Assembly (NCBI GenBank): GCA_035504215.1 | Contig: DATJSI010000033.1 | Coordinates: 1 to 61,018, forward strand | Length of the DNA stretch: 61,018 nucleotides | Reading direction: 5' to 3' | Origin: Mycobacteriales bacterium | GTDB taxonomy: Bacteria; Actinomycetota; Actinomycetes; JAFAQI01 | Part shown: piece after piece, positions 1 to 61,018 of the stretch | Layout: each line of letters starts with the position of its first letter | Numbering within the stretch: position 1 is the stretch's first letter | Translations under genes and position numbers: made by a program | The notes under the pieces: generated by a model | What the model saw: only the letters and a program-made list of their open reading frames with translations | Databases searched by the model: none | Told to the model about the DNA's origin: nothing

Positions 1-31
1 TGCAGTTGCGTCGTACCAAAAGGGGAGCGTT

Positions 32-934
32 GTGAATCGCGTCGGACTGAGCGTGGCGGCACTGGCCGCGATGGGGGTGGCGGTTGCCGGTTGCGGCAGC
101 TCGAGCTCGGGCGGCACTCCGCCGGCGAGCTCGCCATCCGCCGCAGCGAGCGCCTCGCCCTCCGCAGTAGCGGGCGGGATTCCTGGCTGCACACCGAGCA
201 CGCTGAAGACCGTCTCGTCGGGAAACATCACGATCGGCGTCGACGAACCGGTCTACCCGCCGTGGTTCAACCACAACAAGACGCCGATCGACGGCAACGG
301 CTTCGAAAGCGCGGTGGACCTCGCGATCGCGAAGAAGCTCGGCTACACGCCCGCCCAGATCAAGATCAAGCGGATCACGTTCACCCAGGCGATCGGCCCG
401 GCCGCACGGGACTTCGACTACGACCTTGACGAGTTCTCGATCACCGCGGCACGCGAGAAGGCGGTCGACTTCTCCGCGCCGTACTACAACGTGGCCGAGG
501 CGATCGTCGCGATGAAGGGCAGCAAGGCCGCGTCGGTGACGACGTTCGCCGGGCTGAAGAGCCTGAAGCTCGGAGCGCAGACCGGTACGACGGACCAGCA
601 GACCATCAGCGACGTCATCAAGCCGTCCTCGCACGCGTTCTACGGCAGCAACTCGCTCGCAATCCAGGCGTTGAAGAACGGGCAGATCGACGGTCTCGTC
701 GTCGACCTGCCGACCGCGTTCTACATCACCTCCGCCCAGGTCAAGGGCAGCGTGATCGTGGGTCAGCTCGCGCCGGGGGCACATCCCGAGCAGTTCGGCG
801 CCCTGCTCGCGAAGGGCAGCCCGCTGACGTCGTGCGTCAGCAAGGCGGTCGACGCGTTGAAGGCGAGCGGTGAGCTGGCGAAGATCCAGAGCAAGTGGCT
901 GGCGAAAGAAGCCAACGCCCCCGTGCTCCACTAG
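32..934 (+). CDS. Amino-acid ABC transporter substrate-binding lipoprotein
   Basis: This 300-residue protein is probably the extracytoplasmic receptor of a polar amino-acid importer. A short hydrophobic N-terminus ends in a lipobox-like V-A-G-C (Cys about 21), followed by a Ser/Gly/Pro/Ala-rich linker. The body from about residue 65 has the family-3 solute-binding fold: an ITIGVDEPVYPPW strand, then a D-L-D-E-F-S-I-T hinge region, and a C-terminal segment with IQSKWL. The GTG start is preceded by an AGGGGAG ribosome-binding site. Permease and ATPase follow at 946 and 1809, making a three-gene importer. The ligand cannot be read from the sequence; the family handles Glu, Gln, Arg, His or cystine. 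Confidence 0.9.
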   Translation: MNRVGLSVAALAAMGVAVAGCGSSSSGGTPPASSPSAAASASPSAVAGGIPGCTPSTLKTVSSGNITIGVDEPVYPPWFNHNKTPIDGNGFESAVDLAIAKKLGYTPAQIKIKRITFTQAIGPAARDFDYDLDEFSITAAREKAVDFSAPYYNVAEAIVAMKGSKAASVTTFAGLKSLKLGAQTGTTDQQTISDVIKPSSHAFYGSNSLAIQALKNGQIDGLVVDLPTAFYITSAQVKGSVIVGQLAPGAHPEQFGALLAKGSPLTSCVSKAVDALKASGELAKIQSKWLAKEANAPVLH

Positions 935-945
935 CTCGACCGATC

Positions 946-1812
946 GTGAGCTCCACCGGCGCGGACGTCCTGCTCTCCGACAAGGAGCAGTGGCGTCGCG
1001 AGTACCGGCAACAGCGCAAGCGCCGATCGACCGGTGTCGCGGTGGTCAGCACGCTGGTCTTCGCTGTGGCGGTGTGGCTGGGGGTCAGCCATGCACCGGG
1101 CTGGACGTCGGCGCGAGAGACCTTCCTGTCCGGTCATTCGTTCCGGCATGACACCCCGGACATCCTCAAAGGCTTGCTCGTCGACTTGAAGATCCTGGTG
1201 ATCGCCGAGCCGAGCATCCTCGCGATCGCGCTCATCGTCGCGACGATGAGGACGTCGATCAGCCCCGTCTTGGCACCGTTGCGGATCGCCGCTGCGTTGT
1301 TCGTCGACCTGTTTCGGGGTTGTCCGACGATCATCCTGCTCTACCTTTTCGGCGTCGGATTCCCGTCGTTGCGGCTGCACCACGTGACGAACTCGGCGGC
1401 GGTCTGGGGATCGCTCGCGATCATCCTGTCCTACAGCGCGTTCGTCACGGAGGTGTTCCGGGCCGGCATCCAGTCGGTGCACCCGAGCCAGCGCGCGGCT
1501 GCCCGCTCGCTCGGCCTGACTCAGCGGCAGACGTTGCGGCTGGTCGTCCTGCCGCAGGCGATCCGCAACGTCATTCCCGCGCTGCTCAACGACTTCGTCT
1601 CGTTGCAGCGGGACGTCGGCCTGATCTCGATCGTGGGCGCGGTCACCGACGCCATCCAGCAGGCCAACATCGACAACCAGCTGACCTTCAACTTCACGCC
1701 GTACGTCATTGCTGCGTTGCTGTTCATCTGCATCGCCGCGCCGACCGGCCGGTTCGCAGACTGGTACAACCTGCGGGCGTATCGCCGCCAGCAGGCGGGC
1801 GCAGTGGTGTGA
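946..1812 (+). CDS. Amino-acid ABC transporter permease
   Basis: A 288-residue inner-membrane permease of the His/Glu/Gln/Arg/opine type. About five hydrophobic segments are visible, and the cytoplasmic EAA loop is clear as AARSLGLTQRQTLRLVVLPQA near residue 185-205, the site that docks onto the ATPase. An RGCPTIILLYLFGVG segment is typical of the family. The reading frame opens earlier, but the GTG at 946, 11 bases after the receptor gene's stop, is the sensible start. The N-terminal ~50 residues are charged and cytoplasmic. Only one permease is present, so it probably acts as a homodimer. Confidence 0.9.
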   Translation: MSSTGADVLLSDKEQWRREYRQQRKRRSTGVAVVSTLVFAVAVWLGVSHAPGWTSARETFLSGHSFRHDTPDILKGLLVDLKILVIAEPSILAIALIVATMRTSISPVLAPLRIAAALFVDLFRGCPTIILLYLFGVGFPSLRLHHVTNSAAVWGSLAIILSYSAFVTEVFRAGIQSVHPSQRAAARSLGLTQRQTLRLVVLPQAIRNVIPALLNDFVSLQRDVGLISIVGAVTDAIQQANIDNQLTFNFTPYVIAALLFICIAAPTGRFADWYNLRAYRRQQAGAVV

Positions 1813-2549
1813 CCGCCCCGGTTCTCGAGGTGCGCGGTGTTCACAAGCACTACGGCGAAGCGCGCATCCTCAACGGCATCGACCTGACTGTGTACGACGG
1901 GCAGGCGGTCGTCCTCATCGGCGGCTCGGGGTCCGGCAAGTCGACGTTGCTTCGCTGCATCAACCTGCTGGAGGTCGTCACCGACGGGGAGATCCTGCTC
2001 GACGGCGAGGAGATCACCGACCCCCGCGTCAACGCCGACCTGGTGCGCCGGCGGATCGGCGTCGTCTTCCAAGCGTTCAACCTGTTCCCGCACATGACCG
2101 CGTTGCAGAACGTCACGCTCGCGCCTCGGGTGGTGGGGAAGCGGCCGAAGGCCGAGGCCGAGGAGCGCGGACGCGAGCTGCTCGCGCGGGTCGGCCTTGC
2201 GGCGTACGTCGACTCCTACCCGGACCGGATGTCCGGCGGGCAGCAGCAACGAACCGCGATCGCGCGTGCCCTTGCCAGCGAGCCGCGGGTGCTGCTCCTC
2301 GACGAGGTGACGAGCGCGCTAGACCCCGAGCTGGTCGGTGAGGTGCTCGACCTGATCGGGGAGCTGAAGAACCAAGGGATGACGATCGTGATGGCGACGC
2401 ACGAGATGGGCTTCGCGCACCGGGTCGCCAACGAGGTCTGCTTCCTCGACTCCGGCGTGGTCGCGGAGGCCGGCCCGCCCGAGCAGGTGCTCGACGCGCC
2501 GACCCATCCGCGGCTTCAGCAGTTCCTCTCCCGGGTGTTGCACCACTGA
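1809..2549 (+). CDS. Amino-acid ABC transporter ATP-binding protein
   Basis: A 246-residue GlnQ/HisP-type ATPase that energises the preceding permease. Walker A (GGSGSGKST, about residue 38), Q-loop (VFQAFNLFPHMT), signature (MSGGQQQR), Walker B (VLLLDEVTSALDPE) and the H-loop (ATHEMGFA) are all present. The GTG start overlaps the permease stop (GTGA), which indicates translational coupling. The frame extends far upstream through the permease gene, but that part is an out-of-frame shadow. The SALDPELVGEVL stretch places it in the polar amino-acid subfamily. Confidence 0.93.
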   Translation: MTAPVLEVRGVHKHYGEARILNGIDLTVYDGQAVVLIGGSGSGKSTLLRCINLLEVVTDGEILLDGEEITDPRVNADLVRRRIGVVFQAFNLFPHMTALQNVTLAPRVVGKRPKAEAEERGRELLARVGLAAYVDSYPDRMSGGQQQRTAIARALASEPRVLLLDEVTSALDPELVGEVLDLIGELKNQGMTIVMATHEMGFAHRVANEVCFLDSGVVAEAGPPEQVLDAPTHPRLQQFLSRVLHH

Positions 2550-2590
2550 CCGCTGGATAGCCGTCCGCGCACGGGTTATTAGATAGAGCC

Positions 2591-3580
2591 ATGAGCCTTC
2601 CTACCCGCACGCTCGGCCGCAGTGGCCTCGAGGTCTCGATGCTCGGTCTGGGCTGCATGGGCATGTCCCAGTCCTACGGCGAGGCGGACCCGGTCGAAGC
2701 CCGGGCGACGATCGACCGCGCGCTCGAGCTCGGCATCACGTTCTTCGACACCGCCGATGTGTACGGCGACGGGCACAACGAGTCCTTCGTCGGCGAGGCC
2801 CTCGTGGGTCGTCGCGACCGTGTCGTGCTCGCGACGAAGTTCTCGCTCTCGCGAGACGACGGCAACGTGATGCGGGTCAACGGCCACCCCGACTATGTCC
2901 GGTCGGCGGTCGACGCGAGCCTGCGCCGGCTCGGCACCGACTACATCGACCTCTACTACCAGCACCGGGTTGATCCCGACGTACCCATCGAGGACACCGT
3001 CGGTGCGATGGCCGAGTGCGTCGCGGCCGGCAAGGTGCGCTACCTCGGGTTGTCCGAGGCGAGCTCCCAGACGATTGAGCGGGCGATGGCCGTGCATCCG
3101 ATCGCCGCCCTGCAGAGCGAGTGGTCGCTGTGGACCCGCGAGCTCGAGGACGACGTTGTCGGGACCTGCCGGCGGCTCGGGATCGGCATCGTGCCGTTCA
3201 GCCCGCTCGGGCGAGGGTTCCTCACCGGCTCGATCGCCAGCCCGGACGACTTCGGTCCCGATGACTTCCGACGCAACAACCCGCGCTTCATGGGTGAGAA
3301 CTTCCAGCGCAACCTCGACCTCGTGGCCGAGGTCCGGGAGCTGGCCATGACCCGGGGGTGCACGCCCGGGCAGCTCGCGCTGGCCTGGGTGCTTGCGCAG
3401 GGCGATGACGTCGTGCCGATCCCTGGGACGAAGCGCGTGAAGTACCTCGAGGAGAACGTCGCGGCCACCGAGATCACGCTGACCGCGGAAGAGCTCGCTC
3501 GGCTGGACGCGCTCGGCCCGCAGACCTCCGGTGACCGTTACCCGTACCAGCACGCCTACGGCGACAGCCCGGAGCGCTGA
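2591..3580 (+). CDS. Aldo/keto reductase
   Basis: A 329-residue NADPH-dependent oxidoreductase of the YajO/AKR13 type with a TIM-barrel fold. The catalytic tetrad is visible as D53 and Y58 ([11 protein letters not shown]), K83 (LATKFS) and H125 (YYQHRVDPD). The C-terminal cofactor motif [15 protein letters not shown] is present. Length is normal for the family. It starts 41 bases after the amino-acid importer; an AT-rich GGTTATTAGATAGAG stretch just before the ATG may be its own promoter. Its carbonyl substrate is unknown. The large antisense open frame over this gene is a GC-bias shadow. Confidence 0.92.
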
Positions 3581-3662
3581 CCGGCGGAGCAGTTGTCGAT
3601 CTGGCGGCGGTTCGTGCGTCGGGATGATGATCGTTGTTGTCATCGAGGGTGGGGGAGGGAAC

Positions 3663-4283
3663 ATGGCGCCGAGTGTCTGGCCGACGATTCACGAGGAGCG
3701 CAGCGCGCTCGCCGATGACCTGGCCGGGCTCAGCCCGGAGCAGTGGCGGCTTCCGACCATGTGCAGAGAATGGGACGTTCACGACGTTCTTGCGCATCTG
3801 TTGTCCGCCGCGAAGATGACGCCGCCGAAGTTCGTCGCCCGCTTCGCCGGCGCCGGGTTCAACTTCAACAAGTTCACCGCCGGCCAGGTGGCGTTGGAGG
3901 GCGCGCAGGGTCCGGAGGCGACGCTTGCGGAGTTTCGCGCGGTCATCGGCCGGACCAGCGCGCCGCCGGGTCCGAAGGACACCTGGCTCGGCGAGGCGTT
4001 CTGTCACGGCGAGGACATCCGCCGGCCGCTCGGCATCAAGCGGGACTACCCGCTCGCCGAGGTAGCCCGCACCCTGACCTTCTACTCGAAGAGCAACGCG
4101 ATCATCGGCGGTCGAGACCGGGTGGGCGGGGTGACCCTTCGCGCGACCGACACCTCGGTTTCGATCGGTAGCGGGCCGCTGGTCGAGGGTCCGGTCATGT
4201 CGTTGCTGCTCGCGGCATCCGGCCGAAAAGCGGCGCTCGACGAGCTCAGCGGGCCAGGCGTGGAGGAGCTGCGCAGCCGTTAG
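3663..4283 (+). CDS. TIGR03083/DinB-like mycothiol-dependent maleylpyruvate isomerase-family protein
   Basis: A 206-residue protein with the N-terminal helical metal-binding domain common in Actinobacteria: W(x)3-W-D-V-H-D-V-L-A-H-L near residue 35-47, then a G-E-D-I-R-R-P-L-G segment near 118 that carries the usual third metal ligand (H-G-E-D). Family members use a divalent metal and mycothiol or a related thiol. The ATG at 3663 follows a GGGGGAGGGA ribosome-binding site; the frame opens 44 codons earlier but that part is not conserved in character. Its stop overlaps, tail to tail, the stop of the GH9 gene on the other strand. Specific substrate unknown. Confidence 0.8.
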   Translation: MAPSVWPTIHEERSALADDLAGLSPEQWRLPTMCREWDVHDVLAHLLSAAKMTPPKFVARFAGAGFNFNKFTAGQVALEGAQGPEATLAEFRAVIGRTSAPPGPKDTWLGEAFCHGEDIRRPLGIKRDYPLAEVARTLTFYSKSNAIIGGRDRVGGVTLRATDTSVSIGSGPLVEGPVMSLLLAASGRKAALDELSGPGVEELRSR

Positions 4284-6208
4284 TGCGCGGCGAGCTCGAG
4301 CGCTCCGGCCAGCACCGCCGCGCCGCTCATGTCGAGTGCCGGCTCGTCGGTCTGCCATGACCGGACGTCGTCGATGTAGCGGCTGCCCCTGCCGTTGAAC
4401 GCCTGGTACGGCTCCGGACCGGTCGGGCACTTGCGCATCCCGTCCTGACGGGTGCCCAGCCCGCCGGCGAAGATGCCGGCCGAGTTCGGTCCGTTGACGA
4501 CCGCGCCGAGCACGAGCGGCGGCTTGCCGTCGAGCGAACCGGCCAGGTTCGCGACCTGATGCTGCATGCAGCGCGGGAAGTTCGTTCCCTCGCCCACCAT
4601 GAAGCTTGCGCCCCACGCGTTCGCACCGAACAGCCAGTCGCGCTGCTCGGTCGCGAAGCTCTGGTACGCCGTCGAGCCGGTCGCGGCGTCGTACATCTCG
4701 ACCGTCGAGATCAGCCCGAAGGTGTGCGAGTCGACGTCGAAGTTGTCGTAGTCGCCGCCTGCTCGGAACGGGTCGTGGTCGGCATGCGAGATCCCTTCGT
4801 GGATCTGCTTGCGCAGGTTGGCCAGCACTGCCGCCCGGCTGATGTCCAAGGTCCCGTGCGCCCGGTCGCGGTGCATGGCGGTGAGCAGGTCGGCTTCCGC
4901 CAGCGCGGCCGTGTCGTACAGGTTGAAGGTGTCGGTGCTGCCGCCGGCGATGTAGTCCTTCACCCAGCGAGCGGACGCCTGGACCCAGGTCTTGGCCGGC
5001 CGGTGAAGGTCGAGGTCGGCGAGTGCGATCTCCGCTGCGCCGAGCGCCATGTCGTCGTGCCAGGTGGTCTCGGGGTAGTACTCGCGGGGGTCGGTCGTGA
5101 TCAGTGGGTGCGGTGGGTGCTTGGTCGCGGCCATGGCGTAGAGGGACGTTGCTGCCTGCAGCTCCGACCGCGCCCGCGCGGTATGCGCCCTCGCGTCGGC
5201 CTGCGCCGCCATGGCGAACGCCGCGGACACCCGCCCGACGAGGTTCGGGCTGATCGGATGCCCGGGCTGCGCGGCGCGGAACACCGGGCGGTGAGCGGCG
5301 GCGTACCGATCGCGCTTCGACGTGTCGTGGTCGTCGACCTGCGGCCGCCGCCACAGGTCGTGGTCGCCGTAGAACGAGCCGGACTCGTTACCGGTGCCGA
5401 TCCCGACCTGGAGGTAGAGGGTCTTCGACTTCTCGTCCCACACCTTGCGCAACCAGTGCTCACCGTGCTCGGCCTCGCGCAGCAGCGACGGCGGGGCGGC
5501 CGACCCGAGCGCACGCCGGCTCGCATAGAGCAGGACATCGGCGTACGCCGTGGTGTGGGTGAACTTCAGATAGTCGCCGGCGTCGAACCAACCACCTTCG
5601 ACATTGACGACCGCATGGTCGGCGACCCGCTCGAGATGCCTGCCCTTGATCGTGTCGTCGCTGTTCGGGTGCGGGTAGTCGGGCTCGCGGTAAACCAGGG
5701 CATGGGCGTCATTGAGGTGGGACGGCTTGCGGTGCAGCGCCTTGTCGACCTGGTCCTTGCCGTCGCGCTGCGCCTGGAAGAACTTGACGCCGTTGGCGAT
5801 GATCGGGCCGTAGAGCGCCTTTGCGGACTCGACCTGGAAGTTCTGCGAGGTCGCGCTCACCCGCCCGCTCGCGACGATGTGATAACTGCCCGGCGCCGTC
5901 AAGGCCGAGAAGTCGAGCGAGTAGACGTCCGGATACGACGCGCTCCACTTGCCGCGGTTGTGCGAGCTGATCGGTCCCGACAGCACGGTTGACCCATGCG
6001 AGTCGACGACCGCGAAGTGGACTCCGGACACCGGCACGCCGGTCATCAGGTACGCATGCTTGACGTCGCCGGGCAGGAAGCCGACCGAGTCGACTCGCAG
6101 CTCGGCCTTGGCCGGAGCCGATGACGCCGTCGTCGCGGTCCCGACGACGCCGGCGCAGACCAGGATCGGCGAGACAATGACTGCCGTGGCCCGACCGCGG
6201 CGGCGCAT
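4280..6208 (-). CDS. Secreted glycoside hydrolase family 9 with N-terminal Ig-like domain
   Basis: A 642-residue exported glycosidase. A Sec signal peptide (residues 1-31, ending in ASSAPA) is followed by a CelD_N-like Ig domain (about 36-125, SVGFLPGDVKHAYL, the usual GH9 N-terminal module) and a GH9 (alpha/alpha)6 domain. The GH9 catalytic aspartates lie in GGWFDAGDYLKF (D209, D212), and a candidate general acid is E622 in QTDEPALDMSG. GH9 includes cellulases and also exo-beta-glucosaminidases from chitin gene clusters; the neighbours (PIG-L deacetylase, GH4, amino-sugar kinase, SIS deaminase) favour the second reading. It is divergent from the PIG-L gene, with a palindromic operator in the 38-base gap. 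Family assignment is firm, substrate is inference. Confidence 0.9.
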   Translation of the reverse strand: MRRRGRATAVIVSPILVCAGVVGTATTASSAPAKAELRVDSVGFLPGDVKHAYLMTGVPVSGVHFAVVDSHGSTVLSGPISSHNRGKWSASYPDVYSLDFSALTAPGSYHIVASGRVSATSQNFQVESAKALYGPIIANGVKFFQAQRDGKDQVDKALHRKPSHLNDAHALVYREPDYPHPNSDDTIKGRHLERVADHAVVNVEGGWFDAGDYLKFTHTTAYADVLLYASRRALGSAAPPSLLREAEHGEHWLRKVWDEKSKTLYLQVGIGTGNESGSFYGDHDLWRRPQVDDHDTSKRDRYAAAHRPVFRAAQPGHPISPNLVGRVSAAFAMAAQADARAHTARARSELQAATSLYAMAATKHPPHPLITTDPREYYPETTWHDDMALGAAEIALADLDLHRPAKTWVQASARWVKDYIAGGSTDTFNLYDTAALAEADLLTAMHRDRAHGTLDISRAAVLANLRKQIHEGISHADHDPFRAGGDYDNFDVDSHTFGLISTVEMYDAATGSTAYQSFATEQRDWLFGANAWGASFMVGEGTNFPRCMQHQVANLAGSLDGKPPLVLGAVVNGPNSAGIFAGGLGTRQDGMRKCPTGPEPYQAFNGRGSRYIDDVRSWQTDEPALDMSGAAVLAGALELAAH

Positions 6209-6228
6209 CGCGGCTCCTCTACGGTTGG

Positions 6229-6243
6229 TAGGAAACTTTCCTG
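6229..6243. promoter_or_regulatory. Palindromic operator between GH9 and PIG-L genes
   Basis: TAGGAAACTTTCCTG contains a perfect AGGAAA-C-TTTCCT palindrome centred at 6236, in the 38-base gap between two divergent starts. It closely resembles the site at 9864 beside the ROK repressor gene and the type of operator known for ROK repressors of chitosanase genes in Streptomyces. A repressor bound here could control both genes at once. Confidence 0.65.
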
Positions 6244-6246
6244 TTC

Positions 6247-6993
6247 GTGACGCTAAGGGCGGTGTGCGTGCCCGTCAAGGTGGTCCTTCACGTGTCGCCG
6301 CATCCGGATGACGAGGCGATCGCGCCCGGTATGACGCTTCGCGCGCTCGCGGCGCGCGGGTGGTCGGCCGTCAACCTGCTGCTCAGCGCCGGGCGCCCCG
6401 GTGACGAGGAACGGCGACTTGCGGAGGCGGTGGACGCGTCGAGGCGTGGCGGATACCGGCTCGAGCGTGCGGTCGACGCGCTGGCAGGCGGCGAAGCAGT
6501 GTGCGCTGAAGCCGTCGCTGACGCGATCCGGCGCGAACGTCCGGCGTTGGTCGTCTCGCCGCAGGCACGTGACGGGCACCCGTCGCACGAGGTGGTCGGG
6601 CGAGCCGTGGGCGCCGCGTTGCAGGTGGCCGCGACCCCGGCGGCGTGGTGGACCTGGGGACTCTGGGCATCACTCGAGCGGCCGACGCTCTACGTCCCGC
6701 ACGGTCCGGACGACCTGCAGCGTGCCCTCGACGCGCTGGCGGCGTACCGAGGTGAGAACGAACGCAACGACTACCGCCGCCTGGTCGAAGGCCTTGCGGC
6801 CGCGAACGCCGTACTCGGCAGCGAGCGGGTCTTCGGCTTCGGTTCGGCCGCGGCGAGCACCAAGCCGTACGCCGAGCTGTTCACGGAGGCGATCCATCGC
6901 GACGGGAACTGGTACGCCGGCCGGTCACGTGTGCTCGACGTGGACGACCCGCTGAGAGGGCAGCCCGTCGGTGACCCGCTCGAACTGCCTTGA
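6247..6993 (+). CDS. PIG-L/LmbE family deacetylase
   Basis: A metal-dependent N-deacetylase of up to 248 residues. The family signature VLHVSPHPDDEAIAPG near the N-terminus supplies the zinc-binding H-x-D-D, and DGHPSHEVVG (about residue 110) supplies the third histidine. Relatives remove the acetyl group from GlcNAc units, including mycothiol precursors (MshB) and diacetylchitobiose. The start is uncertain: GTG codons occur at 6247, 6262 and 6268, and the last two leave more room after the operator at 6229-6243. Divergence from the GH9 gene across this operator suggests chito-oligosaccharide deacetylation rather than mycothiol biosynthesis. Confidence 0.85.
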   Translation: MTLRAVCVPVKVVLHVSPHPDDEAIAPGMTLRALAARGWSAVNLLLSAGRPGDEERRLAEAVDASRRGGYRLERAVDALAGGEAVCAEAVADAIRRERPALVVSPQARDGHPSHEVVGRAVGAALQVAATPAAWWTWGLWASLERPTLYVPHGPDDLQRALDALAAYRGENERNDYRRLVEGLAAANAVLGSERVFGFGSAAASTKPYAELFTEAIHRDGNWYAGRSRVLDVDDPLRGQPVGDPLELP

Positions 6994-7341
6994 TCAACGG
7001 GGCATGTTCGTGCTCAGCACTTGGTCGAATGGTCGCTGTGACTCATCGTTTCAGTTCGGCGCGGCCGAGACGGTTCAGCTCATGAACACGGTGATGCGCC
7101 CACGCTTCTGTGGACGCGGCTTCGCGTTTCAGCGGGGTATAGCAGAAAGAACCCCTCGACCGTAGGTGCCTTCTCGTCGTTGGCTCATGACGGTCGCGAT
7201 GGTGGTTGTCAAAGGTTGGCGACGATCTGTGGACGGCCGCGTTCTCGTCCACAGCTGTGGACAAGAAATACCTCAACTTCCTTTGTGTACCAACGGTTTT
7301 CAGCCCGGAAACTGTCAGACCCTCAATCTACAGTTCTTCTC
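6994..7341. other. Intergenic region, AT-richer, with DnaA-box-like inverted repeat
   Basis: A 348-base gap with no convincing gene. It is visibly less GC-rich than the flanks. The one structured element is the inverted repeat at 7227-7264. The remaining sequence likely carries the promoter of the HNH endonuclease gene that begins at 7342; a small antisense open frame (7043-7276) lacks coding character. Confidence 0.5.
7227..7264. repeat. CTGTGGACG/CGTCCACAG inverted repeat with DnaA-box-like sequence
   Basis: CTGTGGACG (7227-7235) and CGTCCACAG (7246-7254) form a perfect 9-base inverted repeat with a 10-base spacer. TGTGGACAA (7256-7264), directly after it, equals the actinobacterial DnaA box TTGTCCACA on the opposite strand. 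It could be a DnaA-titrating or DnaA-regulated site, or an operator for the downstream gene. The two arms are one-mismatch variants of the box. Confidence 0.45.
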
Positions 7342-8576
7342 ATGTACACGCCACGGCCCGCGGTCACTCGCATCGCCGAGGACGTGCACGAGCTGCTCGC
7401 CGAAGACCCGCACGCGTTGGCGGACATCGAGCTGACCAACTCGACCGAGATCCTGCTGCAGCTGCGCAACCAGCTCGACGCGGTCCTGGTCCGGCAGCTG
7501 CAGGTGATCGACGTGCGGGACGCCACTGTCGACGAGGCCGGCCGGGCGACCCGAGGTTGGCTGGTCGAGGACCTGCTGCTCAGCGGTCGCGACGCCAGCC
7601 GGTACCTGACCGTCGCAAGGAGCCTGCCCGAACACCGGGAGATCGACACCGCCTTGGGCGCAGGCCGGCTCACGCTTGAGCACGCCCGGGTGATCACGTA
7701 TGCGGTCGCCAAGGCGCCGGCCGGGTTGCGGGATGTGATCGAAAAGGAGCTCGTGAAAGCCAGCGAGGTGTGTGACCCGGGCCGGCTCGGGCAGTTCACC
7801 GCGAGCTGATCACCCGGCTGACCGATGATGACGCTGAGGCCGCCGCGCAGCGGAAGTTCGACGCCCGCTGGGTCCGGTTCGCCGACACTTTCGACGGGAT
7901 GGTCGCCGTTGACGGGATGCTCGACCCGACCGGCGCCGCCGCCATCAAAGCCGCCTTGGCGCCGCTGCTCGGCAAGGCCGGGCCGGAGGATGACCGGAGC
8001 GCCGGGCAGCGGGCCGCGGATGGGCTGGTCATGCTCGCCGAGCACGCGATGGCCGCCGGTGGGCTGCCCGAGACCGGTGGGGAGAAACCCCAGGTGATCG
8101 TCACCATCGGCTACGACCAGCTCAAAGCCGAGCTGGCCGCGCACACCGAGCAGCCCGGGAGCGGGCTCATCGGCGAGCCAACCAGCGGGTTGTCTGGCGG
8201 GGCGGGCGACCCGGTCACGATGAACGGGACCCCGCTCACCCCGGCCACCGCCCGGCGGATCGCGTGTGACGCCGGGATCATCCCGGCCGTGCTCGGCGGG
8301 GACAGCGAAGTGTTGGACCTGGGTCGCAGCACCAGGACCTGGAGCCCGGCGCAACGCCGCGCGTTACGGATCGAGGACAAGGGCTGCCGCTGGCCGAAAT
8401 GCCAGGCGCCGTTATCCCGCTGCCGGATCCACCACCAGATTTTCTGGGCGCTGCTCGGACGCACCGACAAGACCAACGGGATCCACCTATGTGAACTCCA
8501 TCATTGGGTCGTCCACCACACTCGATGGCGGATCCGCAAGGACGAACACAACAAGATCCACATCTGGCGCGAATGA
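7342..8576 (+). pseudogene. DUF222/HNH endonuclease gene, frameshifted
   Basis: The N-terminal part (7342-7809) is the DUF222 region typical of actinobacterial HNH proteins, starting MYTPRPAVTRIAEDVHELL. It runs off at a TGA after LGQFTAS. The next frame continues without interruption as HRELITRLTDDD through to a C-terminal HNH domain (CRWPKC, CRIHHQ, LCELHHWVVHH). Adding one G at about 7793 (CAG-GTT-CAC-CGC instead of CAGTTCACCGC) restores a single frame of about 411 residues. The gene therefore carries a one-base deletion or a sequencing error. Such genes are often multicopy (REP13E12-like). The fragment from 7899 keeps the nuclease motif but would lack the DUF222 part. Confidence 0.85.
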
Positions 8577-8626
8577 ACACGGCCCGCCCGGAACCATTTC
8601 GTAGCTGGATCGCGGCGTTGGTCGTG

Positions 8627-9832
8627 TCAGCGGCCGCCGGCGGTGAGTAGCGCCCAGGCTCGGTCCATTCCCTCAGCGAGGCAGCCGTCGACGACCGCGT
8701 CGTCGCCGAGGGCGCTGACGCGTACGTCGGGAACGACCGGGCTCATCGCGCGTAGCTGGGTTGCGACGGCGGCCGCGAAGCCCGGCGCCTGCCCGACGCC
8801 GCCGCCGAGAACGATCAGCGCCGGGTCGGCGACGGCGACCACCGCGCAGATCGCACGCGCGACGACGTGGGCCTCTTCGGCGACGACCGAGCCCGCCAGC
8901 CGGTCACCGGCTGCGGCAGCCGCGAACACGCGGCGAGCCGACAGCGCGCCCGGCATCCCGACCCGCCGGGCGGCCCGGACGATCGCGGCGGCGGAGGCCG
9001 CGGCTTCAAGTGGACCTCGCCGTCGGGCGTCCTTCAGGTCGGCGCCGAGGCCATCGCTGATCGGCAGGTATGCGATCTCGCCGGCCGCGCCGTGCGCGCC
9101 GCGGTGCAGCTTGCCACCGACCACGAGGCCCATGCCGATGCCGGTGCCGATCGAGAGGAAGGCGAAGCTCTCGACATCGCGACCGTGTCCGTGCTCGCGT
9201 TCCGCGATCGCGGCGGCATCGACATCGTTCTCGAAGACCACGGTCTCGCCGAAGGCCTCGCGCAGGCAGTCGAGCACCTCGGGTCGCTCCCAGCCGGGCA
9301 GGCTGCGGGCCAGCGTGATTGCATCCCGGTTGGGGTCGAGCACGCCGGGACTGCCGACGACCGTCTGTGTGATGTCGGCCAGCGAGATGCCGACCTCGGC
9401 GGCCAGCACTCGGCCGAGCGCGACCGCCTCGGCGGCTCGGGACGGACCGGTTCGGGCGGATGTACGCCGGGTGGCGGCGGCGCGGCGGGTTCCGGACATG
9501 TCGGCGATCGCACCCCGGACGAACTCGCGGCCGACGTCCAGCGCGAGGGCGTAACCAGCGTCCGGCTGCACCTCGTGCAGCAACGCGGCCGGACCGGACA
9601 CCCCGGAGCGGCGGCCGGCGACCCGGATCAGGCCGTCCTGCTGGAGGTTGGCGAGCGCGAGCGTCACCGTCGGCTTCGACAGCCCGGTGACCCGGACGAG
9701 ATCCGCCCGCGAGGCGGCACCGACACGGCGTACCTCGTCGAGGATCAGCCGTTCATTGAGTTCGCGGATCAGGGCGGGTCGCGCACCGGGGCCGATCGAT
9801 GTCCCCGCCGCCACGCGGCCACCGTAAACCAT
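8627..9832 (-). CDS. ROK-family transcriptional repressor
   Basis: A 401-residue regulator with an N-terminal winged helix-turn-helix (about residues 15-75, ASRADLVRVTGLSKPTVTLAL) and a ROK sugar-binding domain. ALDVGREF begins the ROK fold, and SIGTGIGMGLVVGG is conserved. The usual zinc-binding C-x-C-G-x2-G-C motif after the G-E-I-A-Y segment is absent. A TTG at 9901 would place the operator inside the gene, so the ATG at 9832 is preferred. It is divergent from the ROK kinase operon with a palindrome (9864-9878) between them, so it probably represses that operon and itself, and the GH9/PIG-L pair. The ligand is likely a (phosphorylated) amino sugar or oligosaccharide. Confidence 0.88.
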   Translation of the reverse strand: MVYGGRVAAGTSIGPGARPALIRELNERLILDEVRRVGAASRADLVRVTGLSKPTVTLALANLQQDGLIRVAGRRSGVSGPAALLHEVQPDAGYALALDVGREFVRGAIADMSGTRRAAATRRTSARTGPSRAAEAVALGRVLAAEVGISLADITQTVVGSPGVLDPNRDAITLARSLPGWERPEVLDCLREAFGETVVFENDVDAAAIAEREHGHGRDVESFAFLSIGTGIGMGLVVGGKLHRGAHGAAGEIAYLPISDGLGADLKDARRRGPLEAAASAAAIVRAARRVGMPGALSARRVFAAAAAGDRLAGSVVAEEAHVVARAICAVVAVADPALIVLGGGVGQAPGFAAAVATQLRAMSPVVPDVRVSALGDDAVVDGCLAEGMDRAWALLTAGGR

Positions 9833-9863
9833 TCGAACCGCCCTCTTGCTGACCCCGAACTGG

Positions 9864-9878
9864 TAGGGTACTTTCCTA
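9864..9878. promoter_or_regulatory. Candidate ROK repressor operator
   Basis: TAGGGTACTTTCCTA is an imperfect palindrome centred at 9871, matching the 6229 site at 12 of 15 positions, with the right half-site TACTTTCCT nearly identical. It lies between the divergent ROK repressor (start 9832) and ROK kinase (start 9934) genes. Autoregulation and operon control are inferred from its position. Confidence 0.6.
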
Positions 9879-9933
9879 TCGGTTAGGTCGGCCAGCCGCA
9901 AGGAGGCTCGGTGCCCCGATCGGGTGCAGCAGG

Positions 9934-10917
9934 ATGACCGTCACCCCGGTCGTGCTCGGCGTCGACTTCGGTGGCACCAAGATCGCGGTCGGTGCGTGCG
10001 ACCTCGAGGGCCGGCGGCTCGCGTCGAACACCCTTCCGGCCGCGGGCGGTCAAGGTGCGGACGTCACGCTTCGACGTGGGATCGAGGCGGCGCGGGAGCT
10101 GCTCCGTGACCTTCCGGGCGCGGCCCTTTCGGCGGTCGGCGTCGCAACGTTCGGGATCCCCGCGGCCGACCATGTCGGGCTCGCGCCGACCATCGACGGC
10201 TGGGAGCGCCTGGCCCTCGAGGACGAGCTGAGCGCGGCGTTCGCCGGCGTACCGGTCAGCGTGATGACGGATGTAAAGGCGGCGGCGCTGGCCGAAGCCC
10301 GGTGGGGCTCGCTGCAGGGGTGTGACCCTGGCATCTACCTGAACCTCGGCACCGGCTTGGCAGCGGCGATCGTGGTCGGCGGGACGGTCGTTCGCGGCCG
10401 GCACGGCGCTGCCGGCGAGATCGCCTACAACCTGCGCACCCTCGACGATGTCGGCCGGCCGGTCGATCGTCGAGAGCTGCTGGAGGACCACGTGAGCGGT
10501 CGCGCGCTGGCCGCGTTGGGTGCGACTCTTCCCGGCCGGCCCGCTGACGCGATCGAGGTGTTCCAGCGCGCGGACTCGGGGGACTTCGCCGCGGTCGCCG
10601 TGGTCGACCGGGCACTGACCGAACTGTGCTTCCACGTCGTCAACCTCGCCACCGCGATCGATGCGCAGCGGGTCACTGTCGGGGGCGGGCTGGTGGGCTC
10701 GTGGTCCTGGCTGCAGCCGCGGTTGCGCGAGGCGCTGGATGCGGGCGTGCCGTTCCCGCCCGACCTGATGGTCGCGCATTTCCCGTACGACGCCCCGCTG
10801 GTCGGCGCGCTTGCCGTCGGCGTCGAGACCCTGATGGGCTCGGCGGACGGGCAGATCTCATCGTTGCGGAACTGGAAACCCTCCGTTCGCCCACCCGAGG
10901 AGAGGACAGCACCATGA
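9934..10917 (+). CDS. ROK-family sugar kinase
   Basis: A 327-residue kinase-type ROK protein without a DNA-binding domain. VLGVDFGGTKIAVG (about residues 7-20) is the ATP phosphate-binding motif; MTDVKAAALAEARWG carries the catalytic aspartate; LNLGTGLAAAIVVGG is the second phosphate motif. The zinc cluster C-x-C-G-x2-G-C-x-E normally found after GEIAYN is replaced by a cysteine-free stretch, as in the neighbouring repressor. It is first in a tightly packed operon; its stop overlaps the start of the ABC receptor gene (ATGA). Likely substrates are GlcN, GlcNAc, glucose or the non-reducing end of an imported disaccharide. Confidence 0.85.
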   Translation: MTVTPVVLGVDFGGTKIAVGACDLEGRRLASNTLPAAGGQGADVTLRRGIEAARELLRDLPGAALSAVGVATFGIPAADHVGLAPTIDGWERLALEDELSAAFAGVPVSVMTDVKAAALAEARWGSLQGCDPGIYLNLGTGLAAAIVVGGTVVRGRHGAAGEIAYNLRTLDDVGRPVDRRELLEDHVSGRALAALGATLPGRPADAIEVFQRADSGDFAAVAVVDRALTELCFHVVNLATAIDAQRVTVGGGLVGSWSWLQPRLREALDAGVPFPPDLMVAHFPYDAPLVGALAVGVETLMGSADGQISSLRNWKPSVRPPEERTAP

Positions 10918-12578
10918 AGCGGTTGCGGTTGGTGGCGGCCTTGGCCGCTCTGCTCGCGCTCGTCGCGGCTTGCTCGAGCGGCAGTTCCGGCGGTGGGTCG
11001 AAAACCTCGGGTGGCACCTCGACGGTGACCATCTCGAACGAGAGCGGCGGGTTGTGGAGCTGTGGGTTCAGCCCCTACAACCCGGACGTCAACTTCCAGT
11101 CGATCGGCTTCATCTACGAGCCGCTGCTGTTCATCAATGCGCTGAACAGCACGGCCGCGCCGACGCCGTGGCTCGCGTCGTCGTATGCGTTCAGCAACGG
11201 CAGCAAGACCCTCACCTTCACCATCCGCAAGGGGGTCAAGTGGAGCGACGGCCAGCCGCTCACGCCGGCGGACGTCGTGTTCACGTTCCAGCTGATGAAG
11301 CAGCACCCGGCGCTCGACATCAACGCACTGTGGGCGGTGCTGAACGGTGTCAAGCAGGTCGGCTCCGACCAGGTGCAGTTCAGCTTCAAGACTGCGGCCG
11401 TGCCGTACCTGTTCTACATCGCCGACCAGACCGGGATCGTCCCGGAGCACATCTGGAGCAAGATCTCGAACCCGGTCAACTACACGGACAAGAACCCGGT
11501 CGGCACCGGACCATTCGTCATGCAGAAGTGCACCGGGCAGAACGTGCACTACGTCAAGAACAACGACTACTGGCAGAAGGGGCTACCGAAGGTCGACGCG
11601 GTCAACTACCCCGCGTTCACCTCGAACGACCCCGCCAACACCTATCTCGCCACCGGGCAGGCACAGTACGGCGGGCAGTTCATCCCGAACATCCAGGCCT
11701 TCTACGGTTCGAAGAGCCCGAACCACCACTACTGGTTCCCGCCGGTGACCAGCGTCAGCATCTTCATCAACCAGACGGTCGCGCCGCTCAACGACGTGGC
11801 GGTCCGCAAGGCGCTCGCCTACTGCGTCAACCGGCCGCGGGTCTCGCAGATCGGCGAGTACGGCTACGAGCCGCCGGCGAACCAGACCGGCATCACGGTG
11901 CCGACCTTCGCCAGCTGGCTGTCGCCTGCGATGAAGGCGAAGGACACCTACGACTACGACCCCACGAAGGCGCAGTCGATCCTGACCGCGGCCGGCTACC
12001 ACAAGGGTTCCGACGGGATCTTCGTCTCACCGAGCGGCCAGAAGCTGGCGTTCTCGATCATCAACATCAGCGACTACTCGGACTGGGTCGCGTCGCTGCA
12101 GGTGGTCCAGCAGGGGATCAAGGCCTGCGGGATGTCGCTCACCGTTGACAACCAGGCCGACAACGACTTCGACAACAACCTGTTCAAGGGCAAGTTCCAG
12201 CTCGCCTACTACGACGAGACCGGTGGCCCCGCGCCGTACTACGAGCTGCGGCAGTGGCTCTACGGGCCGAACTCCGCACCGATCGGCCAGCCGGCGGGCT
12301 CGAACTACGAGCGCTACCACAACCCGACCGTGGACCGGTTGATCAATCAGTACGCTGAGACCACGAGTCTGGCGACGCAGCACTCGATCGTGGATCGGCT
12401 GGAGCAGTTCATGCTCGACGATGTCCCTGTGATCCCGGTGACGGAGCAGGTCGACTTCTATGAGTACGACACGACGTCGTTCACCGGCTGGGACGATCCG
12501 TCCGACCCGATCGCGCTTCCGGCGCCGTTCCAGGTGCCGGACGTGGAGGTCGTGCTGCTGCATCTGAACCCGAAGTGA
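10914..12578 (+). CDS. Family-5 (Opp/Dpp-type) solute-binding lipoprotein, probably oligosaccharide-binding
   Basis: A 554-residue lipoprotein: signal sequence with lipobox L-V-A-A-C (Cys 21), a Ser/Gly linker, then the family-5 fold. TLTFTIRKGVKWSDGQPLT and NPVGTGPFVM are hallmark stretches. Although named after peptides, many members bind oligosaccharides (cellobiose, chitobiose, xyloglucan fragments). Placement between a sugar kinase and, downstream, a GH4 glycosidase and amino-sugar enzymes points to a chito- or gluco-oligosaccharide. Several exposed aromatic pairs (HYWF, YYELRQW) fit sugar stacking. The ATG at 10914 overlaps the kinase stop. Confidence 0.9.
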   Translation: MKRLRLVAALAALLALVAACSSGSSGGGSKTSGGTSTVTISNESGGLWSCGFSPYNPDVNFQSIGFIYEPLLFINALNSTAAPTPWLASSYAFSNGSKTLTFTIRKGVKWSDGQPLTPADVVFTFQLMKQHPALDINALWAVLNGVKQVGSDQVQFSFKTAAVPYLFYIADQTGIVPEHIWSKISNPVNYTDKNPVGTGPFVMQKCTGQNVHYVKNNDYWQKGLPKVDAVNYPAFTSNDPANTYLATGQAQYGGQFIPNIQAFYGSKSPNHHYWFPPVTSVSIFINQTVAPLNDVAVRKALAYCVNRPRVSQIGEYGYEPPANQTGITVPTFASWLSPAMKAKDTYDYDPTKAQSILTAAGYHKGSDGIFVSPSGQKLAFSIINISDYSDWVASLQVVQQGIKACGMSLTVDNQADNDFDNNLFKGKFQLAYYDETGGPAPYYELRQWLYGPNSAPIGQPAGSNYERYHNPTVDRLINQYAETTSLATQHSIVDRLEQFMLDDVPVIPVTEQVDFYEYDTTSFTGWDDPSDPIALPAPFQVPDVEVVLLHLNPK

Positions 12579-12585
12579 GCCGCCC

Positions 12586-13569
12586 GTGAAGTACCTTTTG
12601 CGGCGAATCGGCTTCTTCGCCTTCACGTTGTGGGCGGCGCTGACCATCAACTTCTTCATCCCGAGGTTGATGCCCGGCAATCCGGCGGAGGCGTTGCTTG
12701 GCCGGTTCCATGGCCGGGTCAACCCGGCCGCGCTCAAGGCGCTCGAGGTGGCCTTCGGGGTTGACAACCACCAGAGCCTGCTGACCCAGTACGTGGACTA
12801 CCTCGGCAACTGCCTGACCGGTCACTTCGGGATCTCGATCTCGTTCTTCCCCGAGACGGTCAGCCACGTGATCCTCCAGGCCCTGCCCTGGACGCTCGGG
12901 CTGGTCGGCATCACGACGATCCTCGCGTTCATCGCGGGCACCGCGATCGGCGCGATCAGCGCCTGGCGCCGCGGCGGTGTCATGGACAACCTGCTCCCGC
13001 CGATCTTCGTGGTGACCTCGGCGTTCCCGTACTTCTGGGTCGCGATGATGGCGGTGCTCATCTTCGCCGTCGCGCTCGGCTGGTCGCCGGTGGGTTTCGG
13101 CTACAGCGCCGGCGCGACGGTGTCGTTCACGCCGTCGTTCGTCGGTGACGTCCTGAGCCATGCGATCCTGCCCGCCGCCACGATCCTCATCACCTCGATC
13201 GGCGGCTGGGTGCTGACCATGCGCAACAACATGGTCACGACGCTCGCCGAGGACTACATCCGCATGGCGCGGGCGAAGGGCTTGTCGTCGACGAGGATCA
13301 TGGTCGACTACGCGTCGCGCAACGCGATCCTGCCGAACCTCACCGGCTTCGCGATGTCGCTCGGGTTCGTGATCAGCGGCGCGATCCTCGTCGAGTACGT
13401 CTTTGCCTATCCGGGTGTCGGCTACATGCTGCTGCAAGCCGTGCAGAACGAGGACTACGCGCTGATGCAGGCGCTGTTCCTTCTGATCACCGTCGCGGTC
13501 CTCGTGTCGGTGCTGATCGCGGACCTGCTGACCGCGTGGCTCGACCCGCGGACTCGAGCGGCGCAATGA
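12586..13569 (+). CDS. Opp/Dpp-type ABC transporter permease (DppB-like)
   Basis: A 327-residue membrane protein beginning MKYLLRRIGFFAFTLWAAL, the usual first helix of the OppB/DppB group, followed by PRLMPGNP. Six hydrophobic segments and the EAA loop (EDYIRMARAKGLSSTRIMVDYA, around residue 222-243) are visible. It forms the heterodimeric channel with the next gene. GTG start eight bases after the receptor stop; its end overlaps the next permease start (ATGA). Confidence 0.92.
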   Translation: MKYLLRRIGFFAFTLWAALTINFFIPRLMPGNPAEALLGRFHGRVNPAALKALEVAFGVDNHQSLLTQYVDYLGNCLTGHFGISISFFPETVSHVILQALPWTLGLVGITTILAFIAGTAIGAISAWRRGGVMDNLLPPIFVVTSAFPYFWVAMMAVLIFAVALGWSPVGFGYSAGATVSFTPSFVGDVLSHAILPAATILITSIGGWVLTMRNNMVTTLAEDYIRMARAKGLSSTRIMVDYASRNAILPNLTGFAMSLGFVISGAILVEYVFAYPGVGYMLLQAVQNEDYALMQALFLLITVAVLVSVLIADLLTAWLDPRTRAAQ

Positions 13570-14507
13570 CGATCCATCTCGCGGTTGACCGCACGGGCAC
13601 CGACGACCTGCCGGTCATGGTCGGGCGGCACGGCCACCGGTCGGTGCTGCTCTCGGCGGTGCTCTCCAACCGCAAGGCCACCGTGGGTGCCGTGCTCACC
13701 CTGATCTTCACGGTCGTGTCGGTCGTTCCGTCGCTGATCGCACCCGACAACCCGAACGCCGAGGTGTTCCGGCGCTTCGCCGGCATCTCCACGCACCACC
13801 TGCTCGGTACGACGGCCTACGGCCAGGACATCTTCTCCCAGGTCGTGTGGGGGACCCGGCAGTCGATGGAGATCGGCTTCCTTGTCGGGTTGCTCTCGAC
13901 CGTGCTGTCGGTGTTGATCGGGGTGTCGTCGGCGTACCTCGGCGGGCTCGCCGACGACGTGCTGTCGGTCGTCACCGACGTGTTCCTCGTCATCCCGACG
14001 TTTCCGCTGGTGATCGTACTTGCGGCGTACGAACGCAACGGCGGACTCTGGCTCATCGTCGCGGTCCTCGTCGTCACCGGGTGGTCCTACGGCGCGCGGC
14101 AGCTGCGATCCCAGACGTTGTCGCTGCGCAACCGCGAGTTCCTCGAGTCCGCGCGCGTCCGCGGCGAGCGCTCTCTCTACATCATCATGCGCGAGGTGCT
14201 TCCGACGATGACCTCGCTCATCGTCGCGAACTTCCTCGGCGCTGCGCTCTACGCCGTGCTCGCCGCCGCCGGTCTGCAGTTCGTCGGGCTCGGGAACGTC
14301 AACACCGTCAGCTGGGGCTCGATGCTCTACTGGGCACAGAACAACGAGGCGCTGCAGACCGGCCAGTACCTCTGGGCGCTCGTTCCCGGCATCTGCATCG
14401 CCCTGCTCGGCGCGGCGCTCGCTCTGCTCAACTACGCCTTCGACGAGATCAGCAACCCCGCCCTGCGGCCGCAACGGAGGATCCGTGTCCGACGCCGCAC
14501 TGCTTGA
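13566..14507 (+). CDS. Opp/Dpp-type ABC transporter permease (DppC-like)
   Basis: A 313-residue partner permease of the OppC/DppC group. The N-terminal hydrophobic segment is followed by HHLLGTTAYGQDIFSQVVWG, the conserved periplasmic LGTD-x-x-GRD-like motif, here with a Y-G-Q-D variant. The EAA loop is NREFLESARVRGERSLYIIM. About six transmembrane helices. It overlaps the preceding permease by four bases and the following ATPase by 23 bases, so the five transporter genes are translated as a block. Confidence 0.92.
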   Translation: MTIHLAVDRTGTDDLPVMVGRHGHRSVLLSAVLSNRKATVGAVLTLIFTVVSVVPSLIAPDNPNAEVFRRFAGISTHHLLGTTAYGQDIFSQVVWGTRQSMEIGFLVGLLSTVLSVLIGVSSAYLGGLADDVLSVVTDVFLVIPTFPLVIVLAAYERNGGLWLIVAVLVVTGWSYGARQLRSQTLSLRNREFLESARVRGERSLYIIMREVLPTMTSLIVANFLGAALYAVLAAAGLQFVGLGNVNTVSWGSMLYWAQNNEALQTGQYLWALVPGICIALLGAALALLNYAFDEISNPALRPQRRIRVRRRTA

Positions 14508-15468
14508 GGTCGGGGGCCTGACCGTCGACTACCTCACCGGGGGCGGGGTGGTCCGAGCGGTCGATGACGTGAGCTTCTCGGTTTCGCCGGGGGAGTTCGT
14601 CGCGGTGGTGGGCGAGTCCGGCTGTGGCAAGTCCACCCTGCTGTTCGCGGTCGCACAGTTGCTCAGCCCGCCGGCCGCGATCACCGCCGGCTCGGTGCAG
14701 TTCAAGGGCCACGACATGGTGGCGCTGGCCGGCAAGAAGCTCCGCGCGCTGCGGTGGCGGGACTTCTCGCTGGTGATGCAGAGCGCGATGAACGCGCTCA
14801 ACCCGGTGCTCGACGTCGGCGCCCAGTTCGCCGACGTCATGCGCGCGCACGGGACGAAGGACCGGGCGGAGATCCGGCGCCGGTCCGAAGAGGTGCTGAA
14901 GCTGGTCGGGATCGACCCCGTCCACCTCGGCAGCTATCCGCACCAGCTCAGCGGTGGGATGCGGCAACGGACGATGATCGCGATGGCGATGATCTTCACG
15001 CCGGACCTGGTGATCATGGACGAGCCGACATCGGCGCTCGATGTCGTCGCTCAGCGCTCGCTCATGGTGCAGATCAAGGACTTGCAACGCAGGCTCGGCT
15101 TCGCCGTTGTCTTCGTGACCCACGACATGTCGCTCGTCAGCCACTTCTCCGACCGGCTGATCGTGATGTACGCCGGCCAGGTTGCCGAGGCCGGCCCGAC
15201 GCGGCGGATCTTCGACGACCCGCTCCACCCGTACAGTCGCGGGCTGCTCGACGCCTTCCCGTCGGTTCGCGGACCGCGGCGGGAGCTGGCCGGCATCCCG
15301 GGCAGCCCGCCGGACCTCGGTACGCCGCCTCCGGGGTGCCGCTTCCAGCCGCGTTGCACGCAGGCGCTCGACATCTGCTCGTCGGTCCGGCCGGCGCTCT
15401 ACCAACGGGACGTGACCGAGGTCCGGTGCGTGCTCTATGACCCCGATCGGCAGACCGTCGATGTCTGA
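14485..15468 (+). CDS. Opp/Dpp-type ABC transporter ATPase (DppD-like)
   Basis: A 327-residue ATPase. Walker [10 protein letters not shown] (about 46-54), Q-loop [10 protein letters not shown], signature LSGGMRQR, Walker [14 protein letters not shown] and H-loop VTHDMS are intact. The C-terminal oligopeptide-type extension carries spaced cysteines ([14 protein letters not shown], later RC) that in homologues can bind an iron-sulfur cluster. GTG start within the end of the permease gene. It pairs with the next ATPase to drive the importer. Confidence 0.93.
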
Positions 15469-16483
15469 GCCGACCCTGAACGGCGCCGGGCCGTTGCTGG
15501 AGACCAGGCGGTTGACCCGGCACTTCCAGATCGGCGGTGCGCTGTCGCGCCGCACGCTGCATGCGGTTGACGACGTCGACCTGTCGATCGGCCGCCGTGA
15601 GATCGTCGCGCTGGTAGGGGAGAGCGGCAGCGGCAAGAGCACGGTCGCGCGGTTGCTCGCGATGGTCTACCGGCCCACCAGTGGCGACATCCTCTTCGAG
15701 GGCCGCTCGATCGCGACGCTGAACGGCCGGAGCGATGTGCTCGGATATCGGCGGGCCGTGCCCATGGTCTTCCAGGATCCGTTCAGCTCGCTCAACCCGG
15801 CGTACCCCGTCTCGCACGGCCTGCTCCGCACGCTGGCGCTGCACCGTCCCGACCTGCATCGCAGCGACCGGCGCTCGGTCGCGGCCGGCGTACTCGACCA
15901 GGTCGGCCTGGTGCCCGGCGAGGCGATGCTCGATCGCTTCCCGCACGAGCTCAGCGGCGGTCAGCGGCAGCGGGTGGGATTCGCCCAGGCGCTCGCGATG
16001 CGGCCGAAGCTGATCGTCGCCGACGAGCCGGTGTCGATGCTCGACGTGTCGATCCGGATCGGCCTGCTGAACCTGATGGCGAAGCTCCGCGCCGAGGCGG
16101 ACGTGTCCTTCCTCTACATCACGCATGACATCGCCAGCGCGCGCTATCTCTCCGACCGGATCGCGGTGATGTACGCCGGGCACATCGTCGAGGTCGGGCC
16201 CACCGAGCAGGTGCTGGCCGACCCGCGGCATCCGTACACCCAGCTGTTGCTCGACGCCGTACCGGACCCGCGGGCCCCGCTCGGCATCCACAGCTCGGAC
16301 ATCGGTGAACCGCCGCGCGTCGTCGACCCCGAGCCGGGTTGCCGGTTTCGCTGGCGGTGCCCGCTCGCCATCGACGACTGCGCCCGCATCGACCCCGAGC
16401 CGGCCGAGGTGCGGACCGGTCAGCACGTGGCGTGCATCGTCGCCCAGCGCGCGGTCGCCGAGGGAGAGCGGGCCAGCACGTGA
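15461..16483 (+). CDS. Opp/Dpp-type ABC transporter ATPase (DppF-like)
   Basis: A 340-residue ATPase. Walker A GESGSGKST, Q-loop FQDPFSSLNPAYP (the F-subunit type), signature LSGGQRQR, Walker B LIVADEPVSMLDVS (V instead of the more usual T-S-A) and H-loop ITHDIA. The C-terminal cysteine extension (GCRFRWRCPLAIDDC) is present. The ATG at 15461 overlaps the previous stop by eight bases; an in-frame ATG at 15437 is the alternative. The gene ends in a four-base overlap with the GH4 gene, tying uptake to intracellular hydrolysis. Confidence 0.92.
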   Translation: MSEPTLNGAGPLLETRRLTRHFQIGGALSRRTLHAVDDVDLSIGRREIVALVGESGSGKSTVARLLAMVYRPTSGDILFEGRSIATLNGRSDVLGYRRAVPMVFQDPFSSLNPAYPVSHGLLRTLALHRPDLHRSDRRSVAAGVLDQVGLVPGEAMLDRFPHELSGGQRQRVGFAQALAMRPKLIVADEPVSMLDVSIRIGLLNLMAKLRAEADVSFLYITHDIASARYLSDRIAVMYAGHIVEVGPTEQVLADPRHPYTQLLLDAVPDPRAPLGIHSSDIGEPPRVVDPEPGCRFRWRCPLAIDDCARIDPEPAEVRTGQHVACIVAQRAVAEGERAST

Positions 16484-17787
16484 GCGCGCCGAGCGAGATC
16501 CCGAGCCGGCTGAAGGTGTGCGTCGTCGGCGGCGCGTCGACCTACACGCCCGAGCTGGTCGAAGGCTTCGCCAACCGGTGGCCGGAGCTGCCGGTCGAGG
16601 AGCTGGTGCTGTTCGACATCGACGCCGAACGGCTCGCCGTCGTCGGCGGGCTCGCCGATCGGATCCTCACCGACCGCGGGTGGCCCGGCCGGCTCGTGCT
16701 GAGCTCCGACCGGACCGCGTCGCTGTCCGATGCGCACTACGTGGTCTGCCAGCTGCGCGTCGGGGGCCAGACCGCGCGGTTCGTCGACGAGACGCTGCCG
16801 CACGAGTTCGGCTGCATCGGGCAGGAGACGACCGGACCGGGTGGGTTCGCCAAGGCGCTGCGGACGGTCCCTGTCGTCCTCGATCTCGCCGCCGAGCTGG
16901 ACCGGGTCGGCGCGCCCGGCGCGTGGTTCGTCAACTTCACGAACCCGGTCGGGATCGTCACCCAGGCACTGCTCGACGCGGGGCACCGCGCGATCGGGTT
17001 GTGCAACGTCGCGATCGGCCTGCAGCGGCGGATCGCGGCTGCGCTCGACGTAGCCCCCGATCGGGTCGAGCTCGAGCACGTCGGGCTGAACCACCTCACG
17101 TGGGAGCGCGCGGTCCGTATCGATGGCGTCGACCGGCTCGACGAGCTGCTCGGCGCGGGCGGCGAGCACTGGGCCGCGCACCTGGAGCTGTCGCTCGAGC
17201 TGATGCGCACGTTGCACACGCTGCCGTCGTACTACCTGCGCTACTACTACCAGCCGGACGAGGTGCTCGCCGAGCAGCTGGCCGGCCCGTCGCGCGCCGA
17301 GGAGGTCATCGCGATCGAGCGTGAGCTGCTCGCGATGTACGCCGACCCGGCGCTCCGGCGCAAGCCGGACCTGCTGGCCGAGCGCGGCGGCGCCTTCTAC
17401 AGCGAGGCGGCGGCGGCGCTGATCGCCTCCCTGCACGCGGGCACCGGCGACGTACAGGTGGTCGACATCCGCAACGACGGCACGTTGGCGGGGCTCGCTG
17501 ACGACGACGTGGTCGAGGTGCCGGCTCGCATCACTCGGGACGGCGCGGTCGCGCTGAAGCAGTCCGTGCTCGCACCGGAGATCGGCGGCTTGGTCGGTCA
17601 GGTCAAGGCCTACGAGCGACTGGCCGCCGCTGCCGCCGTGCGCCGTGACCGTCGCCTGGCCCTCGAGGCGTTGCTCGCGAACCCGCTGGTCCCGAGCTGG
17701 GGAGTCGCCGAGCGGCTGTTGCCGCGGCTGCTCGCCGCCAACCGGGCGCACCTGCCGGGCTGGGACCTGTCGGGCGTCGCCACATGA
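16480..17787 (+). CDS. Glycoside hydrolase family 4, probable 6-phospho-beta-glycosidase
   Basis: A 435-residue NAD- and Mn-dependent cytosolic glycosidase. CVVGGASTYTPELVEGF is the NAD-binding start; QLRVGGQ, GQETTGPGG and NFTNPVGIVTQ follow in family order; GLCNV and GLNHL supply the metal-binding Cys and His, and YYLRYYY the catalytic-base tyrosine region. Sequence style matches CelF/ChbF-type enzymes, which cleave 6-phospho disaccharides by transient C3 oxidation. No PTS is encoded here, so phosphorylation would come from the ROK or BadF kinases in the same operon. GTG start overlaps the ATPase stop. Chitobiose-6-phosphate, mono- or fully deacetylated, is the favoured substrate; cellobiose-6-phosphate is the alternative. 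Confidence 0.9.
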   Translation: MSAPSEIPSRLKVCVVGGASTYTPELVEGFANRWPELPVEELVLFDIDAERLAVVGGLADRILTDRGWPGRLVLSSDRTASLSDAHYVVCQLRVGGQTARFVDETLPHEFGCIGQETTGPGGFAKALRTVPVVLDLAAELDRVGAPGAWFVNFTNPVGIVTQALLDAGHRAIGLCNVAIGLQRRIAAALDVAPDRVELEHVGLNHLTWERAVRIDGVDRLDELLGAGGEHWAAHLELSLELMRTLHTLPSYYLRYYYQPDEVLAEQLAGPSRAEEVIAIERELLAMYADPALRRKPDLLAERGGAFYSEAAAALIASLHAGTGDVQVVDIRNDGTLAGLADDDVVEVPARITRDGAVALKQSVLAPEIGGLVGQVKAYERLAAAAAVRRDRRLALEALLANPLVPSWGVAERLLPRLLAANRAHLPGWDLSGVAT

Positions 17788-18779
17788 GCCGTGAGTCGGC
17801 CAGGTGCGGCGCCGTCCTTGCGGTGGACGGCGGGAACTCGAAGACAGAGGTGGTTCTCCTCGACCGCGCGGGCGGCGTACTCGGCATGGCGCGCGGTCCC
17901 GGCAGCAACCATGCGCACAGCGACTTCGAGCAGGCGACGCAGCTGGTCGATGAGCTTGCCCGGCGAGCGGCGCGCGCGCCTTCCGGGCCGGTGGCAGAGC
18001 TCGCCGTGCTCTGCCTCGCCGGAGCGGACTATCCGTCGGACGAGCGCCGGATCGCGACCGCGGCGAGGCGATTCGGATGGGCGGAGCGGCTCGTCGTGCG
18101 CAACGACGCGCTGGCGATGCTCCGGGCGGGCACTGACAGTGACGCGGCGGTCGCGTTGATCTGCGGCGCGGGGATCAACTGCGCGGGGGTCGCGCCGACC
18201 GGGCGGACCTATCGCTTCCCGGCGCTCGGCGACATCTCGGGGGACTGGGGCGGTGGCTACGAGATCGGGATGGCGGCGTTCACTGCCGCGGTCCGCGCCG
18301 AGGACGGCCGCGGGCCGCGTACCTCGCTGACCCGGACCGTCCCACGACACTTCGGGGTCGCGCGGCCCGCCGCTGTGGTGTCCGCGATCTACCAGGGCCG
18401 GATCCATCAGCAGCGGCTGGCCGAGCTCGCGCCGCTCGTGTTCGAGGCCGCCGACGACGGCGATGCGCCGGCGCTCGCCATCGTGGATCGGTTGGTGGAC
18501 GAGCTGGTCACGATGGTGCGCGCGGTGCTGAAACGTCTGCGGCTGACCCGGGAGGCGGTTGACGTCGTCCTCGGTGGTGGCGTCCTCACCGCCGGACACG
18601 TCCGCCTCAACCGCCCGGTGACGGCCGGGATCCTCGCGGTTGCTCCGAGGGCCGAGATCAGCGTGTTGCGGACTCCGCCGGTTGCCGGGGCTGCGTTGAT
18701 CGGTTTCGACCAGCTCGACCTGCGGCCCACCGTTGACGTCCGGAAGGCGATTTCGCGGCGACGAAAGGCATGGGCATGA
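17784..18779 (+). CDS. BadF/BadG/BcrA/BcrD-type amino-sugar kinase
   Basis: A 331-residue ASKHA-fold kinase. The N-terminal phosphate motif is AVDGGNSKTEVVLLD (about 13-27); CGAGINCAGV and GDISGDWGGGYEIG are the further conserved nucleotide and sugar motifs seen in GlcNAc kinase and the glucosamine-specific kinase GspK of Vibrio. VVLGGGVLTAG near the C-terminus is the adenosine motif. It overlaps GH4 (ATGA) and the SIS gene. Probable role: phosphorylation of GlcN or GlcNAc released by the glycosidase, feeding the downstream deaminase. Confidence 0.87.
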   Translation: MSRESARCGAVLAVDGGNSKTEVVLLDRAGGVLGMARGPGSNHAHSDFEQATQLVDELARRAARAPSGPVAELAVLCLAGADYPSDERRIATAARRFGWAERLVVRNDALAMLRAGTDSDAAVALICGAGINCAGVAPTGRTYRFPALGDISGDWGGGYEIGMAAFTAAVRAEDGRGPRTSLTRTVPRHFGVARPAAVVSAIYQGRIHQQRLAELAPLVFEAADDGDAPALAIVDRLVDELVTMVRAVLKRLRLTREAVDVVLGGGVLTAGHVRLNRPVTAGILAVAPRAEISVLRTPPVAGAALIGFDQLDLRPTVDVRKAISRRRKAWA

Positions 18780-19798
18780 CGGGCGAGCAGATGCTCGCAG
18801 AGATGGACGAGCAGCCGACGGTCATCGCCGAGCTGGTCGCACGATGGCCCGAGGTCACTGCGGCGACCAGGGCGCTGGTCCCGAAGGATCTGGCCGGTAC
18901 GACGCTTGTCGCGCGGGGCTCCTCGGACAACGCGGCTGTCTTCGGGCGCTATCTCATCGAGCTCGCGAGCGGCCGGCCGGCCGCGCTTGCGGCCCCGAGC
19001 CTCGCGACGCGATACGGCGCTCGGACCGACTACCGCGGCTGGCTCGGTGTCGCGCTCAGCCAGTCCGGTGCCACCCCGGAGGTCGTGACGGTTGCGGCCG
19101 CGATGCGCGCGCAGGGCGCGGTGACGATCGGCATCAGCAACGAGCGCGACTGCCCGCTCGCCGAGGCGGTCGACCTGTTGGTGCCCCTGGACGCCGGCCC
19201 GGAGCGGGCGGTCCCGGCGACCAAGACCGTGACGTCACAGCTCGTGGCGGTCGCGATGATCGCCGCCGGGCTCGGCCGGACGCCGTACACGTTGCCGGAC
19301 TTCGAGGCTGCGCACTTCGCAGTGGCCGAGGTGCTCGACGACTGGGGTCCGGTGCAGCGGCTGGCCGCGCGCTGGGCGGGGTCGGAACGGCTGTTCGTGG
19401 TCGGGCGCGGGCTGCTGTATGCCGCCGCGCTGGAGATTGCGCTGAAGATCAAGGAGACGACGGGGGTGCTCGCCGAGGCACTGTCGGCGGCCGATCTGCG
19501 GCACGGCCCGGTGGCCGCGGTCGGGCCGGGGACGCCGGTGCTGCTGGTCGACGGCGGCGGGCAGGTCGCGGCCGACATCGCCGAGCTTGCGGACGTGCTC
19601 GCCGCACGTGGGGCCGATCTGATGACGCTCGGGGCCGGTCCGGCGGCGGACATCTCGGTTCCCGGCTCGCTGCCTGAGGCCGTGCAGGCGGTGCCGGCGA
19701 CCGTGCGCGGGCAGCAGCTCGCCTATGCCCTGGCGACGGCCCGGGGGATGGATCCCGACCGACCAGCCGGGTTGTCGAAGATCACCGCGACGACCTGA
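18770..19798 (+). CDS. SIS-domain glucosamine-6-phosphate deaminase/isomerase (GlmS isomerase-like, no glutaminase)
   Basis: A 342-residue protein made of two SIS domains equivalent to the isomerase half of GlmS, without the glutaminase half. ARGSSDNAA and SQSGATPEVV bind the sugar phosphate, PATKTVTSQL and ALKIKETTGVLAEAL...DLRHGP follow the GlmS/AgaS pattern, and the C-terminus GMDPDRPAGLSKIT mirrors the GlmS tail. Enzymes of this layout run in the catabolic direction, giving fructose-6-phosphate and ammonia. It is the last gene of the operon. ATG at 18770 or 18776; the latter overlaps the kinase stop as ATGA. Confidence 0.87.
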   Translation: MGMTGEQMLAEMDEQPTVIAELVARWPEVTAATRALVPKDLAGTTLVARGSSDNAAVFGRYLIELASGRPAALAAPSLATRYGARTDYRGWLGVALSQSGATPEVVTVAAAMRAQGAVTIGISNERDCPLAEAVDLLVPLDAGPERAVPATKTVTSQLVAVAMIAAGLGRTPYTLPDFEAAHFAVAEVLDDWGPVQRLAARWAGSERLFVVGRGLLYAAALEIALKIKETTGVLAEALSAADLRHGPVAAVGPGTPVLLVDGGGQVAADIAELADVLAARGADLMTLGAGPAADISVPGSLPEAVQAVPATVRGQQLAYALATARGMDPDRPAGLSKITATT

Positions 19799-19841
19799 CA
19801 GTTCGGCGGGGACCGTCGTACCCGGGTCCTACCGTGGCCGG

Positions 19842-20516
19842 GTGGAGGCAAACGTGTCGTGGCAGCCGTCGTTGCTCGACGGCGGGCCGCCGAGGATCGA
19901 CGTCTCGTACGCCGACCTGCACCGCATCGAGCTCGACGAGACGTCATGGGTGGACTACTGCCCGGGGTGGCTGTCCGGCTCGGACCGGGTGTTCGAGGAG
20001 CTTGCGGCGACCGCCCGCTGGCAGCAGCGGATCGTCACGATGTGGGACAACGTGGTGCCGGAGCCACGGCTCACCGCGGGCTGGTCGACGGACGCGGAGG
20101 CGGCTCCCGCGGTGCTGCTCGAGATGTGCCGGCTGCTTTCCGAGCGGTATCCGGTGACCTTCGACCGGGTCTGGGTCAACCTCTATCGCGACGGTCGCGA
20201 CAGCGTGGCGTGGCACGGAGACCGGAATCGGCACGCGATGACCAGGCCGATGGTCGCGACGGTGTCTCTCGGGGCGCGGCGCAAGTTCCAGCTCCGTCGC
20301 CGTGGCACCAGCCGGATCGTGCACACGCTGATGCCCGGTGTCGGAGACCTCGTGGTGATGGGCGGGGAGTGTCAGAACGACTGGGAGCACACGGTTCCGA
20401 AGACCGCGCAGGCGGTGGGCGCGCGGATGTCGGTGACCATCCGCCACGCCGAGCCGGCGTACGGCGAACGCTGGCTGCAGGCACCCTCAGGCCCGGCCGA
20501 CCACGCCCGCCCATGA
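19842..20516 (+). CDS. AlkB-like 2-oxoglutarate/Fe(II)-dependent dioxygenase
   Basis: A 224-residue DNA/RNA dealkylation-repair dioxygenase. VNLYRDGRDSVAWHGDRN holds the H-x-D iron ligands, DWEHTVPK the distal histidine, and RMSVTIRH the 2-oxoglutarate-binding arginines. The N-terminal half contains the substrate lid region (W-Q-Q-R-I-V-T-M-W-D). The frame opens earlier, but GTG at 19842, preceded by GGCCGG and 44 bases after the SIS gene, is the likely start (an alternative GTG lies at 19854). Functionally unrelated to the preceding sugar operon; it probably has its own expression. Confidence 0.92.
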   Translation: MEANVSWQPSLLDGGPPRIDVSYADLHRIELDETSWVDYCPGWLSGSDRVFEELAATARWQQRIVTMWDNVVPEPRLTAGWSTDAEAAPAVLLEMCRLLSERYPVTFDRVWVNLYRDGRDSVAWHGDRNRHAMTRPMVATVSLGARRKFQLRRRGTSRIVHTLMPGVGDLVVMGGECQNDWEHTVPKTAQAVGARMSVTIRHAEPAYGERWLQAPSGPADHARP

Positions 20517-20994
20517 TGGTGGCCGCCTCGCCTGCCTAGAACGTGGTCAAACGGCCAAACTCCGTCCCAACCTGTGGACATCGCTCCCACCATGGCGAGT
20601 TAAGGGTCATAGAGGCCCCCCAACTCGCCATCGTGATGCGGCAATCCACAGACGCACCGGGGAACCTGAAGACCGTCGAGCTGCTCGGGGTCCACACTGT
20701 TGTCATGGCGGACAGCCCGTATCGCCTTAAGCTCTCCGAGTTGGAGGCCACCGCACAGGTGCCCGCAGATCAGCAGTGCGAGACGCAGCCGGCAACCGAA
20801 CCTCGAGATCTACTCAGTCCCGAGGAGCTGGACAGCCGTCGCCTCCTGAATCACCCGGGCCCGGCGGGACGGCTACGTCCACGAGGCTGACTCTGTACGA
20901 GTTGCGTCGATGCACAGGACAGCCCTCATAGGAGCGGCGTTGACGCCGTAGCCCAACTTCCCGTGGCGTGCGAAGAGGCTGACAGAAGCCGCAG
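20517..20994. other. Intergenic region of 478 bases without a convincing gene
   Basis: An open frame at 20543-20890 lacks coding character: no ribosome-binding site, an unstructured composition and a TAA-rich start region. The region is less GC-rich than its flanks. Two marks stand out: CTGTGGACA at 20572-20580, as seen in other intergenic regions here, and the inverted repeat at 20592-20631. It marks the left border of a stretch of secreted unknown proteins. Confidence 0.5.
20592..20631. repeat. 10-base perfect inverted repeat (stem-loop)
   Basis: ATGGCGAGTT (20592-20601) and AACTCGCCAT (20622-20631) are perfectly complementary, with a 20-base loop that ends in CCCCCC. It could be a terminator for the AlkB gene or a protein-binding site; no T-tract follows, so a factor-independent terminator is doubtful. 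Confidence 0.5.
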
Positions 20995-22041
20995 TCACCG
21001 GACCCGTACAAGCACTCGGGGTGAACCGTCGGCACGGCCAAGCGCAACCAACGCGTGCCTCGAATGAGTGGTCACGATCACGCTGTGTAGTGCATGCACC
21101 GGAGTCACTCGTGCGTACGTTGCTCGCGAACCTTCGATCGCGCCTCCGGGGCCAAGTTGCCAGAGTCGAGGGTCGTGAGCACAACCGATCCAGTAGGCGG
21201 TAGAGCCTTGCGTGGTTGGCGCCGGCAGGAAGGCCGCTTGACAGTGTCTCGACGTCGCCGCGATCGAGCCCCCGTCGAGCCGGTAGAGACGTAGCGGCCG
21301 GCGAGAACCGGCAGTCCGGCAGGCGACGGTCTGCGCCGTCGGTTGCCCACAGAGGGAGCCACCTGGCCGGCCTGACGCCGAGAGCAAGGTATGGAACTGG
21401 TGCGGCGCACCGTAATGTCCCGTGCGGATTCCGCCTGCCTGCTCGACACGTTGGACGTAGGCGACGTAACCGTGAGCCCCTGATGTGACCTGGAAGGTGG
21501 CCTGATGCGGGAAGGGACTGCCGAGCTGAGTGACTTGCCCCGCGATGTTTACCTGCGCCAGTCGCTCCGGCCCGGCGGGGAAACTTTGGGCGACTGTGAG
21601 ATAACCGTGCGGTGCCGCGGCGATCGGATCACTCCCGTACGGCGCCTGCAGGTGTACGGCGCGTGCGCCTGGCAGCGTCCAGATCGCCACTTTGCCGGTG
21701 CCCGACTGCTGCACGACCAAGGTGTGACGAACGATGGGGTCCACAGCCATACGACGAGTGATCTGACCCAGGTAGATCTGGCTACCTCGCGAGGTCAGAG
21801 CGTAAAGGCGGCCAGGGTTCAGACGTCGCCCGTCTCTCACTCGGTACTTCTCGAAGATCAAGAACTCGCTCGATCCGGTAAGCGCCGTGACGCGATACCC
21901 CGGGGCTCCAACCTCGAGGCGCTGCGCTAACCGTGGTTCGTTGGTGACGCTCCTTGCCATGCCGGTGGATGAGGCGAGGCATACGCAGAGCGCTGACAGC
22001 AACAGCGCACCGGCGAACGACGCTCGTAGATGCCGACTCAT
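20995..22041 (-). CDS. Secreted propeller-like protein of unknown function
   Basis: A 348-residue exported protein. The signal peptide (about residues 1-29, LLLSALCVCLASSTGMA) is followed by repeated beta-strand-rich units with alternating Gly/Thr/Val and aromatic residues, suggesting a beta-propeller-like fold. Four to five cysteines in the second half (SLCGQ, VACRT, HCQAA, WIGCA) fit extracytoplasmic disulfides. It is paralogous to the next gene upstream (shared AAP-H/N-G, L-G-x-P-F-P and S/T-G-x-x-G-x-V-A patterns) and follows it by 13 bases in an operon. Function not recognised. Confidence 0.75.
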   Translation of the reverse strand: MSRHLRASFAGALLLSALCVCLASSTGMARSVTNEPRLAQRLEVGAPGYRVTALTGSSEFLIFEKYRVRDGRRLNPGRLYALTSRGSQIYLGQITRRMAVDPIVRHTLVVQQSGTGKVAIWTLPGARAVHLQAPYGSDPIAAAPHGYLTVAQSFPAGPERLAQVNIAGQVTQLGSPFPHQATFQVTSGAHGYVAYVQRVEQAGGIRTGHYGAPHQFHTLLSASGRPGGSLCGQPTAQTVACRTAGSRRPLRLYRLDGGSIAATSRHCQAAFLPAPTTQGSTAYWIGCAHDPRLWQLGPGGAIEGSRATYARVTPVHALHSVIVTTHSRHALVALGRADGSPRVLVRVR

Positions 22042-22054
22042 TGGCGCCTCCGAT

Positions 22055-23119
22055 TCACGTCGGCTCCCGGCCCGTCGGTTCTCGCGGTGCCACGACCGGC
22101 ACCGGTCGTGCGCCGATCGACGTGAGGGTTGCGAGGCTGCGTTCCGACCGAGATGTGACCACGAGGCGACCGAACGCGGAGACGAGCCCGTACCACTCGT
22201 AGGTTCTCCGTGACGTCTTGGTCACGCCGGTGCGGGTGAGGATATGGAAGTGCCCGGCTGCACATGCCGGCAGCGGCTTCGGCGTGGTGGGCCTAGCGAT
22301 CCACGCCACCGAGACGCCGAGCAGTGCTGGTCGGTCGGTCGGGCAGGCCTTTCTGGTGCGGGTGGGTTTGTGGCCGTCGAGCGGGACCAGAGCAACCGCT
22401 GTGCTCGTGGCGCGCTGGAGGTAGCACGCGGCGTACCTCGCGGAGATGCTTGGGCAGCTCGCGAGGTCCACGCCTTTGATCAAGGTACGGAACCGGTCCG
22501 GCCTGGCCCATGACATTGCGACGATGCGGCCGGTCGAGCTGGCGTCGTGGTTGGTCCACGCGACCAGTCCGCGTGGCCCGGTTGAAAGGTCGAACCCGGC
22601 ACCGTCGGGAAACGGTACGCCGAGCACGGTGGTCGTGCCCGTTGTCGAGTGTCGTATGAGCTGGGAAGCACCATCGGTTGAGCCTGGTGCGGGCCGGATG
22701 CTGACCCAGCCGTTGGGCGCAGCAGCGAGCGGGAACTCGTTGCCGGGAAGGGTAAGCGACCCGTGCTGTCCGTTCGCCAGGTCCCACCAGCGCAACCGAA
22801 CCGGGTAGCGGGTTGTCCCGGTCGTGATCACCAGCATCGAGCCGTCGATCCAGGTCGGGTTACCTCGAGCTCGGTGTGCGATGCGGCGCGGCTTACCGGC
22901 GTTGGTCTTGACGTAGACCGTGCCGGCCGAGGACGGAATCAGCCGCCCTGTACCGCGCAGGTACACCAAGTAGTTGGGCGTGCCGGTGATCGCGAGCACC
23001 CGGTCGTGACCATGCACGGTCAGGTGCGGATCGGGTGTCGCGGACGCTTCAGCCACCTGGGACAGAGAGAGCGCAAGCACAGCCGCAGCTGCCATCGCCA
23101 GCGGCCTGATCGCCCTCAT
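22055..23119 (-). CDS. Secreted propeller-like protein, paralogue of the neighbouring gene
   Basis: A 354-residue exported protein with signal peptide MRAIRPLAMAAAAVLALSLS and cleavage near ASA-TP. The body has propeller-like repeats (for example LAAAPNGWVSIRP and DLSTGPRGLVAWT) and four cysteines late in the chain (DLASC, AACYL, RKACP, PACAA). The frame opens at 23248, but GAGG nine bases before the ATG at 23119 decides the start; an ATG at 23128 lies too close to it. First gene of a two-gene operon of duplicated secreted proteins. No known domain recognised. Confidence 0.75.
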   Translation of the reverse strand: MRAIRPLAMAAAAVLALSLSQVAEASATPDPHLTVHGHDRVLAITGTPNYLVYLRGTGRLIPSSAGTVYVKTNAGKPRRIAHRARGNPTWIDGSMLVITTGTTRYPVRLRWWDLANGQHGSLTLPGNEFPLAAAPNGWVSIRPAPGSTDGASQLIRHSTTGTTTVLGVPFPDGAGFDLSTGPRGLVAWTNHDASSTGRIVAMSWARPDRFRTLIKGVDLASCPSISARYAACYLQRATSTAVALVPLDGHKPTRTRKACPTDRPALLGVSVAWIARPTTPKPLPACAAGHFHILTRTGVTKTSRRTYEWYGLVSAFGRLVVTSRSERSLATLTSIGARPVPVVAPREPTGREPT

Positions 23120-23477
23120 CGTGACCATCCTCGGTTCCGGGTAGAACTGAGCAATCAACGATCGGCGCCGGTCCCGCGTTGACGCCACTCCGCAAGGTAC
23201 GTCGGGCTCGACCTGATCGCCCGAAGGCGGCCCGGCAGTCACTAACACAGCTGATCGTTGGTCAGCCCTGATGTTGCACTACGGCTTAACGACTGCCAAC
23301 CTCGAGCGGCTTCTCCGAGTGCACACGTGGAGCGGTATCCGGTGTTCGCGAACGGGTACGTATCGCGGACTCGAGCCGTGATGGTGGATCTCGGCGGTGG
23401 TGCGGTCAGGGCGTGGGGGCAGGTCACAAGGACCCGTCGCTTGGAACGAGAGGTGGGACCTGGGAGTCTCTTGTGTC
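23120..23477. other. Divergent intergenic region between secreted-protein operon and lipoprotein
   Basis: A 358-base gap separating the two propeller-like genes (minus strand) from a plus-strand lipoprotein. It should hold both promoters. Nothing specific such as a clear operator or hairpin is seen; short open frames on both strands lack coding character. Confidence 0.4.
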
Positions 23478-24041
23478 GTGAGGGTGGGGTGGAAGGGCCG
23501 GTCGCTGGTGCTGGCGTGCTCAGGCTTGGCGATTGCCGTGACGGGGTGCACGTCTTCGCACGGTTCGATCTCGAAGTTGCCCGCTGTCGTTACGGGGTAC
23601 GGCTGGAAGTCATCGGCCTCGTGCGCCCAGGTCGCAGCGTCTCGGACTCAGGCAATGGCACCGCCCGCACAGTCGCGACTCACGATGCTTCTTCACGTCG
23701 GCGGGTCGATGACGCTGCTGCCGGCACCGGCTTCCTTCCGGCCTCAGTCCTCGCTCGCAGTTGCCTGGTCCAACGCGCAACTCGTGTTGGAGCGCAAGGC
23801 GCGCTATCAGGTGTTTCTCGCGCGGGTCCGATCACCATTGGGTAGGCGTGGGCAATTCAACGGTCAGGTGTTTTGGGTGGTTCTCTCTGAGGGCGAGGCT
23901 GGCCGGCAAGACCTCCCCGCACCGGTCGGCACAAGTCCGTCATCACCGGTTGGTGCGAGTCCATCACCGTGCATCTTCTACGACCGGTACGGCTACAGCA
24001 TTCTGAGCACCACAACTGGCCGAGCCATCCTTGTCGGATGA
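23478..24041 (+). CDS. Small lipoprotein of unknown function
   Basis: A 187-residue putative lipoprotein. The GTG at 23478 opens VRVGWKGRSLVLACSGLAI with lipobox A-V-T-G-C (Cys about 24). The frame opens earlier, and GTG at 23484 is an alternative. The mature part begins with Ser-rich sequence, contains a WSNAQLVLERKARYQVFLARV strand-helix region and ends in a SPSSPVGASPSPCIFYDRYGY segment. Divergent from the secreted propeller-like genes; no homologue recognised. Confidence 0.55.
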   Translation: MRVGWKGRSLVLACSGLAIAVTGCTSSHGSISKLPAVVTGYGWKSSASCAQVAASRTQAMAPPAQSRLTMLLHVGGSMTLLPAPASFRPQSSLAVAWSNAQLVLERKARYQVFLARVRSPLGRRGQFNGQVFWVVLSEGEAGRQDLPAPVGTSPSSPVGASPSPCIFYDRYGYSILSTTTGRAILVG

Positions 24042-24235
24042 CACCGACCCAGATCCGCACCGTCGAAAGCGCGACGAGGGCTCCCCACCTATTGCTCGCC
24101 TCAGGTTGATGAGCTTCTGAGACCGGCGTTCCCGATTGCCTGCTGGTTACGTGTTGAAGAACTGTTGGGAGACATTGCGCGAGAGCGTAGGGGCGGCCTG
24201 CCGGCAGAACCGCGACCGCGTCTCCCCAAACAGAA

Positions 24236-24697
24236 TCAGGCGGTGACTTGCCTGGTCGCCGCCTCACAAGAGTTGTCGACCTCCGACTGAACACGGCGCA
24301 GCTGGCTGAGATCGGTTGGCATTCTGCGCACCCCACCTGCGCTGTGGTAGTCCACCTCAAGTGTGTAGACCACCCCGAGCTCTGCAGTGAGTTGCCGAGA
24401 GAGCCCAGGATCGCGCAGGTCGAACAACGCGACACCGATCGCACCGTGGAGGTTGTCGAGACCTTCCCAGACCTGCGGGCTCTTCTCCCGGAGAGTCTTG
24501 ATGCTCAGGCGCGAGGTGGACTCCCTGGAGCGGAACTCGAAGTCGCGGCAGGTCTGCGCAACGGCCGCGCGCGCGGTGTCGGCTGCATGATCAGAGGCGG
24601 CGCCGGATCCCTTCGGCGTTTGCGCGCAGGCGGACATCGTCAGAGCACAAGCAACTACCCAGCCGACGAACGCGGCTCCTCGGCATGCCTCTCGCAC
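24236..24697 (-). CDS. Small lipoprotein of unknown function
   Basis: A 153-residue putative lipoprotein. Signal sequence with a hydrophobic core FVGWVVACALT and lipobox T-M-S-A-C (Cys 24). The mature domain has Cys residues near positions 50 and 143 and a helical TSRLSIKTLREKSPQVWEGLDNL segment. It is probably membrane-anchored. Convergent with the lipoprotein gene at 23478, separated by 194 bases in which nothing was recognised. Not assignable to a family by eye. Confidence 0.55.
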   Translation of the reverse strand: MREACRGAAFVGWVVACALTMSACAQTPKGSGAASDHAADTARAAVAQTCRDFEFRSRESTSRLSIKTLREKSPQVWEGLDNLHGAIGVALFDLRDPGLSRQLTAELGVVYTLEVDYHSAGGVRRMPTDLSQLRRVQSEVDNSCEAATRQVTA

Positions 24698-24846
24698 ACT
24701 CGCTGTATCGGTGCGTCTCCCGGTACGGTTGAATGCTGCCGCTGATTCCGTAGCCGCCGGTATCGAAATCGCGGGCAGAACCTTGAGAGCAGCGTTGAGG
24801 CTTCGTTGCGGATTAACGCCTGCTTACATCGTGCGCGTCTACGAGG

Positions 24847-25986
24847 TCAGCTCTTGTTCGGTGCGATGAGGTACTTCTCGCCGGTGGATGCCGCCGCGTA
24901 CGCAGTGAGCACGTCCGGCTGAAGGGCTTGGGCGAGTGAAATCTCCGCTGTGTAGTTACTGGCGAAGGTCGTTTCGAGTCCGCGCGCGACGCGTTGGCGG
25001 AGTTCGGCGAACCTCTCTGTTCCGACGCTCTGTAGGAATGGTGTGAGCAGCCAGCCGCCGACTCCCCAGGCCATGCCGAAGCTTCGGTTCAGCACCGTGG
25101 GTCCTCGGTCGAGCCCTCCGTAGATGCAGACCTGCTTGCGGGTCGCTGATCCGTACCTGCTGTATTCGCTACCAGCAGTGGTTGCGGCGACTTCCATTGC
25201 GGTGAGGATCTGGCTGGCGAGTTGGCCGCCGCCGATTGCGTCGAAGGCAAGGGTTGCCGATGTGGCACCTACCGCTTCGATGAGATCGGTCATGAACGAC
25301 TCCGACGTCGAGTTGCAGACGTGCGCTGCGCCGATCGATCGGAGAAGGTCTTCCTGTTCGGGCTTGCGGACGATGTTGACCAGGCCGATGTTCTCCTCGG
25401 TGCAGAGCTTGACCAGCATCTGGCCGAGGTTCGATGCGGCGGCGGTGTGGACGAGTGCGCTGTGGCCTTCTCGGCGCATTGTCTCGACCATGCCGAGGGC
25501 GGTCAGCGGGTTGACGAACGATGACGCTCCGACACGTGCCGGCGTGCCTTCGGGGAGCGCAAGGCAGGCAGCAGCGGCGACGGTTCGGTACTGGGCGTAC
25601 GTGCCGCCGCCGGCGAACGCGACGGTCTTGCCGAGCAACTCCCGAGCCGACGCGGATGTGCCGGCCTCGATCACGGTGCCGGCCCCTTCGTTGCCGACGG
25701 GGAGTGACTGTCCGACTCTTGCCGCGAGCGCTCGCATCGCACCTGCTGACAGTTCGGCGGTGATGATCGGGCGGTCAGGCGGTCCGGCGGCGGTCGCCGT
25801 GTTGACGTCGATGCCGGCGTAGAGGAGGCCGAGGTCGGAGGGGTTGATCGGCGCTGCCTCGACCCGGATCAAGACCTCGTCGGGCCCGGGTGAGGGCACT
25901 GGCACCTCGACTATCGACACCTCAAGCCGAGAGGCTTCGGTCACGGTCGACCGAAGCTCCAGGCTCGTGGAGGGTGTCTCAGCCAC
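24847..25986 (-). CDS. Zinc-independent quinone oxidoreductase/MDR-family dehydrogenase
   Basis: A 379-residue medium-chain dehydrogenase. N-terminal GroES-like domain (VPVPSPGPDEVLIRVEAAPINPSDLG), then a Rossmann domain with VHTAAASNLGQMLVKLC as the dinucleotide-binding loop. The structural zinc cysteines are absent, as in quinone oxidoreductases. The frame opens earlier, but GTG at 25986 overlaps the MBL gene's stop, which fits the operon. Last gene of the TetR-linked cluster starting at 28123. It probably reduces an enone or quinone as part of detoxification or catabolism. Confidence 0.85.
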   Translation of the reverse strand: MAETPSTSLELRSTVTEASRLEVSIVEVPVPSPGPDEVLIRVEAAPINPSDLGLLYAGIDVNTATAAGPPDRPIITAELSAGAMRALAARVGQSLPVGNEGAGTVIEAGTSASARELLGKTVAFAGGGTYAQYRTVAAAACLALPEGTPARVGASSFVNPLTALGMVETMRREGHSALVHTAAASNLGQMLVKLCTEENIGLVNIVRKPEQEDLLRSIGAAHVCNSTSESFMTDLIEAVGATSATLAFDAIGGGQLASQILTAMEVAATTAGSEYSRYGSATRKQVCIYGGLDRGPTVLNRSFGMAWGVGGWLLTPFLQSVGTERFAELRQRVARGLETTFASNYTAEISLAQALQPDVLTAYAAASTGEKYLIAPNKS

Positions 25987-26833
25987 GCTTACCCACGGCG
26001 GTGCGTGCGGAATGCCACAGGGTGCGGGGGTTGTCGCGGTCGCCGTGCAGCTCAAGCATCGCGGCGACGACCTCTTCGATGGTGCCTCCGTCGTTCACGA
26101 TGCGGCTGAAGTCGCGCAGGTACTGCTGGCTGTGGCCGATGTGCTCTGGAAGGTCGGGAGCATCGACGCGTTTGTGTCCGGCGACGACAATCTCCGGGCT
26201 GAGCGCAGCGATGGCGTCCAGGCTCGCGATCCAGGCGTCGCGTCCTTGCTCGTCGGTCTCGGCGGTCATCATGTGCACCTGGTTGTACACCACGTCTCCA
26301 CCAACGACAGCTGCCGCGGAGGGAATGTGAAGCACTGTCGAGTGCTCCGTGTCGCCTTGCCCGACCGACACGGCACGCAGGAGATGGCCTTCGAGCTCGA
26401 ATTCCTCGCCGTCGAGGGCTTCTGGGAGCACGGGGTGCTCCGGCAGCTCGTCGGGGAAGCTGGCCCTCCAGTAGCCGGACAGGCCGGGGTTCGTGCTCTC
26501 GAATGTCGCGCGTTCCACCACCTCCGGGGTAGCGATCCCGCGCGCGTGAGGGAAATGGTCCTGGATCCTGGCAAGTCCGATCCAGTGATCGGCGTGCCCG
26601 TGCGTGATGTAGACGCCGGTGATCCGCTTGCCGAACCCGCGCACCCAGTGGGCGAGCAGGTCGACCTGATCGACGGTGACGAGGGTGTCGACCAGGATTG
26701 CCTCGTTGTCCCCGGCGATCAGGGTGCTGCTCATCGGCGACCACATCGGCTCGTCACCCGGCGCCTGCGCCGGCGCACCCGCGAACGGACGCATCGGAGC
26801 AACGTAAACATCCACAGTCAGGGCGGTGCTCAT
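25979..26833 (-). CDS. MBL-fold metallo-hydrolase
   Basis: A 284-residue metallo-beta-lactamase-fold hydrolase. THGHADHW supplies H78, H80, D82 and H83; the later H and D of the two-metal site lie in DTEHSTVLHI, GGDVVYNQVH and VAGHKR. Relatives include lactonases and SAM-like hydrolases often found near alpha/beta hydrolases in actinobacterial catabolic clusters. ATG preceded by a GAAAGG-type site. It sits between the hydrolase (stop at 26855) and the dehydrogenase, whose start it overlaps. Confidence 0.88.
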   Translation of the reverse strand: MSTALTVDVYVAPMRPFAGAPAQAPGDEPMWSPMSSTLIAGDNEAILVDTLVTVDQVDLLAHWVRGFGKRITGVYITHGHADHWIGLARIQDHFPHARGIATPEVVERATFESTNPGLSGYWRASFPDELPEHPVLPEALDGEEFELEGHLLRAVSVGQGDTEHSTVLHIPSAAAVVGGDVVYNQVHMMTAETDEQGRDAWIASLDAIAALSPEIVVAGHKRVDAPDLPEHIGHSQQYLRDFSRIVNDGGTIEEVVAAMLELHGDRDNPRTLWHSARTAVGKRG

Positions 26834-26854
26834 AGGAAGGCCTTTCGGTTGCGC

Positions 26855-27677
26855 TCAGTCGCCGATGAAGGCGAGGACGTCGGCAGCGAACTCTTCGTGG
26901 TGCTGGAACAGGAAGCCATGAGCCGCGTCGGGATACAGCTTCAGTTGCGCATCGGGGAGAAGACCGGCGAGCAGATGGGAGTACCTCGGCAGGATCATCG
27001 GGTCGCTGTCACCGTTGGCCACGAAGGTCGGCACACTGATCGCACGCACGCGTTCGAGCAGTGAATGGTTCGGAATGCCCCACGCGCACACTGCGTCGTA
27101 TTGAGCGAGGCGGGTCTGCCAGGTCGTCGGGATGTCGCGACCCTCAGTGCGGTCACCCATCCGGTGCAGGGAATCCATGCCGGCCTTCCGGCTCGCGTCT
27201 GACGCGGCGTAGAACACGCTGAGATATCCCGGTCCGCCGAGCTCGGGCTGGCCGACCGCGTCGATCACATCGGGAGCCCAGCCGTGCATGCCATCGGCTC
27301 CTTGCGGCGCGGCGGAGGCGAGCACCAGTCGTGACACGATGTCGGGGCGCTGCAACGCGATCTCCTGCGCGACGAAGCCGCCGATCGAGAAGCCCATGAG
27401 GTCCGCGCTGCGGATCTCGAGCGCGTCGAGAAAGGTGAGGGCGTCAGCCGCCATCTGCTGGATCGTGTTCGGCGTGGTGCCCGAGGAGCCCGCGACCCCG
27501 GCATTGTCGAAGGTGATCACCCGACGCGACGACGCGACAGCATCGACGAGAGCCGGATCCCAGTTGTCCAAACTGCCCCGGAAGTGCTGCAGAAAGACCA
27601 AGCATGCGGTAGGCGTAGTCGATGCCGTTGTTGCCACTGACTCGCATCGTCGGGGCGCCGGAGTAGCCGCCGTTCAT
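26855..27677 (-). pseudogene. Alpha/beta hydrolase gene with a 5' frameshift
   Basis: The catalytic body is intact: LVFLQHFRGSLDNWDPALVDA near the oxyanion strand, GFSIGG as the nucleophile elbow (Ser), a late acid in NGDSDPM and a His in AAHGF. The natural start is the ATG at 27677, which overlaps the preceding tautomerase stop as ATGA and reads MNGGYSGAPT...GIDYAYR. That frame then leaves the one used by the body, between about 27608 and 27601, and the linker of several residues usually found there is missing. A short non-triplet deletion is the simplest explanation. A GTG at 27637 could give a truncated protein of 260 residues, so activity is possible but uncertain. Confidence 0.75.
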
Positions 27678-28123
27678 TTCTGCACCTCGGACTTCGCAGC
27701 AGCGAGTGATGCGATCTCAGCACGCGCCGCATCGACCAGCTCCGCGTTGGTGTGCGCGTGCCCCCACAACCCCCAACCACCATCCGCTGCCTCCGTGAGC
27801 AGAACCCAAGTCCGCTTGGCGATGTCCGCAGCCCCGGAGGCGCTCGCCACGAGGCTCGTGAACTGCTCGACGACCGCGAGCTGTTTGGTACGGTCCAGCG
27901 CCCCGGCGTTGGTCAGCACCTGGACCCGCACGTGCGCGCTGTCGCCGTCGACGTTCGCGAAGCTGCCGGCACCTAGCTCGTGAACGAACGCGGCGGTGTT
28001 CTGCCGAAACATCGGGATGTCCGGGACACCTTCGATCTTCATCAAGGTGCTTGCAAGGTCGACTGCGAGCTGGTGTGGGTCGGCGAAGGTTCCGGCCGCG
28101 GCGTAGACGTCGATCATCGGCAT
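27674..28123 (-). CDS. Tautomerase-family protein
   Basis: A 149-residue protein starting MPMIDVYAAAGTF; after Met removal, Pro-1 would be the catalytic base of tautomerase/MIF-superfamily enzymes. A GVPDIPMFRQNTAAFVHEL segment and VRVQVLTNAGAL follow, in keeping with two beta-alpha-beta units. The frame opens 12 codons earlier, but only the ATG at 28123 exposes the conserved Pro. First gene of the minus-strand operon, divergent from the TetR gene. Role probably keto-enol or dehalogenation-type chemistry, unproven. Confidence 0.75.
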   Translation of the reverse strand: MPMIDVYAAAGTFADPHQLAVDLASTLMKIEGVPDIPMFRQNTAAFVHELGAGSFANVDGDSAHVRVQVLTNAGALDRTKQLAVVEQFTSLVASASGAADIAKRTWVLLTEAADGGWGLWGHAHTNAELVDAARAEIASLAAAKSEVQK

Positions 28124-28149
28124 GGCGAGCTCCAACTCACTGGCGGGAC

Positions 28150-28165
28150 CGGGTCGCACGACCCG
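28150..28165. promoter_or_regulatory. Candidate TetR operator, perfect palindrome
   Basis: CGGGTCG-CA-CGACCCG is a perfect 16-base palindrome between the tautomerase start (28123) and the TetR start (28220), the usual place for an autorepressing TetR site. Two CTAGAG direct repeats follow at 28167 and 28190. Binding is inferred from position and symmetry. Confidence 0.55.
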
Positions 28166-28219
28166 ACTAGAGAGATTGCTCCACTATTCCTAGAGCATCC
28201 ACTCCAGTAAGGTCAAGGG

Positions 28220-28798
28220 GTGGCAGGGGCAGCCGGCGACACTCGCACCGCCCTGGTGCAGACCATGGCCCGGCTGCTCAGAGAACAGGGATACGCCGCG
28301 ACCGCACTCGCTCAGGTGCTCGCAGAGAGCGGCGCATCAAACGGGTCGCTGTACCACTACTTTCCCGGCGGAATGGAAGAGCTCGCCGAGGTCGCGCTCC
28401 AGACCTCTGGCAAGGTCGTCGCGGGCGCGCTGCGCAAAGCGCTCGATGCCGCACCCGACACCGCGGCCGGGCTCAGCGGCTTCCTGGACATGTCCGAGAG
28501 CCTGTTCGCACAGCAACCCTGCGGAGGCTGCCCGATCTCACCGACTGCCCTGGAATCGCCCACCGTCAGCCCGCGCCTCAGGCTCGCGGCAACGAACTGC
28601 TTCCAAACCTGGCAGGCCCTCATCGCCGCCAGCCTTCGCTCCGACGGCTGGGCAGAGGACACGGTCCACAGCGCTGCGTCCGCCGCACTCGCCCTGGTCG
28701 AAGGAGCGCTGTTGCTCGCACGTGTGAGCGGACAACTCGACCACCTCGAGAACGCCCGTCGCGGCCTTCAGTCGCTCCTCGCCCGCCCACAACGCTGA
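28220..28798 (+). CDS. TetR-family transcriptional regulator (LmrA/YxaF-type)
   Basis: A 192-residue repressor. N-terminal HTH: TRTALVQTMARLLREQGYAATALAQVLAESGASNGSLYHYFP (about 5-48). The C-terminal ligand domain has CGGCPISPTALES, the Cys-containing motif of the LmrA/YxaF subgroup, in which ligands include flavonoids and drugs. GTG start after an AAGGGG-type site. Divergent from the tautomerase-hydrolase-MBL-dehydrogenase operon, which it probably controls. Confidence 0.9.
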   Translation: MAGAAGDTRTALVQTMARLLREQGYAATALAQVLAESGASNGSLYHYFPGGMEELAEVALQTSGKVVAGALRKALDAAPDTAAGLSGFLDMSESLFAQQPCGGCPISPTALESPTVSPRLRLAATNCFQTWQALIAASLRSDGWAEDTVHSAASAALALVEGALLLARVSGQLDHLENARRGLQSLLARPQR

Positions 28799-28945
28799 GC
28801 TCAACCGACGGACGGGCCGCTCGATAGGGGTCGACCTGGTGTGGCCGGTGGGCTTGGCGAGCCCGGGAGTGTGGCCATGCAGCGCCGCGCTCGCACCTGA
28901 CCAGCGGCAAACGCGGGGTCTGGCGCGGCCAGGATGGTGGTCGGC

Positions 28946-29917
28946 TTACTTCTTGACGGCTTGCTCGACTGCTTGGGCGAGGACCGCTGCACCGGCGACG
29001 CTGGGGTGTACGCCGCAGGTGCCCTTGTCCGCCCCCGACAGCGCAGTCAGCAGCCCCGCTGCGCACGGGTCGCCGTGACCCTGCGCGCTTGCGAGCCGGA
29101 ACTGCTTGTAGCCGTTCGCGATCCGGACGTGGAAGTTCTTGCCCGCCTTTTCGACCGCGCTGTTCAGCCCTTGCGACTCGTAATTGTCGGTTGTGTTGTG
29201 GTAGTTCAACGACCAGTACGTCACCAGCACGAGCTGGCCCTGATAGTGGGCCTTGTCGCGGATGCCCTTGAGGATCCTCGTGACGTTCTTCGTGATCTTC
29301 TGCTGCAGTGCCGCGAACTCGCTGAAGCAGCTGTCACTCGTCCGCTCCAGGCAGATGAAGCCGTCGTTCGCGCCGATCATCAGGGTGACGAGCGCGGTGT
29401 GCGGGTGCTTCTTCAGGAACTTCTCGGCGTAGGTCAGCTGCGACTCACCGAGCCCGGTGTAGTGCACGTGCAGCGGGTAGATCCGCCGGTAGCCGATCGG
29501 CGTCGGGTGCTTCGCGCCCTTGGTGAAACTGTTCTCGCAGCCGTTGCTCTGCGCTGAAGTGTTGATGAAGCTCGCCGTCGTCTCGCCCGGGCAGGCCGCG
29601 TTCGTGACCCTGAGATCGAGGTTGCTCGCGACGTCCTCCGGGAACCCGACGAAGTTCGACGCGTGGTGGTAGTTCGGCGGCGGGATCGCGTTGTCCTCCC
29701 GGTAGCCGAAGGGCACCGAGTCACCCAGCGCGAGATAACGCGAACCCGGGGTCACTGCCGGCTGAGCCTTGTGCGCCGCGGCGGTCGCCGCGGTCACGGC
29801 CGGGCGGATCGCGGCCGCGCCGGCGGCCGGCGCCAACAGCATCGCGGCAAGAACCGCGCCGGTGGCGCCGATGGACGCCGTCCCGATGCGGGCGGCGCGG
29901 CGGGAAGCTGGGTTCAT
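28946..29917 (-). CDS. Secreted SGNH/GDSL-type hydrolase
   Basis: A 323-residue exported esterase/lipase. Signal peptide MNPASRRAARIGTASIG...GAVLAAMLLAPAAGA precedes block I (YLALGDSVPFGY, Ser nucleophile), the N of block III (MIGANDG) and block V His in CGVHPSVAG. The Asp normally three residues before that His is replaced by Cys, so a Ser-His dyad would have to suffice. Cysteines (AACPGE, NGCENS, FICLE, DSCFS, GDPCAA) suggest disulfides. The frame opens upstream, but the ATG at 29917 has a good GGAAGG site. Convergent with TetR. Confidence 0.88.
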   Translation of the reverse strand: MNPASRRAARIGTASIGATGAVLAAMLLAPAAGAAAIRPAVTAATAAAHKAQPAVTPGSRYLALGDSVPFGYREDNAIPPPNYHHASNFVGFPEDVASNLDLRVTNAACPGETTASFINTSAQSNGCENSFTKGAKHPTPIGYRRIYPLHVHYTGLGESQLTYAEKFLKKHPHTALVTLMIGANDGFICLERTSDSCFSEFAALQQKITKNVTRILKGIRDKAHYQGQLVLVTYWSLNYHNTTDNYESQGLNSAVEKAGKNFHVRIANGYKQFRLASAQGHGDPCAAGLLTALSGADKGTCGVHPSVAGAAVLAQAVEQAVKK

Positions 29918-29971
29918 GGCGGGCCTTCCTGGCGCAGTTGCGGTGAGCCCCGTCAACGTAGCGTGGAGCGC

Positions 29972-30655
29972 GTGAGTTCTGCGCCAAACGACGAAACGGT
30001 CGAATACCGCCAGTACCGCTTCAGCCCGCCGGAAGGCTCGACCGTCCTGGTGCTCGTTCGCCACGGCGAGTCCGCGCCGGGACGCGAGGGCGCGCCGGCG
30101 GATCTGACCGATGGGCACTCCGACCCGGATCTGGACCCGGTCGGGGTCGCTGAGGCGGACCTGCTGGCTGATCGGCTGGCCGGCCAGCAGGTCGACGCGA
30201 TCTACGTCACTCCGCTACGACGAACCGCCCAGACCGCTGCGCCGCTGGCCGCACGTCTCAACCTGAAGCCCACCGTCGTACCGGAGCTGCGCGAGGTGCA
30301 TCTCGGGGAGTGGGAGGGTTTCGCCTTCCGCAAGTACGTCCGCGAGATGCACCCGGTCGCGCTGCAAATGTTCGCCGAGCAGCGCTGGGACGTGATCCCG
30401 GGCGCCGAGTCGACCGAGGAATTCACCCGCCGGGTTCGTGCTTGAATCGACCTGATTGTCCGGGCTCATCCCAACCAACGGGTGGTCGTCGTCGTCCATG
30501 GAGGTGTGATCGGGGCGATCATGGCAATGGCGACCGGTGCGGAGAACTTCGCGTTCATCGGAGCTGACAACGCCTCGATCTCCGAGCTCGTGGTGCTCGG
30601 CGACCGCTGGTTGGTCCGGCGGTTCAACGACACCGCCCATCTCGACCCGGACTAG
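29972..30655 (+). pseudogene. Histidine phosphatase gene interrupted by an in-frame TGA
   Basis: GTG at 29972 opens a histidine phosphatase (phosphoglycerate-mutase-like) frame: VLVLVRHGES (catalytic RHG), YVTPLRRTAQTA, LREVHLGEWEG. At 30443-30445 a TGA stands between RRVRA and IDLIVRAHPNQ where family members have Gly (GGA), and the same frame then continues through VVVVVHGGVIGAIM (second catalytic His), GADNASISELVVLG and RRFNDTAHL to TAG at 30653. One substitution therefore separates an intact 227-residue enzyme from a product lacking the second His. It is a nonsense mutation, a sequencing error or a readthrough site. Confidence 0.88.
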
Positions 30656-30667
30656 ACGGAGGACCCA

Positions 30668-31852
30668 GTGACCCTCGGGCGATGGCTGGCGTGGGGCCGA
30701 ACCGGCCGGCCCAGCCGCCCGAGCCGGGTCGCGCTCGTGACCGTCGCCGGGTTGACCTCCGCACTGGCGGCCGGGCCGGCCAGCGCGCGCCTGCTCCAGG
30801 ACGTGAAGCCGAGTCCGGCGCAGCAGGCCCAGACGACGTACGACGAGCTGACGCCGGCGCAACGGGTCGGGCAGCTGTTCATGGCCGCCCTTCCGAGCTC
30901 CGGCGCCACGGCGGCACAGCTGACCGCCCTGCGGGCGAAACGGATCGACAACGTGATCCTCGTCAATGCCTCCTCGAGCGGTCGTACGGCGGTGGGCGCC
31001 GCGACCGACGTCATGGTCGGAAACCTGACCGAAAGCGGGGTCAGCCCGTTCATCAGCACCGACCAGGAAGGCGGCGAGGTCCAGCGCCTGACCGGTCCGG
31101 GCTTCGAGAAGATGCCGACCGCGCTGGCACAGGGCCGGATGACCTCATCCGCGCTGCGTTCGGCGGCGACGACCTGGGGCAAGGAGCTCGCCGGCGCCGG
31201 GGTCACTCTCGACCTCGCACCCGTCGCCGACACCGTGCCGAAGAAGGACGCGAAGACCAACCAGCCGATCGGCATCTATCACCGCGAGTACGGCCACACC
31301 CCGGCCGTCGTCGGGCCGCACGTGGTCGCCTTCATCAAAGGCATGACGGCCGCCGACGTCGACACCACGGTCAAGCACTTCCCGGGCCTGGGTCGGGCGA
31401 CCGGCAACACCGACACGACTGCCGGGGTGACCGATCCGACCGGACCGCACTCCACGTTCCTTGAGCCGTTCCAGGACGCCATCACCGCCGGAGCGCAGTT
31501 CGTGATGGTGTCGTCGGCCACCTACCCGAAGATCGACCCGAACCATCTGGCCTGCTTCTCGAAGACGATCATCGGCGGGATGCTGCGCGGCACGATGAAG
31601 TTCACCGGCGTCGTGATATCCGACGACCTGGGGACGGTCGCGCTGCGGAAGTTCCCGGTCGGGACGCGAGCGGTGGACTTCTTCAAGGCCGGCGGCACGA
31701 TGCTGCTCGACACCACGCTGGGTCAGATCCGGCCGATGGTCAAAGCGGTCGTGGCGGAACAGGCCGCGAGCCCGGCGTTCGCGAAGCAGATCAAGACCGA
31801 CGTGCTCGACGTTCTCACTGCCAAGGCGGCGGCGCACCTGATCGCGTCCTGA
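30668..31852 (+). CDS. Secreted GH3 N-terminal-domain protein, atypical
   Basis: A 394-residue protein with a probable signal or anchor (VALVTVAGLTSALAAGPASA, about 20-40). The GH3 barrel is recognisable: STDQEGGEVQRLTGPGF, KHFPGLGRATGNTDT and VVISDDLG (the nucleophile Asp). In NagZ-type beta-N-acetylhexosaminidases the motif continues D-S/T-H, whose His is the acid/base; here it reads D-T-T. The His is missing, so either the mechanism differs or this is a non-NagZ actinobacterial subgroup. GTG start 12 bases after the phosphatase pseudogene. A strong hairpin follows at 31856. Confidence 0.85.
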   Translation: MTLGRWLAWGRTGRPSRPSRVALVTVAGLTSALAAGPASARLLQDVKPSPAQQAQTTYDELTPAQRVGQLFMAALPSSGATAAQLTALRAKRIDNVILVNASSSGRTAVGAATDVMVGNLTESGVSPFISTDQEGGEVQRLTGPGFEKMPTALAQGRMTSSALRSAATTWGKELAGAGVTLDLAPVADTVPKKDAKTNQPIGIYHREYGHTPAVVGPHVVAFIKGMTAADVDTTVKHFPGLGRATGNTDTTAGVTDPTGPHSTFLEPFQDAITAGAQFVMVSSATYPKIDPNHLACFSKTIIGGMLRGTMKFTGVVISDDLGTVALRKFPVGTRAVDFFKAGGTMLLDTTLGQIRPMVKAVVAEQAASPAFAKQIKTDVLDVLTAKAAAHLIAS

Positions 31853-31855
31853 ACC

Positions 31856-31886
31856 GACGCGGCGACCGGCCGGGCCGGACCGCGTC
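31856..31886. terminator. Hairpin between convergent GH3 and exonuclease III genes
   Basis: GACGCGG (31856-31862) pairs with CCGCGTC (31880-31886), and the loop itself holds CCGGC-CGG-GCCGG. It lies in the 32-base gap between two converging genes and overlaps the exonuclease stop, so it can act as a bidirectional terminator. No T-tract is visible. Confidence 0.5.
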
Positions 31887-32703
31887 AGATGTCCGCGTCG
31901 ACGACCACGGGCGCGTGGTCGCTCGGACCCTTTCCCTTTCGCGCGTCGCGGTCGACGTACGCGTCCTTGACCGCGCTCGACACGGCCTCGGTCGCGTAGA
32001 CCAGGTCGATCCGCATCCCCTGGTTCTTGTGGAACATCCCCGCCCGGTAGTCCCAGTAGGTATACGGCGTGTCGTACTTCAGCGCCCGCGGGATCACGTC
32101 GTGCAGGCCGAGCGCGCGCAGGTCGGCGAGGGCTTTGCGCTCGGGCTCGGTGACATGTGTCGAACCGACGAACTGCGACCGGTCCCAGACGTCCTCGTCG
32201 GTCGGGATGACGTTGAAGTCGCCGGTCACGACGAAGGGGTCCGCCCCGACCTCGGTCGCGAGCGCGTCCCGCAGCGCCTCGAGCCACTCGAGCTTGTACG
32301 TGTAGTGCGGGCTGTCGAGCGTGCGTCCGTTGGGCACGTAGACCGACCAGATCCGAAGCGGTCCGCAGGTCGCGCCGATCGCGCGCGCCTCCACCCGGGG
32401 CGGAGCGCCAATCAGGGCGGGGTCGTCCTCGTCGGCCGGTGGGTCGTACGCCGGCTGGCCGGTGAAGCCGAGCTCGACCTGGTCCAACCCGACCCTGGAC
32501 AGGATGGCGACGCCGTTCCAGCGCCCCTCGCCGTTGACGGCCACCTCGTAGCCGAGCTGCTCGGCGTGTTCGCTCGGGAAGGCGTCCGGCGCGCACTTGA
32601 TCTCCTGCAGGCACAGCACATCCGGCTCGACCAGCTCGAGCCACTCGTTCAGACGAGGCAGACGGGCGCCCACGGAGTTGACGTTCCACGTCGCGAATCG
32701 CAT
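31885..32703 (-). CDS. xth: Exodeoxyribonuclease III
   Basis: A 272-residue AP endonuclease/3' exonuclease of the EEP fold. [21 protein letters not shown] (metal-binding Glu), the TGDFNVIP segment (Asp/Asn), WDYR and the C-terminal [12 protein letters not shown] (catalytic D-H) are all present. Length is standard. It starts divergently from adenosine deaminase, 57 bases apart. DNA base-excision repair role is well supported. Confidence 0.93.
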
Positions 32704-32760
32704 GGCCCCACCCTAGAAGTGAGCGGCGACAGCGCGTCGTGACCTCTATCCTCAGAGAGG

Positions 32761-33795
32761 ATGGGGAGGCAGAGTTCGGTCACGGACGCCGACCTCCTCG
32801 CCTTGCCGAAGGCGCACCTGCATCTGCATCTCACCGGCGGCATGCGCCACCGGACCCTCATCGACCTGGCCGCACGAGGTGCCGTCACGCTGCCCGAGCG
32901 CCTGGTCGAGCCCGAGCCGGAGGGCATGGTGCTCGGGTGGCCGCGCTTCCAGCGGCTGTACGACGTCGCGCGGAGCGTCCTTCGCACCCCGGAGGACTTC
33001 GACCGGCTGCTGCTCGAGGTGGCGGTCGACGAGCACGCCGCGGGATCGCGCTGGCTCGAGCTGCAGATCACCCCGACCGGGTACGCCGTGCGGCTGGGCG
33101 ACGTCGTCACCGCCGTCGAGGTCTTCTGCTCGGCCGCGGCCAAGGCCGAGGCGGCGACCGGAGTCGGGGTGCGCCTGATCATCGCGGCGAACCGAACCCG
33201 GCCGGCCTGGGAAGCCGAGCTGCTCGCTCGGCTCGCCGTGCGCTACGCCGGCGAGGGCGTCGTGGGCTTCGGGCTGTCGAACGACGAACGCCGTGGCCTG
33301 CCCGAGGAGTTCGCGAAGGCCTTCCGGATCGCCCGCGAGGGCGGCCTGGTCGCGATGCCCCACGCCGGAGAGCTGCTCGGGCCGGAGTCGGTGTCGCGCA
33401 CGGTTGCTGCCCTGTCGCCGGTGCGGATCGGGCACGGCGTCCGCGCGACCGAGGATCCCGACGTACTCAGGATGCTGGCCGACCGGGGGATCGCCTGCGA
33501 GGTGTGCCCGACCTCGAACCTCGCGATGGGCGTCTACCGCGACTTGGCCGCCGTGCCGTTGCCGCAGCTGGAGGCGGCCGGCGTGCCGGTGGTGCTCGCC
33601 ACCGACGACCCGCTGCTGTTCGGAGGCAGCCTGGTCGGGCAGTACGCAAGCGCCCGCGACGACCACGGCTACGACCGGGCGGACCTTGCCCGCCTCGCCC
33701 GCACGTCGGTGACGCACTCGCTGATGCCGGCCGACCTGGCCGCGCGGCTGCACGCCGACATCGACGCCTGGGAACGCGGCTCCGCGGGCACGTAG
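32761..33795 (+). CDS. add: Adenosine deaminase
   Basis: A 344-residue zinc hydrolase. [11 protein letters not shown] (zinc ligands His 19 and His 21), MPHAGE (catalytic His-Ala-Gly-Glu), IGHGVRA and [11 protein letters not shown] (zinc Asp) follow in order. The segment CEVCPTSN is typical of ADA/aminodeoxyfutalosine deaminases. Tyr/His-rich substrate loop [10 protein letters not shown] is also present. ATG at 32761 is likely; it sits in a divergent gap with exonuclease III. The stop is 12 bases before TypA. Adenosine versus another adenine-containing substrate cannot be told apart by eye. Confidence 0.88.
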
Positions 33796-33806
33796 CCTGG
33801 ACGCTC

Positions 33807-35660
33807 GTGGCCAGCCGCTCGGACCTGCGTAACGTCGCGATCATCGCGCACGTCGACCATGGCAAGACGACGCTGGTCGACGCCATGCTGTGGCAGTCCG
33901 GCGCCTTCTCCGAGCACCAGGCCGACGAGGGCTCGGTCAACGAGCGGGTGCTCGACTCGATGGACCTCGAGCGCGAGAAGGGCATCACCATCCTCGCGAA
34001 GAACACCTCGGTCCACCACGGCGGGCTGACCATCAACATCGTCGACACGCCCGGGCACGCGGACTTCGGCGGCGAGGTCGAGCGCGGGCTGTCGATGGTC
34101 GACGGCGTCGCGCTGCTGGTGGACGCGAGCGAAGGACCTCTGCCGCAGACCCGGTTCGTCCTGCGCAAGGCGCTTGCGCTGAACCTCCCCGTCATCCTGA
34201 TCATCAACAAGGTCGACCGGTCCGACGCGCGGATCGCCGAGGTCGTCGACGAGACCTACGAGCTGTTCCTCGACCTCGACGCCGACGAGCACCAGATCGA
34301 GTTCCCGATCGTCTACTGCCAGGCCAAGACCGGGCAGGCGTCGCTGAACCGGCCGGCCGACGGCACCAGCCCGGACAGCCCGAACCTCGAGCCCTTGTTC
34401 ACTGTCATCCGCGAGACGATCCCGGCACCGACGTACGACGAGACCGCGCCGTTGCAGGCGCACGTCACGAACCTCGACGCCTCTCCGTACCTGGGCCGGC
34501 TCGCGCTGTGCCGGATCCACAACGGCGAGCTGAAGAAGGGTCAGACGGTTGCGTGGTGCCGCCAGGACGGCAGCATCGAGCGGGTCCGGCTGACCGAGCT
34601 GCTGGGCACCGAGGCGCTGGAACGGGTGCCGATCGAGTCGGCCGGCCCGGGCGACATCGTGGCGATCGCCGGCATCCCGGACATCACGATCGGAGAGACG
34701 CTCGCGGATCCCGACGACCCTCGCCCGCTGCCGGTCATCACGATCGACGAGCCGAACATCTCGATGACGATCGGGGTCAACACCTCACCGCTGGCCGGGC
34801 AGAGCGGCAACAAGCTCACTGCGCGGCTGGTGAAGAACCGGCTCGACGCGGAGCTGGTCGGCAATGTCTCGATCCGGGTGCTGCCGACCGAGCGTCCCGA
34901 CACCTGGGAGGTGCAAGGGCGGGGCGAGCTCCAGCTGGCGATCCTCGTCGAGATCATGCGCCGTGAAGGCTTCGAGCTGACCGTCGGCAAGCCGCAGGTG
35001 GTCACCCGCGTGATCGACGGGCGGTTGCACGAGCCCATGGAGCGGCTCACGATCGACGTACCGAGCGACTACCAAGGTGTGCTGATCCAGCTGCTCGCGC
35101 TGCGCAAGGGGCGGCTCGAGCAGATGGTCGACCACGGCACCGGCTGGTTGCGGATGGAGTACGTCGTCCCTGCCCGCGGCCTGATCGGCTTCCGCACCGA
35201 GTTCCTCACCGAGACGCGAGGCACCGGTCTGCTGCACCACATCCACGAGGGCTACGAGCCGTGGTTGGGGGAGCTGCGCACGCGCCCGAGCGGATCGCTG
35301 GTCGCCGACCGCGCCGGGAGCACGACCGGCTTCGCGCTCGCGAACCTGCAGGAGCGCGGCACGCTATTCGTCGGTCCCGGCACCGAGGTCTACGAGGGCA
35401 TGATCGTCGGGGAGAACTCGCGCTCGGACGACATCGACGTCAATCCGACCAAGGAGAAGAAGCTCACCAACATGCGGGCGTCGGCCGGCGACCTGCTGGT
35501 GCCGCTGATCCCGCACCGGGTGCTGAGCCTCGAGCAGGCACTGGAGTTCTGCCGCGAGGACGAGTGCGTTGAGGTCACGCCGAGCACCGTGCGCATGCGC
35601 AAGGTCGAGCTCGCCGCGGCTACGCGATACCGCGCCGCCAAGCGCCGCCCTGGCGGCTAG
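33807..35660 (+). CDS. typA: TypA/BipA ribosome-associated GTPase
   Basis: A 617-residue translational GTPase. G1 HVDHGKTT, G2 around EREKGITI, G3 [10 protein letters not shown]4 NKVDRSDAR, then domain II, EF-G domain III/V-like regions ([20 protein letters not shown]) and the TypA-specific C-terminal domain ([26 protein letters not shown]). Role: ribosome assembly and stress adaptation. GTG start at 33807 follows adenosine deaminase by 11 bases; the frame stays open upstream only by chance. The stop abuts the tandem-repeat array. Confidence 0.95.
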
Positions 35661-35667
35661 CGCCCAA

Positions 35668-35692
35668 CCCCACGCATGGCCCATGCGTGGGG
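35668..35692. terminator. Perfect 12-base inverted repeat just after typA
   Basis: CCCCACGCATGG and CCATGCGTGGGG flank a single C (centre 35680), seven bases after the typA stop. It is both a terminator-like cruciform and the first unit of the tandem array. No T-run follows, so it may block by structure only. Confidence 0.55.
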
Positions 35693-35876
35693 TGATAGCC
35701 CCACCCGTGGCCCATGCGTGTCGCGGTCGGGGCACGTGTGCCCATGCGTGTCGCGGTCGGGGGCAGCTGTGGCCCATGCGTGTCGCTATAGCGACATCGA
35801 TGGGCCATGCGTGGGGTGATAGCCCCACCGGTGGGCCATGCGTGTCGCCCACCGCGACACCGATGGGCCATGCGTG
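35668..35876. repeat. Tandem array, seven ~31-base units with variable hairpins
   Basis: The core CCATGCGTG recurs at 35681, 35712, 35742, 35774, 35805, 35836 and 35868, giving spacings of 31, 30, 32, 31, 31 and 32. Between cores are short hairpins: GTGGGG/CCCCAC (35687-35704 and 35811-35828), the self-complementary TGTCGCTATAGCGACA (35781-35796) and GTGTCG/CGACAC (35842-35860). Different stems at the same place, all paired, suggest that structure is what is kept. The period is not a multiple of three, so it is not an in-frame peptide repeat. Function unknown. Confidence 0.85.
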
Positions 35877-35905
35877 CCCAACAGGCGGGGGATACCGTTA
35901 CCGCG

Positions 35906-36808
35906 ATGACGCAATGGGACGGCCAAGGGCTGCCGCCGGCCGCGCAGGCGCGGATCGACCGCGCCGGCACGGACCGGGTCTGGTCCTCACTGCTCTCGAT
36001 CCGGGGCCAGGCCGGCGTACACAGCGTCGGGCTCGACCCGGTCGGCGAGGTGATGGGCTCGATGGTCGAGCACATCGGCTTCGCCGGGTACGGCGGCTGC
36101 GGCATGTGGGTGCCGATGACGCGTGGGTTCGGCATTCCGGCTGCCGGCGGCCCGACGGTCACCTCCGGTGCCGGCGGCTTCTCCGGATTCGCGCCGTACG
36201 TCGATGCGTTGTACCGCGGCTACGACACCGCGATGTACCGGATGTTGCTCGAAGCGCAGGCGCTGGGCGCGGACGGCATCGTCGGGGTCACCTGCGTCCG
36301 CGAGCGCCTGCTCGACACCAATGGCGCCAACGAGTTCGTCGCCCGCGGTACGGCGGTGCGAGCCCGGGGTCCGGTGCGCCCGTCGACGTTGTTCGCGACC
36401 GACCTGTCCGGCGGGGACGTTGCGAAAGCACTGCACGCCGGCTGGGTGCCGACCGGGCTGGTCTGGGGGATCTCCGTCGCGATCCGGCACGACGACTACA
36501 TGACCAGGATGGCCGCCGCACCGTGGAGCGGTCAGAACATCGAGGTGCCCGGCTACACCGAGCTGGTCACGTACGCCCGCCACGACGCCCGCGTGCAGTT
36601 CCACAACCGGGCCGGCGGGATGGGCGCGGACGCGGCCACGGTCAGTGACATGTCGCTGCGGATCTGGGCGATCGAACCGAACGAAGGACACCGGGACCAC
36701 GTTGCGGAAGCCGTCGTGGTCGGCAACTCGCTGGTCCGCTTCCACCAGGGCGAGCAGGCACCCACTGACAGCCGGCTCGTCATGCCGCTGAAAGGACGTC
36801 AGCTGTGA
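35906..36808 (+). CDS. YbjQ-family (heavy-metal-binding domain-like) protein
   Basis: A 300-residue protein with two related domains, each with the YbjQ-like pattern of a strand plus Tyr-rich helix: LYRGYDTAMYRMLLEAQALGADGIVGV and TYARHDARVQFHNRAGGMGADAATV. There is no signal peptide. The frame opens within the repeat array, but the ATG at 35906 is the sensible start. It overlaps the next gene (stop 36808, start 36805). YbjQ proteins form pentamers; their role is unknown and metal binding is not established. Confidence 0.75.
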   Translation: MTQWDGQGLPPAAQARIDRAGTDRVWSSLLSIRGQAGVHSVGLDPVGEVMGSMVEHIGFAGYGGCGMWVPMTRGFGIPAAGGPTVTSGAGGFSGFAPYVDALYRGYDTAMYRMLLEAQALGADGIVGVTCVRERLLDTNGANEFVARGTAVRARGPVRPSTLFATDLSGGDVAKALHAGWVPTGLVWGISVAIRHDDYMTRMAAAPWSGQNIEVPGYTELVTYARHDARVQFHNRAGGMGADAATVSDMSLRIWAIEPNEGHRDHVAEAVVVGNSLVRFHQGEQAPTDSRLVMPLKGRQL

Positions 36809-37635
36809 CCGTTGATCCGCAACAGCTCGGGCTGCCCGAGGACGCGATGCGCCGGCTGGCCGAGATGGCGCCCGGTCAGGCGACGTCGCTGTTCACCTCG
36901 GACCTCTCTGTCAACGAGTTCCTGCTCGTCCGCGAGGCCGGCTTCCGGCCACTGGGACTGGTTCTCGGCTCGTCGATCTACCACGTCGGCTTCCAGCGCG
37001 GCCGCTGGAGCCAGAACCAGGAGCTCACGACGCTGACCCAGGCGATGTACGGCGCACGAGAGCTCGCGATGGCGCGGATGGAGGCCGAAGCCGACGTGCT
37101 CGGCGCAGACGGCATTGTCGGCGTACGCCTCGACATCGAGTTCAAGGAGTTCGGCGAGGACCTCGCCGAGTTCATCGCGGTCGGTACGGCGGTGAAGGCC
37201 GATGCGCCGCCGCCGACGGGAGACGGCTGGCGCAACAACCAGAACAAGCCGTTCACCTCCGACCTGTCGGGGCAGGACTTCTGGACCCTGCTGCAGGCCG
37301 GCTACGCGCCGCTCGGCATGGTCATGGGCTCGTGCGTCTACCACATCGCGCACCAGGGGATGTTCAAGTCGATCGGCAACATCGGGCAGAACGTCGAGAT
37401 CCCGCAGTTCACCGAGGCGTTGTACGACGCCCGCGAGCTCGCGATGTCGCGGATGCAGGCGGAGGCGGAGGCGCTGTCGGCCGAGGGCATCGTCGGCGTG
37501 CAGCTGCTTTCGCTGCCGCATCGGTGGGGCGGTCACACGACCGAGTTCTTCGCGATCGGCACCGGCGTGCGGCCGCTGCGCGACGACCACGAGATCGACC
37601 GTCCCCAGCTGGTGCTTCCGCTGACCGACCGGTGA
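36805..37635 (+). CDS. YbjQ-family protein, two-domain paralogue
   Basis: A 276-residue protein with two clear copies of the YbjQ domain: PFTSDLS...VLGSSIYHVGFQRGRWSQ with ELAMARMEAEADVLGADGIVGV (N half), and KPFTSDLSGQDF...VMGSCVYHIAHQG with ELAMSRMQAEAEALSAEGIVGV (C half). It is paralogous to the preceding gene and translationally coupled to it. No catalytic motif is evident. Confidence 0.8.
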   Translation: MTVDPQQLGLPEDAMRRLAEMAPGQATSLFTSDLSVNEFLLVREAGFRPLGLVLGSSIYHVGFQRGRWSQNQELTTLTQAMYGARELAMARMEAEADVLGADGIVGVRLDIEFKEFGEDLAEFIAVGTAVKADAPPPTGDGWRNNQNKPFTSDLSGQDFWTLLQAGYAPLGMVMGSCVYHIAHQGMFKSIGNIGQNVEIPQFTEALYDARELAMSRMQAEAEALSAEGIVGVQLLSLPHRWGGHTTEFFAIGTGVRPLRDDHEIDRPQLVLPLTDR

Positions 37636-38054
37636 GCGAGCTGACCCCGGGGGGATCGCCGGACGACGTCGACGCCCTGGCGGCGGCCCTGCGCGCCGAC
37701 AGCGCGGACCTCGATGTCTACGCGCGCGTGCTGACGAGCTCGCTCGCCGACGCGTTGCCGGCGGGCATGGTCCAGCTCGAGCACGACCAGTCGATGCGCG
37801 ACCGGCTCGCCGGACGCCCCGGTGTGGTCCGCACGCTGCGGATCTCGCTCGGCGACGTGGCGCTGGAGCTCGGCCGGGGGCGGTCCGGCGCTCCGGTCGC
37901 CCGGGTTGCGCGCGAGGTACGCGGCGTCGTGATCTCCACCCGCGAGGTCGGGATGGACGAGTGGACCGGGGTGCTCGCCGACCGGCTGGCCGCCCTCGCC
38001 CGCGAGTCCGCGACCGCCCGGGCGGCGCTCAGCCGCCTGCTCGGGGCGGGCTGA
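37632..38054 (+). CDS. Conserved hypothetical protein linked to YbjQ genes
   Basis: A 140-residue soluble protein whose GTG start overlaps the previous stop (GTGA). Helical N-terminus (DDVDALAAALRADSADLDVYARVLTSSLADALP), then strands (VVRTLRISLGDVALELGRG) with REVRGVVISTREVGMDEWTGVLADRL. It is the third gene of the YbjQ operon in this window and is probably functionally connected with it. No known domain recognised. Confidence 0.7.
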   Translation: MSELTPGGSPDDVDALAAALRADSADLDVYARVLTSSLADALPAGMVQLEHDQSMRDRLAGRPGVVRTLRISLGDVALELGRGRSGAPVARVAREVRGVVISTREVGMDEWTGVLADRLAALARESATARAALSRLLGAG

Positions 38055-38109
38055 GGGCCGATTGAGCCCGAAGGGTCAGTTTCTCCCCGGACCTGCCGAG
38101 AATCACCAC

Positions 38110-38442
38110 ATGGGCAACGAACTCGGCCCCGAGGAGGACTCGGAGCTGCGCCGGCTGCACGTGCTGAAGAGCTTCGGCATGGTGGCCGGATCGGTGACGT
38201 CGCGCTACGAGGCCCTGCGCCATCGCGACCGCAGACGGCAGATCCGCGACCCCGAGGAGAACACGGTCGCGGCCCCGGTCGACAAGCCGGACTGGCCGGC
38301 TCACCGTACGGCGAAGCCGGCCACTGCGCCGGCGACGCCCCCGTCGAACTCGTCAGCCCCGCAACGCGTCGTATCGGACACCCGTGAGATCTTCGGAAGT
38401 GCTCCACAGTCGCGCCGCGGTCGCGGCCTGTTTCGACGCTGA
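38110..38442 (+). CDS. Hypothetical protein, overlapping an SDR gene tail to tail
   Basis: A 110-residue, strongly charged protein starting MGNELGPEEDSELRRLHVLKSFG, with an Arg-rich middle (RHRDRRRQIRDPEE), an Ala/Pro/Thr-rich linker and an Arg-rich tail. The frame also opens at an ATG at 38062. Its last 90 bases overlap the 3' end of the minus-strand SDR gene, so one of the two C-termini may be overcalled, or the arrangement is real. Coding character is moderate. Confidence 0.45.
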   Translation: MGNELGPEEDSELRRLHVLKSFGMVAGSVTSRYEALRHRDRRRQIRDPEENTVAAPVDKPDWPAHRTAKPATAPATPPSNSSAPQRVVSDTREIFGSAPQSRRGRGLFRR

Positions 38443-39282
38443 GCTCGAGTCGACCCGCTTCGGGTAGCCGCGGTTCTCGCCCGGCCCGTTCGGCCCGAAG
38501 AACTCCCCGCCGCGCACCTCCGGGGCAGTCGCGGCGTACAGCTGAGGCAGTGCACCCTTCGCGTCGGACTGGCCGACGATCCGGATCCCGACCGTCATGA
38601 CGGCTGTCTTGAGCGGGTTGCCCGCGGCGCCCGGCCGGACCAGGTTCGTGGCCGCGGTGCCGGGATGCGCAGCGACACTGATCAGCCGGGCATCGATCGC
38701 AGCCAGCCGCCGCTGGAGCTCGAAGGCGAACAGCAGGTTCGCCAGCTTGGTGTCGGAGTAGACCCGCCATCGGTGGTAGCTGCGTTCGTGCATCAGGTCG
38801 TCGAAGTCGATCTTGCCGGGCCGGTGGGCGGTGCTGCTCACGGTGACTACCCGGGCGTCCGGGGTGTTGATCAGCTGGGCCAGCAGGAGGCCGGTCAGGG
38901 CGAAGTGGCCGAGGTGGTTCGTGCCGAACTGCAGCTCGAAGCCGTCCGCCGTCTCGCGGCGGGGGATCGCCATCACGCCGGCGTTGTTGATCAGGAGGTC
39001 GAGGGACGGGTACGCCGCGTGGATCCCGTCCGCGAAGCATCGGATGTCGTCGAGGCTGGCGAGGTCGAGCAGGCGCAGCTCGACATCGGCGGACGGCACC
39101 TGCGCGATGACCCGCGCCACGGCCTCCCGGCCGCGGACCTCGTCGCGGCAGGCGAGCACGACGCGGGCTCCCTTGCGGGCGAGCTCGCGAGCGGTCACGT
39201 AGCCGAGCCCGCTGTTCGCGCCGGTCACAACGGCCACTCGCCCCGACTGGTCGGGGATGTCGGCTGCCGTCCATCGGGCCAT
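38353..39282 (-). CDS. SDR-family oxidoreductase (retinol-dehydrogenase-like)
   Basis: A 309-residue short-chain dehydrogenase. Cofactor motif VVTGANSGLGYVTA, NNAGVM, catalytic Ser in VVTVSSTAHRP and Y-S-D-T-K (Y-x3-K). NADPH preference is suggested by ACRDEVRGREA. The length and the C-terminal GPNGPGENRGYPKRV fit retinol-dehydrogenase-like actinobacterial enzymes. The tail overlaps the plus-strand gene ending at 38442. Physiological substrate unknown. Confidence 0.9.
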   Translation of the reverse strand: MARWTAADIPDQSGRVAVVTGANSGLGYVTARELARKGARVVLACRDEVRGREAVARVIAQVPSADVELRLLDLASLDDIRCFADGIHAAYPSLDLLINNAGVMAIPRRETADGFELQFGTNHLGHFALTGLLLAQLINTPDARVVTVSSTAHRPGKIDFDDLMHERSYHRWRVYSDTKLANLLFAFELQRRLAAIDARLISVAAHPGTAATNLVRPGAAGNPLKTAVMTVGIRIVGQSDAKGALPQLYAATAPEVRGGEFFGPNGPGENRGYPKRVDSSSASKQAATAARLWSTSEDLTGVRYDALRG

Positions 39283-39363
39283 CCGCGTCGACCCCTCGCC
39301 TCGCTCGCGCCCCGTTGCGCGTGCTGAGCGTAACCGCAGCCGGCACTCGCCGACGCGCCCGCT

Positions 39364-39969
39364 CTAAGCGCCGCCGGAGTAGCCGCTCGACCGATCCGGC
39401 GCCGAGTACGTCTCGCCGGGACCAGTGTCGGACGACGACCGGTCGAGAAGCCCTGACTCGCGAGCGAATGCAGGAAGCAGCTCTCGCAGGGCGTAGTTGC
39501 CGTAGAGCGCTACTGGCAACCCGATCCGGTCTTCCACCCGCGTCCCTTGTTCCGGGGGGACGAGCGGCCAGGGACAGGCCTGCATCGCCAGCGTGATCCG
39601 CTTGCGTCCCCGGTGCGTCCTTGCGGGGAGCCACGATCTCGTGGGCACGAGTCTTCGCAGCGCACCGTCGTGGACGAGTTGGTGTCGAACCGTGGTCAGG
39701 GCTGTGTCCACCGGCCCTCGAGCAGCCAGGGCGCCGGGTGCGACGTGGCCGTGGACGGCCTGCCAGATCACCCGCTCCAACCCGTCGGGTGGCGCGGTTG
39801 CCGCATCCTCGGGGCGTCGTACGGTGCCCTGTCCGCCCGCGTCGAGGTGTCCCGAGGCATGCAAGACCGCGAGGGCCGCGGCTACACATCGGAAGCGACC
39901 GTCGCGCAGAAAGGCGAGGAACAGATAGTCCGGGACCGTCGGTGGCTCACCTGACGACCGCGAACTCAT
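39364..39969 (-). CDS. TIGR04222-like hypothetical protein without transmembrane segment
   Basis: A 201-residue protein whose N-terminal part (PDYLFLAFLRDGRFRCVAAALAVLHASGHLD, then LERVIWQAVHG and ALTTVRHQLVHDGALRRL) resembles the TIGR04222 cytoplasmic winged-helix-like region. The membrane segments that normally follow are absent; the C-terminus is a Ser/Gly-rich SSGYSGGA tail. It could be a shortened family member or a different family. The first amino acids and start codon are standard. Not assignable to a function. Confidence 0.5.
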   Translation of the reverse strand: MSSRSSGEPPTVPDYLFLAFLRDGRFRCVAAALAVLHASGHLDAGGQGTVRRPEDAATAPPDGLERVIWQAVHGHVAPGALAARGPVDTALTTVRHQLVHDGALRRLVPTRSWLPARTHRGRKRITLAMQACPWPLVPPEQGTRVEDRIGLPVALYGNYALRELLPAFARESGLLDRSSSDTGPGETYSAPDRSSGYSGGA

Positions 39970-40051
39970 GCGCGCACCATAACCGCGAGGACTCCGCGCC
40001 GGCGGCTTGACGGGCCATCCGGCAGATTCCGCGGTGGTGCGGACGGCGGAT

Positions 40052-40077
40052 GGAATGTCCCGGCGGTGCGCTACGTT
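40052..40077 (+). promoter_or_regulatory. Candidate promoter of the small RNA (GGAAT-N18-GTT / TACGTT)
   Basis: GGAAT at 40052-40056 and GTT at 40075-40077 are separated by exactly 18 bases, the consensus of SigR/SigH-type thiol-stress promoters. TACGTT at 40072-40077 also fits the TANNNT -10 of the main sigma factor. Transcription would start near 40083, just ahead of the first hairpin. The match could be chance; the position upstream of a structured, terminated segment makes it more credible. Confidence 0.5.
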
Positions 40078-40083
40078 GAACCG

Positions 40084-40220
40084 CAGAACGTCGAGAGACG
40101 TTCGCCGGCTCGATCCATGGCCCCCGGTCCCAACCTTTGTCGCTTTGAGCGAATCTGTGCCGAGAGGCAGACCTGGCGGGTCGGCGCGCGAGGCCCCGGA
40201 CGTGAAGCGTCCGGGGTTTT
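40084..40220 (+). ncRNA. Candidate structured small RNA with intrinsic terminator
   Basis: About 137 nucleotides with no coding frame of merit. Hairpin 1: GAACGTC (40086-40092)-GAGA-GACGTTC (40097-40103), a 7-base stem capped by a GNRA tetraloop. Hairpin 2: TCGCT-TTG-AGCGA (40140-40152). Hairpin 3: TGCC-GAGA-GGCA (40158-40169), again GNRA-capped. A C-rich unpaired stretch (40121-40132) lies between 1 and 2. It ends in a strong terminator at 40194-40220. It is oriented plus while both flanking genes are minus, so it is not simply a leader or trailer of either. It matches no RNA family I know. Confidence 0.6.
40194..40220 (+). terminator. Intrinsic terminator of the candidate small RNA
   Basis: CCCCGGACG (40194-40202), loop TGAAG, CGTCCGGGG (40208-40216), then TTTT (40217-40220). 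A 9-base GC-rich stem plus T-tract is a clear rho-independent signature on the plus strand, where no protein gene lies upstream. It is the only textbook T-tailed terminator noticed in this window. Confidence 0.8.
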
Positions 40221-40282
40221 CGTGTGTCCGGACCGCACTCGGACCGAACCCGGGCCGAACCCGGGCCGGCGCGGCGTAGCGG

Positions 40283-40744
40283 TCAGGAGCCGGCCACGGT
40301 CTTGCGGAAGTACACCCGGCGGAAACCGGCGTCCTCGCCCCGATGGGTCTCGACGTACCCGTGTCGCGGGTAGTAGTCGAGGTTCTCGGTCATGAGCTCG
40401 TTCGTGTACAGCCGGATCTCCGCGCGTCCCAGCCGGGCCGCCTCGGCGTCGGCGAAGCGCAGCAGGCAGGCACCCACTCCGCCATGCTGCGCGGCCGGCC
40501 GGACGGCGACGTTGTCGAGAAGGAGATGGTCGCCCGCGTCCTGCAGGACGACGACACCGACCAGCTCGCCGTCCCGGGTCGCGAGCCATACCTCACCGGC
40601 TTCGGCCAGTGCCTCGTAGTCGGCGGTCATCGGCGCCGGCTCGCGGCCGATCCGCGCGACATACGGTTCGTATGCCGTCCGGACGAGATCGCTCACCCGA
40701 CCCGCATCCGCAGCAGTCGCCGCCACGATGTCGATGCCCTCCAC
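40283..40744 (-). CDS. GNAT-family N-acetyltransferase
   Basis: A 153-residue acetyltransferase. The acetyl-CoA motif A is LLDNVAVRPAAQHGGVGACLLRFAD (core R-P-x2-Q-x-x-G-V-G), with the usual strand-4 VGVVVLQDAGD before it and the C-terminal YYPRHGYVETHR motif B. Length is standard. It acetylates an unknown amine; no operon partner clarifies it. The ATG at 40744 is the only good start. Confidence 0.87.
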   Translation of the reverse strand: MEGIDIVAATAADAGRVSDLVRTAYEPYVARIGREPAPMTADYEALAEAGEVWLATRDGELVGVVVLQDAGDHLLLDNVAVRPAAQHGGVGACLLRFADAEAARLGRAEIRLYTNELMTENLDYYPRHGYVETHRGEDAGFRRVYFRKTVAGS

Positions 40745-40781
40745 GACGCCAACCTGTCACGCGGCCGGGGCGGAGGGAAAG

Positions 40782-41237
40782 CTAGCGCTGGCGCGGTCGC
40801 CGGCCGGTGTTCGCACAGCAGGTTTCGGCGTACCGGCGGAGCGCGGCGCTCGCCGGCGAGGCGTGGCCGTCGTCGATCAGCCAGAACTGGTCATCCGCGG
40901 CGGGTCGCGCACCGGTGTTCGTCGTGATCCACAGCCACTGACCGCGTGGGCGGATGAAGACCGCGCGGGGAACCGCGACGACCAGGTTGCCGGCCTGGTC
41001 GGTCGAGCCCGCCGCGGCCCGATCCGCAGCCGCCGGACGTCCGGGCGCGAACGCTCGCACCGGAAGCACGCAGGTGCCGGCCGGCGGCCGCGAGGCCCCC
41101 CCGAAAGCCTCGCGCAACCCGCCGGGCAGACCGTGGGTCGGCGCGGCCAACGCAGCGCTCACGCCGCCGACGGCGAGGGCGAGAGCGCCCGCGAGGGGGA
41201 GCAGCGAGCGCCGGCCGAGAAATCCCACGATGAACAT
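40782..41237 (-). CDS. Secreted hypothetical protein
   Basis: A 151-residue protein with an N-terminal signal (RRSLLPLAGALALAVGGVSAALA, cleavage near A-L-A-A-P). Cys residues near 56 and a CC pair near 140 could form disulfides. The middle VPRAVFIRPRGQWLWITTN has alternating strand character. No known domain. Separated from the following gene by 106 bases without recognisable content. Confidence 0.6.
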   Translation of the reverse strand: MFIVGFLGRRSLLPLAGALALAVGGVSAALAAPTHGLPGGLREAFGGASRPPAGTCVLPVRAFAPGRPAAADRAAAGSTDQAGNLVVAVPRAVFIRPRGQWLWITTNTGARPAADDQFWLIDDGHASPASAALRRYAETCCANTGRRPRQR

Positions 41238-41343
41238 GTCGGCCGCGGAGCGGACATACCGAAGCCAATCGCGCAGAACAGATGCATCCGCACTATCCGG
41301 CTAAGTGTTGTCGTAAGTGTTGCAGACGCCCCAGCCGGTGGGA

Positions 41344-41691
41344 TCAGGCCGGCGGTGTGGCGCTGCCCCGCCGGCGTTCGAGCCGGCCGAAGAAGGCCGG
41401 CTCATCCAGGTCGAGGTCCGCCAGCGCGCCGCGCAGCAGCTGCAGCGCGTTGCGGGTGATGAGGTCCGCGTCCTCGGGGTCGACCCCGAGCTCCATCGCC
41501 GCTCCCACGGGTCCTTCGCCCAGCCCGATCGCCACGACGGCCGCGGCTCGTTCGGCCGGCGGAAGCGTGCCGAGCGCCTCGTAGAGCCGGGCGACCAATT
41601 CCGAGTCGGTGACGCCTTCCGGGGCCTTCACGTTGTCGGCGATCGTTCCCGGCGAGATCGGTCGGAGCCGAGGTGGGCGTTCGCTGGGCAC
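41344..41691 (-). CDS. Small protein with sigma-70 region-4-like helices
   Basis: A 115-residue protein. LVARLYEALGTLPPAERAAAVVAIGLGEGPVGAAMELGVDP resembles the region 4 HTH of sigma factors (LPPxERxAxV...GxSxxEIAxxLG), without a region 2. It may be a small DNA-binding regulator or degenerate factor. ATG start, positioned just after (17 bases downstream of) the luciferase-like gene and transcribed in the same direction. Confidence 0.55.
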   Translation of the reverse strand: MPSERPPRLRPISPGTIADNVKAPEGVTDSELVARLYEALGTLPPAERAAAVVAIGLGEGPVGAAMELGVDPEDADLITRNALQLLRGALADLDLDEPAFFGRLERRRGSATPPA

Positions 41692-41708
41692 ACCCCACCG
41701 TACGTCGG

Positions 41709-42632
41709 TCAGGCCGGGACCGGCGCAAACGTCTCGAGCACGCGATGCGCGTGTTGCATCGAGCGGATCGGATCCGCGTCCGGCGAGCCGATCTCCTCGT
41801 CGAAGTTCAGATCGAGAAACACCTCGGAGACACCGGCGGCCGCGTAGTCGTCGAGATCCGCGCGGATCTTCTCCGGCGTACCGGTCATCGCCGGGTCATC
41901 GGGCCGATCGACGTCGCGCACCCGCATCGAGGCGCGGATGATGATCTTGATCGCGTCGGGGTCGCGGCCGGCGTCCTCGGCAGCGGCACGGATGGTCGCA
42001 ACCGCCGCCGGCACCTGTTCACTCGGGAACCGGCTGGCCGAGATCCAGCCGTCGGCAAGCCGCCCGGCCCGGCGCAGGGCCGGCTCGGCGGTGCCGCCCA
42101 GCAGCACCGGCGGGTGCGGTCGCTGCACCGGCTTCGGCGCCACGAACCCGCGCGGCACGGTGTAGAACTCGCCGGCGAACTCCACCGGCTCCTCGGTCCA
42201 GATCGCCCGCAGGCAGGCGACGTACTCCTCCGCCCGCGCGCCACGTCGCTCGATCGACACGCCGGCGGCGGTGAACTCCTCCGGCTCCCAGCCCAACCCC
42301 AGTCCGGCATCCAACCGGCCCGCCGACACGACATCGATGCTCGTCAACGCCTTGGCGAGGACCAGCGGCGCGTAGAAGGGCAGGTTCACGACCGCGAGGC
42401 CGAGGCGGATCGTGCTCGTCACACCGGCGAGGAAGCCCGCGACGATGAGCGGGTCGTGCACGCTGCGGTACGGCGACGTGAGCTGCCGGGCCTCGGGTGC
42501 TTCGGGAAACAGCAGCCTGGAGAACGTCCACAACGAGTGGTAGCCGAGCGTCTCTGCTCGCTGCGCGATCTCGATCTGGTTCGCCGGGGTCGCCCACGAC
42601 CCGGAGACGGGAGCGCCGAAGCCGATCTGCAT
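41709..42632 (-). CDS. LLM-class F420-dependent oxidoreductase
   Basis: A 307-residue luciferase-like monooxygenase-fold protein. MQIGFGAPVSGSWATP, ETLGYHSLWTFSRL, TIRLGLAVVNLPFYAPLVLAKALTSIDVVSAGRLDAGLGLGW and PPVLLGGTAEPALRRAGRLADGWI are the family's characteristic strands and loops; the subtype matches actinobacterial F420-dependent proteins. The frame stays open far upstream, but the ATG at 42632 gives a normal N-terminus. Substrate unknown. It is divergent from the LMW phosphatase. Confidence 0.88.
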   Translation of the reverse strand: MQIGFGAPVSGSWATPANQIEIAQRAETLGYHSLWTFSRLLFPEAPEARQLTSPYRSVHDPLIVAGFLAGVTSTIRLGLAVVNLPFYAPLVLAKALTSIDVVSAGRLDAGLGLGWEPEEFTAAGVSIERRGARAEEYVACLRAIWTEEPVEFAGEFYTVPRGFVAPKPVQRPHPPVLLGGTAEPALRRAGRLADGWISASRFPSEQVPAAVATIRAAAEDAGRDPDAIKIIIRASMRVRDVDRPDDPAMTGTPEKIRADLDDYAAAGVSEVFLDLNFDEEIGSPDADPIRSMQHAHRVLETFAPVPA

Positions 42633-42694
42633 CGCCCCATCAAACCGCCCCACTACCGGTCTCGGCACACCGCCCACGGGGGAGACTGGTCGGT

Positions 42695-43180
42695 GTGGCC
42701 CCCTACCGGATCTGTTTCGTCTGCATGGGCAACATCTGCCGCTCGCCGATGGCGGCGACGGTGATGCGTGAGCTGCTGGCCGCCGCCGGATGGTCCGATC
42801 GCGTGTTGGTCGAGAGCGCCGGCACCGGCGGCTGGCATGCGGGGGACGGCGCCGACGAGCGGGCGCTCGCCACGTTGCGCCGGCACGGGTACGACGGCAC
42901 CGATCACGTGGCGCGGCAGTTCGACCCGGAATGGTTCGAGGCGGTCGACCTTGTGGTCGCCATGGACCACGAGAACCTGCGGGCACTGCGGCGCGCCGCG
43001 CCCGCCGACGCCAAGGATGCCGTCGTGCTGCTGCGCTCCTTCGACCCCGCCGCCGGGCCGGACGACCTCGACGTACCGGATCCGTACTACGAGGGCAGTG
43101 CCGGGTTCGAGCAGGTCTTCGCGATGGTCGAGGCGAGCTGCAAGGGCTTGCTGGAATCCCGCCGCGACCGGATCGAATGA
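42695..43180 (+). CDS. Low-molecular-weight protein-tyrosine-phosphatase family
   Basis: A 161-residue phosphatase. The P-loop is CFVCMGNICRSP, giving C-x5-R (C10...R16), and the general acid lies in VPDPYYEG near residue 130. ESAGTGGWHAGDGAD and the H-V-A-R-Q-F segments are family-typical. GTG start. It overlaps the following fructosamine-kinase gene (ATGA). Bacterial LMW-PTPs can act on phosphotyrosine, but those coupled to fructosamine-kinase homologues are reported to act on ribulosamine-5-phosphates, which suits this context. Confidence 0.9.
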   Translation: MAPYRICFVCMGNICRSPMAATVMRELLAAAGWSDRVLVESAGTGGWHAGDGADERALATLRRHGYDGTDHVARQFDPEWFEAVDLVVAMDHENLRALRRAAPADAKDAVVLLRSFDPAAGPDDLDVPDPYYEGSAGFEQVFAMVEASCKGLLESRRDRIE

Positions 43181-44019
43181 GGGTTGCCGGAATCGATCTC
43201 GCCGGGGCGACGCCGATCGGCGGCGGTGACATCTGCCGCGCCTTCGATGCCCGGACGACCTCCGGCGTGCGCGTCTTCGCGAAGACGCTCGCGGACGCCC
43301 CGGAGGGGTTCTTCGAGGCCGAGGCGGCCGGGCTGGACCGGCTTCGCGTGGACGGTGGTCCGCGGATTCCCGAAGTGGTCGCGGCGGGCGTCGACGGTCT
43401 GGTGCTGGAGTGGATCGAGCCCGGCCCGGCCGACGCCGGCCGCGCCGCCGAGTTCGGCCGCGCGCTCGCACGCATGCACCGCGCGGGCGGCGAGACCTTC
43501 GGTGTCGACGTCGACGGCTTCGTGGCAACCGTCCCGCTCGACAACTCACCGACCGATGACTGGGCGGCTTTTCACGGCGAGCGGCGCCTGCGTCCGGCGC
43601 TGCGGCTCGCGGTGGAGCGGCACGCGATCGTGCCCGACGACGCAGCCGCAGTGAGCGACGTCGTTGATCGGCTCGGGGCGCTCGCCGGGCCGCGGGTGCG
43701 CCCCGCGTGCCTGCACGGCGACTTGTGGGCCGGCAACCTGGTGTGGTCGGCCGACGAGTCGGTGTGGCTGGTCGATGCCGCCGCGGCGCACTTCGGCAAC
43801 CGCGAGACCGACCTCGCCATGCTCATGCTGTTCGGTGCGCCGTACCTCGAGGAGATCTTCGCCGGGTACGACGAGGTCTACGCGCGCGACACCGGGTGGG
43901 CGGGCCGGGTAGCGCTTCACCAGGTTCATCCGCTGCTGATCCACGCCTCCCTGTTCGGCGGCGGCTACGGCGCCCGCGCGGGCAAGGCAGCGCGCTCCGC
44001 GCTGGCCGGCGCCGCATGA
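43177..44019 (+). CDS. Fructosamine/ribulosamine kinase family protein
   Basis: A 280-residue APH-fold kinase. LHGDLWAGNLVW is the catalytic H-G-D-x-W-x-x-N loop and LVDAAAAHFGNRETDLAML carries the metal-binding D; GYDEVYARDTGWAGRVALHQVHPLLIHASLFGGGY is the characteristic C-terminus. Function: phosphorylation of fructosamine or ribulosamine adducts on amines, which then decompose (deglycation). Overlaps the phosphatase stop and the downstream APH start. Confidence 0.9.
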   Translation: MRVAGIDLAGATPIGGGDICRAFDARTTSGVRVFAKTLADAPEGFFEAEAAGLDRLRVDGGPRIPEVVAAGVDGLVLEWIEPGPADAGRAAEFGRALARMHRAGGETFGVDVDGFVATVPLDNSPTDDWAAFHGERRLRPALRLAVERHAIVPDDAAAVSDVVDRLGALAGPRVRPACLHGDLWAGNLVWSADESVWLVDAAAAHFGNRETDLAMLMLFGAPYLEEIFAGYDEVYARDTGWAGRVALHQVHPLLIHASLFGGGYGARAGKAARSALAGAA

Positions 44020-44882
44020 GTGCCGCGCTGCGGATCCCACCATTGCTTCGTGCCGCGGCGGAGGACGACGAGCGCGACGACTGGCTGGCCGCCTTGCCGG
44101 GCGTTGTGAAGCAGGCCGCCGACCATTGGGGCCTCGAGATCGCGGCGCCGTACGAGCCGGGGGGCGAGTGCGCCTGGGTAGCCCCGGCACGTACGCCTGA
44201 CGGTGCAGACGTCGTGGTCAAGGTCGGCTGGCCACATCCGGAGAGTGAGCATGAGTCGGCCGGGCTGGCGCTGTGGGCGGGTGAGGGTGTCGTGCGGCTG
44301 CTCGATGACATCGCTGCCGACTCCGTCCAGGTCCTGTTGCTGGAACGATGCCTGCCTGGGGCTGCCCTGAGCCATGCGGCCGACCCTGCGAAGTGCGACG
44401 ACGTCATCGCCGGGTTGTTGCTCCGCCTTCGCCGCCGGCCGCCGGCCGCGCATCCGTTCCGGCCACTCGCGGTCATGTGCGCGGAGTGGGCCGACGCCGC
44501 CGGACGGCGCCTCATCACGTCGGTGCTGCCGGATCGCGAACTGATCCGCACCGGGATCGCGCTTTTTCGGACGTTGCCGCAAACGGCGACCGAGCAGGTC
44601 GTGCTGTTCACCGACCTTCATTCCGACAACGTCCTCGCCGCGCAGCGTGAGCCGTGGCTCGCGATCGACCCGAAGCCGTACGTTGGAGATCCCTGCTACG
44701 ACGTTCTGCAGCACCTGCTGAACACGCGGCTCGCGCAGGATCCGCGCGGCGCGGCCGAGCGGATGGCCGGCCTCGCCGAGCTGGATGCACCGCGCGTTCG
44801 CGAGTGGCTGTTCGCGCGCTGCGCGATCGAGGCGGTCGACGAGCCGAGCTGGTTCGAGGTGGTACGAGCGCTCGCTCCGTGA
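44016..44882 (+). CDS. Aminoglycoside/streptomycin-6-phosphotransferase-like kinase
   Basis: A 288-residue kinase related to APH(6)-type enzymes. Conserved features are VVVKVGWPHPESEHESAGLALW (Lys for ATP), LLLERCLPGAAL, LFTDLHSDNVLAA (catalytic Asp; T-D-L-H replaces H-G-D-L-H) and AIDPKPYVGDPCYDVLQHL. Many chromosomal homologues are not resistance enzymes; phosphorylation of a small metabolite is possible. Third gene of the phosphatase-kinase operon (ATGA overlap). Confidence 0.8.
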   Translation: MSAALRIPPLLRAAAEDDERDDWLAALPGVVKQAADHWGLEIAAPYEPGGECAWVAPARTPDGADVVVKVGWPHPESEHESAGLALWAGEGVVRLLDDIAADSVQVLLLERCLPGAALSHAADPAKCDDVIAGLLLRLRRRPPAAHPFRPLAVMCAEWADAAGRRLITSVLPDRELIRTGIALFRTLPQTATEQVVLFTDLHSDNVLAAQREPWLAIDPKPYVGDPCYDVLQHLLNTRLAQDPRGAAERMAGLAELDAPRVREWLFARCAIEAVDEPSWFEVVRALAP

Positions 44883-44966
44883 GTCAGGGCTGTGGACAGT
44901 CGTCGGATGCCCACAGATCGGCTTCCGGGCGCGCGCTGACCGGTCCCGGTCCGGCAAGGTTCGGCG

Positions 44967-46010
44967 ATGCCCAAGCCGTTTGCTCCTGCCAAGCTCCGCC
45001 TTCGCTCGCCCGCCGACCTGCTCGCGACGGTGCCGCACATGCTCGGCTTCGTCCCGGCGGACAGCGTCGTCGCGGTGTGCCTGCACGGTGCCCGGTCCCG
45101 GGCCGGTTTGGTGCTGCGTTTCGACCTGCCGAACCCGGAGTACGCCGCGCTGATCGCGGGCGAGATCTGCCAACGGGTGGAGATCGCCGAAGCCGACGGC
45201 GTGTTCATCGCGGTGTTCAGCCCGGAGACCAAGGGTGACGACGGGCGACCGGCACACGCCGCGCTGGTCGACGAGATTCGCGCCGGGCTGACGGTCCGGC
45301 TGCATGAGGCGGTGATCACCGACGGGCGGCGATGGTGGTCCTACTCCTGCCCCGAGCCCTGCTGCGGCGGAGTGGACGGCTTGGTCATCGACCTCGGTAC
45401 GTCGGGTGCGATGTCGGTGGCAGCCGCGTACGCGCTCAACGGGCGGACCGTCCTTCCCGACCGCGAGAGCCTGGTCAGCAGTGTCGGGCTCGAGCTCAGC
45501 GCGGAAGAGGTGCTCGCTGCCGAGGCCCGGATCGCGGCCGCGATCGCAGAGGTCTCCGACCTCGACCGGGCATGCCGACGGACGCGGGTCCGCCACCTCG
45601 CACTACGGCTCATGGAGCAGTGCGACGACCCTCGCGAGTTGCCGTCAGATCCTGACCTCGCGCAGCTCGCCGCGCTGTGCACTGACGTCGTCGTGCGCGA
45701 CGAGGTGCTGGCGCTCGGTCCGGATGCCGGGCGGCGCGAGCGGCTGATGCCGGTATTGCATGCGGCCGTGCGCCGGGTGCCGCCGCCGTACGACGCCGCG
45801 GTCTGCACGATGTTCGGCATGCTCGCTTACGCCGACGGCAGTGGCGTCACGGCGGGCGTTGCGCTCGACCGCGCGCTGCACACCGATCCGGACTACTCGC
45901 TGGCCGGGCTGATCTCCGACGCGCTGTCCCGGCAGGTGCCGCCCAGCATGGTCGAGGAGGTGATTCGGGCAGCCGCTGGTGACCTGCGGCACCGCGATAC
46001 GGCAGGCTAG
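44967..46010 (+). CDS. DUF4192-domain protein
   Basis: A 347-residue actinobacterial protein. The DUF4192 signature is clear: RLRSPADLLATVPHMLGFVPADSVVAVCL, LITDGRRWWSYSCPEPCCGGV-type segment, and a Cys pair. No enzymatic motif is known. The gene lies after a 6-base CTGTGG/CCACAG inverted repeat (44890-44916). ATG start. Function unknown. Confidence 0.85.
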   Translation: MPKPFAPAKLRLRSPADLLATVPHMLGFVPADSVVAVCLHGARSRAGLVLRFDLPNPEYAALIAGEICQRVEIAEADGVFIAVFSPETKGDDGRPAHAALVDEIRAGLTVRLHEAVITDGRRWWSYSCPEPCCGGVDGLVIDLGTSGAMSVAAAYALNGRTVLPDRESLVSSVGLELSAEEVLAAEARIAAAIAEVSDLDRACRRTRVRHLALRLMEQCDDPRELPSDPDLAQLAALCTDVVVRDEVLALGPDAGRRERLMPVLHAAVRRVPPPYDAAVCTMFGMLAYADGSGVTAGVALDRALHTDPDYSLAGLISDALSRQVPPSMVEEVIRAAAGDLRHRDTAG

Positions 46011-46054
46011 GCGGCACATCGCACCGCATTCGCCGAGTCCGGGAGCGCCGAACC

Positions 46055-47248
46055 ATGCCGGAGGCCGTTGTCGTCGGTGCCGGTCCAGCCGGGCTGGCCG
46101 CTGCGGCGATGCTGCAGCGCGGCGGGGTCGAGACGGTCGTCGTCGACCGGGCGGACGGCGTGGGCGCGGCCTGGCGCGGTCACTACGACCGGTTGCACCT
46201 GCACACCGTGCGCTGGCTTTCGGGCCTTCCCGGGATGCGGATCCCGCGCCGGTACGGAAAATGGGTCGCACGCGACGACGTGGTGCGCTACCTCGAGGCC
46301 TACGCCGCCCACCACAACCTGGAGGTCCATCTGGGCACCGAGGTCGACCGGATCGACCGCAACGGCGAGCGGTGGGCGCTCCACACCAACGAGGGCGACC
46401 TCGACGCGACCTACGTCGTGGTTGCGACCGGACACAACCACATCGCGGCGATGCCGGAATGGCCGGGTGCCGACACCTATAAGGGTGAGCTGCTGCACGC
46501 CCGCGACTATCGCAACGCAACGCCGTACGTCGGCAAGGACGTGCTCGTGGTGGGCATCGGCAACACCGGGGCGGAGATCGCCCTCGACCTGATCGAAAGC
46601 GGAGCCGCGCAGGTGCGGGTGGCGGTGCGTACGCCGCCGCACATCGTCTTTCGCCAGCAGAACGGAATTGCCAACCCGATCCTCGGCATTCTCTTCCGGC
46701 ACCTGCCGGTGCCGGTGTTCGACCGGATCGCCCGGCAGCTGCGCAGGATCACGGTCGGCGACCTCAGCGAGTACGGGCTGGAGACCCCGACCGAGGGCTT
46801 GTACCTGCGGGTCAAGCGCGACGACTCGATTCCCCTGGTGGACATCGGATTTCTCGCTGCGCTGAAGGCAGGCCGCACCTCGATCATGCCGGCAGTGGTC
46901 GGGTTCGACGGCGAGGACGTGCTGCTCGCTGACGGGCAACGGATCACCGTGGACGCCGTGATCGCGGCGACCGGCTACCGGCGGGGACTCGAACCGCTGG
47001 TCGGCGAGCTCGGCATTCTCGATGACCGGGGTCGCCCGCGCAGGGTGGGCGGGCGAGCCGATCCCGCCGCGCCGAACCTGTACTTCACCGGCTTCACCAA
47101 CCCGGTCAGCGGTGCGTTCAGGGAGTCCGGTATCGACGCCCGGCGGATCGCCCGTGCAGTTCTGCGCAGCCGGCACGCAGGGGTGATGGATGCGCTGCGC
47201 GTCTCTGTGCCGCGGATCACGTTGGGGAAACAACCCGTTCGTCAATGA
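46055..47248 (+). CDS. Flavin-dependent monooxygenase (FMO/YUC-like)
   Basis: A 397-residue FAD/NADPH protein. FAD motif VVVGAGPAGLAAAAML at the N-terminus, NADPH motif VLVVGIGNTGAEIALDL near residue 165, VVVATGHNHIAAMPEWPG and the late YFTGFTNPVSGAFRESG motif are all present. The FxGxxxHxxxY-like motif (YKGELLHARDY) supports a class-B type monooxygenase. Substrate unknown. It converges with the RadC-like gene four bases away. Confidence 0.88.
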   Translation: MPEAVVVGAGPAGLAAAAMLQRGGVETVVVDRADGVGAAWRGHYDRLHLHTVRWLSGLPGMRIPRRYGKWVARDDVVRYLEAYAAHHNLEVHLGTEVDRIDRNGERWALHTNEGDLDATYVVVATGHNHIAAMPEWPGADTYKGELLHARDYRNATPYVGKDVLVVGIGNTGAEIALDLIESGAAQVRVAVRTPPHIVFRQQNGIANPILGILFRHLPVPVFDRIARQLRRITVGDLSEYGLETPTEGLYLRVKRDDSIPLVDIGFLAALKAGRTSIMPAVVGFDGEDVLLADGQRITVDAVIAATGYRRGLEPLVGELGILDDRGRPRRVGGRADPAAPNLYFTGFTNPVSGAFRESGIDARRIARAVLRSRHAGVMDALRVSVPRITLGKQPVRQ

Positions 47249-47252
47249 CCGG

Positions 47253-47672
47253 CTACCCGGACGGCGCCGTGCGATCGGGCCACCGCGCCACGACCGAGGT
47301 CAACGGTGTGCTCTGAGCCATCGACCAGTGCTGCTCGCGACCGACCACGATGAGGTCGAGCGGATGGGTCGGCTGGCCGGCGAGCCGCATGGAAAGCTCG
47401 CGCCAGAGCAGGCGGTCGATGCGGATCGGACGCCCGTCCGCGCGCAGCACCGCGAACACCACGGTCGCGACTGACAGATCGCTGACCGTGGCCACGACAT
47501 GGCGCAGGTAGAGCTCGTCGACCGCACGAGTGCCCTCGTCGAAGCCGACGGTCAGCAACACCCGGCTGCGCCGATCGAGGAACACCGCGCGAAGGGCGCC
47601 TTCCGACCAGCCGGCCGGATGGGCAATGACGGCCGCGAGGATCGGGTCGAGGAGCGCGGCGCTGGTCGGCAT
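47253..47672 (-). CDS. RadC/JAB-fold-like protein lacking metal motif
   Basis: A 139-residue protein matching RadC layout (strand FLDRRSRVLLTVGFDEGT, helix AVDELYLRHVVATVSDLSVATVVFAVLRADGRP, then HPLDLIVVGREQHWSM), but the H-N-H-P-S-G metal site is replaced by V-L-R-A-D-G-R-P. It is therefore probably a non-catalytic JAB-fold paralogue. The frame opens earlier; ATG at 47672 is preferred. Convergent with the FMO gene. Confidence 0.55.
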   Translation of the reverse strand: MPTSAALLDPILAAVIAHPAGWSEGALRAVFLDRRSRVLLTVGFDEGTRAVDELYLRHVVATVSDLSVATVVFAVLRADGRPIRIDRLLWRELSMRLAGQPTHPLDLIVVGREQHWSMAQSTPLTSVVARWPDRTAPSG

Positions 47673-47785
47673 GGGTCGAGCCTGCGCCGGGATCGGCCGG
47701 TCCGACCGATTCCCGGACCCGCTGTGGATGCGCCGCGCGACCCGCCGTGTCGTGGACAACCGCAGCCGGATGCGAGGCTTCACGC

Positions 47786-48652
47786 GTGGATCGCTCCGAC
47801 CTCGTGCCGGCCCCGGTCCTCGTCGTCGGTGCCATCGCGAGCGTGCAGAGCGGAGCCGCGATCGCGACGAAGCTGTTCCCCGAGGTCGGCGTCGGCGGAT
47901 CCGTGCTGTTGCGCCTGGTCGTATCCGCCCTGCTCCTGCTCGGGTTCACCCGGCCCGCGTTAGGCGGTCACCCGCGCCAGGACATCGGGCTCGTGGTGGC
48001 CTTCGGACTGGTTCTCGCCGTGATGAACTGCATGTTCTACCTCGCGATCGACCGTGTCCCGCTCGGCGTCGGTGTCACGGTCGAGTTCCTCGGGCCGCTC
48101 GGCGTCGCCATCGCCGGCTCGCGCCGGCCGCTCGACTTCGTGTGGGCCGCGCTCGCGGCGCTCGGGGTCGCGATGCTCGCCGGGGTGCCCGGCCACCTCG
48201 ACATCGTCGGGTTGATCTTCGCGGCCGCGGCGGGAGTGTGCTGGGCCGCCTACATCCTGCTCGCGCAGCGCGTAGGTCGAGCCTTCCCGGGTCTTTCCGG
48301 GCTAGCGATCGCGCTCGGCGTGGGGATGATCGCGATGATTCCTTACGGCGTCGCCTCGGGCGGCCGTCATCTTCTGCGCGGTGGGGTGATCGCGAAAGGG
48401 GTCGGTATCGGCGTGCTGTCCTCGGCGGTGCCCTACTCGCTCGAGCTGGCGGCGCTGCGCCGGCTGCGGGCAGCGGTCTTCGGCGTACTGATGTCGCTCG
48501 AGCCGGCGATGGCCGCCCTTTCCGGCCTGGTGTTCCTGAGCCAGCGGCTGCACTGGCAGGAATGGGCGAGCATCGTCGCCGTCGTGATCGCGTCGGTGGG
48601 CGCAACCGCGAAGAGCGAGATCGCCGAGCCGGCAGCGGAGGTGCTCGGATGA
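47786..48652 (+). CDS. EamA-family (DMT) transporter
   Basis: A 288-residue inner-membrane protein with ten predicted hydrophobic helices arranged as two EamA repeats (the second near GLIFAAAAGVCWAAYILLAQRVG and AVFGVLMSLEPAMAALSGLVFL). The RhtA-like pattern suggests threonine/homoserine efflux, which is only a family guess. GTG start after the intergenic CGTGGACAAC sequence. It overlaps the methyltransferase-like gene (ATGA). Confidence 0.85.
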   Translation: MDRSDLVPAPVLVVGAIASVQSGAAIATKLFPEVGVGGSVLLRLVVSALLLLGFTRPALGGHPRQDIGLVVAFGLVLAVMNCMFYLAIDRVPLGVGVTVEFLGPLGVAIAGSRRPLDFVWAALAALGVAMLAGVPGHLDIVGLIFAAAAGVCWAAYILLAQRVGRAFPGLSGLAIALGVGMIAMIPYGVASGGRHLLRGGVIAKGVGIGVLSSAVPYSLELAALRRLRAAVFGVLMSLEPAMAALSGLVFLSQRLHWQEWASIVAVVIASVGATAKSEIAEPAAEVLG

Positions 48653-49443
48653 AGGTCGAGCTGATCCGCGACGCGACCCGCGACTCCGGCTGGTGGTTGC
48701 TGGTGGATCGCTCGGAGCAGTCGTTCGTCGACACCGAGGATCCGCTCCACCTGGAGTTCGAGTACGTGCAGATGATCGGCCACCTGCTCGAAGTCGCGCT
48801 GCCGGGAAGTGCACCGATCGTCGCGTTACATCTGGGTGGGGGACTGTGCACGGTGCCGCGCTGGCTCGTCGTGCGTCACCCGGGTTCGCGCCAGCGGGTC
48901 ATCGAGCACTCCGCCGAAATCGCCCGGCTCGCAGCGTCGCTCGGACGGATTGCCGGCACGACGGTGAAGCTCGACGATGCGGCCGTCGCGCTGTCCCGGA
49001 CCCGGCCATCGCGCTTCGATCTCGTCGTCTCCGACGTCTACGAAGGCCCTGAGACCGTGACTGGGATGTTCACCGGCGAGGCGTTGAGATCGGCACACCG
49101 GGCACTGCGTCCGGGTGGGCTCTACGTCTGCAACCTCTCGGACGCGGTGCCGTTCGCCCTGGCCAAGGTCGTCGCGGCGACCATGCGTGAGATCTTCAGC
49201 GACGTCGTGATGCTGGCCGAGCCTGGAGTGCTTCGAGGTCGGCGGTCGGGCAACATCGTTCTTGCCGGCGCCGACCGTGCCTTACCCAGTGCCGAGCTGC
49301 GCAGGCGCGGCGCTGCCAACTCGGTGCGCTTCCGTGTGCTTGCCGATACGGACCTCACGGAGTTCATCGGGACGACCAGGTCCGTGCGCGACGGCCAGCA
49401 GCTGCCGCGATCGGGAGAGTCGACCGGCCGGCGACTCGGTTGA
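48649..49443 (+). CDS. Spermidine synthase/SAM-dependent methyltransferase-like protein
   Basis: A 264-residue Rossmann-fold protein. IVALHLGGGLCTVPRWLVV is the S-adenosyl-binding glycine loop, VIEHSAEIARLA the acidic loop and FDLVVSDVYEGPETVTGMF the aminopropyl/methyl motif region with an Asp. The spermidine-synthase catalytic D-x-x-D signature is not obvious, so it may be one of the actinobacterial PABS-related proteins of unknown substrate. Coupled to the preceding transporter. Confidence 0.7.
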   Translation: MKVELIRDATRDSGWWLLVDRSEQSFVDTEDPLHLEFEYVQMIGHLLEVALPGSAPIVALHLGGGLCTVPRWLVVRHPGSRQRVIEHSAEIARLAASLGRIAGTTVKLDDAAVALSRTRPSRFDLVVSDVYEGPETVTGMFTGEALRSAHRALRPGGLYVCNLSDAVPFALAKVVAATMREIFSDVVMLAEPGVLRGRRSGNIVLAGADRALPSAELRRRGAANSVRFRVLADTDLTEFIGTTRSVRDGQQLPRSGESTGRRLG

Positions 49444-49444
49444 G

Positions 49445-51523
49445 TCAGGCCGCCGTCATGACGTGCGCCAGCGTGTCGACGCTGTCGACCAACGGGTCGA
49501 GGTGCGCCGCGAGCAGAGCCTGTCGACGTGCACGCAAGCTCGTCGGGTCGACGTTCGCTGCCGCGTCCAGCTCCTGCTGACGCTCGCGCAGCTCGCCGAG
49601 TGCGCTCCCATCGTGTTGCGCGAGGCCGCGCAAGGACGACACGACTGCGTCGCGGATCGGTGCGACCTCCGGGATTGCGACGTGTTCCGACGTGTCGTCG
49701 AGAGTCGCGCGCAACGCATGCAGCGCGATCACGATCCGGCGGCAGGCCGCGAGGACACCGCCGGCGCGGTCGGTGTCCGCGCCCGCGCGTGGCGGCTCGG
49801 CGACCGCTCGGCTGAGCGATGCCTGCGCGGCGATTCGAGCGCGCCGCGCCGCCAGCGCTGCTGCAGCGACGGTCGAACGGTCGACGGCATCCGGATCCTC
49901 ATAGGCCGCAAGCAGCACATCGGCGTAGTCTGCCAGCGCTCGCACGAGGCCGTCGGTGGCGGACTCCAGCGTCGCGCGCTCCCAGGTCGGCCAGACTGCG
50001 TAGGCGACCAGGGCGAGCGTGCCGCCGACGAGGGTGTCGAGACCGCGATCCGCAACCGTCGAGAGCTGGTTTCCGCCGACCGCGGTGAGCAACAACACGA
50101 CGATTGCCGTGACCGCGAACGAGTACAGCGCATAGGACGCGGCAAAGGTTGCGTACGCCCCCCACGTCACCACGGCGAGCGCGACGGAGAGCGCAGCGCC
50201 GGAAGGATGAATCGCCACGACCAGCAGGCCGGCAAGGACGGCGCCGAGCCCGGTGCCGCCGACGCGGGCGAAACCCCGCTGCACGGTCGCGCCGTAGTCC
50301 GGCTTCAGGACGACGAGTGCCGTGAGGGTCACCCAGTAGCCGCGCTGCCAGGGCAAGACATGACTGAGCGCCTCGGCGACCGGCAGGACGACCGCCAGCC
50401 GTACGGCGTGACGGAACGCCGAGGAATGCGGGTCGCGCACGGTCGCGGCGACGCGGCGGGCGGAGTCCGCCGCGCGGTGCGGCAGCATCAGGACGGCCGG
50501 TGCGCCGACGATGCGGGGCAGGGCCAGCCGCCGGACGCCGGTGAGCGCATCCACCAACCGGTCGACGGCGCGCAGCTGCCCGAGCAGCGCGGACGCGCGC
50601 GCGGCGATGTAGCGCTCCGGCGTTCCTGCTCGCCCTGGGCTCGCCTGCTCCCGGCGGTCCCGAAGTGCATCGACGCAGTCGGCGAGCGTGGGGTCTTCCG
50701 GACCGGCGCGCCCGCCCTGCCGGATCGCGGTCGCGCTGCGGTCGAGCCAGTCCGCCGCGGCGGCCCGGACCGATCGGCCGAGCTCGACCTCGGGGAAGGT
50801 CGCGAGGGACTGCAGCTCGAGCCGGATCCGGTTGGCCTCGTCGGACAGGCCACGCAACAGCTCGACGTCCTCGCTCGGCGTACGGCGGCTCAGCAGGGTG
50901 GGGGCCATCGCCATTTCGCTGATCGTGGTCGCGGCAGTGCGCCCGGGGTCGCGGGCAACCGCGGCAAGGTCCGAGTAAGCCTCGGCCAGGGTGCGGCGTT
51001 CCGAAACGAACCGCTCCGGCGGGCGGATGACGAGTGCGAGCAGCGCCTGCAGTGCGGCGCCGGCCAGCACCCAGCCGGCATGGACCGCGGACTGAGCCAG
51101 GGTTGACGGGAAACGACCGAAGACCACCAGGCCGATGACCGCCTGGGTGCCGACGATGCTCGCTTCGCGACCGAGCACCACCGAAATGCCGGCCGCGAAG
51201 CCCCAGCCCGCGAGCGCAATCAGGGTTGCCGCGAGGTGACCGGCCACCAGGCCGCCGACGAACGTGCTCAGGGCCATGCCCGTCCCCGTGACGAGCATCG
51301 TGGTCGCGCGCGACCTGAAGCCCTCGCCGAAGGCGGCGACGCCGGCCGGCAGCGCGCCCGCCGCGGCGATCGCTCCCTCAGCCGGATGCCCCGAGCCGAC
51401 GCCGATCGCGAACGGTACGACGACACCCGCTGCAGCGCGAATCGCGATGATCGGCGCGAACCCCGATCGATCGACGGCGACCGCGCTCTGCACAGCGGCC
51501 CGAAGGCCGCCGCCCGGGCTCAC
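49445..51523 (-). CDS. FUSC/aromatic-acid-exporter-family membrane protein
   Basis: A 692-residue protein with two clusters of hydrophobic helices: one N-terminal (AIRAAAGVVVPFAIGVGSG... ATLIALAGWGFAAGISVV) and one in the middle (LPWQRGYWVTLTALVVLKPDYGATVQRG, the FUSC domain motif), then a long cytoplasmic helical C-terminus. The GTG at 51523 overlaps the peptidase E stop. FUSC proteins are implicated in efflux of aromatic acids. The upstream open frame (to 51841) is not part of it. Confidence 0.82.
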   Translation of the reverse strand: MSPGGGLRAAVQSAVAVDRSGFAPIIAIRAAAGVVVPFAIGVGSGHPAEGAIAAAGALPAGVAAFGEGFRSRATTMLVTGTGMALSTFVGGLVAGHLAATLIALAGWGFAAGISVVLGREASIVGTQAVIGLVVFGRFPSTLAQSAVHAGWVLAGAALQALLALVIRPPERFVSERRTLAEAYSDLAAVARDPGRTAATTISEMAMAPTLLSRRTPSEDVELLRGLSDEANRIRLELQSLATFPEVELGRSVRAAAADWLDRSATAIRQGGRAGPEDPTLADCVDALRDRREQASPGRAGTPERYIAARASALLGQLRAVDRLVDALTGVRRLALPRIVGAPAVLMLPHRAADSARRVAATVRDPHSSAFRHAVRLAVVLPVAEALSHVLPWQRGYWVTLTALVVLKPDYGATVQRGFARVGGTGLGAVLAGLLVVAIHPSGAALSVALAVVTWGAYATFAASYALYSFAVTAIVVLLLTAVGGNQLSTVADRGLDTLVGGTLALVAYAVWPTWERATLESATDGLVRALADYADVLLAAYEDPDAVDRSTVAAAALAARRARIAAQASLSRAVAEPPRAGADTDRAGGVLAACRRIVIALHALRATLDDTSEHVAIPEVAPIRDAVVSSLRGLAQHDGSALGELRERQQELDAAANVDPTSLRARRQALLAAHLDPLVDSVDTLAHVMTAA

Positions 51524-52257
51524 CCGGTCAGCAGCCTCGGCTCGAGCACCGTCTCGCGGACCTCGCCCGGGGCGACGCGCTCGATCCGGTAGCCGTTCGC
51601 GCCCTCGATCTCGCTGACGACCTCGTGCAGCGTCGTACCGATGTAGTGCAGGCCGACGCCGTTGTCGGTGGCGTAGCCGTCGGGCAGCGTGCCCTCGCCC
51701 ACCAGCTTGTGCATCAGCGGGCGGCGCTGCTCTTCCCCGTCGTAGTGCACGCCGTTGGAGTACGGCAGCAGGCCGAGACCGGCCGGCGCGGGCCGCAGGT
51801 CGCGACCGAAGGAGTCGGTGGTTCCACCGACGTGCCAGCACAACGAGCCCGCGGACACCCCGCCGAGGACGATGCCGCGCTCCCAGGCCGCCCGGAAGGC
51901 GGCGTCGAGACCGTGCGTGCGCCAGATCGCGAGCAGGTTCGCGACCGAGCCGCCGCCGACCCAGATCGCGTCCTGTGCGAGCAGGTGCGCGGCCGGGTCC
52001 GGAACGTTAGGCATCAGGAACAGCTCGAGGTGGCTGACCACGGCATCCTCGGCGCCGGCGAAGGCGTTGTAGTAACCGGCGATCTCCTCGTCGTTGTCGC
52101 CGCCGGCAGTGGCGAGGAAGCACACCTTCGGCAGGCTCTTTCCGGTCAGGCGGAGCAGGTGGTTGACCAGCGCTCCGCGTTGCGGGCGGAAGCGACCGGC
52201 GGGCGAGCCCGTCCAGCCGCCGGACGTTGCGAGGATCTGCGGCTGCTCGGCTGGCAT
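51520..52257 (-). CDS. Peptidase E (S51) family alpha-aspartyl dipeptidase-like
   Basis: A 245-residue serine peptidase of the S51 family. WVGGGSVANLLAIW and GGVSAGSLCW (nucleophile Ser) are diagnostic; the partner His and Glu lie in GLGLLPYSNGVHYDGEEQ. The N-terminus QILATSGGWTGSP starts as in dipeptidase E. It overlaps and precedes the FUSC gene, so it may belong to an export/degradation unit. Substrate unknown. Confidence 0.88.
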   Translation of the reverse strand: MPAEQPQILATSGGWTGSPAGRFRPQRGALVNHLLRLTGKSLPKVCFLATAGGDNDEEIAGYYNAFAGAEDAVVSHLELFLMPNVPDPAAHLLAQDAIWVGGGSVANLLAIWRTHGLDAAFRAAWERGIVLGGVSAGSLCWHVGGTTDSFGRDLRPAPAGLGLLPYSNGVHYDGEEQRRPLMHKLVGEGTLPDGYATDNGVGLHYIGTTLHEVVSEIEGANGYRIERVAPGEVRETVLEPRLLTG

Positions 52258-52261
52258 TCGG

Positions 52262-53158
52262 TCAGTCTGCCCACATGGTGCCGCCGACCAACCAGCCGTA
52301 GAGCTTCTCCAGCTCGGTGTCCGGGTCGGCCATGTGCCCGCCGGTGCTCACCCGGGTGATCGCACCCGGAACGTTGTCAGCGAGCCACTCGCCGTGCGCA
52401 GGTGGGACGAGCACGTCCTCCGCGCCCCACCAGATCGCGGTCGGCACGGAGATCGTCGACGGGTCGAAACCCCAGGGTCGCGTGAACGCCAGGTCGTCGT
52501 CCGCCCAGCCCCAGATCCCGTTGCGCACGCACTCGGTCACCGACTCGCGGATCACGGCGGCCATGTCTGACCGGGCGAGGATCGCCCGGTCGGCCTCCGG
52601 CAGGTCGAACTCCGCCAGCAGGTTCGCCGGATCGTCCGCGACCCGTTCGAGCATCTCGCGGGCTGCCTGCTCGAGCTCGGCGGCGACCCGGCTCTCGCCC
52701 TCGAGCGCCCAGCCGAACTCCTTCACGTTCGCGGGATCCATCCCGTCGAGCCACGCCTCGCCGAGGACGTCGTACGGCGCGATTCCCACCACGCACACCG
52801 CTCGGGTGACCCGCTCGGGGAGCCCGGCCGCGACCGCAAGGCTGTGCGGGCCGCCGCCCGAGCCGCCGACCACCGCAAAGCGATCGAAGCCCAGCGCATC
52901 GGCGAGCGCGGCGACGTCGGCGACGCAGTCGTTGACCACGCGGCCTCGGTCCCGGTCGGATGCGCCGTAGCCGGGCCGGTCGTAGGTGACGATCCGGGCG
53001 CCGGTTGCTCTCAGCTTCGCGTCGTCGGGGTGCCGGTTGAGTCGGCAGCCCGGAGTGCCGTGCAGGTTGAACACCGCGGTGCCGTCGGGATCACCCCACT
53101 CGGCGTAGCCGAGCGTCCGCCCGTCGGGCACCGTGATGGTCGCGAGGTTCTCGGTCAC
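52262..53158 (-). CDS. Alpha/beta hydrolase
   Basis: A 298-residue hydrolase. HGTPG (oxyanion motif), VVGGSGGGPHSLAVAAG (nucleophile Ser), WGAEDVLVPP (acid Asp) and GGHMADPD (catalytic His) complete the triad. A lid region between about 150 and 220 is helical. The gene sits 4 bases upstream of (i.e., transcribed before) peptidase E, on the same strand. Substrate unknown. Confidence 0.9.
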   Translation of the reverse strand: MTENLATITVPDGRTLGYAEWGDPDGTAVFNLHGTPGCRLNRHPDDAKLRATGARIVTYDRPGYGASDRDRGRVVNDCVADVAALADALGFDRFAVVGGSGGGPHSLAVAAGLPERVTRAVCVVGIAPYDVLGEAWLDGMDPANVKEFGWALEGESRVAAELEQAAREMLERVADDPANLLAEFDLPEADRAILARSDMAAVIRESVTECVRNGIWGWADDDLAFTRPWGFDPSTISVPTAIWWGAEDVLVPPAHGEWLADNVPGAITRVSTGGHMADPDTELEKLYGWLVGGTMWAD

Positions 53159-53187
53159 GTCGCGATCGTACGAGGCTGAACCAAGGC

Positions 53188-54642
53188 TCAGGATCCGGCG
53201 CGCCAGGTTTCCAGCAACCGCAGCCAGATCTCGGAAGCGGTCGGGTACGACGGGACCGCGTGCCAGAGCACCTCGATCGGCACCTTGCCGACGATCGCGA
53301 CGGTCGCCGAGTGCACGACCTCTCCGATCTCGGGCCCGACGAAGGTTGCACCGAGCAGGGTCTCGGCGTCGGCGTCGACGACGAGCTTCGCCCGGCCGGT
53401 GTAGCCGTCCTGGAGCAGCGAGGTGCCGGCCAGGTTGCCGAGGTCGTACTCGACGCAGCGCACGTTGGCCCCGGCCGCTCGTGCCTCCGCCTCGGTCAGG
53501 CCGACGCAGGCGACCTGAGGGTCGGTGAACGTCACCTGAGGGATCACGCCGTGGTCGCTGCTGGCGCGGTAACGCAGCCCGTCGAGCGGCTTGCCGGCAG
53601 CGCGGGCGGCGATCACGTCACCGCACACCCTGGCCTGGTACTTGCCCATGTGGGTGAGCAAAGCGCGGCCGTTCACGTCCCCGACGGCATACAGCCAGTC
53701 GCCGTCGACGCCGCGCACGGTCATCGTGTCATCGGTCTCGATGTAACCGCCGGGGCTCAACCCGACCGACGGCAGGCCGACGTCGTCGCTGCGCGGCACC
53801 CGGCCCACCGCTGCCAGCACCTCGTCCGCGACATGCTCCTCGCCGTCCGCGACGACCGTGACCTCCGCACCGCGGATCTTCCCGATGGCCACGTTGGTGA
53901 CCGCGCCGCGGCGCACTTCCTCGATGTTGACGCCGAGGCGCACATCGATGCCCGACTCGCGCATGGCATCCGCGACGAGGTTGCCGGCGAACGGCTCGGT
54001 CCGGATCAGCAGCCGGTCTTCGCGGACGAGCAGGGTGACCTCGGCGCCGAGCGCGCGCAGCCAGGTGCTCGCTTCGCAGCCGACGACACCACCGCCGATG
54101 ACCACGATCCGTCCCGGCACCTCGACCAGGTTGGTCGCGTCACGGGAGATCCACGGCTGTGCTTCCCGCAGCCCCGGAACGGGCGGAACCGCGGCTGTGG
54201 TGCCGGTGACGAGGACGACGGCATGTCGCGCCGTCAAGGTTCGCTTCGATCCGTCCGCCGACTCGACCTCCACGACGCGCTCGCCGGCCAGCCGGCCGTG
54301 ACCGCGCACGACGTCGAGCCCTGCGTTGGTCGCCCACTCGACCTGGCTCGAGTCATCGCGATGGTGGTTGAACTCGTCGCGACGCGCGAACACCTTGTCG
54401 GTGTCGAGCCGGTCGCCGATCGGTACGCCGGGAACGGCGTGTGCGGCATGCAGCAGCTCGACCGGCCGCAGCAGGGCCTTGCTCGGCATGCAGGCCCAGA
54501 ACGAGCATTCGCCGCCGAGGAGCTCGCTTTCCACGAGGACCGCCGACAGCCCGCCCTTGTGCGCATAGTCAGCGGCGTTCTCACCTGGCGGCCCGCCACC
54601 GATGACGATCACGTCATAGGTGTCGGCGCTGGACTCAGTCAT
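53188..54642 (-). CDS. Pyridine nucleotide-disulfide oxidoreductase (dihydrolipoamide-dehydrogenase-like)
   Basis: A 484-residue FAD enzyme. FAD motif VIVIGGGPPGENAADYAHKGG, redox-active GGECSFWACMPSKALLRP (C-x4-C), NAD(P)-binding VVIGGGVVGCEASTWL, and the C-terminal dimer/catalytic HAVPSYPTASEIW (His-Glu). The middle motif WLYAVGDVNG is present. It lacks the lipoyl-complex context; nitric-oxide, mercuric or thiol-disulfide reductase roles remain possible. It overlaps the SppA gene by four bases. Confidence 0.87.
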   Translation of the reverse strand: MTESSADTYDVIVIGGGPPGENAADYAHKGGLSAVLVESELLGGECSFWACMPSKALLRPVELLHAAHAVPGVPIGDRLDTDKVFARRDEFNHHRDDSSQVEWATNAGLDVVRGHGRLAGERVVEVESADGSKRTLTARHAVVLVTGTTAAVPPVPGLREAQPWISRDATNLVEVPGRIVVIGGGVVGCEASTWLRALGAEVTLLVREDRLLIRTEPFAGNLVADAMRESGIDVRLGVNIEEVRRGAVTNVAIGKIRGAEVTVVADGEEHVADEVLAAVGRVPRSDDVGLPSVGLSPGGYIETDDTMTVRGVDGDWLYAVGDVNGRALLTHMGKYQARVCGDVIAARAAGKPLDGLRYRASSDHGVIPQVTFTDPQVACVGLTEAEARAAGANVRCVEYDLGNLAGTSLLQDGYTGRAKLVVDADAETLLGATFVGPEIGEVVHSATVAIVGKVPIEVLWHAVPSYPTASEIWLRLLETWRAGS

Positions 54643-56312
54643 CGGAGCCGGACGCCGGGCATCATGAGCGGTCCTCCACTCGGGAGGCCGAGCCAGTTCG
54701 CGATCGACGCGAACTCACCCCAGCCGCTGGTCATCGACATCGAAGCGGCGCGCGGGTCGTCGCTGGACCGCGGTGCCCGCAGCCGCCGCTGCGGTGGAAC
54801 CTTGATCGCAGGGCGAAGCGGCGCATCCGCAGCGAGTCCCGCCCGCTCGCGCGCGATCGCCGTTGCCTCGCGCATCCCGCCGAGCACGTCGACCAGCCCG
54901 TTGTTCGAGGCGTCGGCGCCGGTCCACACCCGTCCTCTGGCCACCTCGTGAACGGCTTCCCGGCTCATGCCGCGGCTCTCGGCGACCTTGCCGGTGAAGT
55001 CGGAGTAGACCTCGTCGAGCCACTCGGCGAGCCGCGCCCGCTCGTCATCGGTGAAGCCGACGCGGTTCGAGAACAGCCGGGCCCGCGCGCCCCGGGAGAC
55101 CGCGCCGGTGTGCAGTCCGACCTTGTCGAGAAGTCCTTCGATCACGGCCTTGCCACCGAAGACTCCGATCGACCCGGTGAGGGTGCCGGGCTGCGCGACG
55201 ATGACGTCGGCAGGGATTGAGACGTAGTAACCGCCGGACCCCGCGACCGCACCCATGGAGACCACGACCGGCTTACCCGCCGTCGAGGTGAGGCCCACCT
55301 CGCGCCAGATCGTGTCGGAGGCGACGTACGAACCGCCCGGCGAGTCGACCCGGAACACCACTCCGCGGACCTTGTCATCCTTGCGCGCCGCGCGGAAGGC
55401 CGAGGTCACGCTGTCGCAGCCCATCATCCTTCCGTCCACTGGTGAGTTCCGGTTGCGGCCGGTGACGATCGCGCCGTGCCCTTCGATCAACGCGAGCACG
55501 CCGCGGTCGCGCCCGGGCAACAGGGCGGCGGCGCGTTCGGGCAACGGCTTCCTTGGTGACCAGCGATGCGCGAAGAGCAGGCGGACGTCGCCACCGAGGC
55601 GGCGGCGGACGTCGGCGTACACCTCATCGCGGTAGCCGCGCTGGTCGATCAGCTTGCGCTCGACCGCCTGGTTGATCGTGAGTGGAGCGGCGTCGACGAT
55701 TGCGCGCAGCTCCTCGACGCTCATGCCGCGAGCCTGCGCGATCTGCGCGCAGATGCCGTCCCAGGCCGACTCGGTCAGCCGGTCGATTGCTTCGCGGTGC
55801 TCAGGAGTGAAGTCCTTGCGCATGATGCGGTCGGCGGCGTTCTTGTACTCGTAGCGCTTGTCCAGCTGCGGCTCGACGCCGATCTTGTCGAGAGTGCCGC
55901 GCAGGAAGTTGACCTCGGCCGACAGACCGATGAGATCGAGTTCGCCCGAGTGCTGCATCCAGATCTCGTCGAAGCCGGTGGCGAGGTAGTAGGGAATCGT
56001 GCCGGTGCTGAACTCACCGAAGGTCTCCGCCCAGGCGACCGCCGGCTTCCCGCTTTTGGCGAACGCGCGCACCCCGTCGCGGAGCTCCTGGGCGATCGCG
56101 AGCGGGAACACCGACGTGCCGAGCTTCGCCACCAGCCCGACGACTCTGTCGTCGTCACCTGCTTCGTGCAGCGTGCGGAGCACCGCCTTCAGCCGCGGCT
56201 TGCCGCGGCTGCGCAGCTTCGCGATCGGGTCGTCCGGCTCGGCGTCGATCGGCGCCGAGGTGAGGTCGATCTCGAGCAGGATCGGGGGGCTCTGACGCGA
56301 CAGGTTCACCAT
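54639..56312 (-). CDS. sppA: SppA-type S49 signal peptide peptidase
   Basis: A 557-residue double-domain S49 protease (67K type). The catalytic Lys of the N-terminal domain is in KRYEYKNAADRIM and the Ser of the second domain in VSMGAVAGSGGYYVSIPADVIVAQPGTLTGSIGVFGG. No signal peptide or membrane anchor is seen, unlike the E. coli enzyme, so it may be cytosolic. Its stop overlaps the flavoprotein start. A hairpin pair lies upstream (56357-56387). Confidence 0.88.
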   Translation of the reverse strand: MVNLSRQSPPILLEIDLTSAPIDAEPDDPIAKLRSRGKPRLKAVLRTLHEAGDDDRVVGLVAKLGTSVFPLAIAQELRDGVRAFAKSGKPAVAWAETFGEFSTGTIPYYLATGFDEIWMQHSGELDLIGLSAEVNFLRGTLDKIGVEPQLDKRYEYKNAADRIMRKDFTPEHREAIDRLTESAWDGICAQIAQARGMSVEELRAIVDAAPLTINQAVERKLIDQRGYRDEVYADVRRRLGGDVRLLFAHRWSPRKPLPERAAALLPGRDRGVLALIEGHGAIVTGRNRNSPVDGRMMGCDSVTSAFRAARKDDKVRGVVFRVDSPGGSYVASDTIWREVGLTSTAGKPVVVSMGAVAGSGGYYVSIPADVIVAQPGTLTGSIGVFGGKAVIEGLLDKVGLHTGAVSRGARARLFSNRVGFTDDERARLAEWLDEVYSDFTGKVAESRGMSREAVHEVARGRVWTGADASNNGLVDVLGGMREATAIARERAGLAADAPLRPAIKVPPQRRLRAPRSSDDPRAASMSMTSGWGEFASIANWLGLPSGGPLMMPGVRLR

Positions 56313-56356
56313 CCGCCCACCTTACGAGGGCGGCAAGTGCCCGCAACCGGCCGCAA

Positions 56357-56387
56357 GTTCCGCCGAGCGCGGAACCCGTTTCACGGG
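56357..56387. terminator. Two adjacent hairpins downstream of the hemerythrin gene
   Basis: GTTCCGC (56357-56363) pairs with GCGGAAC (56369-56375), and CCCGT (56375-56379) pairs with ACGGG (56383-56387). They lie between the hemerythrin gene and SppA on the minus strand. Possible terminators or processing sites; no T-tract. Confidence 0.4.
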
Positions 56388-56389
56388 CG

Positions 56390-57049
56390 CTAGCCGCGTA
56401 GCCCGGTCACGAAGGTCTCGAACTGCGGTCGGCCCTCGTTGGCCCACCAGTCGGCAACCGGAGGAGGCATGACTGCCTGCATGTGCGCGATCTGCTCAGG
56501 CGTCATCTGCTCCTGGATCAAGCCCAGCACCAGCCAGATCTTGTCGCCGTCGAAGTGCTGCATCCCGTGCCGGGGCAGCTCGGCCCACTCCGGCTGGCTG
56601 AGGTAGCGCGCCGCGATCGGCAGCACGCTCCGTTCCTCGTCATCGAGGTGCTCGCCGAGGGTTGTGCCGAGAGCGGTGAGCGCCGAGGCAGCCGTGGCGC
56701 TCGTCTCGTCGGTGGGGTCGGCTCGCCATTGCGCCACGGCCTGCTCGGCCCGCTCGATCGCGTCCTGGGCGTCCGGGTGTTGACCGGCCACCCGCCTGAC
56801 CTCGGCCACCTCGTCGACGTCGCCCCTCTCCACGAGCCGCGGCGTCATGAGCTCGTCCTCGCCCTCGTGGTGCACGTGGAGCAGGCGAAGGACGTTGTCG
56901 AAGTAGCTTCCGACGTCGTCGACGCGCCCGGCATCCGCAGCGGCTGCGTCGTGCAGCCAGCCGACCGACTCCGTGAACGCGTTCCGGAAGACGCGGTGCA
57001 GGTTGACCATGTCAGTGGTGTCGATCTGCGGCTGTTCGGCGGTCGTCAT
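56390..57049 (-). CDS. Hemerythrin-domain protein
   Basis: A 219-residue helical protein. The iron-ligand pattern is visible: MVNLHRVFRN (H), LLHVHHEGEDELMTPRL (H-H-x-x-E), VAGQHPDAQDAI (H) and LGEHLDDEERSVLP (H-x3-D/E). C-terminal extension of about 60 residues contains MQHFDGDKIWLVLGLIQEQMTPEQ. Role possibly oxygen or NO sensing/storage. ATG at 57049 chosen, since the longer frame is unstructured. It is divergent from the DUF2332 gene. Confidence 0.85.
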   Translation of the reverse strand: MTTAEQPQIDTTDMVNLHRVFRNAFTESVGWLHDAAAADAGRVDDVGSYFDNVLRLLHVHHEGEDELMTPRLVERGDVDEVAEVRRVAGQHPDAQDAIERAEQAVAQWRADPTDETSATAASALTALGTTLGEHLDDEERSVLPIAARYLSQPEWAELPRHGMQHFDGDKIWLVLGLIQEQMTPEQIAHMQAVMPPPVADWWANEGRPQFETFVTGLRG

Positions 57050-57119
57050 GTGCTGGCTCCGATCTCTTCGTTGCGCCTGGTCAGGGTCGCTACGTCGCGG
57101 GACGCTACCGTGAACGGCC

Positions 57120-58100
57120 GTGCCGGATGAGCAGATCGACATATCCGCGTTGTTCACCTTCCAGGCCGGGCAGGCCGAGGGCCGTTCACCCCAGTACGCC
57201 GAGCTGTGCCGGCGGCTCGCCGACGACCCACGGGTCGGTGCCCTCTTCGAGACACCGCCGCGCTGGGACGCGCCGCTTCGCTTGCTCAGCGGGCTGCACT
57301 TCCTGGTGCTTCGCGGAGACATCGGCTGGGATGGCGCGGTCGACGCGATCGGCACGCATTACGGCTTTCTGCGCGAGTTCGTCGCGACCCGCAGCGTCCA
57401 GACCAACGAGGTGCAGCGTTGCTGGATGTTGTTGCCGTGCTTCCTGGAGGTCGCGCGGCGCACCGCTGCCAGCGTGCTCGATGTCATCGAGCTCGGTTCG
57501 AGTGCCGGGCTGAACCTCGGCTGGCCGGACTACCGGTATCGGTACGCCGAGGGCGAGTGGGGCGCTCCCGACGCGAGGCTGGCGCTGGAGGGCGAGGAGC
57601 GCGGGATCGTGCCCGCGGCGCTGCTGTCGACGCCGATCACGGTGCGCGACCGGACCGGCATCGAGATCTCGCCGATCGACGTCACCGATCCGGACGGTGC
57701 GACCCTGCTCAAGTCATTCGTCTGGCCGGACCAGGCCTGGCGGTTCGAACAGCTCGACCGCGCGATCGCGACCACCCGGGACAACCCTCCACCGATCATC
57801 GTCGGCGACCTCGTCACACTCCTGCCGGACCTGCTCGCGCGGCGTCGGCACGACGGCCTCACCGTCGTGTGGGAGACCGCGGCACTCAGCTATCTGCCCG
57901 AGGAACGGCGACGCGCCGTCCGCGAGTGTCTCGAGCAAGCGGGCGAGACTCAGCAGGTCGCGTTCGTCACGACCGGTCGCGCCGACAACGGCGACGAGAC
58001 CTGTTACGGGATGAACGTCAGGATCTGGCCGGACGGCCAGCGCGTTCAGGTCGCGCGCGCCGACTTCCATGGCCGGTGGATCGACTGGCTCGTGCCGTAG
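57120..58100 (+). CDS. DUF2332-family protein
   Basis: A 326-residue protein. The DUF2332 pattern is clear: SPQYAELCRRLADDPRV at the N-terminus, TNEVQRCWMLLPCFLEVA, LDVIELGSSAGLNLGWPDYRYRY (a Rossmann-like glycine loop) and VVWETAALSYLPEERRRAVRECLE. It may bind a nucleotide or SAM; no biochemical role is known. GTG start. Convergent with the aminotransferase gene (11-base gap). Confidence 0.85.
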   Translation: MPDEQIDISALFTFQAGQAEGRSPQYAELCRRLADDPRVGALFETPPRWDAPLRLLSGLHFLVLRGDIGWDGAVDAIGTHYGFLREFVATRSVQTNEVQRCWMLLPCFLEVARRTAASVLDVIELGSSAGLNLGWPDYRYRYAEGEWGAPDARLALEGEERGIVPAALLSTPITVRDRTGIEISPIDVTDPDGATLLKSFVWPDQAWRFEQLDRAIATTRDNPPPIIVGDLVTLLPDLLARRRHDGLTVVWETAALSYLPEERRRAVRECLEQAGETQQVAFVTTGRADNGDETCYGMNVRIWPDGQRVQVARADFHGRWIDWLVP

Positions 58101-58110
58101 GCAGCCGGGA

Positions 58111-59292
58111 CTACCCCGCGCGGCGCTTCTCGGCGTACGTCGTGAGCCGCGCCACCGCTTCGTCGAGCACCGTGTCCCGCTTGCAGAACGCGAAGCGCAC
58201 GAACGGCGTACCGACGCCTGGGGTGTCGCAGAACACGCCGGTCGGGATCGCGACCACGCCGGCATCATGGGGGAGCCCGCGCGCGAACACCTCGCCGTCA
58301 TGGAGGCCCAGGGCTCGGACGTCCGCCTGGATGAAGTAGGTCCCCTGCGGGCGACTCACCGTGAGGCCCACCGCCTCGAGCCCGGCGGCCAACCGGTCGC
58401 GCCGCGACTGGAGGCTGTCGCGCAGCCCCGCGACCCAGTCCGCCTGCTCCGAGAGTGCGTACGCGACAGCGACCTGCATCGGCGCGCTGTGAGTGAAAGT
58501 CATGAACTGCTTGACCGTGTTGACGGCACGAACCAGCTCGGGCGTCGCGCACAGCCAGCCGATCTTCCAGCCGGTCACGTTGAAGGTCTTGCCGGCGCTC
58601 GAGATGGTCACCGTTCGCTCGCGCATGCCCGGGATGGTGGCGAGCGGGATGTGGACGTTGTCGTCGTACGTCAGGTGTTCGTAGACCTCGTCGGAGATCG
58701 CTACCAGGTCGTGCTCCCGGCACACGTCGGCGACCATCGCGAGCTCGTCGCGAGTGAGCACGGTGCCGGTCGGGTTGTGCGGCGAGTTGAGCAGCAGCAG
58801 GCGGGTGCGTGGCGTGACCGCGGCACGCAGCTGGTCGGGATCGAAGGTGAATCGCCCGCCGGTCTCGGCCGGTCGAAGCGGGACCGGCACTCGCACGCCG
58901 CCGGCCAGCGCGACGACCGCGGCGTAGCAGTCGTAGTAGGGCTCGAAGACGATGACCTCGTCGCCGGGCTCGCACAGCGCGAGCACGGACGCGGCCATCG
59001 CCTCGGTCGCTCCCACGGTGACGAGGATCTCCGTGTCGGGGTCGAAGGCGAGGTCGTAGTACTGCTGCTGATGCGCCGAGATCGCCGATCGCAGCACCGC
59101 CATCCCCGGGCCCGGCGGATACTGGTTGAGACCGTCGTGGAGCCCGGCCGCAGCTCGGTCGAGCATCTCGCGCGGACCGTCGGTGTCCGGGAAACCCTGG
59201 CCGAGGTTGACCGATCCGGTCATTAGGGCGAGCGCGCTCATCTCGGCGAAGATCGTCGTACCGAAGCTCTGCATCCGTTCGACGAGGCGCAT
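58111..59292 (-). CDS. Class I/II PLP-dependent aminotransferase (DapC/YbdL-type)
   Basis: A 393-residue fold-type-I aminotransferase. SVNLGQGFPDTDGP, VGATEAMAA, LNSPHNPTG, ISDEVYEHLTYD and SSAGKTFNVTGWKIGW (PLP lysine) are all present, and FVRFAFCKRDTVLDEAV ends the domain. Such enzymes include N-succinyldiaminopimelate and methionine aminotransferases; which one is undecided. The upstream open frame extends into the nitrilase gene but the ATG at 59292 is right. Divergent from the nitrilase, 27 bases apart. Confidence 0.9.
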   Translation of the reverse strand: MRLVERMQSFGTTIFAEMSALALMTGSVNLGQGFPDTDGPREMLDRAAAGLHDGLNQYPPGPGMAVLRSAISAHQQQYYDLAFDPDTEILVTVGATEAMAASVLALCEPGDEVIVFEPYYDCYAAVVALAGGVRVPVPLRPAETGGRFTFDPDQLRAAVTPRTRLLLLNSPHNPTGTVLTRDELAMVADVCREHDLVAISDEVYEHLTYDDNVHIPLATIPGMRERTVTISSAGKTFNVTGWKIGWLCATPELVRAVNTVKQFMTFTHSAPMQVAVAYALSEQADWVAGLRDSLQSRRDRLAAGLEAVGLTVSRPQGTYFIQADVRALGLHDGEVFARGLPHDAGVVAIPTGVFCDTPGVGTPFVRFAFCKRDTVLDEAVARLTTYAEKRRAG

Positions 59293-59319
59293 GAACGTTG
59301 AGCGTAGTTGGATGGGGAC

Positions 59320-60117
59320 ATGGAGATCGCGGTCGCTCAGTACGCCCTCGGTGGGGACAAGCCGGCCAATCTCGAAACGTTGCGCCGTCTCGTCGAGACC
59401 GCCGCCGACCGCGGCGCCGGGCTGGTGGTCGGGCCCGAGGGCGCAATGCACGACTTCCTGCCGGTCGAGCTCTCGCTCGCGCAGGTCGCCGAGCCGCTCG
59501 ACGGTCCGTTCGTCACCGGGCTGTCCGAGGTCGCGGCCAGGCGCGAGGTCACCATCGTGGCGGGGATGTTCGAGTCGGTGGAAGGCGACGCGGGGCATGC
59601 CTACAACACAGTGGTCGCGATCGGCCCCGACGGCCGACTGATCGGGCGCTACCGCAAGCAACACCTGTTCGACGCGCTCGGCTGGCGTGAGTCCGACCGG
59701 CTCGCCGGCGGCGCTGCGTCGGAGCGGCTGGTCTTCGACTGCGGCGACCTGCGCGTCGGCGTGCTCACCTGTTACGACATCCGGTTTCCCGAGCTGAGTC
59801 GTGCGCTCGCCGACGACGGGGTCACGGTGCTGGTGACTCCGGCGGCGTGGGTGGCCGGCCCGCTCAAGGCGCAGCAGTTCCGCACGCTCGCGACCGCCCG
59901 TGCGATCGAGAACGTCTGCTACCTCGCGGCTTCGGTGGCCAACCCGCCGACCTACACCGGCGAGAGCTGCATCATCGATCCGTTCGGGGTGGTTCTCGCG
60001 TCGCTGGAAGGCGAACCGGGAGTCGCCGTCGCCGAGGTTTCGGTCGAGCGGCTCGCCGAGTGCCGCGAGCGCATGCCGTCGCTGGAACACCGGCGCTGGC
60101 GCGTGGTGCCGGCGTAG
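59320..60117 (+). CDS. Carbon-nitrogen hydrolase (nitrilase superfamily)
   Basis: A 265-residue amidase. The Glu-Lys-Cys triad is complete: E40 in VVGPEGAMHD, K113 in RYRKQHLF and C151 in LTCYDIRFPE. Other conserved stretches: VTPAAWVAGPLKAQQFRTLATARAIEN. Omega-amidase (NIT2-like) or deaminated-glutathione amidase roles would fit its pairing with the divergent aminotransferase, but that is inference. ATG at 59320 is preferred over TTG at 59308. Confidence 0.9.
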   Translation: MEIAVAQYALGGDKPANLETLRRLVETAADRGAGLVVGPEGAMHDFLPVELSLAQVAEPLDGPFVTGLSEVAARREVTIVAGMFESVEGDAGHAYNTVVAIGPDGRLIGRYRKQHLFDALGWRESDRLAGGAASERLVFDCGDLRVGVLTCYDIRFPELSRALADDGVTVLVTPAAWVAGPLKAQQFRTLATARAIENVCYLAASVANPPTYTGESCIIDPFGVVLASLEGEPGVAVAEVSVERLAECRERMPSLEHRRWRVVPA

Positions 60118-60123
60118 CGCCGG

Positions 60124-60612
60124 TCAGCGGTTGCGGCGCCAGATCGAGGCGTTCAGCGCAGCGACGTAGCTGATCGCCGCCAACGACGGGAGCACGAGCG
60201 CGGCCGCGAGCGGGTGACGCCGACCGAACTCCGCGATCGTGATCGCGATCGCGACCCACAGGACGCAGATCTCGATCATCGCGAGCGCGGGGCGGCGAAG
60301 GCCGAAGAACAGCAGCATCCAGGCGAGGCTGAGCCACAGCTGGACGGCGTACGACGAAAGCGCCGGGATGTCGACCGCGTCCCGGCGGTCCTCGGCCCGC
60401 CAGAGCAGCCAGGCGCCGACCGCCTGGCTGGCCGCCACTACCGACCAGGCCGGTGCGAATGCAGCCGCGGGCATCGCCCAGCGGGGCCGATCGAGGTCGC
60501 GGTACCAGCCCTCGCCCAGCCCGATGATCAGCGCGCCGCTGCCGGCTGCGGTCGCGACCCCGCCGAGCGAGCCGGTCAACCCGAGCGCGCGCGTGGTCGG
60601 GCTCGAGGGCAT
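60124..60612 (-). CDS. TspO/MBR-family membrane protein
   Basis: A 162-residue protein of five helices. The family pattern is seen in [24 protein letters not shown] (near residue 37-60) and in [34 protein letters not shown] at 60612 gives a typical length; the frame opens upstream. TspO binds porphyrins/steroids in oxidative stress responses. Convergent with the nitrilase (6-base gap). Confidence 0.85.
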
Positions 60613-60703
60613 GGTTGCGAGTCTGCCACCCACCCGGAGACCGCCCAACCGGCAACCGGCAGAATCTCGTTCTACAGACCACACGAACATCAGGAGTGCC
60701 AAC

Positions 60704-61018
60704 GTGTCCGAGATCTCCTTCGACGGCCGGGTCGCGATCGTCACCGGCGCCGGTGGCGGCCTCGGCCGCACCTACGCGCTCGAGCTCGCCCGCAGAGGCG
60801 CCCGGGTGGTCGTGAACGACCTCGGCGGCTCGGTCCACGGCGAGGGTGGAAGTGACTCCGCCGCGCAGCGGGTCGTCGACGAGATCACGGCCGCCGGGGG
60901 CGAGGCGGTGCCCAACCACGACTCGGTGTCGAGTCCGGACGGGGGCGCCGCGATCGTGCAGACCGCGCTCGACGCGTTCGGCACCGTGGACGTCGTCATC
61001 AACAACGCGGGCATCCTG
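60704..61018 (+). CDS. SDR-family oxidoreductase, truncated by the window edge
   Basis: The first 105 residues of a short-chain dehydrogenase: [38 protein letters not shown] is the NAD(P) domain with V-N-D-L-G (peroxisomal-MFE2-like 3-hydroxyacyl-CoA dehydrogenase type), and VINNAGIL ends the visible part. GTG at 60704 follows CAGGAG. The gene continues past base 61018. Beta-oxidation-related role is possible. Confidence 0.85.

Follow-up and report, generated by a model that had tools for sequence, protein, structure and literature searches.

On a Mycobacteriales contig, two minus-strand genes, at 39364-39969 and at 40283-40744, flank a gap that raises the question of whether it holds a small RNA gene of its own and, if so, under which sigma factor this RNA would be made and how it would act. 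The window, i.e., the whole stretch of 61,018 nucleotides that was analysed, had previously been interpreted from its letters alone, and this sequence-only reading proposed that the gap holds a standalone plus-strand small RNA, preceded by a SigR-like promoter, folded into GNRA hairpins and ended by an intrinsic terminator.

Locus and fold of the RNA

The individual elements of the proposal, a GGAAT-N18-GTT promoter, a 7-bp stem with a GAGA loop, a short hairpin, a second GAGA-capped hairpin, a C-rich patch and a terminator, were all found where it had placed them. The unit indeed stands alone on the plus strand, its downstream neighbour, a GNAT acetyltransferase gene (40283-40744), being convergent to it, and all computable checks spoke for an independent small RNA. 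By its sequence signals, 40083-40220 of the plus strand, to which all RNA features given below belong, is an independent small RNA with its own promoter and its own terminator. The predicted transcript of approximately 138 nt has its 5' end placed by promoter spacing and its 3' end by the terminator.

The core of the RNA (40104-40185) is bounded by a closing stem, P1, which the sequence-only reading had overlooked and which is the best-supported element of the RNA. P1 is a long-range stem of 9-10 bp joining GCCGGCUCG (40104-40112) to CGGGUCGGC (40177-40185), and it is continued by CCA-UGG and GG-CC pairs of an inner stem, in which the 5' strand CCA(U)GG (40115-40120) meets the 3' strand CCUGG (40172-40176), as supported by covariation. 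Enclosed by these stems are a near-invariant C-rich single strand, CCCCCGGUCCCAA (40121-40133), which the alignment marks as a candidate interaction site, hairpin P2 (40140-40152), with a UCGC/GCGA stem that shows U-A/C-G/G-C exchanges, and hairpin P3 (40158-40169), with a UGCC/GGCA stem and a GNRA tetraloop that reads GAGA in the window. The P2 loop is YNNGA in 179/179 homologues, and the P3 loop is GNRA in 177/179 (GCGA 118, GAGA 40, GUGA 19). The MFE fold alone yields the same architecture and leaves the C-rich strand unpaired except for a weak 3-bp helix; for the window element its z-score was -3.26, with 0/200 shuffles equally stable.

Pairing is conserved in relatives, and its covariation exceeds that of shuffles. 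Among 61 aligned homologues the named structure consists of 91.8% standard pairs, and 20 of its 26 pairs show two-sided (compensatory) change, amounting to 212 compensatory cells as compared to 64.7±9.2 in shuffles and to a covariation score of 0.405 vs 0.157, which lies above all 500 shuffles. Every P1 pair covaries, and the signal was lost when the partner strand was shifted by one column. Since P1 contains 64 G.U/U.G cells and 0 A.C cells, the plus strand is indicated as the functional RNA strand; an RNA on the opposite strand was ruled out by these counts together with the direction of the promoter. RNAalifold at first paired the C-run with P3 as the inner helix. This alternative was discarded, since changes in the P3 loop stay precisely within GNRA and covariation strongly supports the curated structure.

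Upstream of the core, a 5' hairpin with a 7-bp stem and a GNRA (GAGA) loop (40086-40103) is backed by alignment and covariation in the window's own family, where three pairs show two-sided changes and the loop reads GAGA, GCAA, GAAA, GCGA or GUAA; none was seen outside this family. Tertiary contacts through two identical GNRA loops, as had been suggested, are less well supported than the RNA itself: the inner GNRA loop is class-wide, whereas the 5' hairpin was seen in one family only and its loop letters are free within GNRA. At the 3' end, the intrinsic terminator CCCCGGACG-loop-CGUCCGGGG (40194-40220) forms a 9-bp GC stem followed by TTTT. Terminators were present at 9/11 same-family loci, 71/103 loci from a pattern scan and 18/65 other loci, where shuffling gave 0.3, 2.0 and 1.3, respectively. 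A simple terminator scan did not flag 40194-40220, because the tail has four T only, and the support comes instead from covariation, three terminator pairs showing two-sided changes within the window's own family.

Promoter and predicted SigR control

Among the thiol-redox switches of Actinobacteria, SigR/RsrA (SigH/RshA) serves as the model, and it matters in antibiotic producers as well as in pathogens. In front of the RNA lies a putative SigR-type promoter, GGAAT-N18-GTT (40052-40077), the SigR consensus being GGAAT/GTTG (PMC5005934). An element of the form GGAA[TC]-N16..20-GTT was found directly upstream of the core at 8/11 same-family, 79/103 pattern-scan and 39/65 other loci, compared to shuffle means of 0.06, 0.8 and 0.3, and hence precedes 126/179 homologues overall, almost always with a spacing of 18 or 19. 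Searches of the opposite strand and of two control stretches gave counts of 0-1.

Within the window's own genome, GGAAT-N18/19-GTT is present 30 times, as compared to 11 times for the reversed pattern, and one of these sites is exactly 40052-40077. Others precede sigR, trxB, clpC, dnaK, rbpA, rpmE (L31), a pirin gene and a MoaD-like gene, as assigned by eye from the sequence, and several of these match gene classes of the Streptomyces SigR regulon (PMC5472188, PMC4921905). The genome encodes a SigR orthologue, scoring 346 bits and thus over the family cut-off, as well as RsrA. Because the same promoter element fronts sigR, trxB, clpC, dnaK, rbpA and rpmE in this genome, the RNA is a predicted member of the SigR regulon. 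Our literature search found no paper describing a SigR-regulon sRNA, tmRNA aside.

SigR control would not be universal, since GGAAT is gone from some homologues (e.g., L239 and L242) that show a plain, strong sigma-A -10 (TATAAT or TACAAT), which suggests that these loci have switched from SigR to sigma-A control. In the window itself, a housekeeping-like -10, TACGTT (40072-40077), overlaps the SigR-type promoter, and a TANNNT overlapping the GTT was seen at 11/11 same-family, 102/103 pattern-scan and 44/65 other loci. Given how many loci carry this overlap, dual control by SigR and the primary sigma factor appears likely.

Distribution and proposed mode of action

A DNA search of 60 relatives identified the element in 10/11 other genomes of the same family, with 78-93% identity, and the core of approximately 84 nt in ten further genomes of the order and class. 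Using a covariance model, relatives were found across the class Actinomycetes, in 220/394 sampled genomes and, after refinement of the model, in 237/394 (~60%), mostly as one copy each; nearly all Streptomyces carry the RNA, and about 40% of the class sample was without a match. The matches in a phylum sample of 198 genomes came from the same class except for two marginal ones (E ~0.006-0.009), and in this sample the model convincingly placed the RNA nowhere outside Actinomycetes. When named genomes were independently scanned with a pattern, most matches fell in Streptomyces and Kitasatospora, with others in Frankia and one Frankiaceae MAG. A covariance search for known RNA families gave no match to Rfam 15, with 6C RNA and tmRNA included, either for the window element or for its homologues, and no plasmid copies were found. 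Some genomes (G266, G033, and G039) carry the RNA two or three times, another has a tandem pair 182 nt apart (L184, G211:C1:1926884-1927158), and some Streptomyces (G066/G127/G136) have a weaker second match. At homologue L188 (1664-1736), a tRNA gene lies approximately 70 nt downstream.

The genomic neighbours of the RNA depend on the family. In Streptomyces (~110 loci), a HelD-type gene lies immediately before its start and the malic enzyme gene comes after it on the same strand, while other families have differing neighbours, with downstream genes varied in function and strand. This diversity between families favours a trans-acting RNA rather than a cis leader. Genes for an ECF sigma factor and a zinc-finger-like anti-sigma factor are located just upstream of helD in Streptomyces (L061 onward), so that the RNA sits in a transcription-stress neighbourhood there.

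Alternative explanations of the locus had to be weighed against these observations. A cis-regulatory, riboswitch-like leader or attenuator, whose terminator would control a downstream gene, is consistent with a structured core followed by a terminator, with the same-strand malic enzyme gene in Streptomyces and with a DUF47/PiT-type pair that follows the RNA in some families. However, the downstream gene is convergent in the window, the functions and strands of downstream genes vary between families, and no alternative pairing that would make an antiterminator was noticed. With neighbours that are too variable to provide a conserved, coherent downstream gene on the same strand, we consider cis-regulation very improbable. 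The chance that the locus is instead a short protein-coding gene with its ATG at 40117-40119 seems negligible to us: an open frame (40066-40395) does span the core in the window, but Streptomyces homologues have no ATG, the distance from the C-run to P3 (37-41) shows one-base length changes, and conservation tracks base pairs and not codons. The coding reading was rejected on the one-base indels in the core and the missing ATG. Finally, the primary sigma factor might account for most of the transcription of the RNA, which would then be a housekeeping sRNA with the SigR element as a minor or lineage-specific addition. This is unlikely in our judgement; a TANNNT -10 does overlap the GTT in many loci, and some have a sigma-A-type promoter only, but GGAA[TC]-N18/19-GTT keeps its fixed spacing in all groups while the register of TANNNT shifts relative to it, and GGAAT-N18-GTTGTGCA-like promoters without TANNNT are found at L184, L191, L199, and L238.

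How the RNA would act is a separate matter, and here we favour action in trans through the C-rich strand. The C-rich patch had earlier been considered suited to pairing with ribosome-binding sites. Its near-invariance agrees with such a role, whereas a limited scan of 13 genomes for the 13-nt complement with at most one mismatch revealed no conserved mRNA target, the 20 sites inspected being almost all inside genes and none being conserved at start codons. Protein binding also fits, as the C-rich strand has one variable base (U/G/A/C) and is matched in conservation by the hairpin loops. The RNA could act chiefly as a small RNP, in which the C-rich strand and the two capped hairpins form the surface that binds a protein or the ribosome, and not by pairing with mRNA, a possibility that we put forward tentatively and rate below even chances. 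A core of about 60 nt that is nearly invariant, loops included, is more than usual for simple antisense RNAs, and an unannotated gene for a protein of approximately 200 aa directly adjoins the RNA in 10/12 genomes that have this protein family and could be judged. SigR control would be in keeping with an RNP as well, since the SigR regulon includes the translation-associated factors tmRNA, RelA, HflX, and PrfA (PMC4921905). On the other hand, neither the window's own family nor the searched Streptomyces genomes have the adjoining protein, and the C-rich strand showed no consistent pairing with 16S/23S rRNA beyond that of shuffled queries.

The protein family itself (consensus ...IAELWSxSPARSLPGALWRLYLLR...) occurs in 15/60 searched genomes and gave no Pfam or NCBIfam match. 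In the 10/12 informative genomes where its gene adjoins the RNA, the gene is usually located 40-140 nt upstream on the same strand (G014, G020, G030, G033, G034, G037, G038, G041, G055, and G058; loci L212, L216, L218, L220-L223, and L244).

Taken together, we think it likely that the locus encodes a trans-acting, independently transcribed sRNA of approximately 138 nt and that, in Actinomycetes, this sRNA is part of the SigR (thiol-oxidative stress) regulon. A SigR-type promoter lies directly in front of the RNA, a compact core of closing stem, C-rich strand and YNNGA and GNRA hairpins appears to have been kept by selection across the class, and the RNA is predicted to end at its own terminator without a conserved gene downstream; these steps are supported by sequence. 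Oxidation of RsrA would then free SigR, and the RNA would accumulate, allowing the exposed C-rich strand to contact G-rich partners, most likely the ribosome-binding regions of mRNAs, perhaps together with a protein that binds the structured core. The RNA would in this way be a non-coding arm of the SigR response, probably repressive or translation-tuning, much as MicA and RybB are for sigma-E of E. coli. We lean, by a small degree, towards the wider proposal that one RNA family, not in Rfam and with an active strand that is C-rich and conserved, forms an ancient non-coding arm of the SigR regulon throughout Actinomycetes.

Comparison with known small RNAs

A small RNA of S. coelicolor, scr2952, was reportedly described by Vockenhuber et al. 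in 2011. Because the Streptomyces homologue of our RNA lies directly after helD, which by synteny corresponds to SCO2952, and before the malic enzyme gene, which we take to be SCO2951, and this is the place that the name scr2952 implies, the homologue is probably scr2952, a functionally uncharacterised sRNA, its identity being inferred from synteny and name. SCO2952 is HelD (PMC8655204), and scr2952 is listed as an expression-confirmed sRNA conserved in more than half of the tested Streptomyces (PMC8388888). The text consulted gives scr2952 neither a function nor a structure, mentions no link to SigR and places it in no genus other than Streptomyces (PMC8388888). The description of the element as undescribed holds for the window's lineage and for Rfam, but the Streptomyces homologue is very probably this known RNA. 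If our interpretation is true, it would supply both a function and a family for a Streptomyces transcript so far listed without them.

With the 6C RNA, the present RNA shares a class-wide actinobacterial distribution and C-rich unpaired segments, making 6C an analogue in its way of working. However, 6C consists of two hairpins with at least six C each (PMC8388888), whereas the present RNA has a closing stem, one C-rich strand and GNRA/YNNGA hairpins and is not matched by the 6C model of Rfam. Ms1 and 6S-like RNAs are likewise widespread actinobacterial small RNAs tied to stress or growth phase, but Ms1 is longer, binds core RNA polymerase and is unlike the present RNA in sequence and fold, and RNAs shorter than 150 nt were excluded as Ms1/6S (PMC9130861).

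As the non-coding arm of a stress sigma-factor regulon, the RNA would have a functional parallel in MicA, RybB and VrrA, which differ in that they are of unrelated sequence, depend on another sigma factor and belong to another phylum. sRNAs of this type are part of the sigma-E regulon of Gammaproteobacteria and are Hfq-dependent; to our knowledge, no Hfq is known from Actinobacteria. If true, a class-wide RNA under SigR control would show by what means a sigma factor that only activates could also tune or repress genes. In conclusion, stress-sigma-controlled sRNAs are a known class of mechanism in other phyla, and one genus-level representative of the present family has probably been seen before as scr2952. 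The RNA family itself is outside Rfam 15 and has a strong predicted regulatory assignment.
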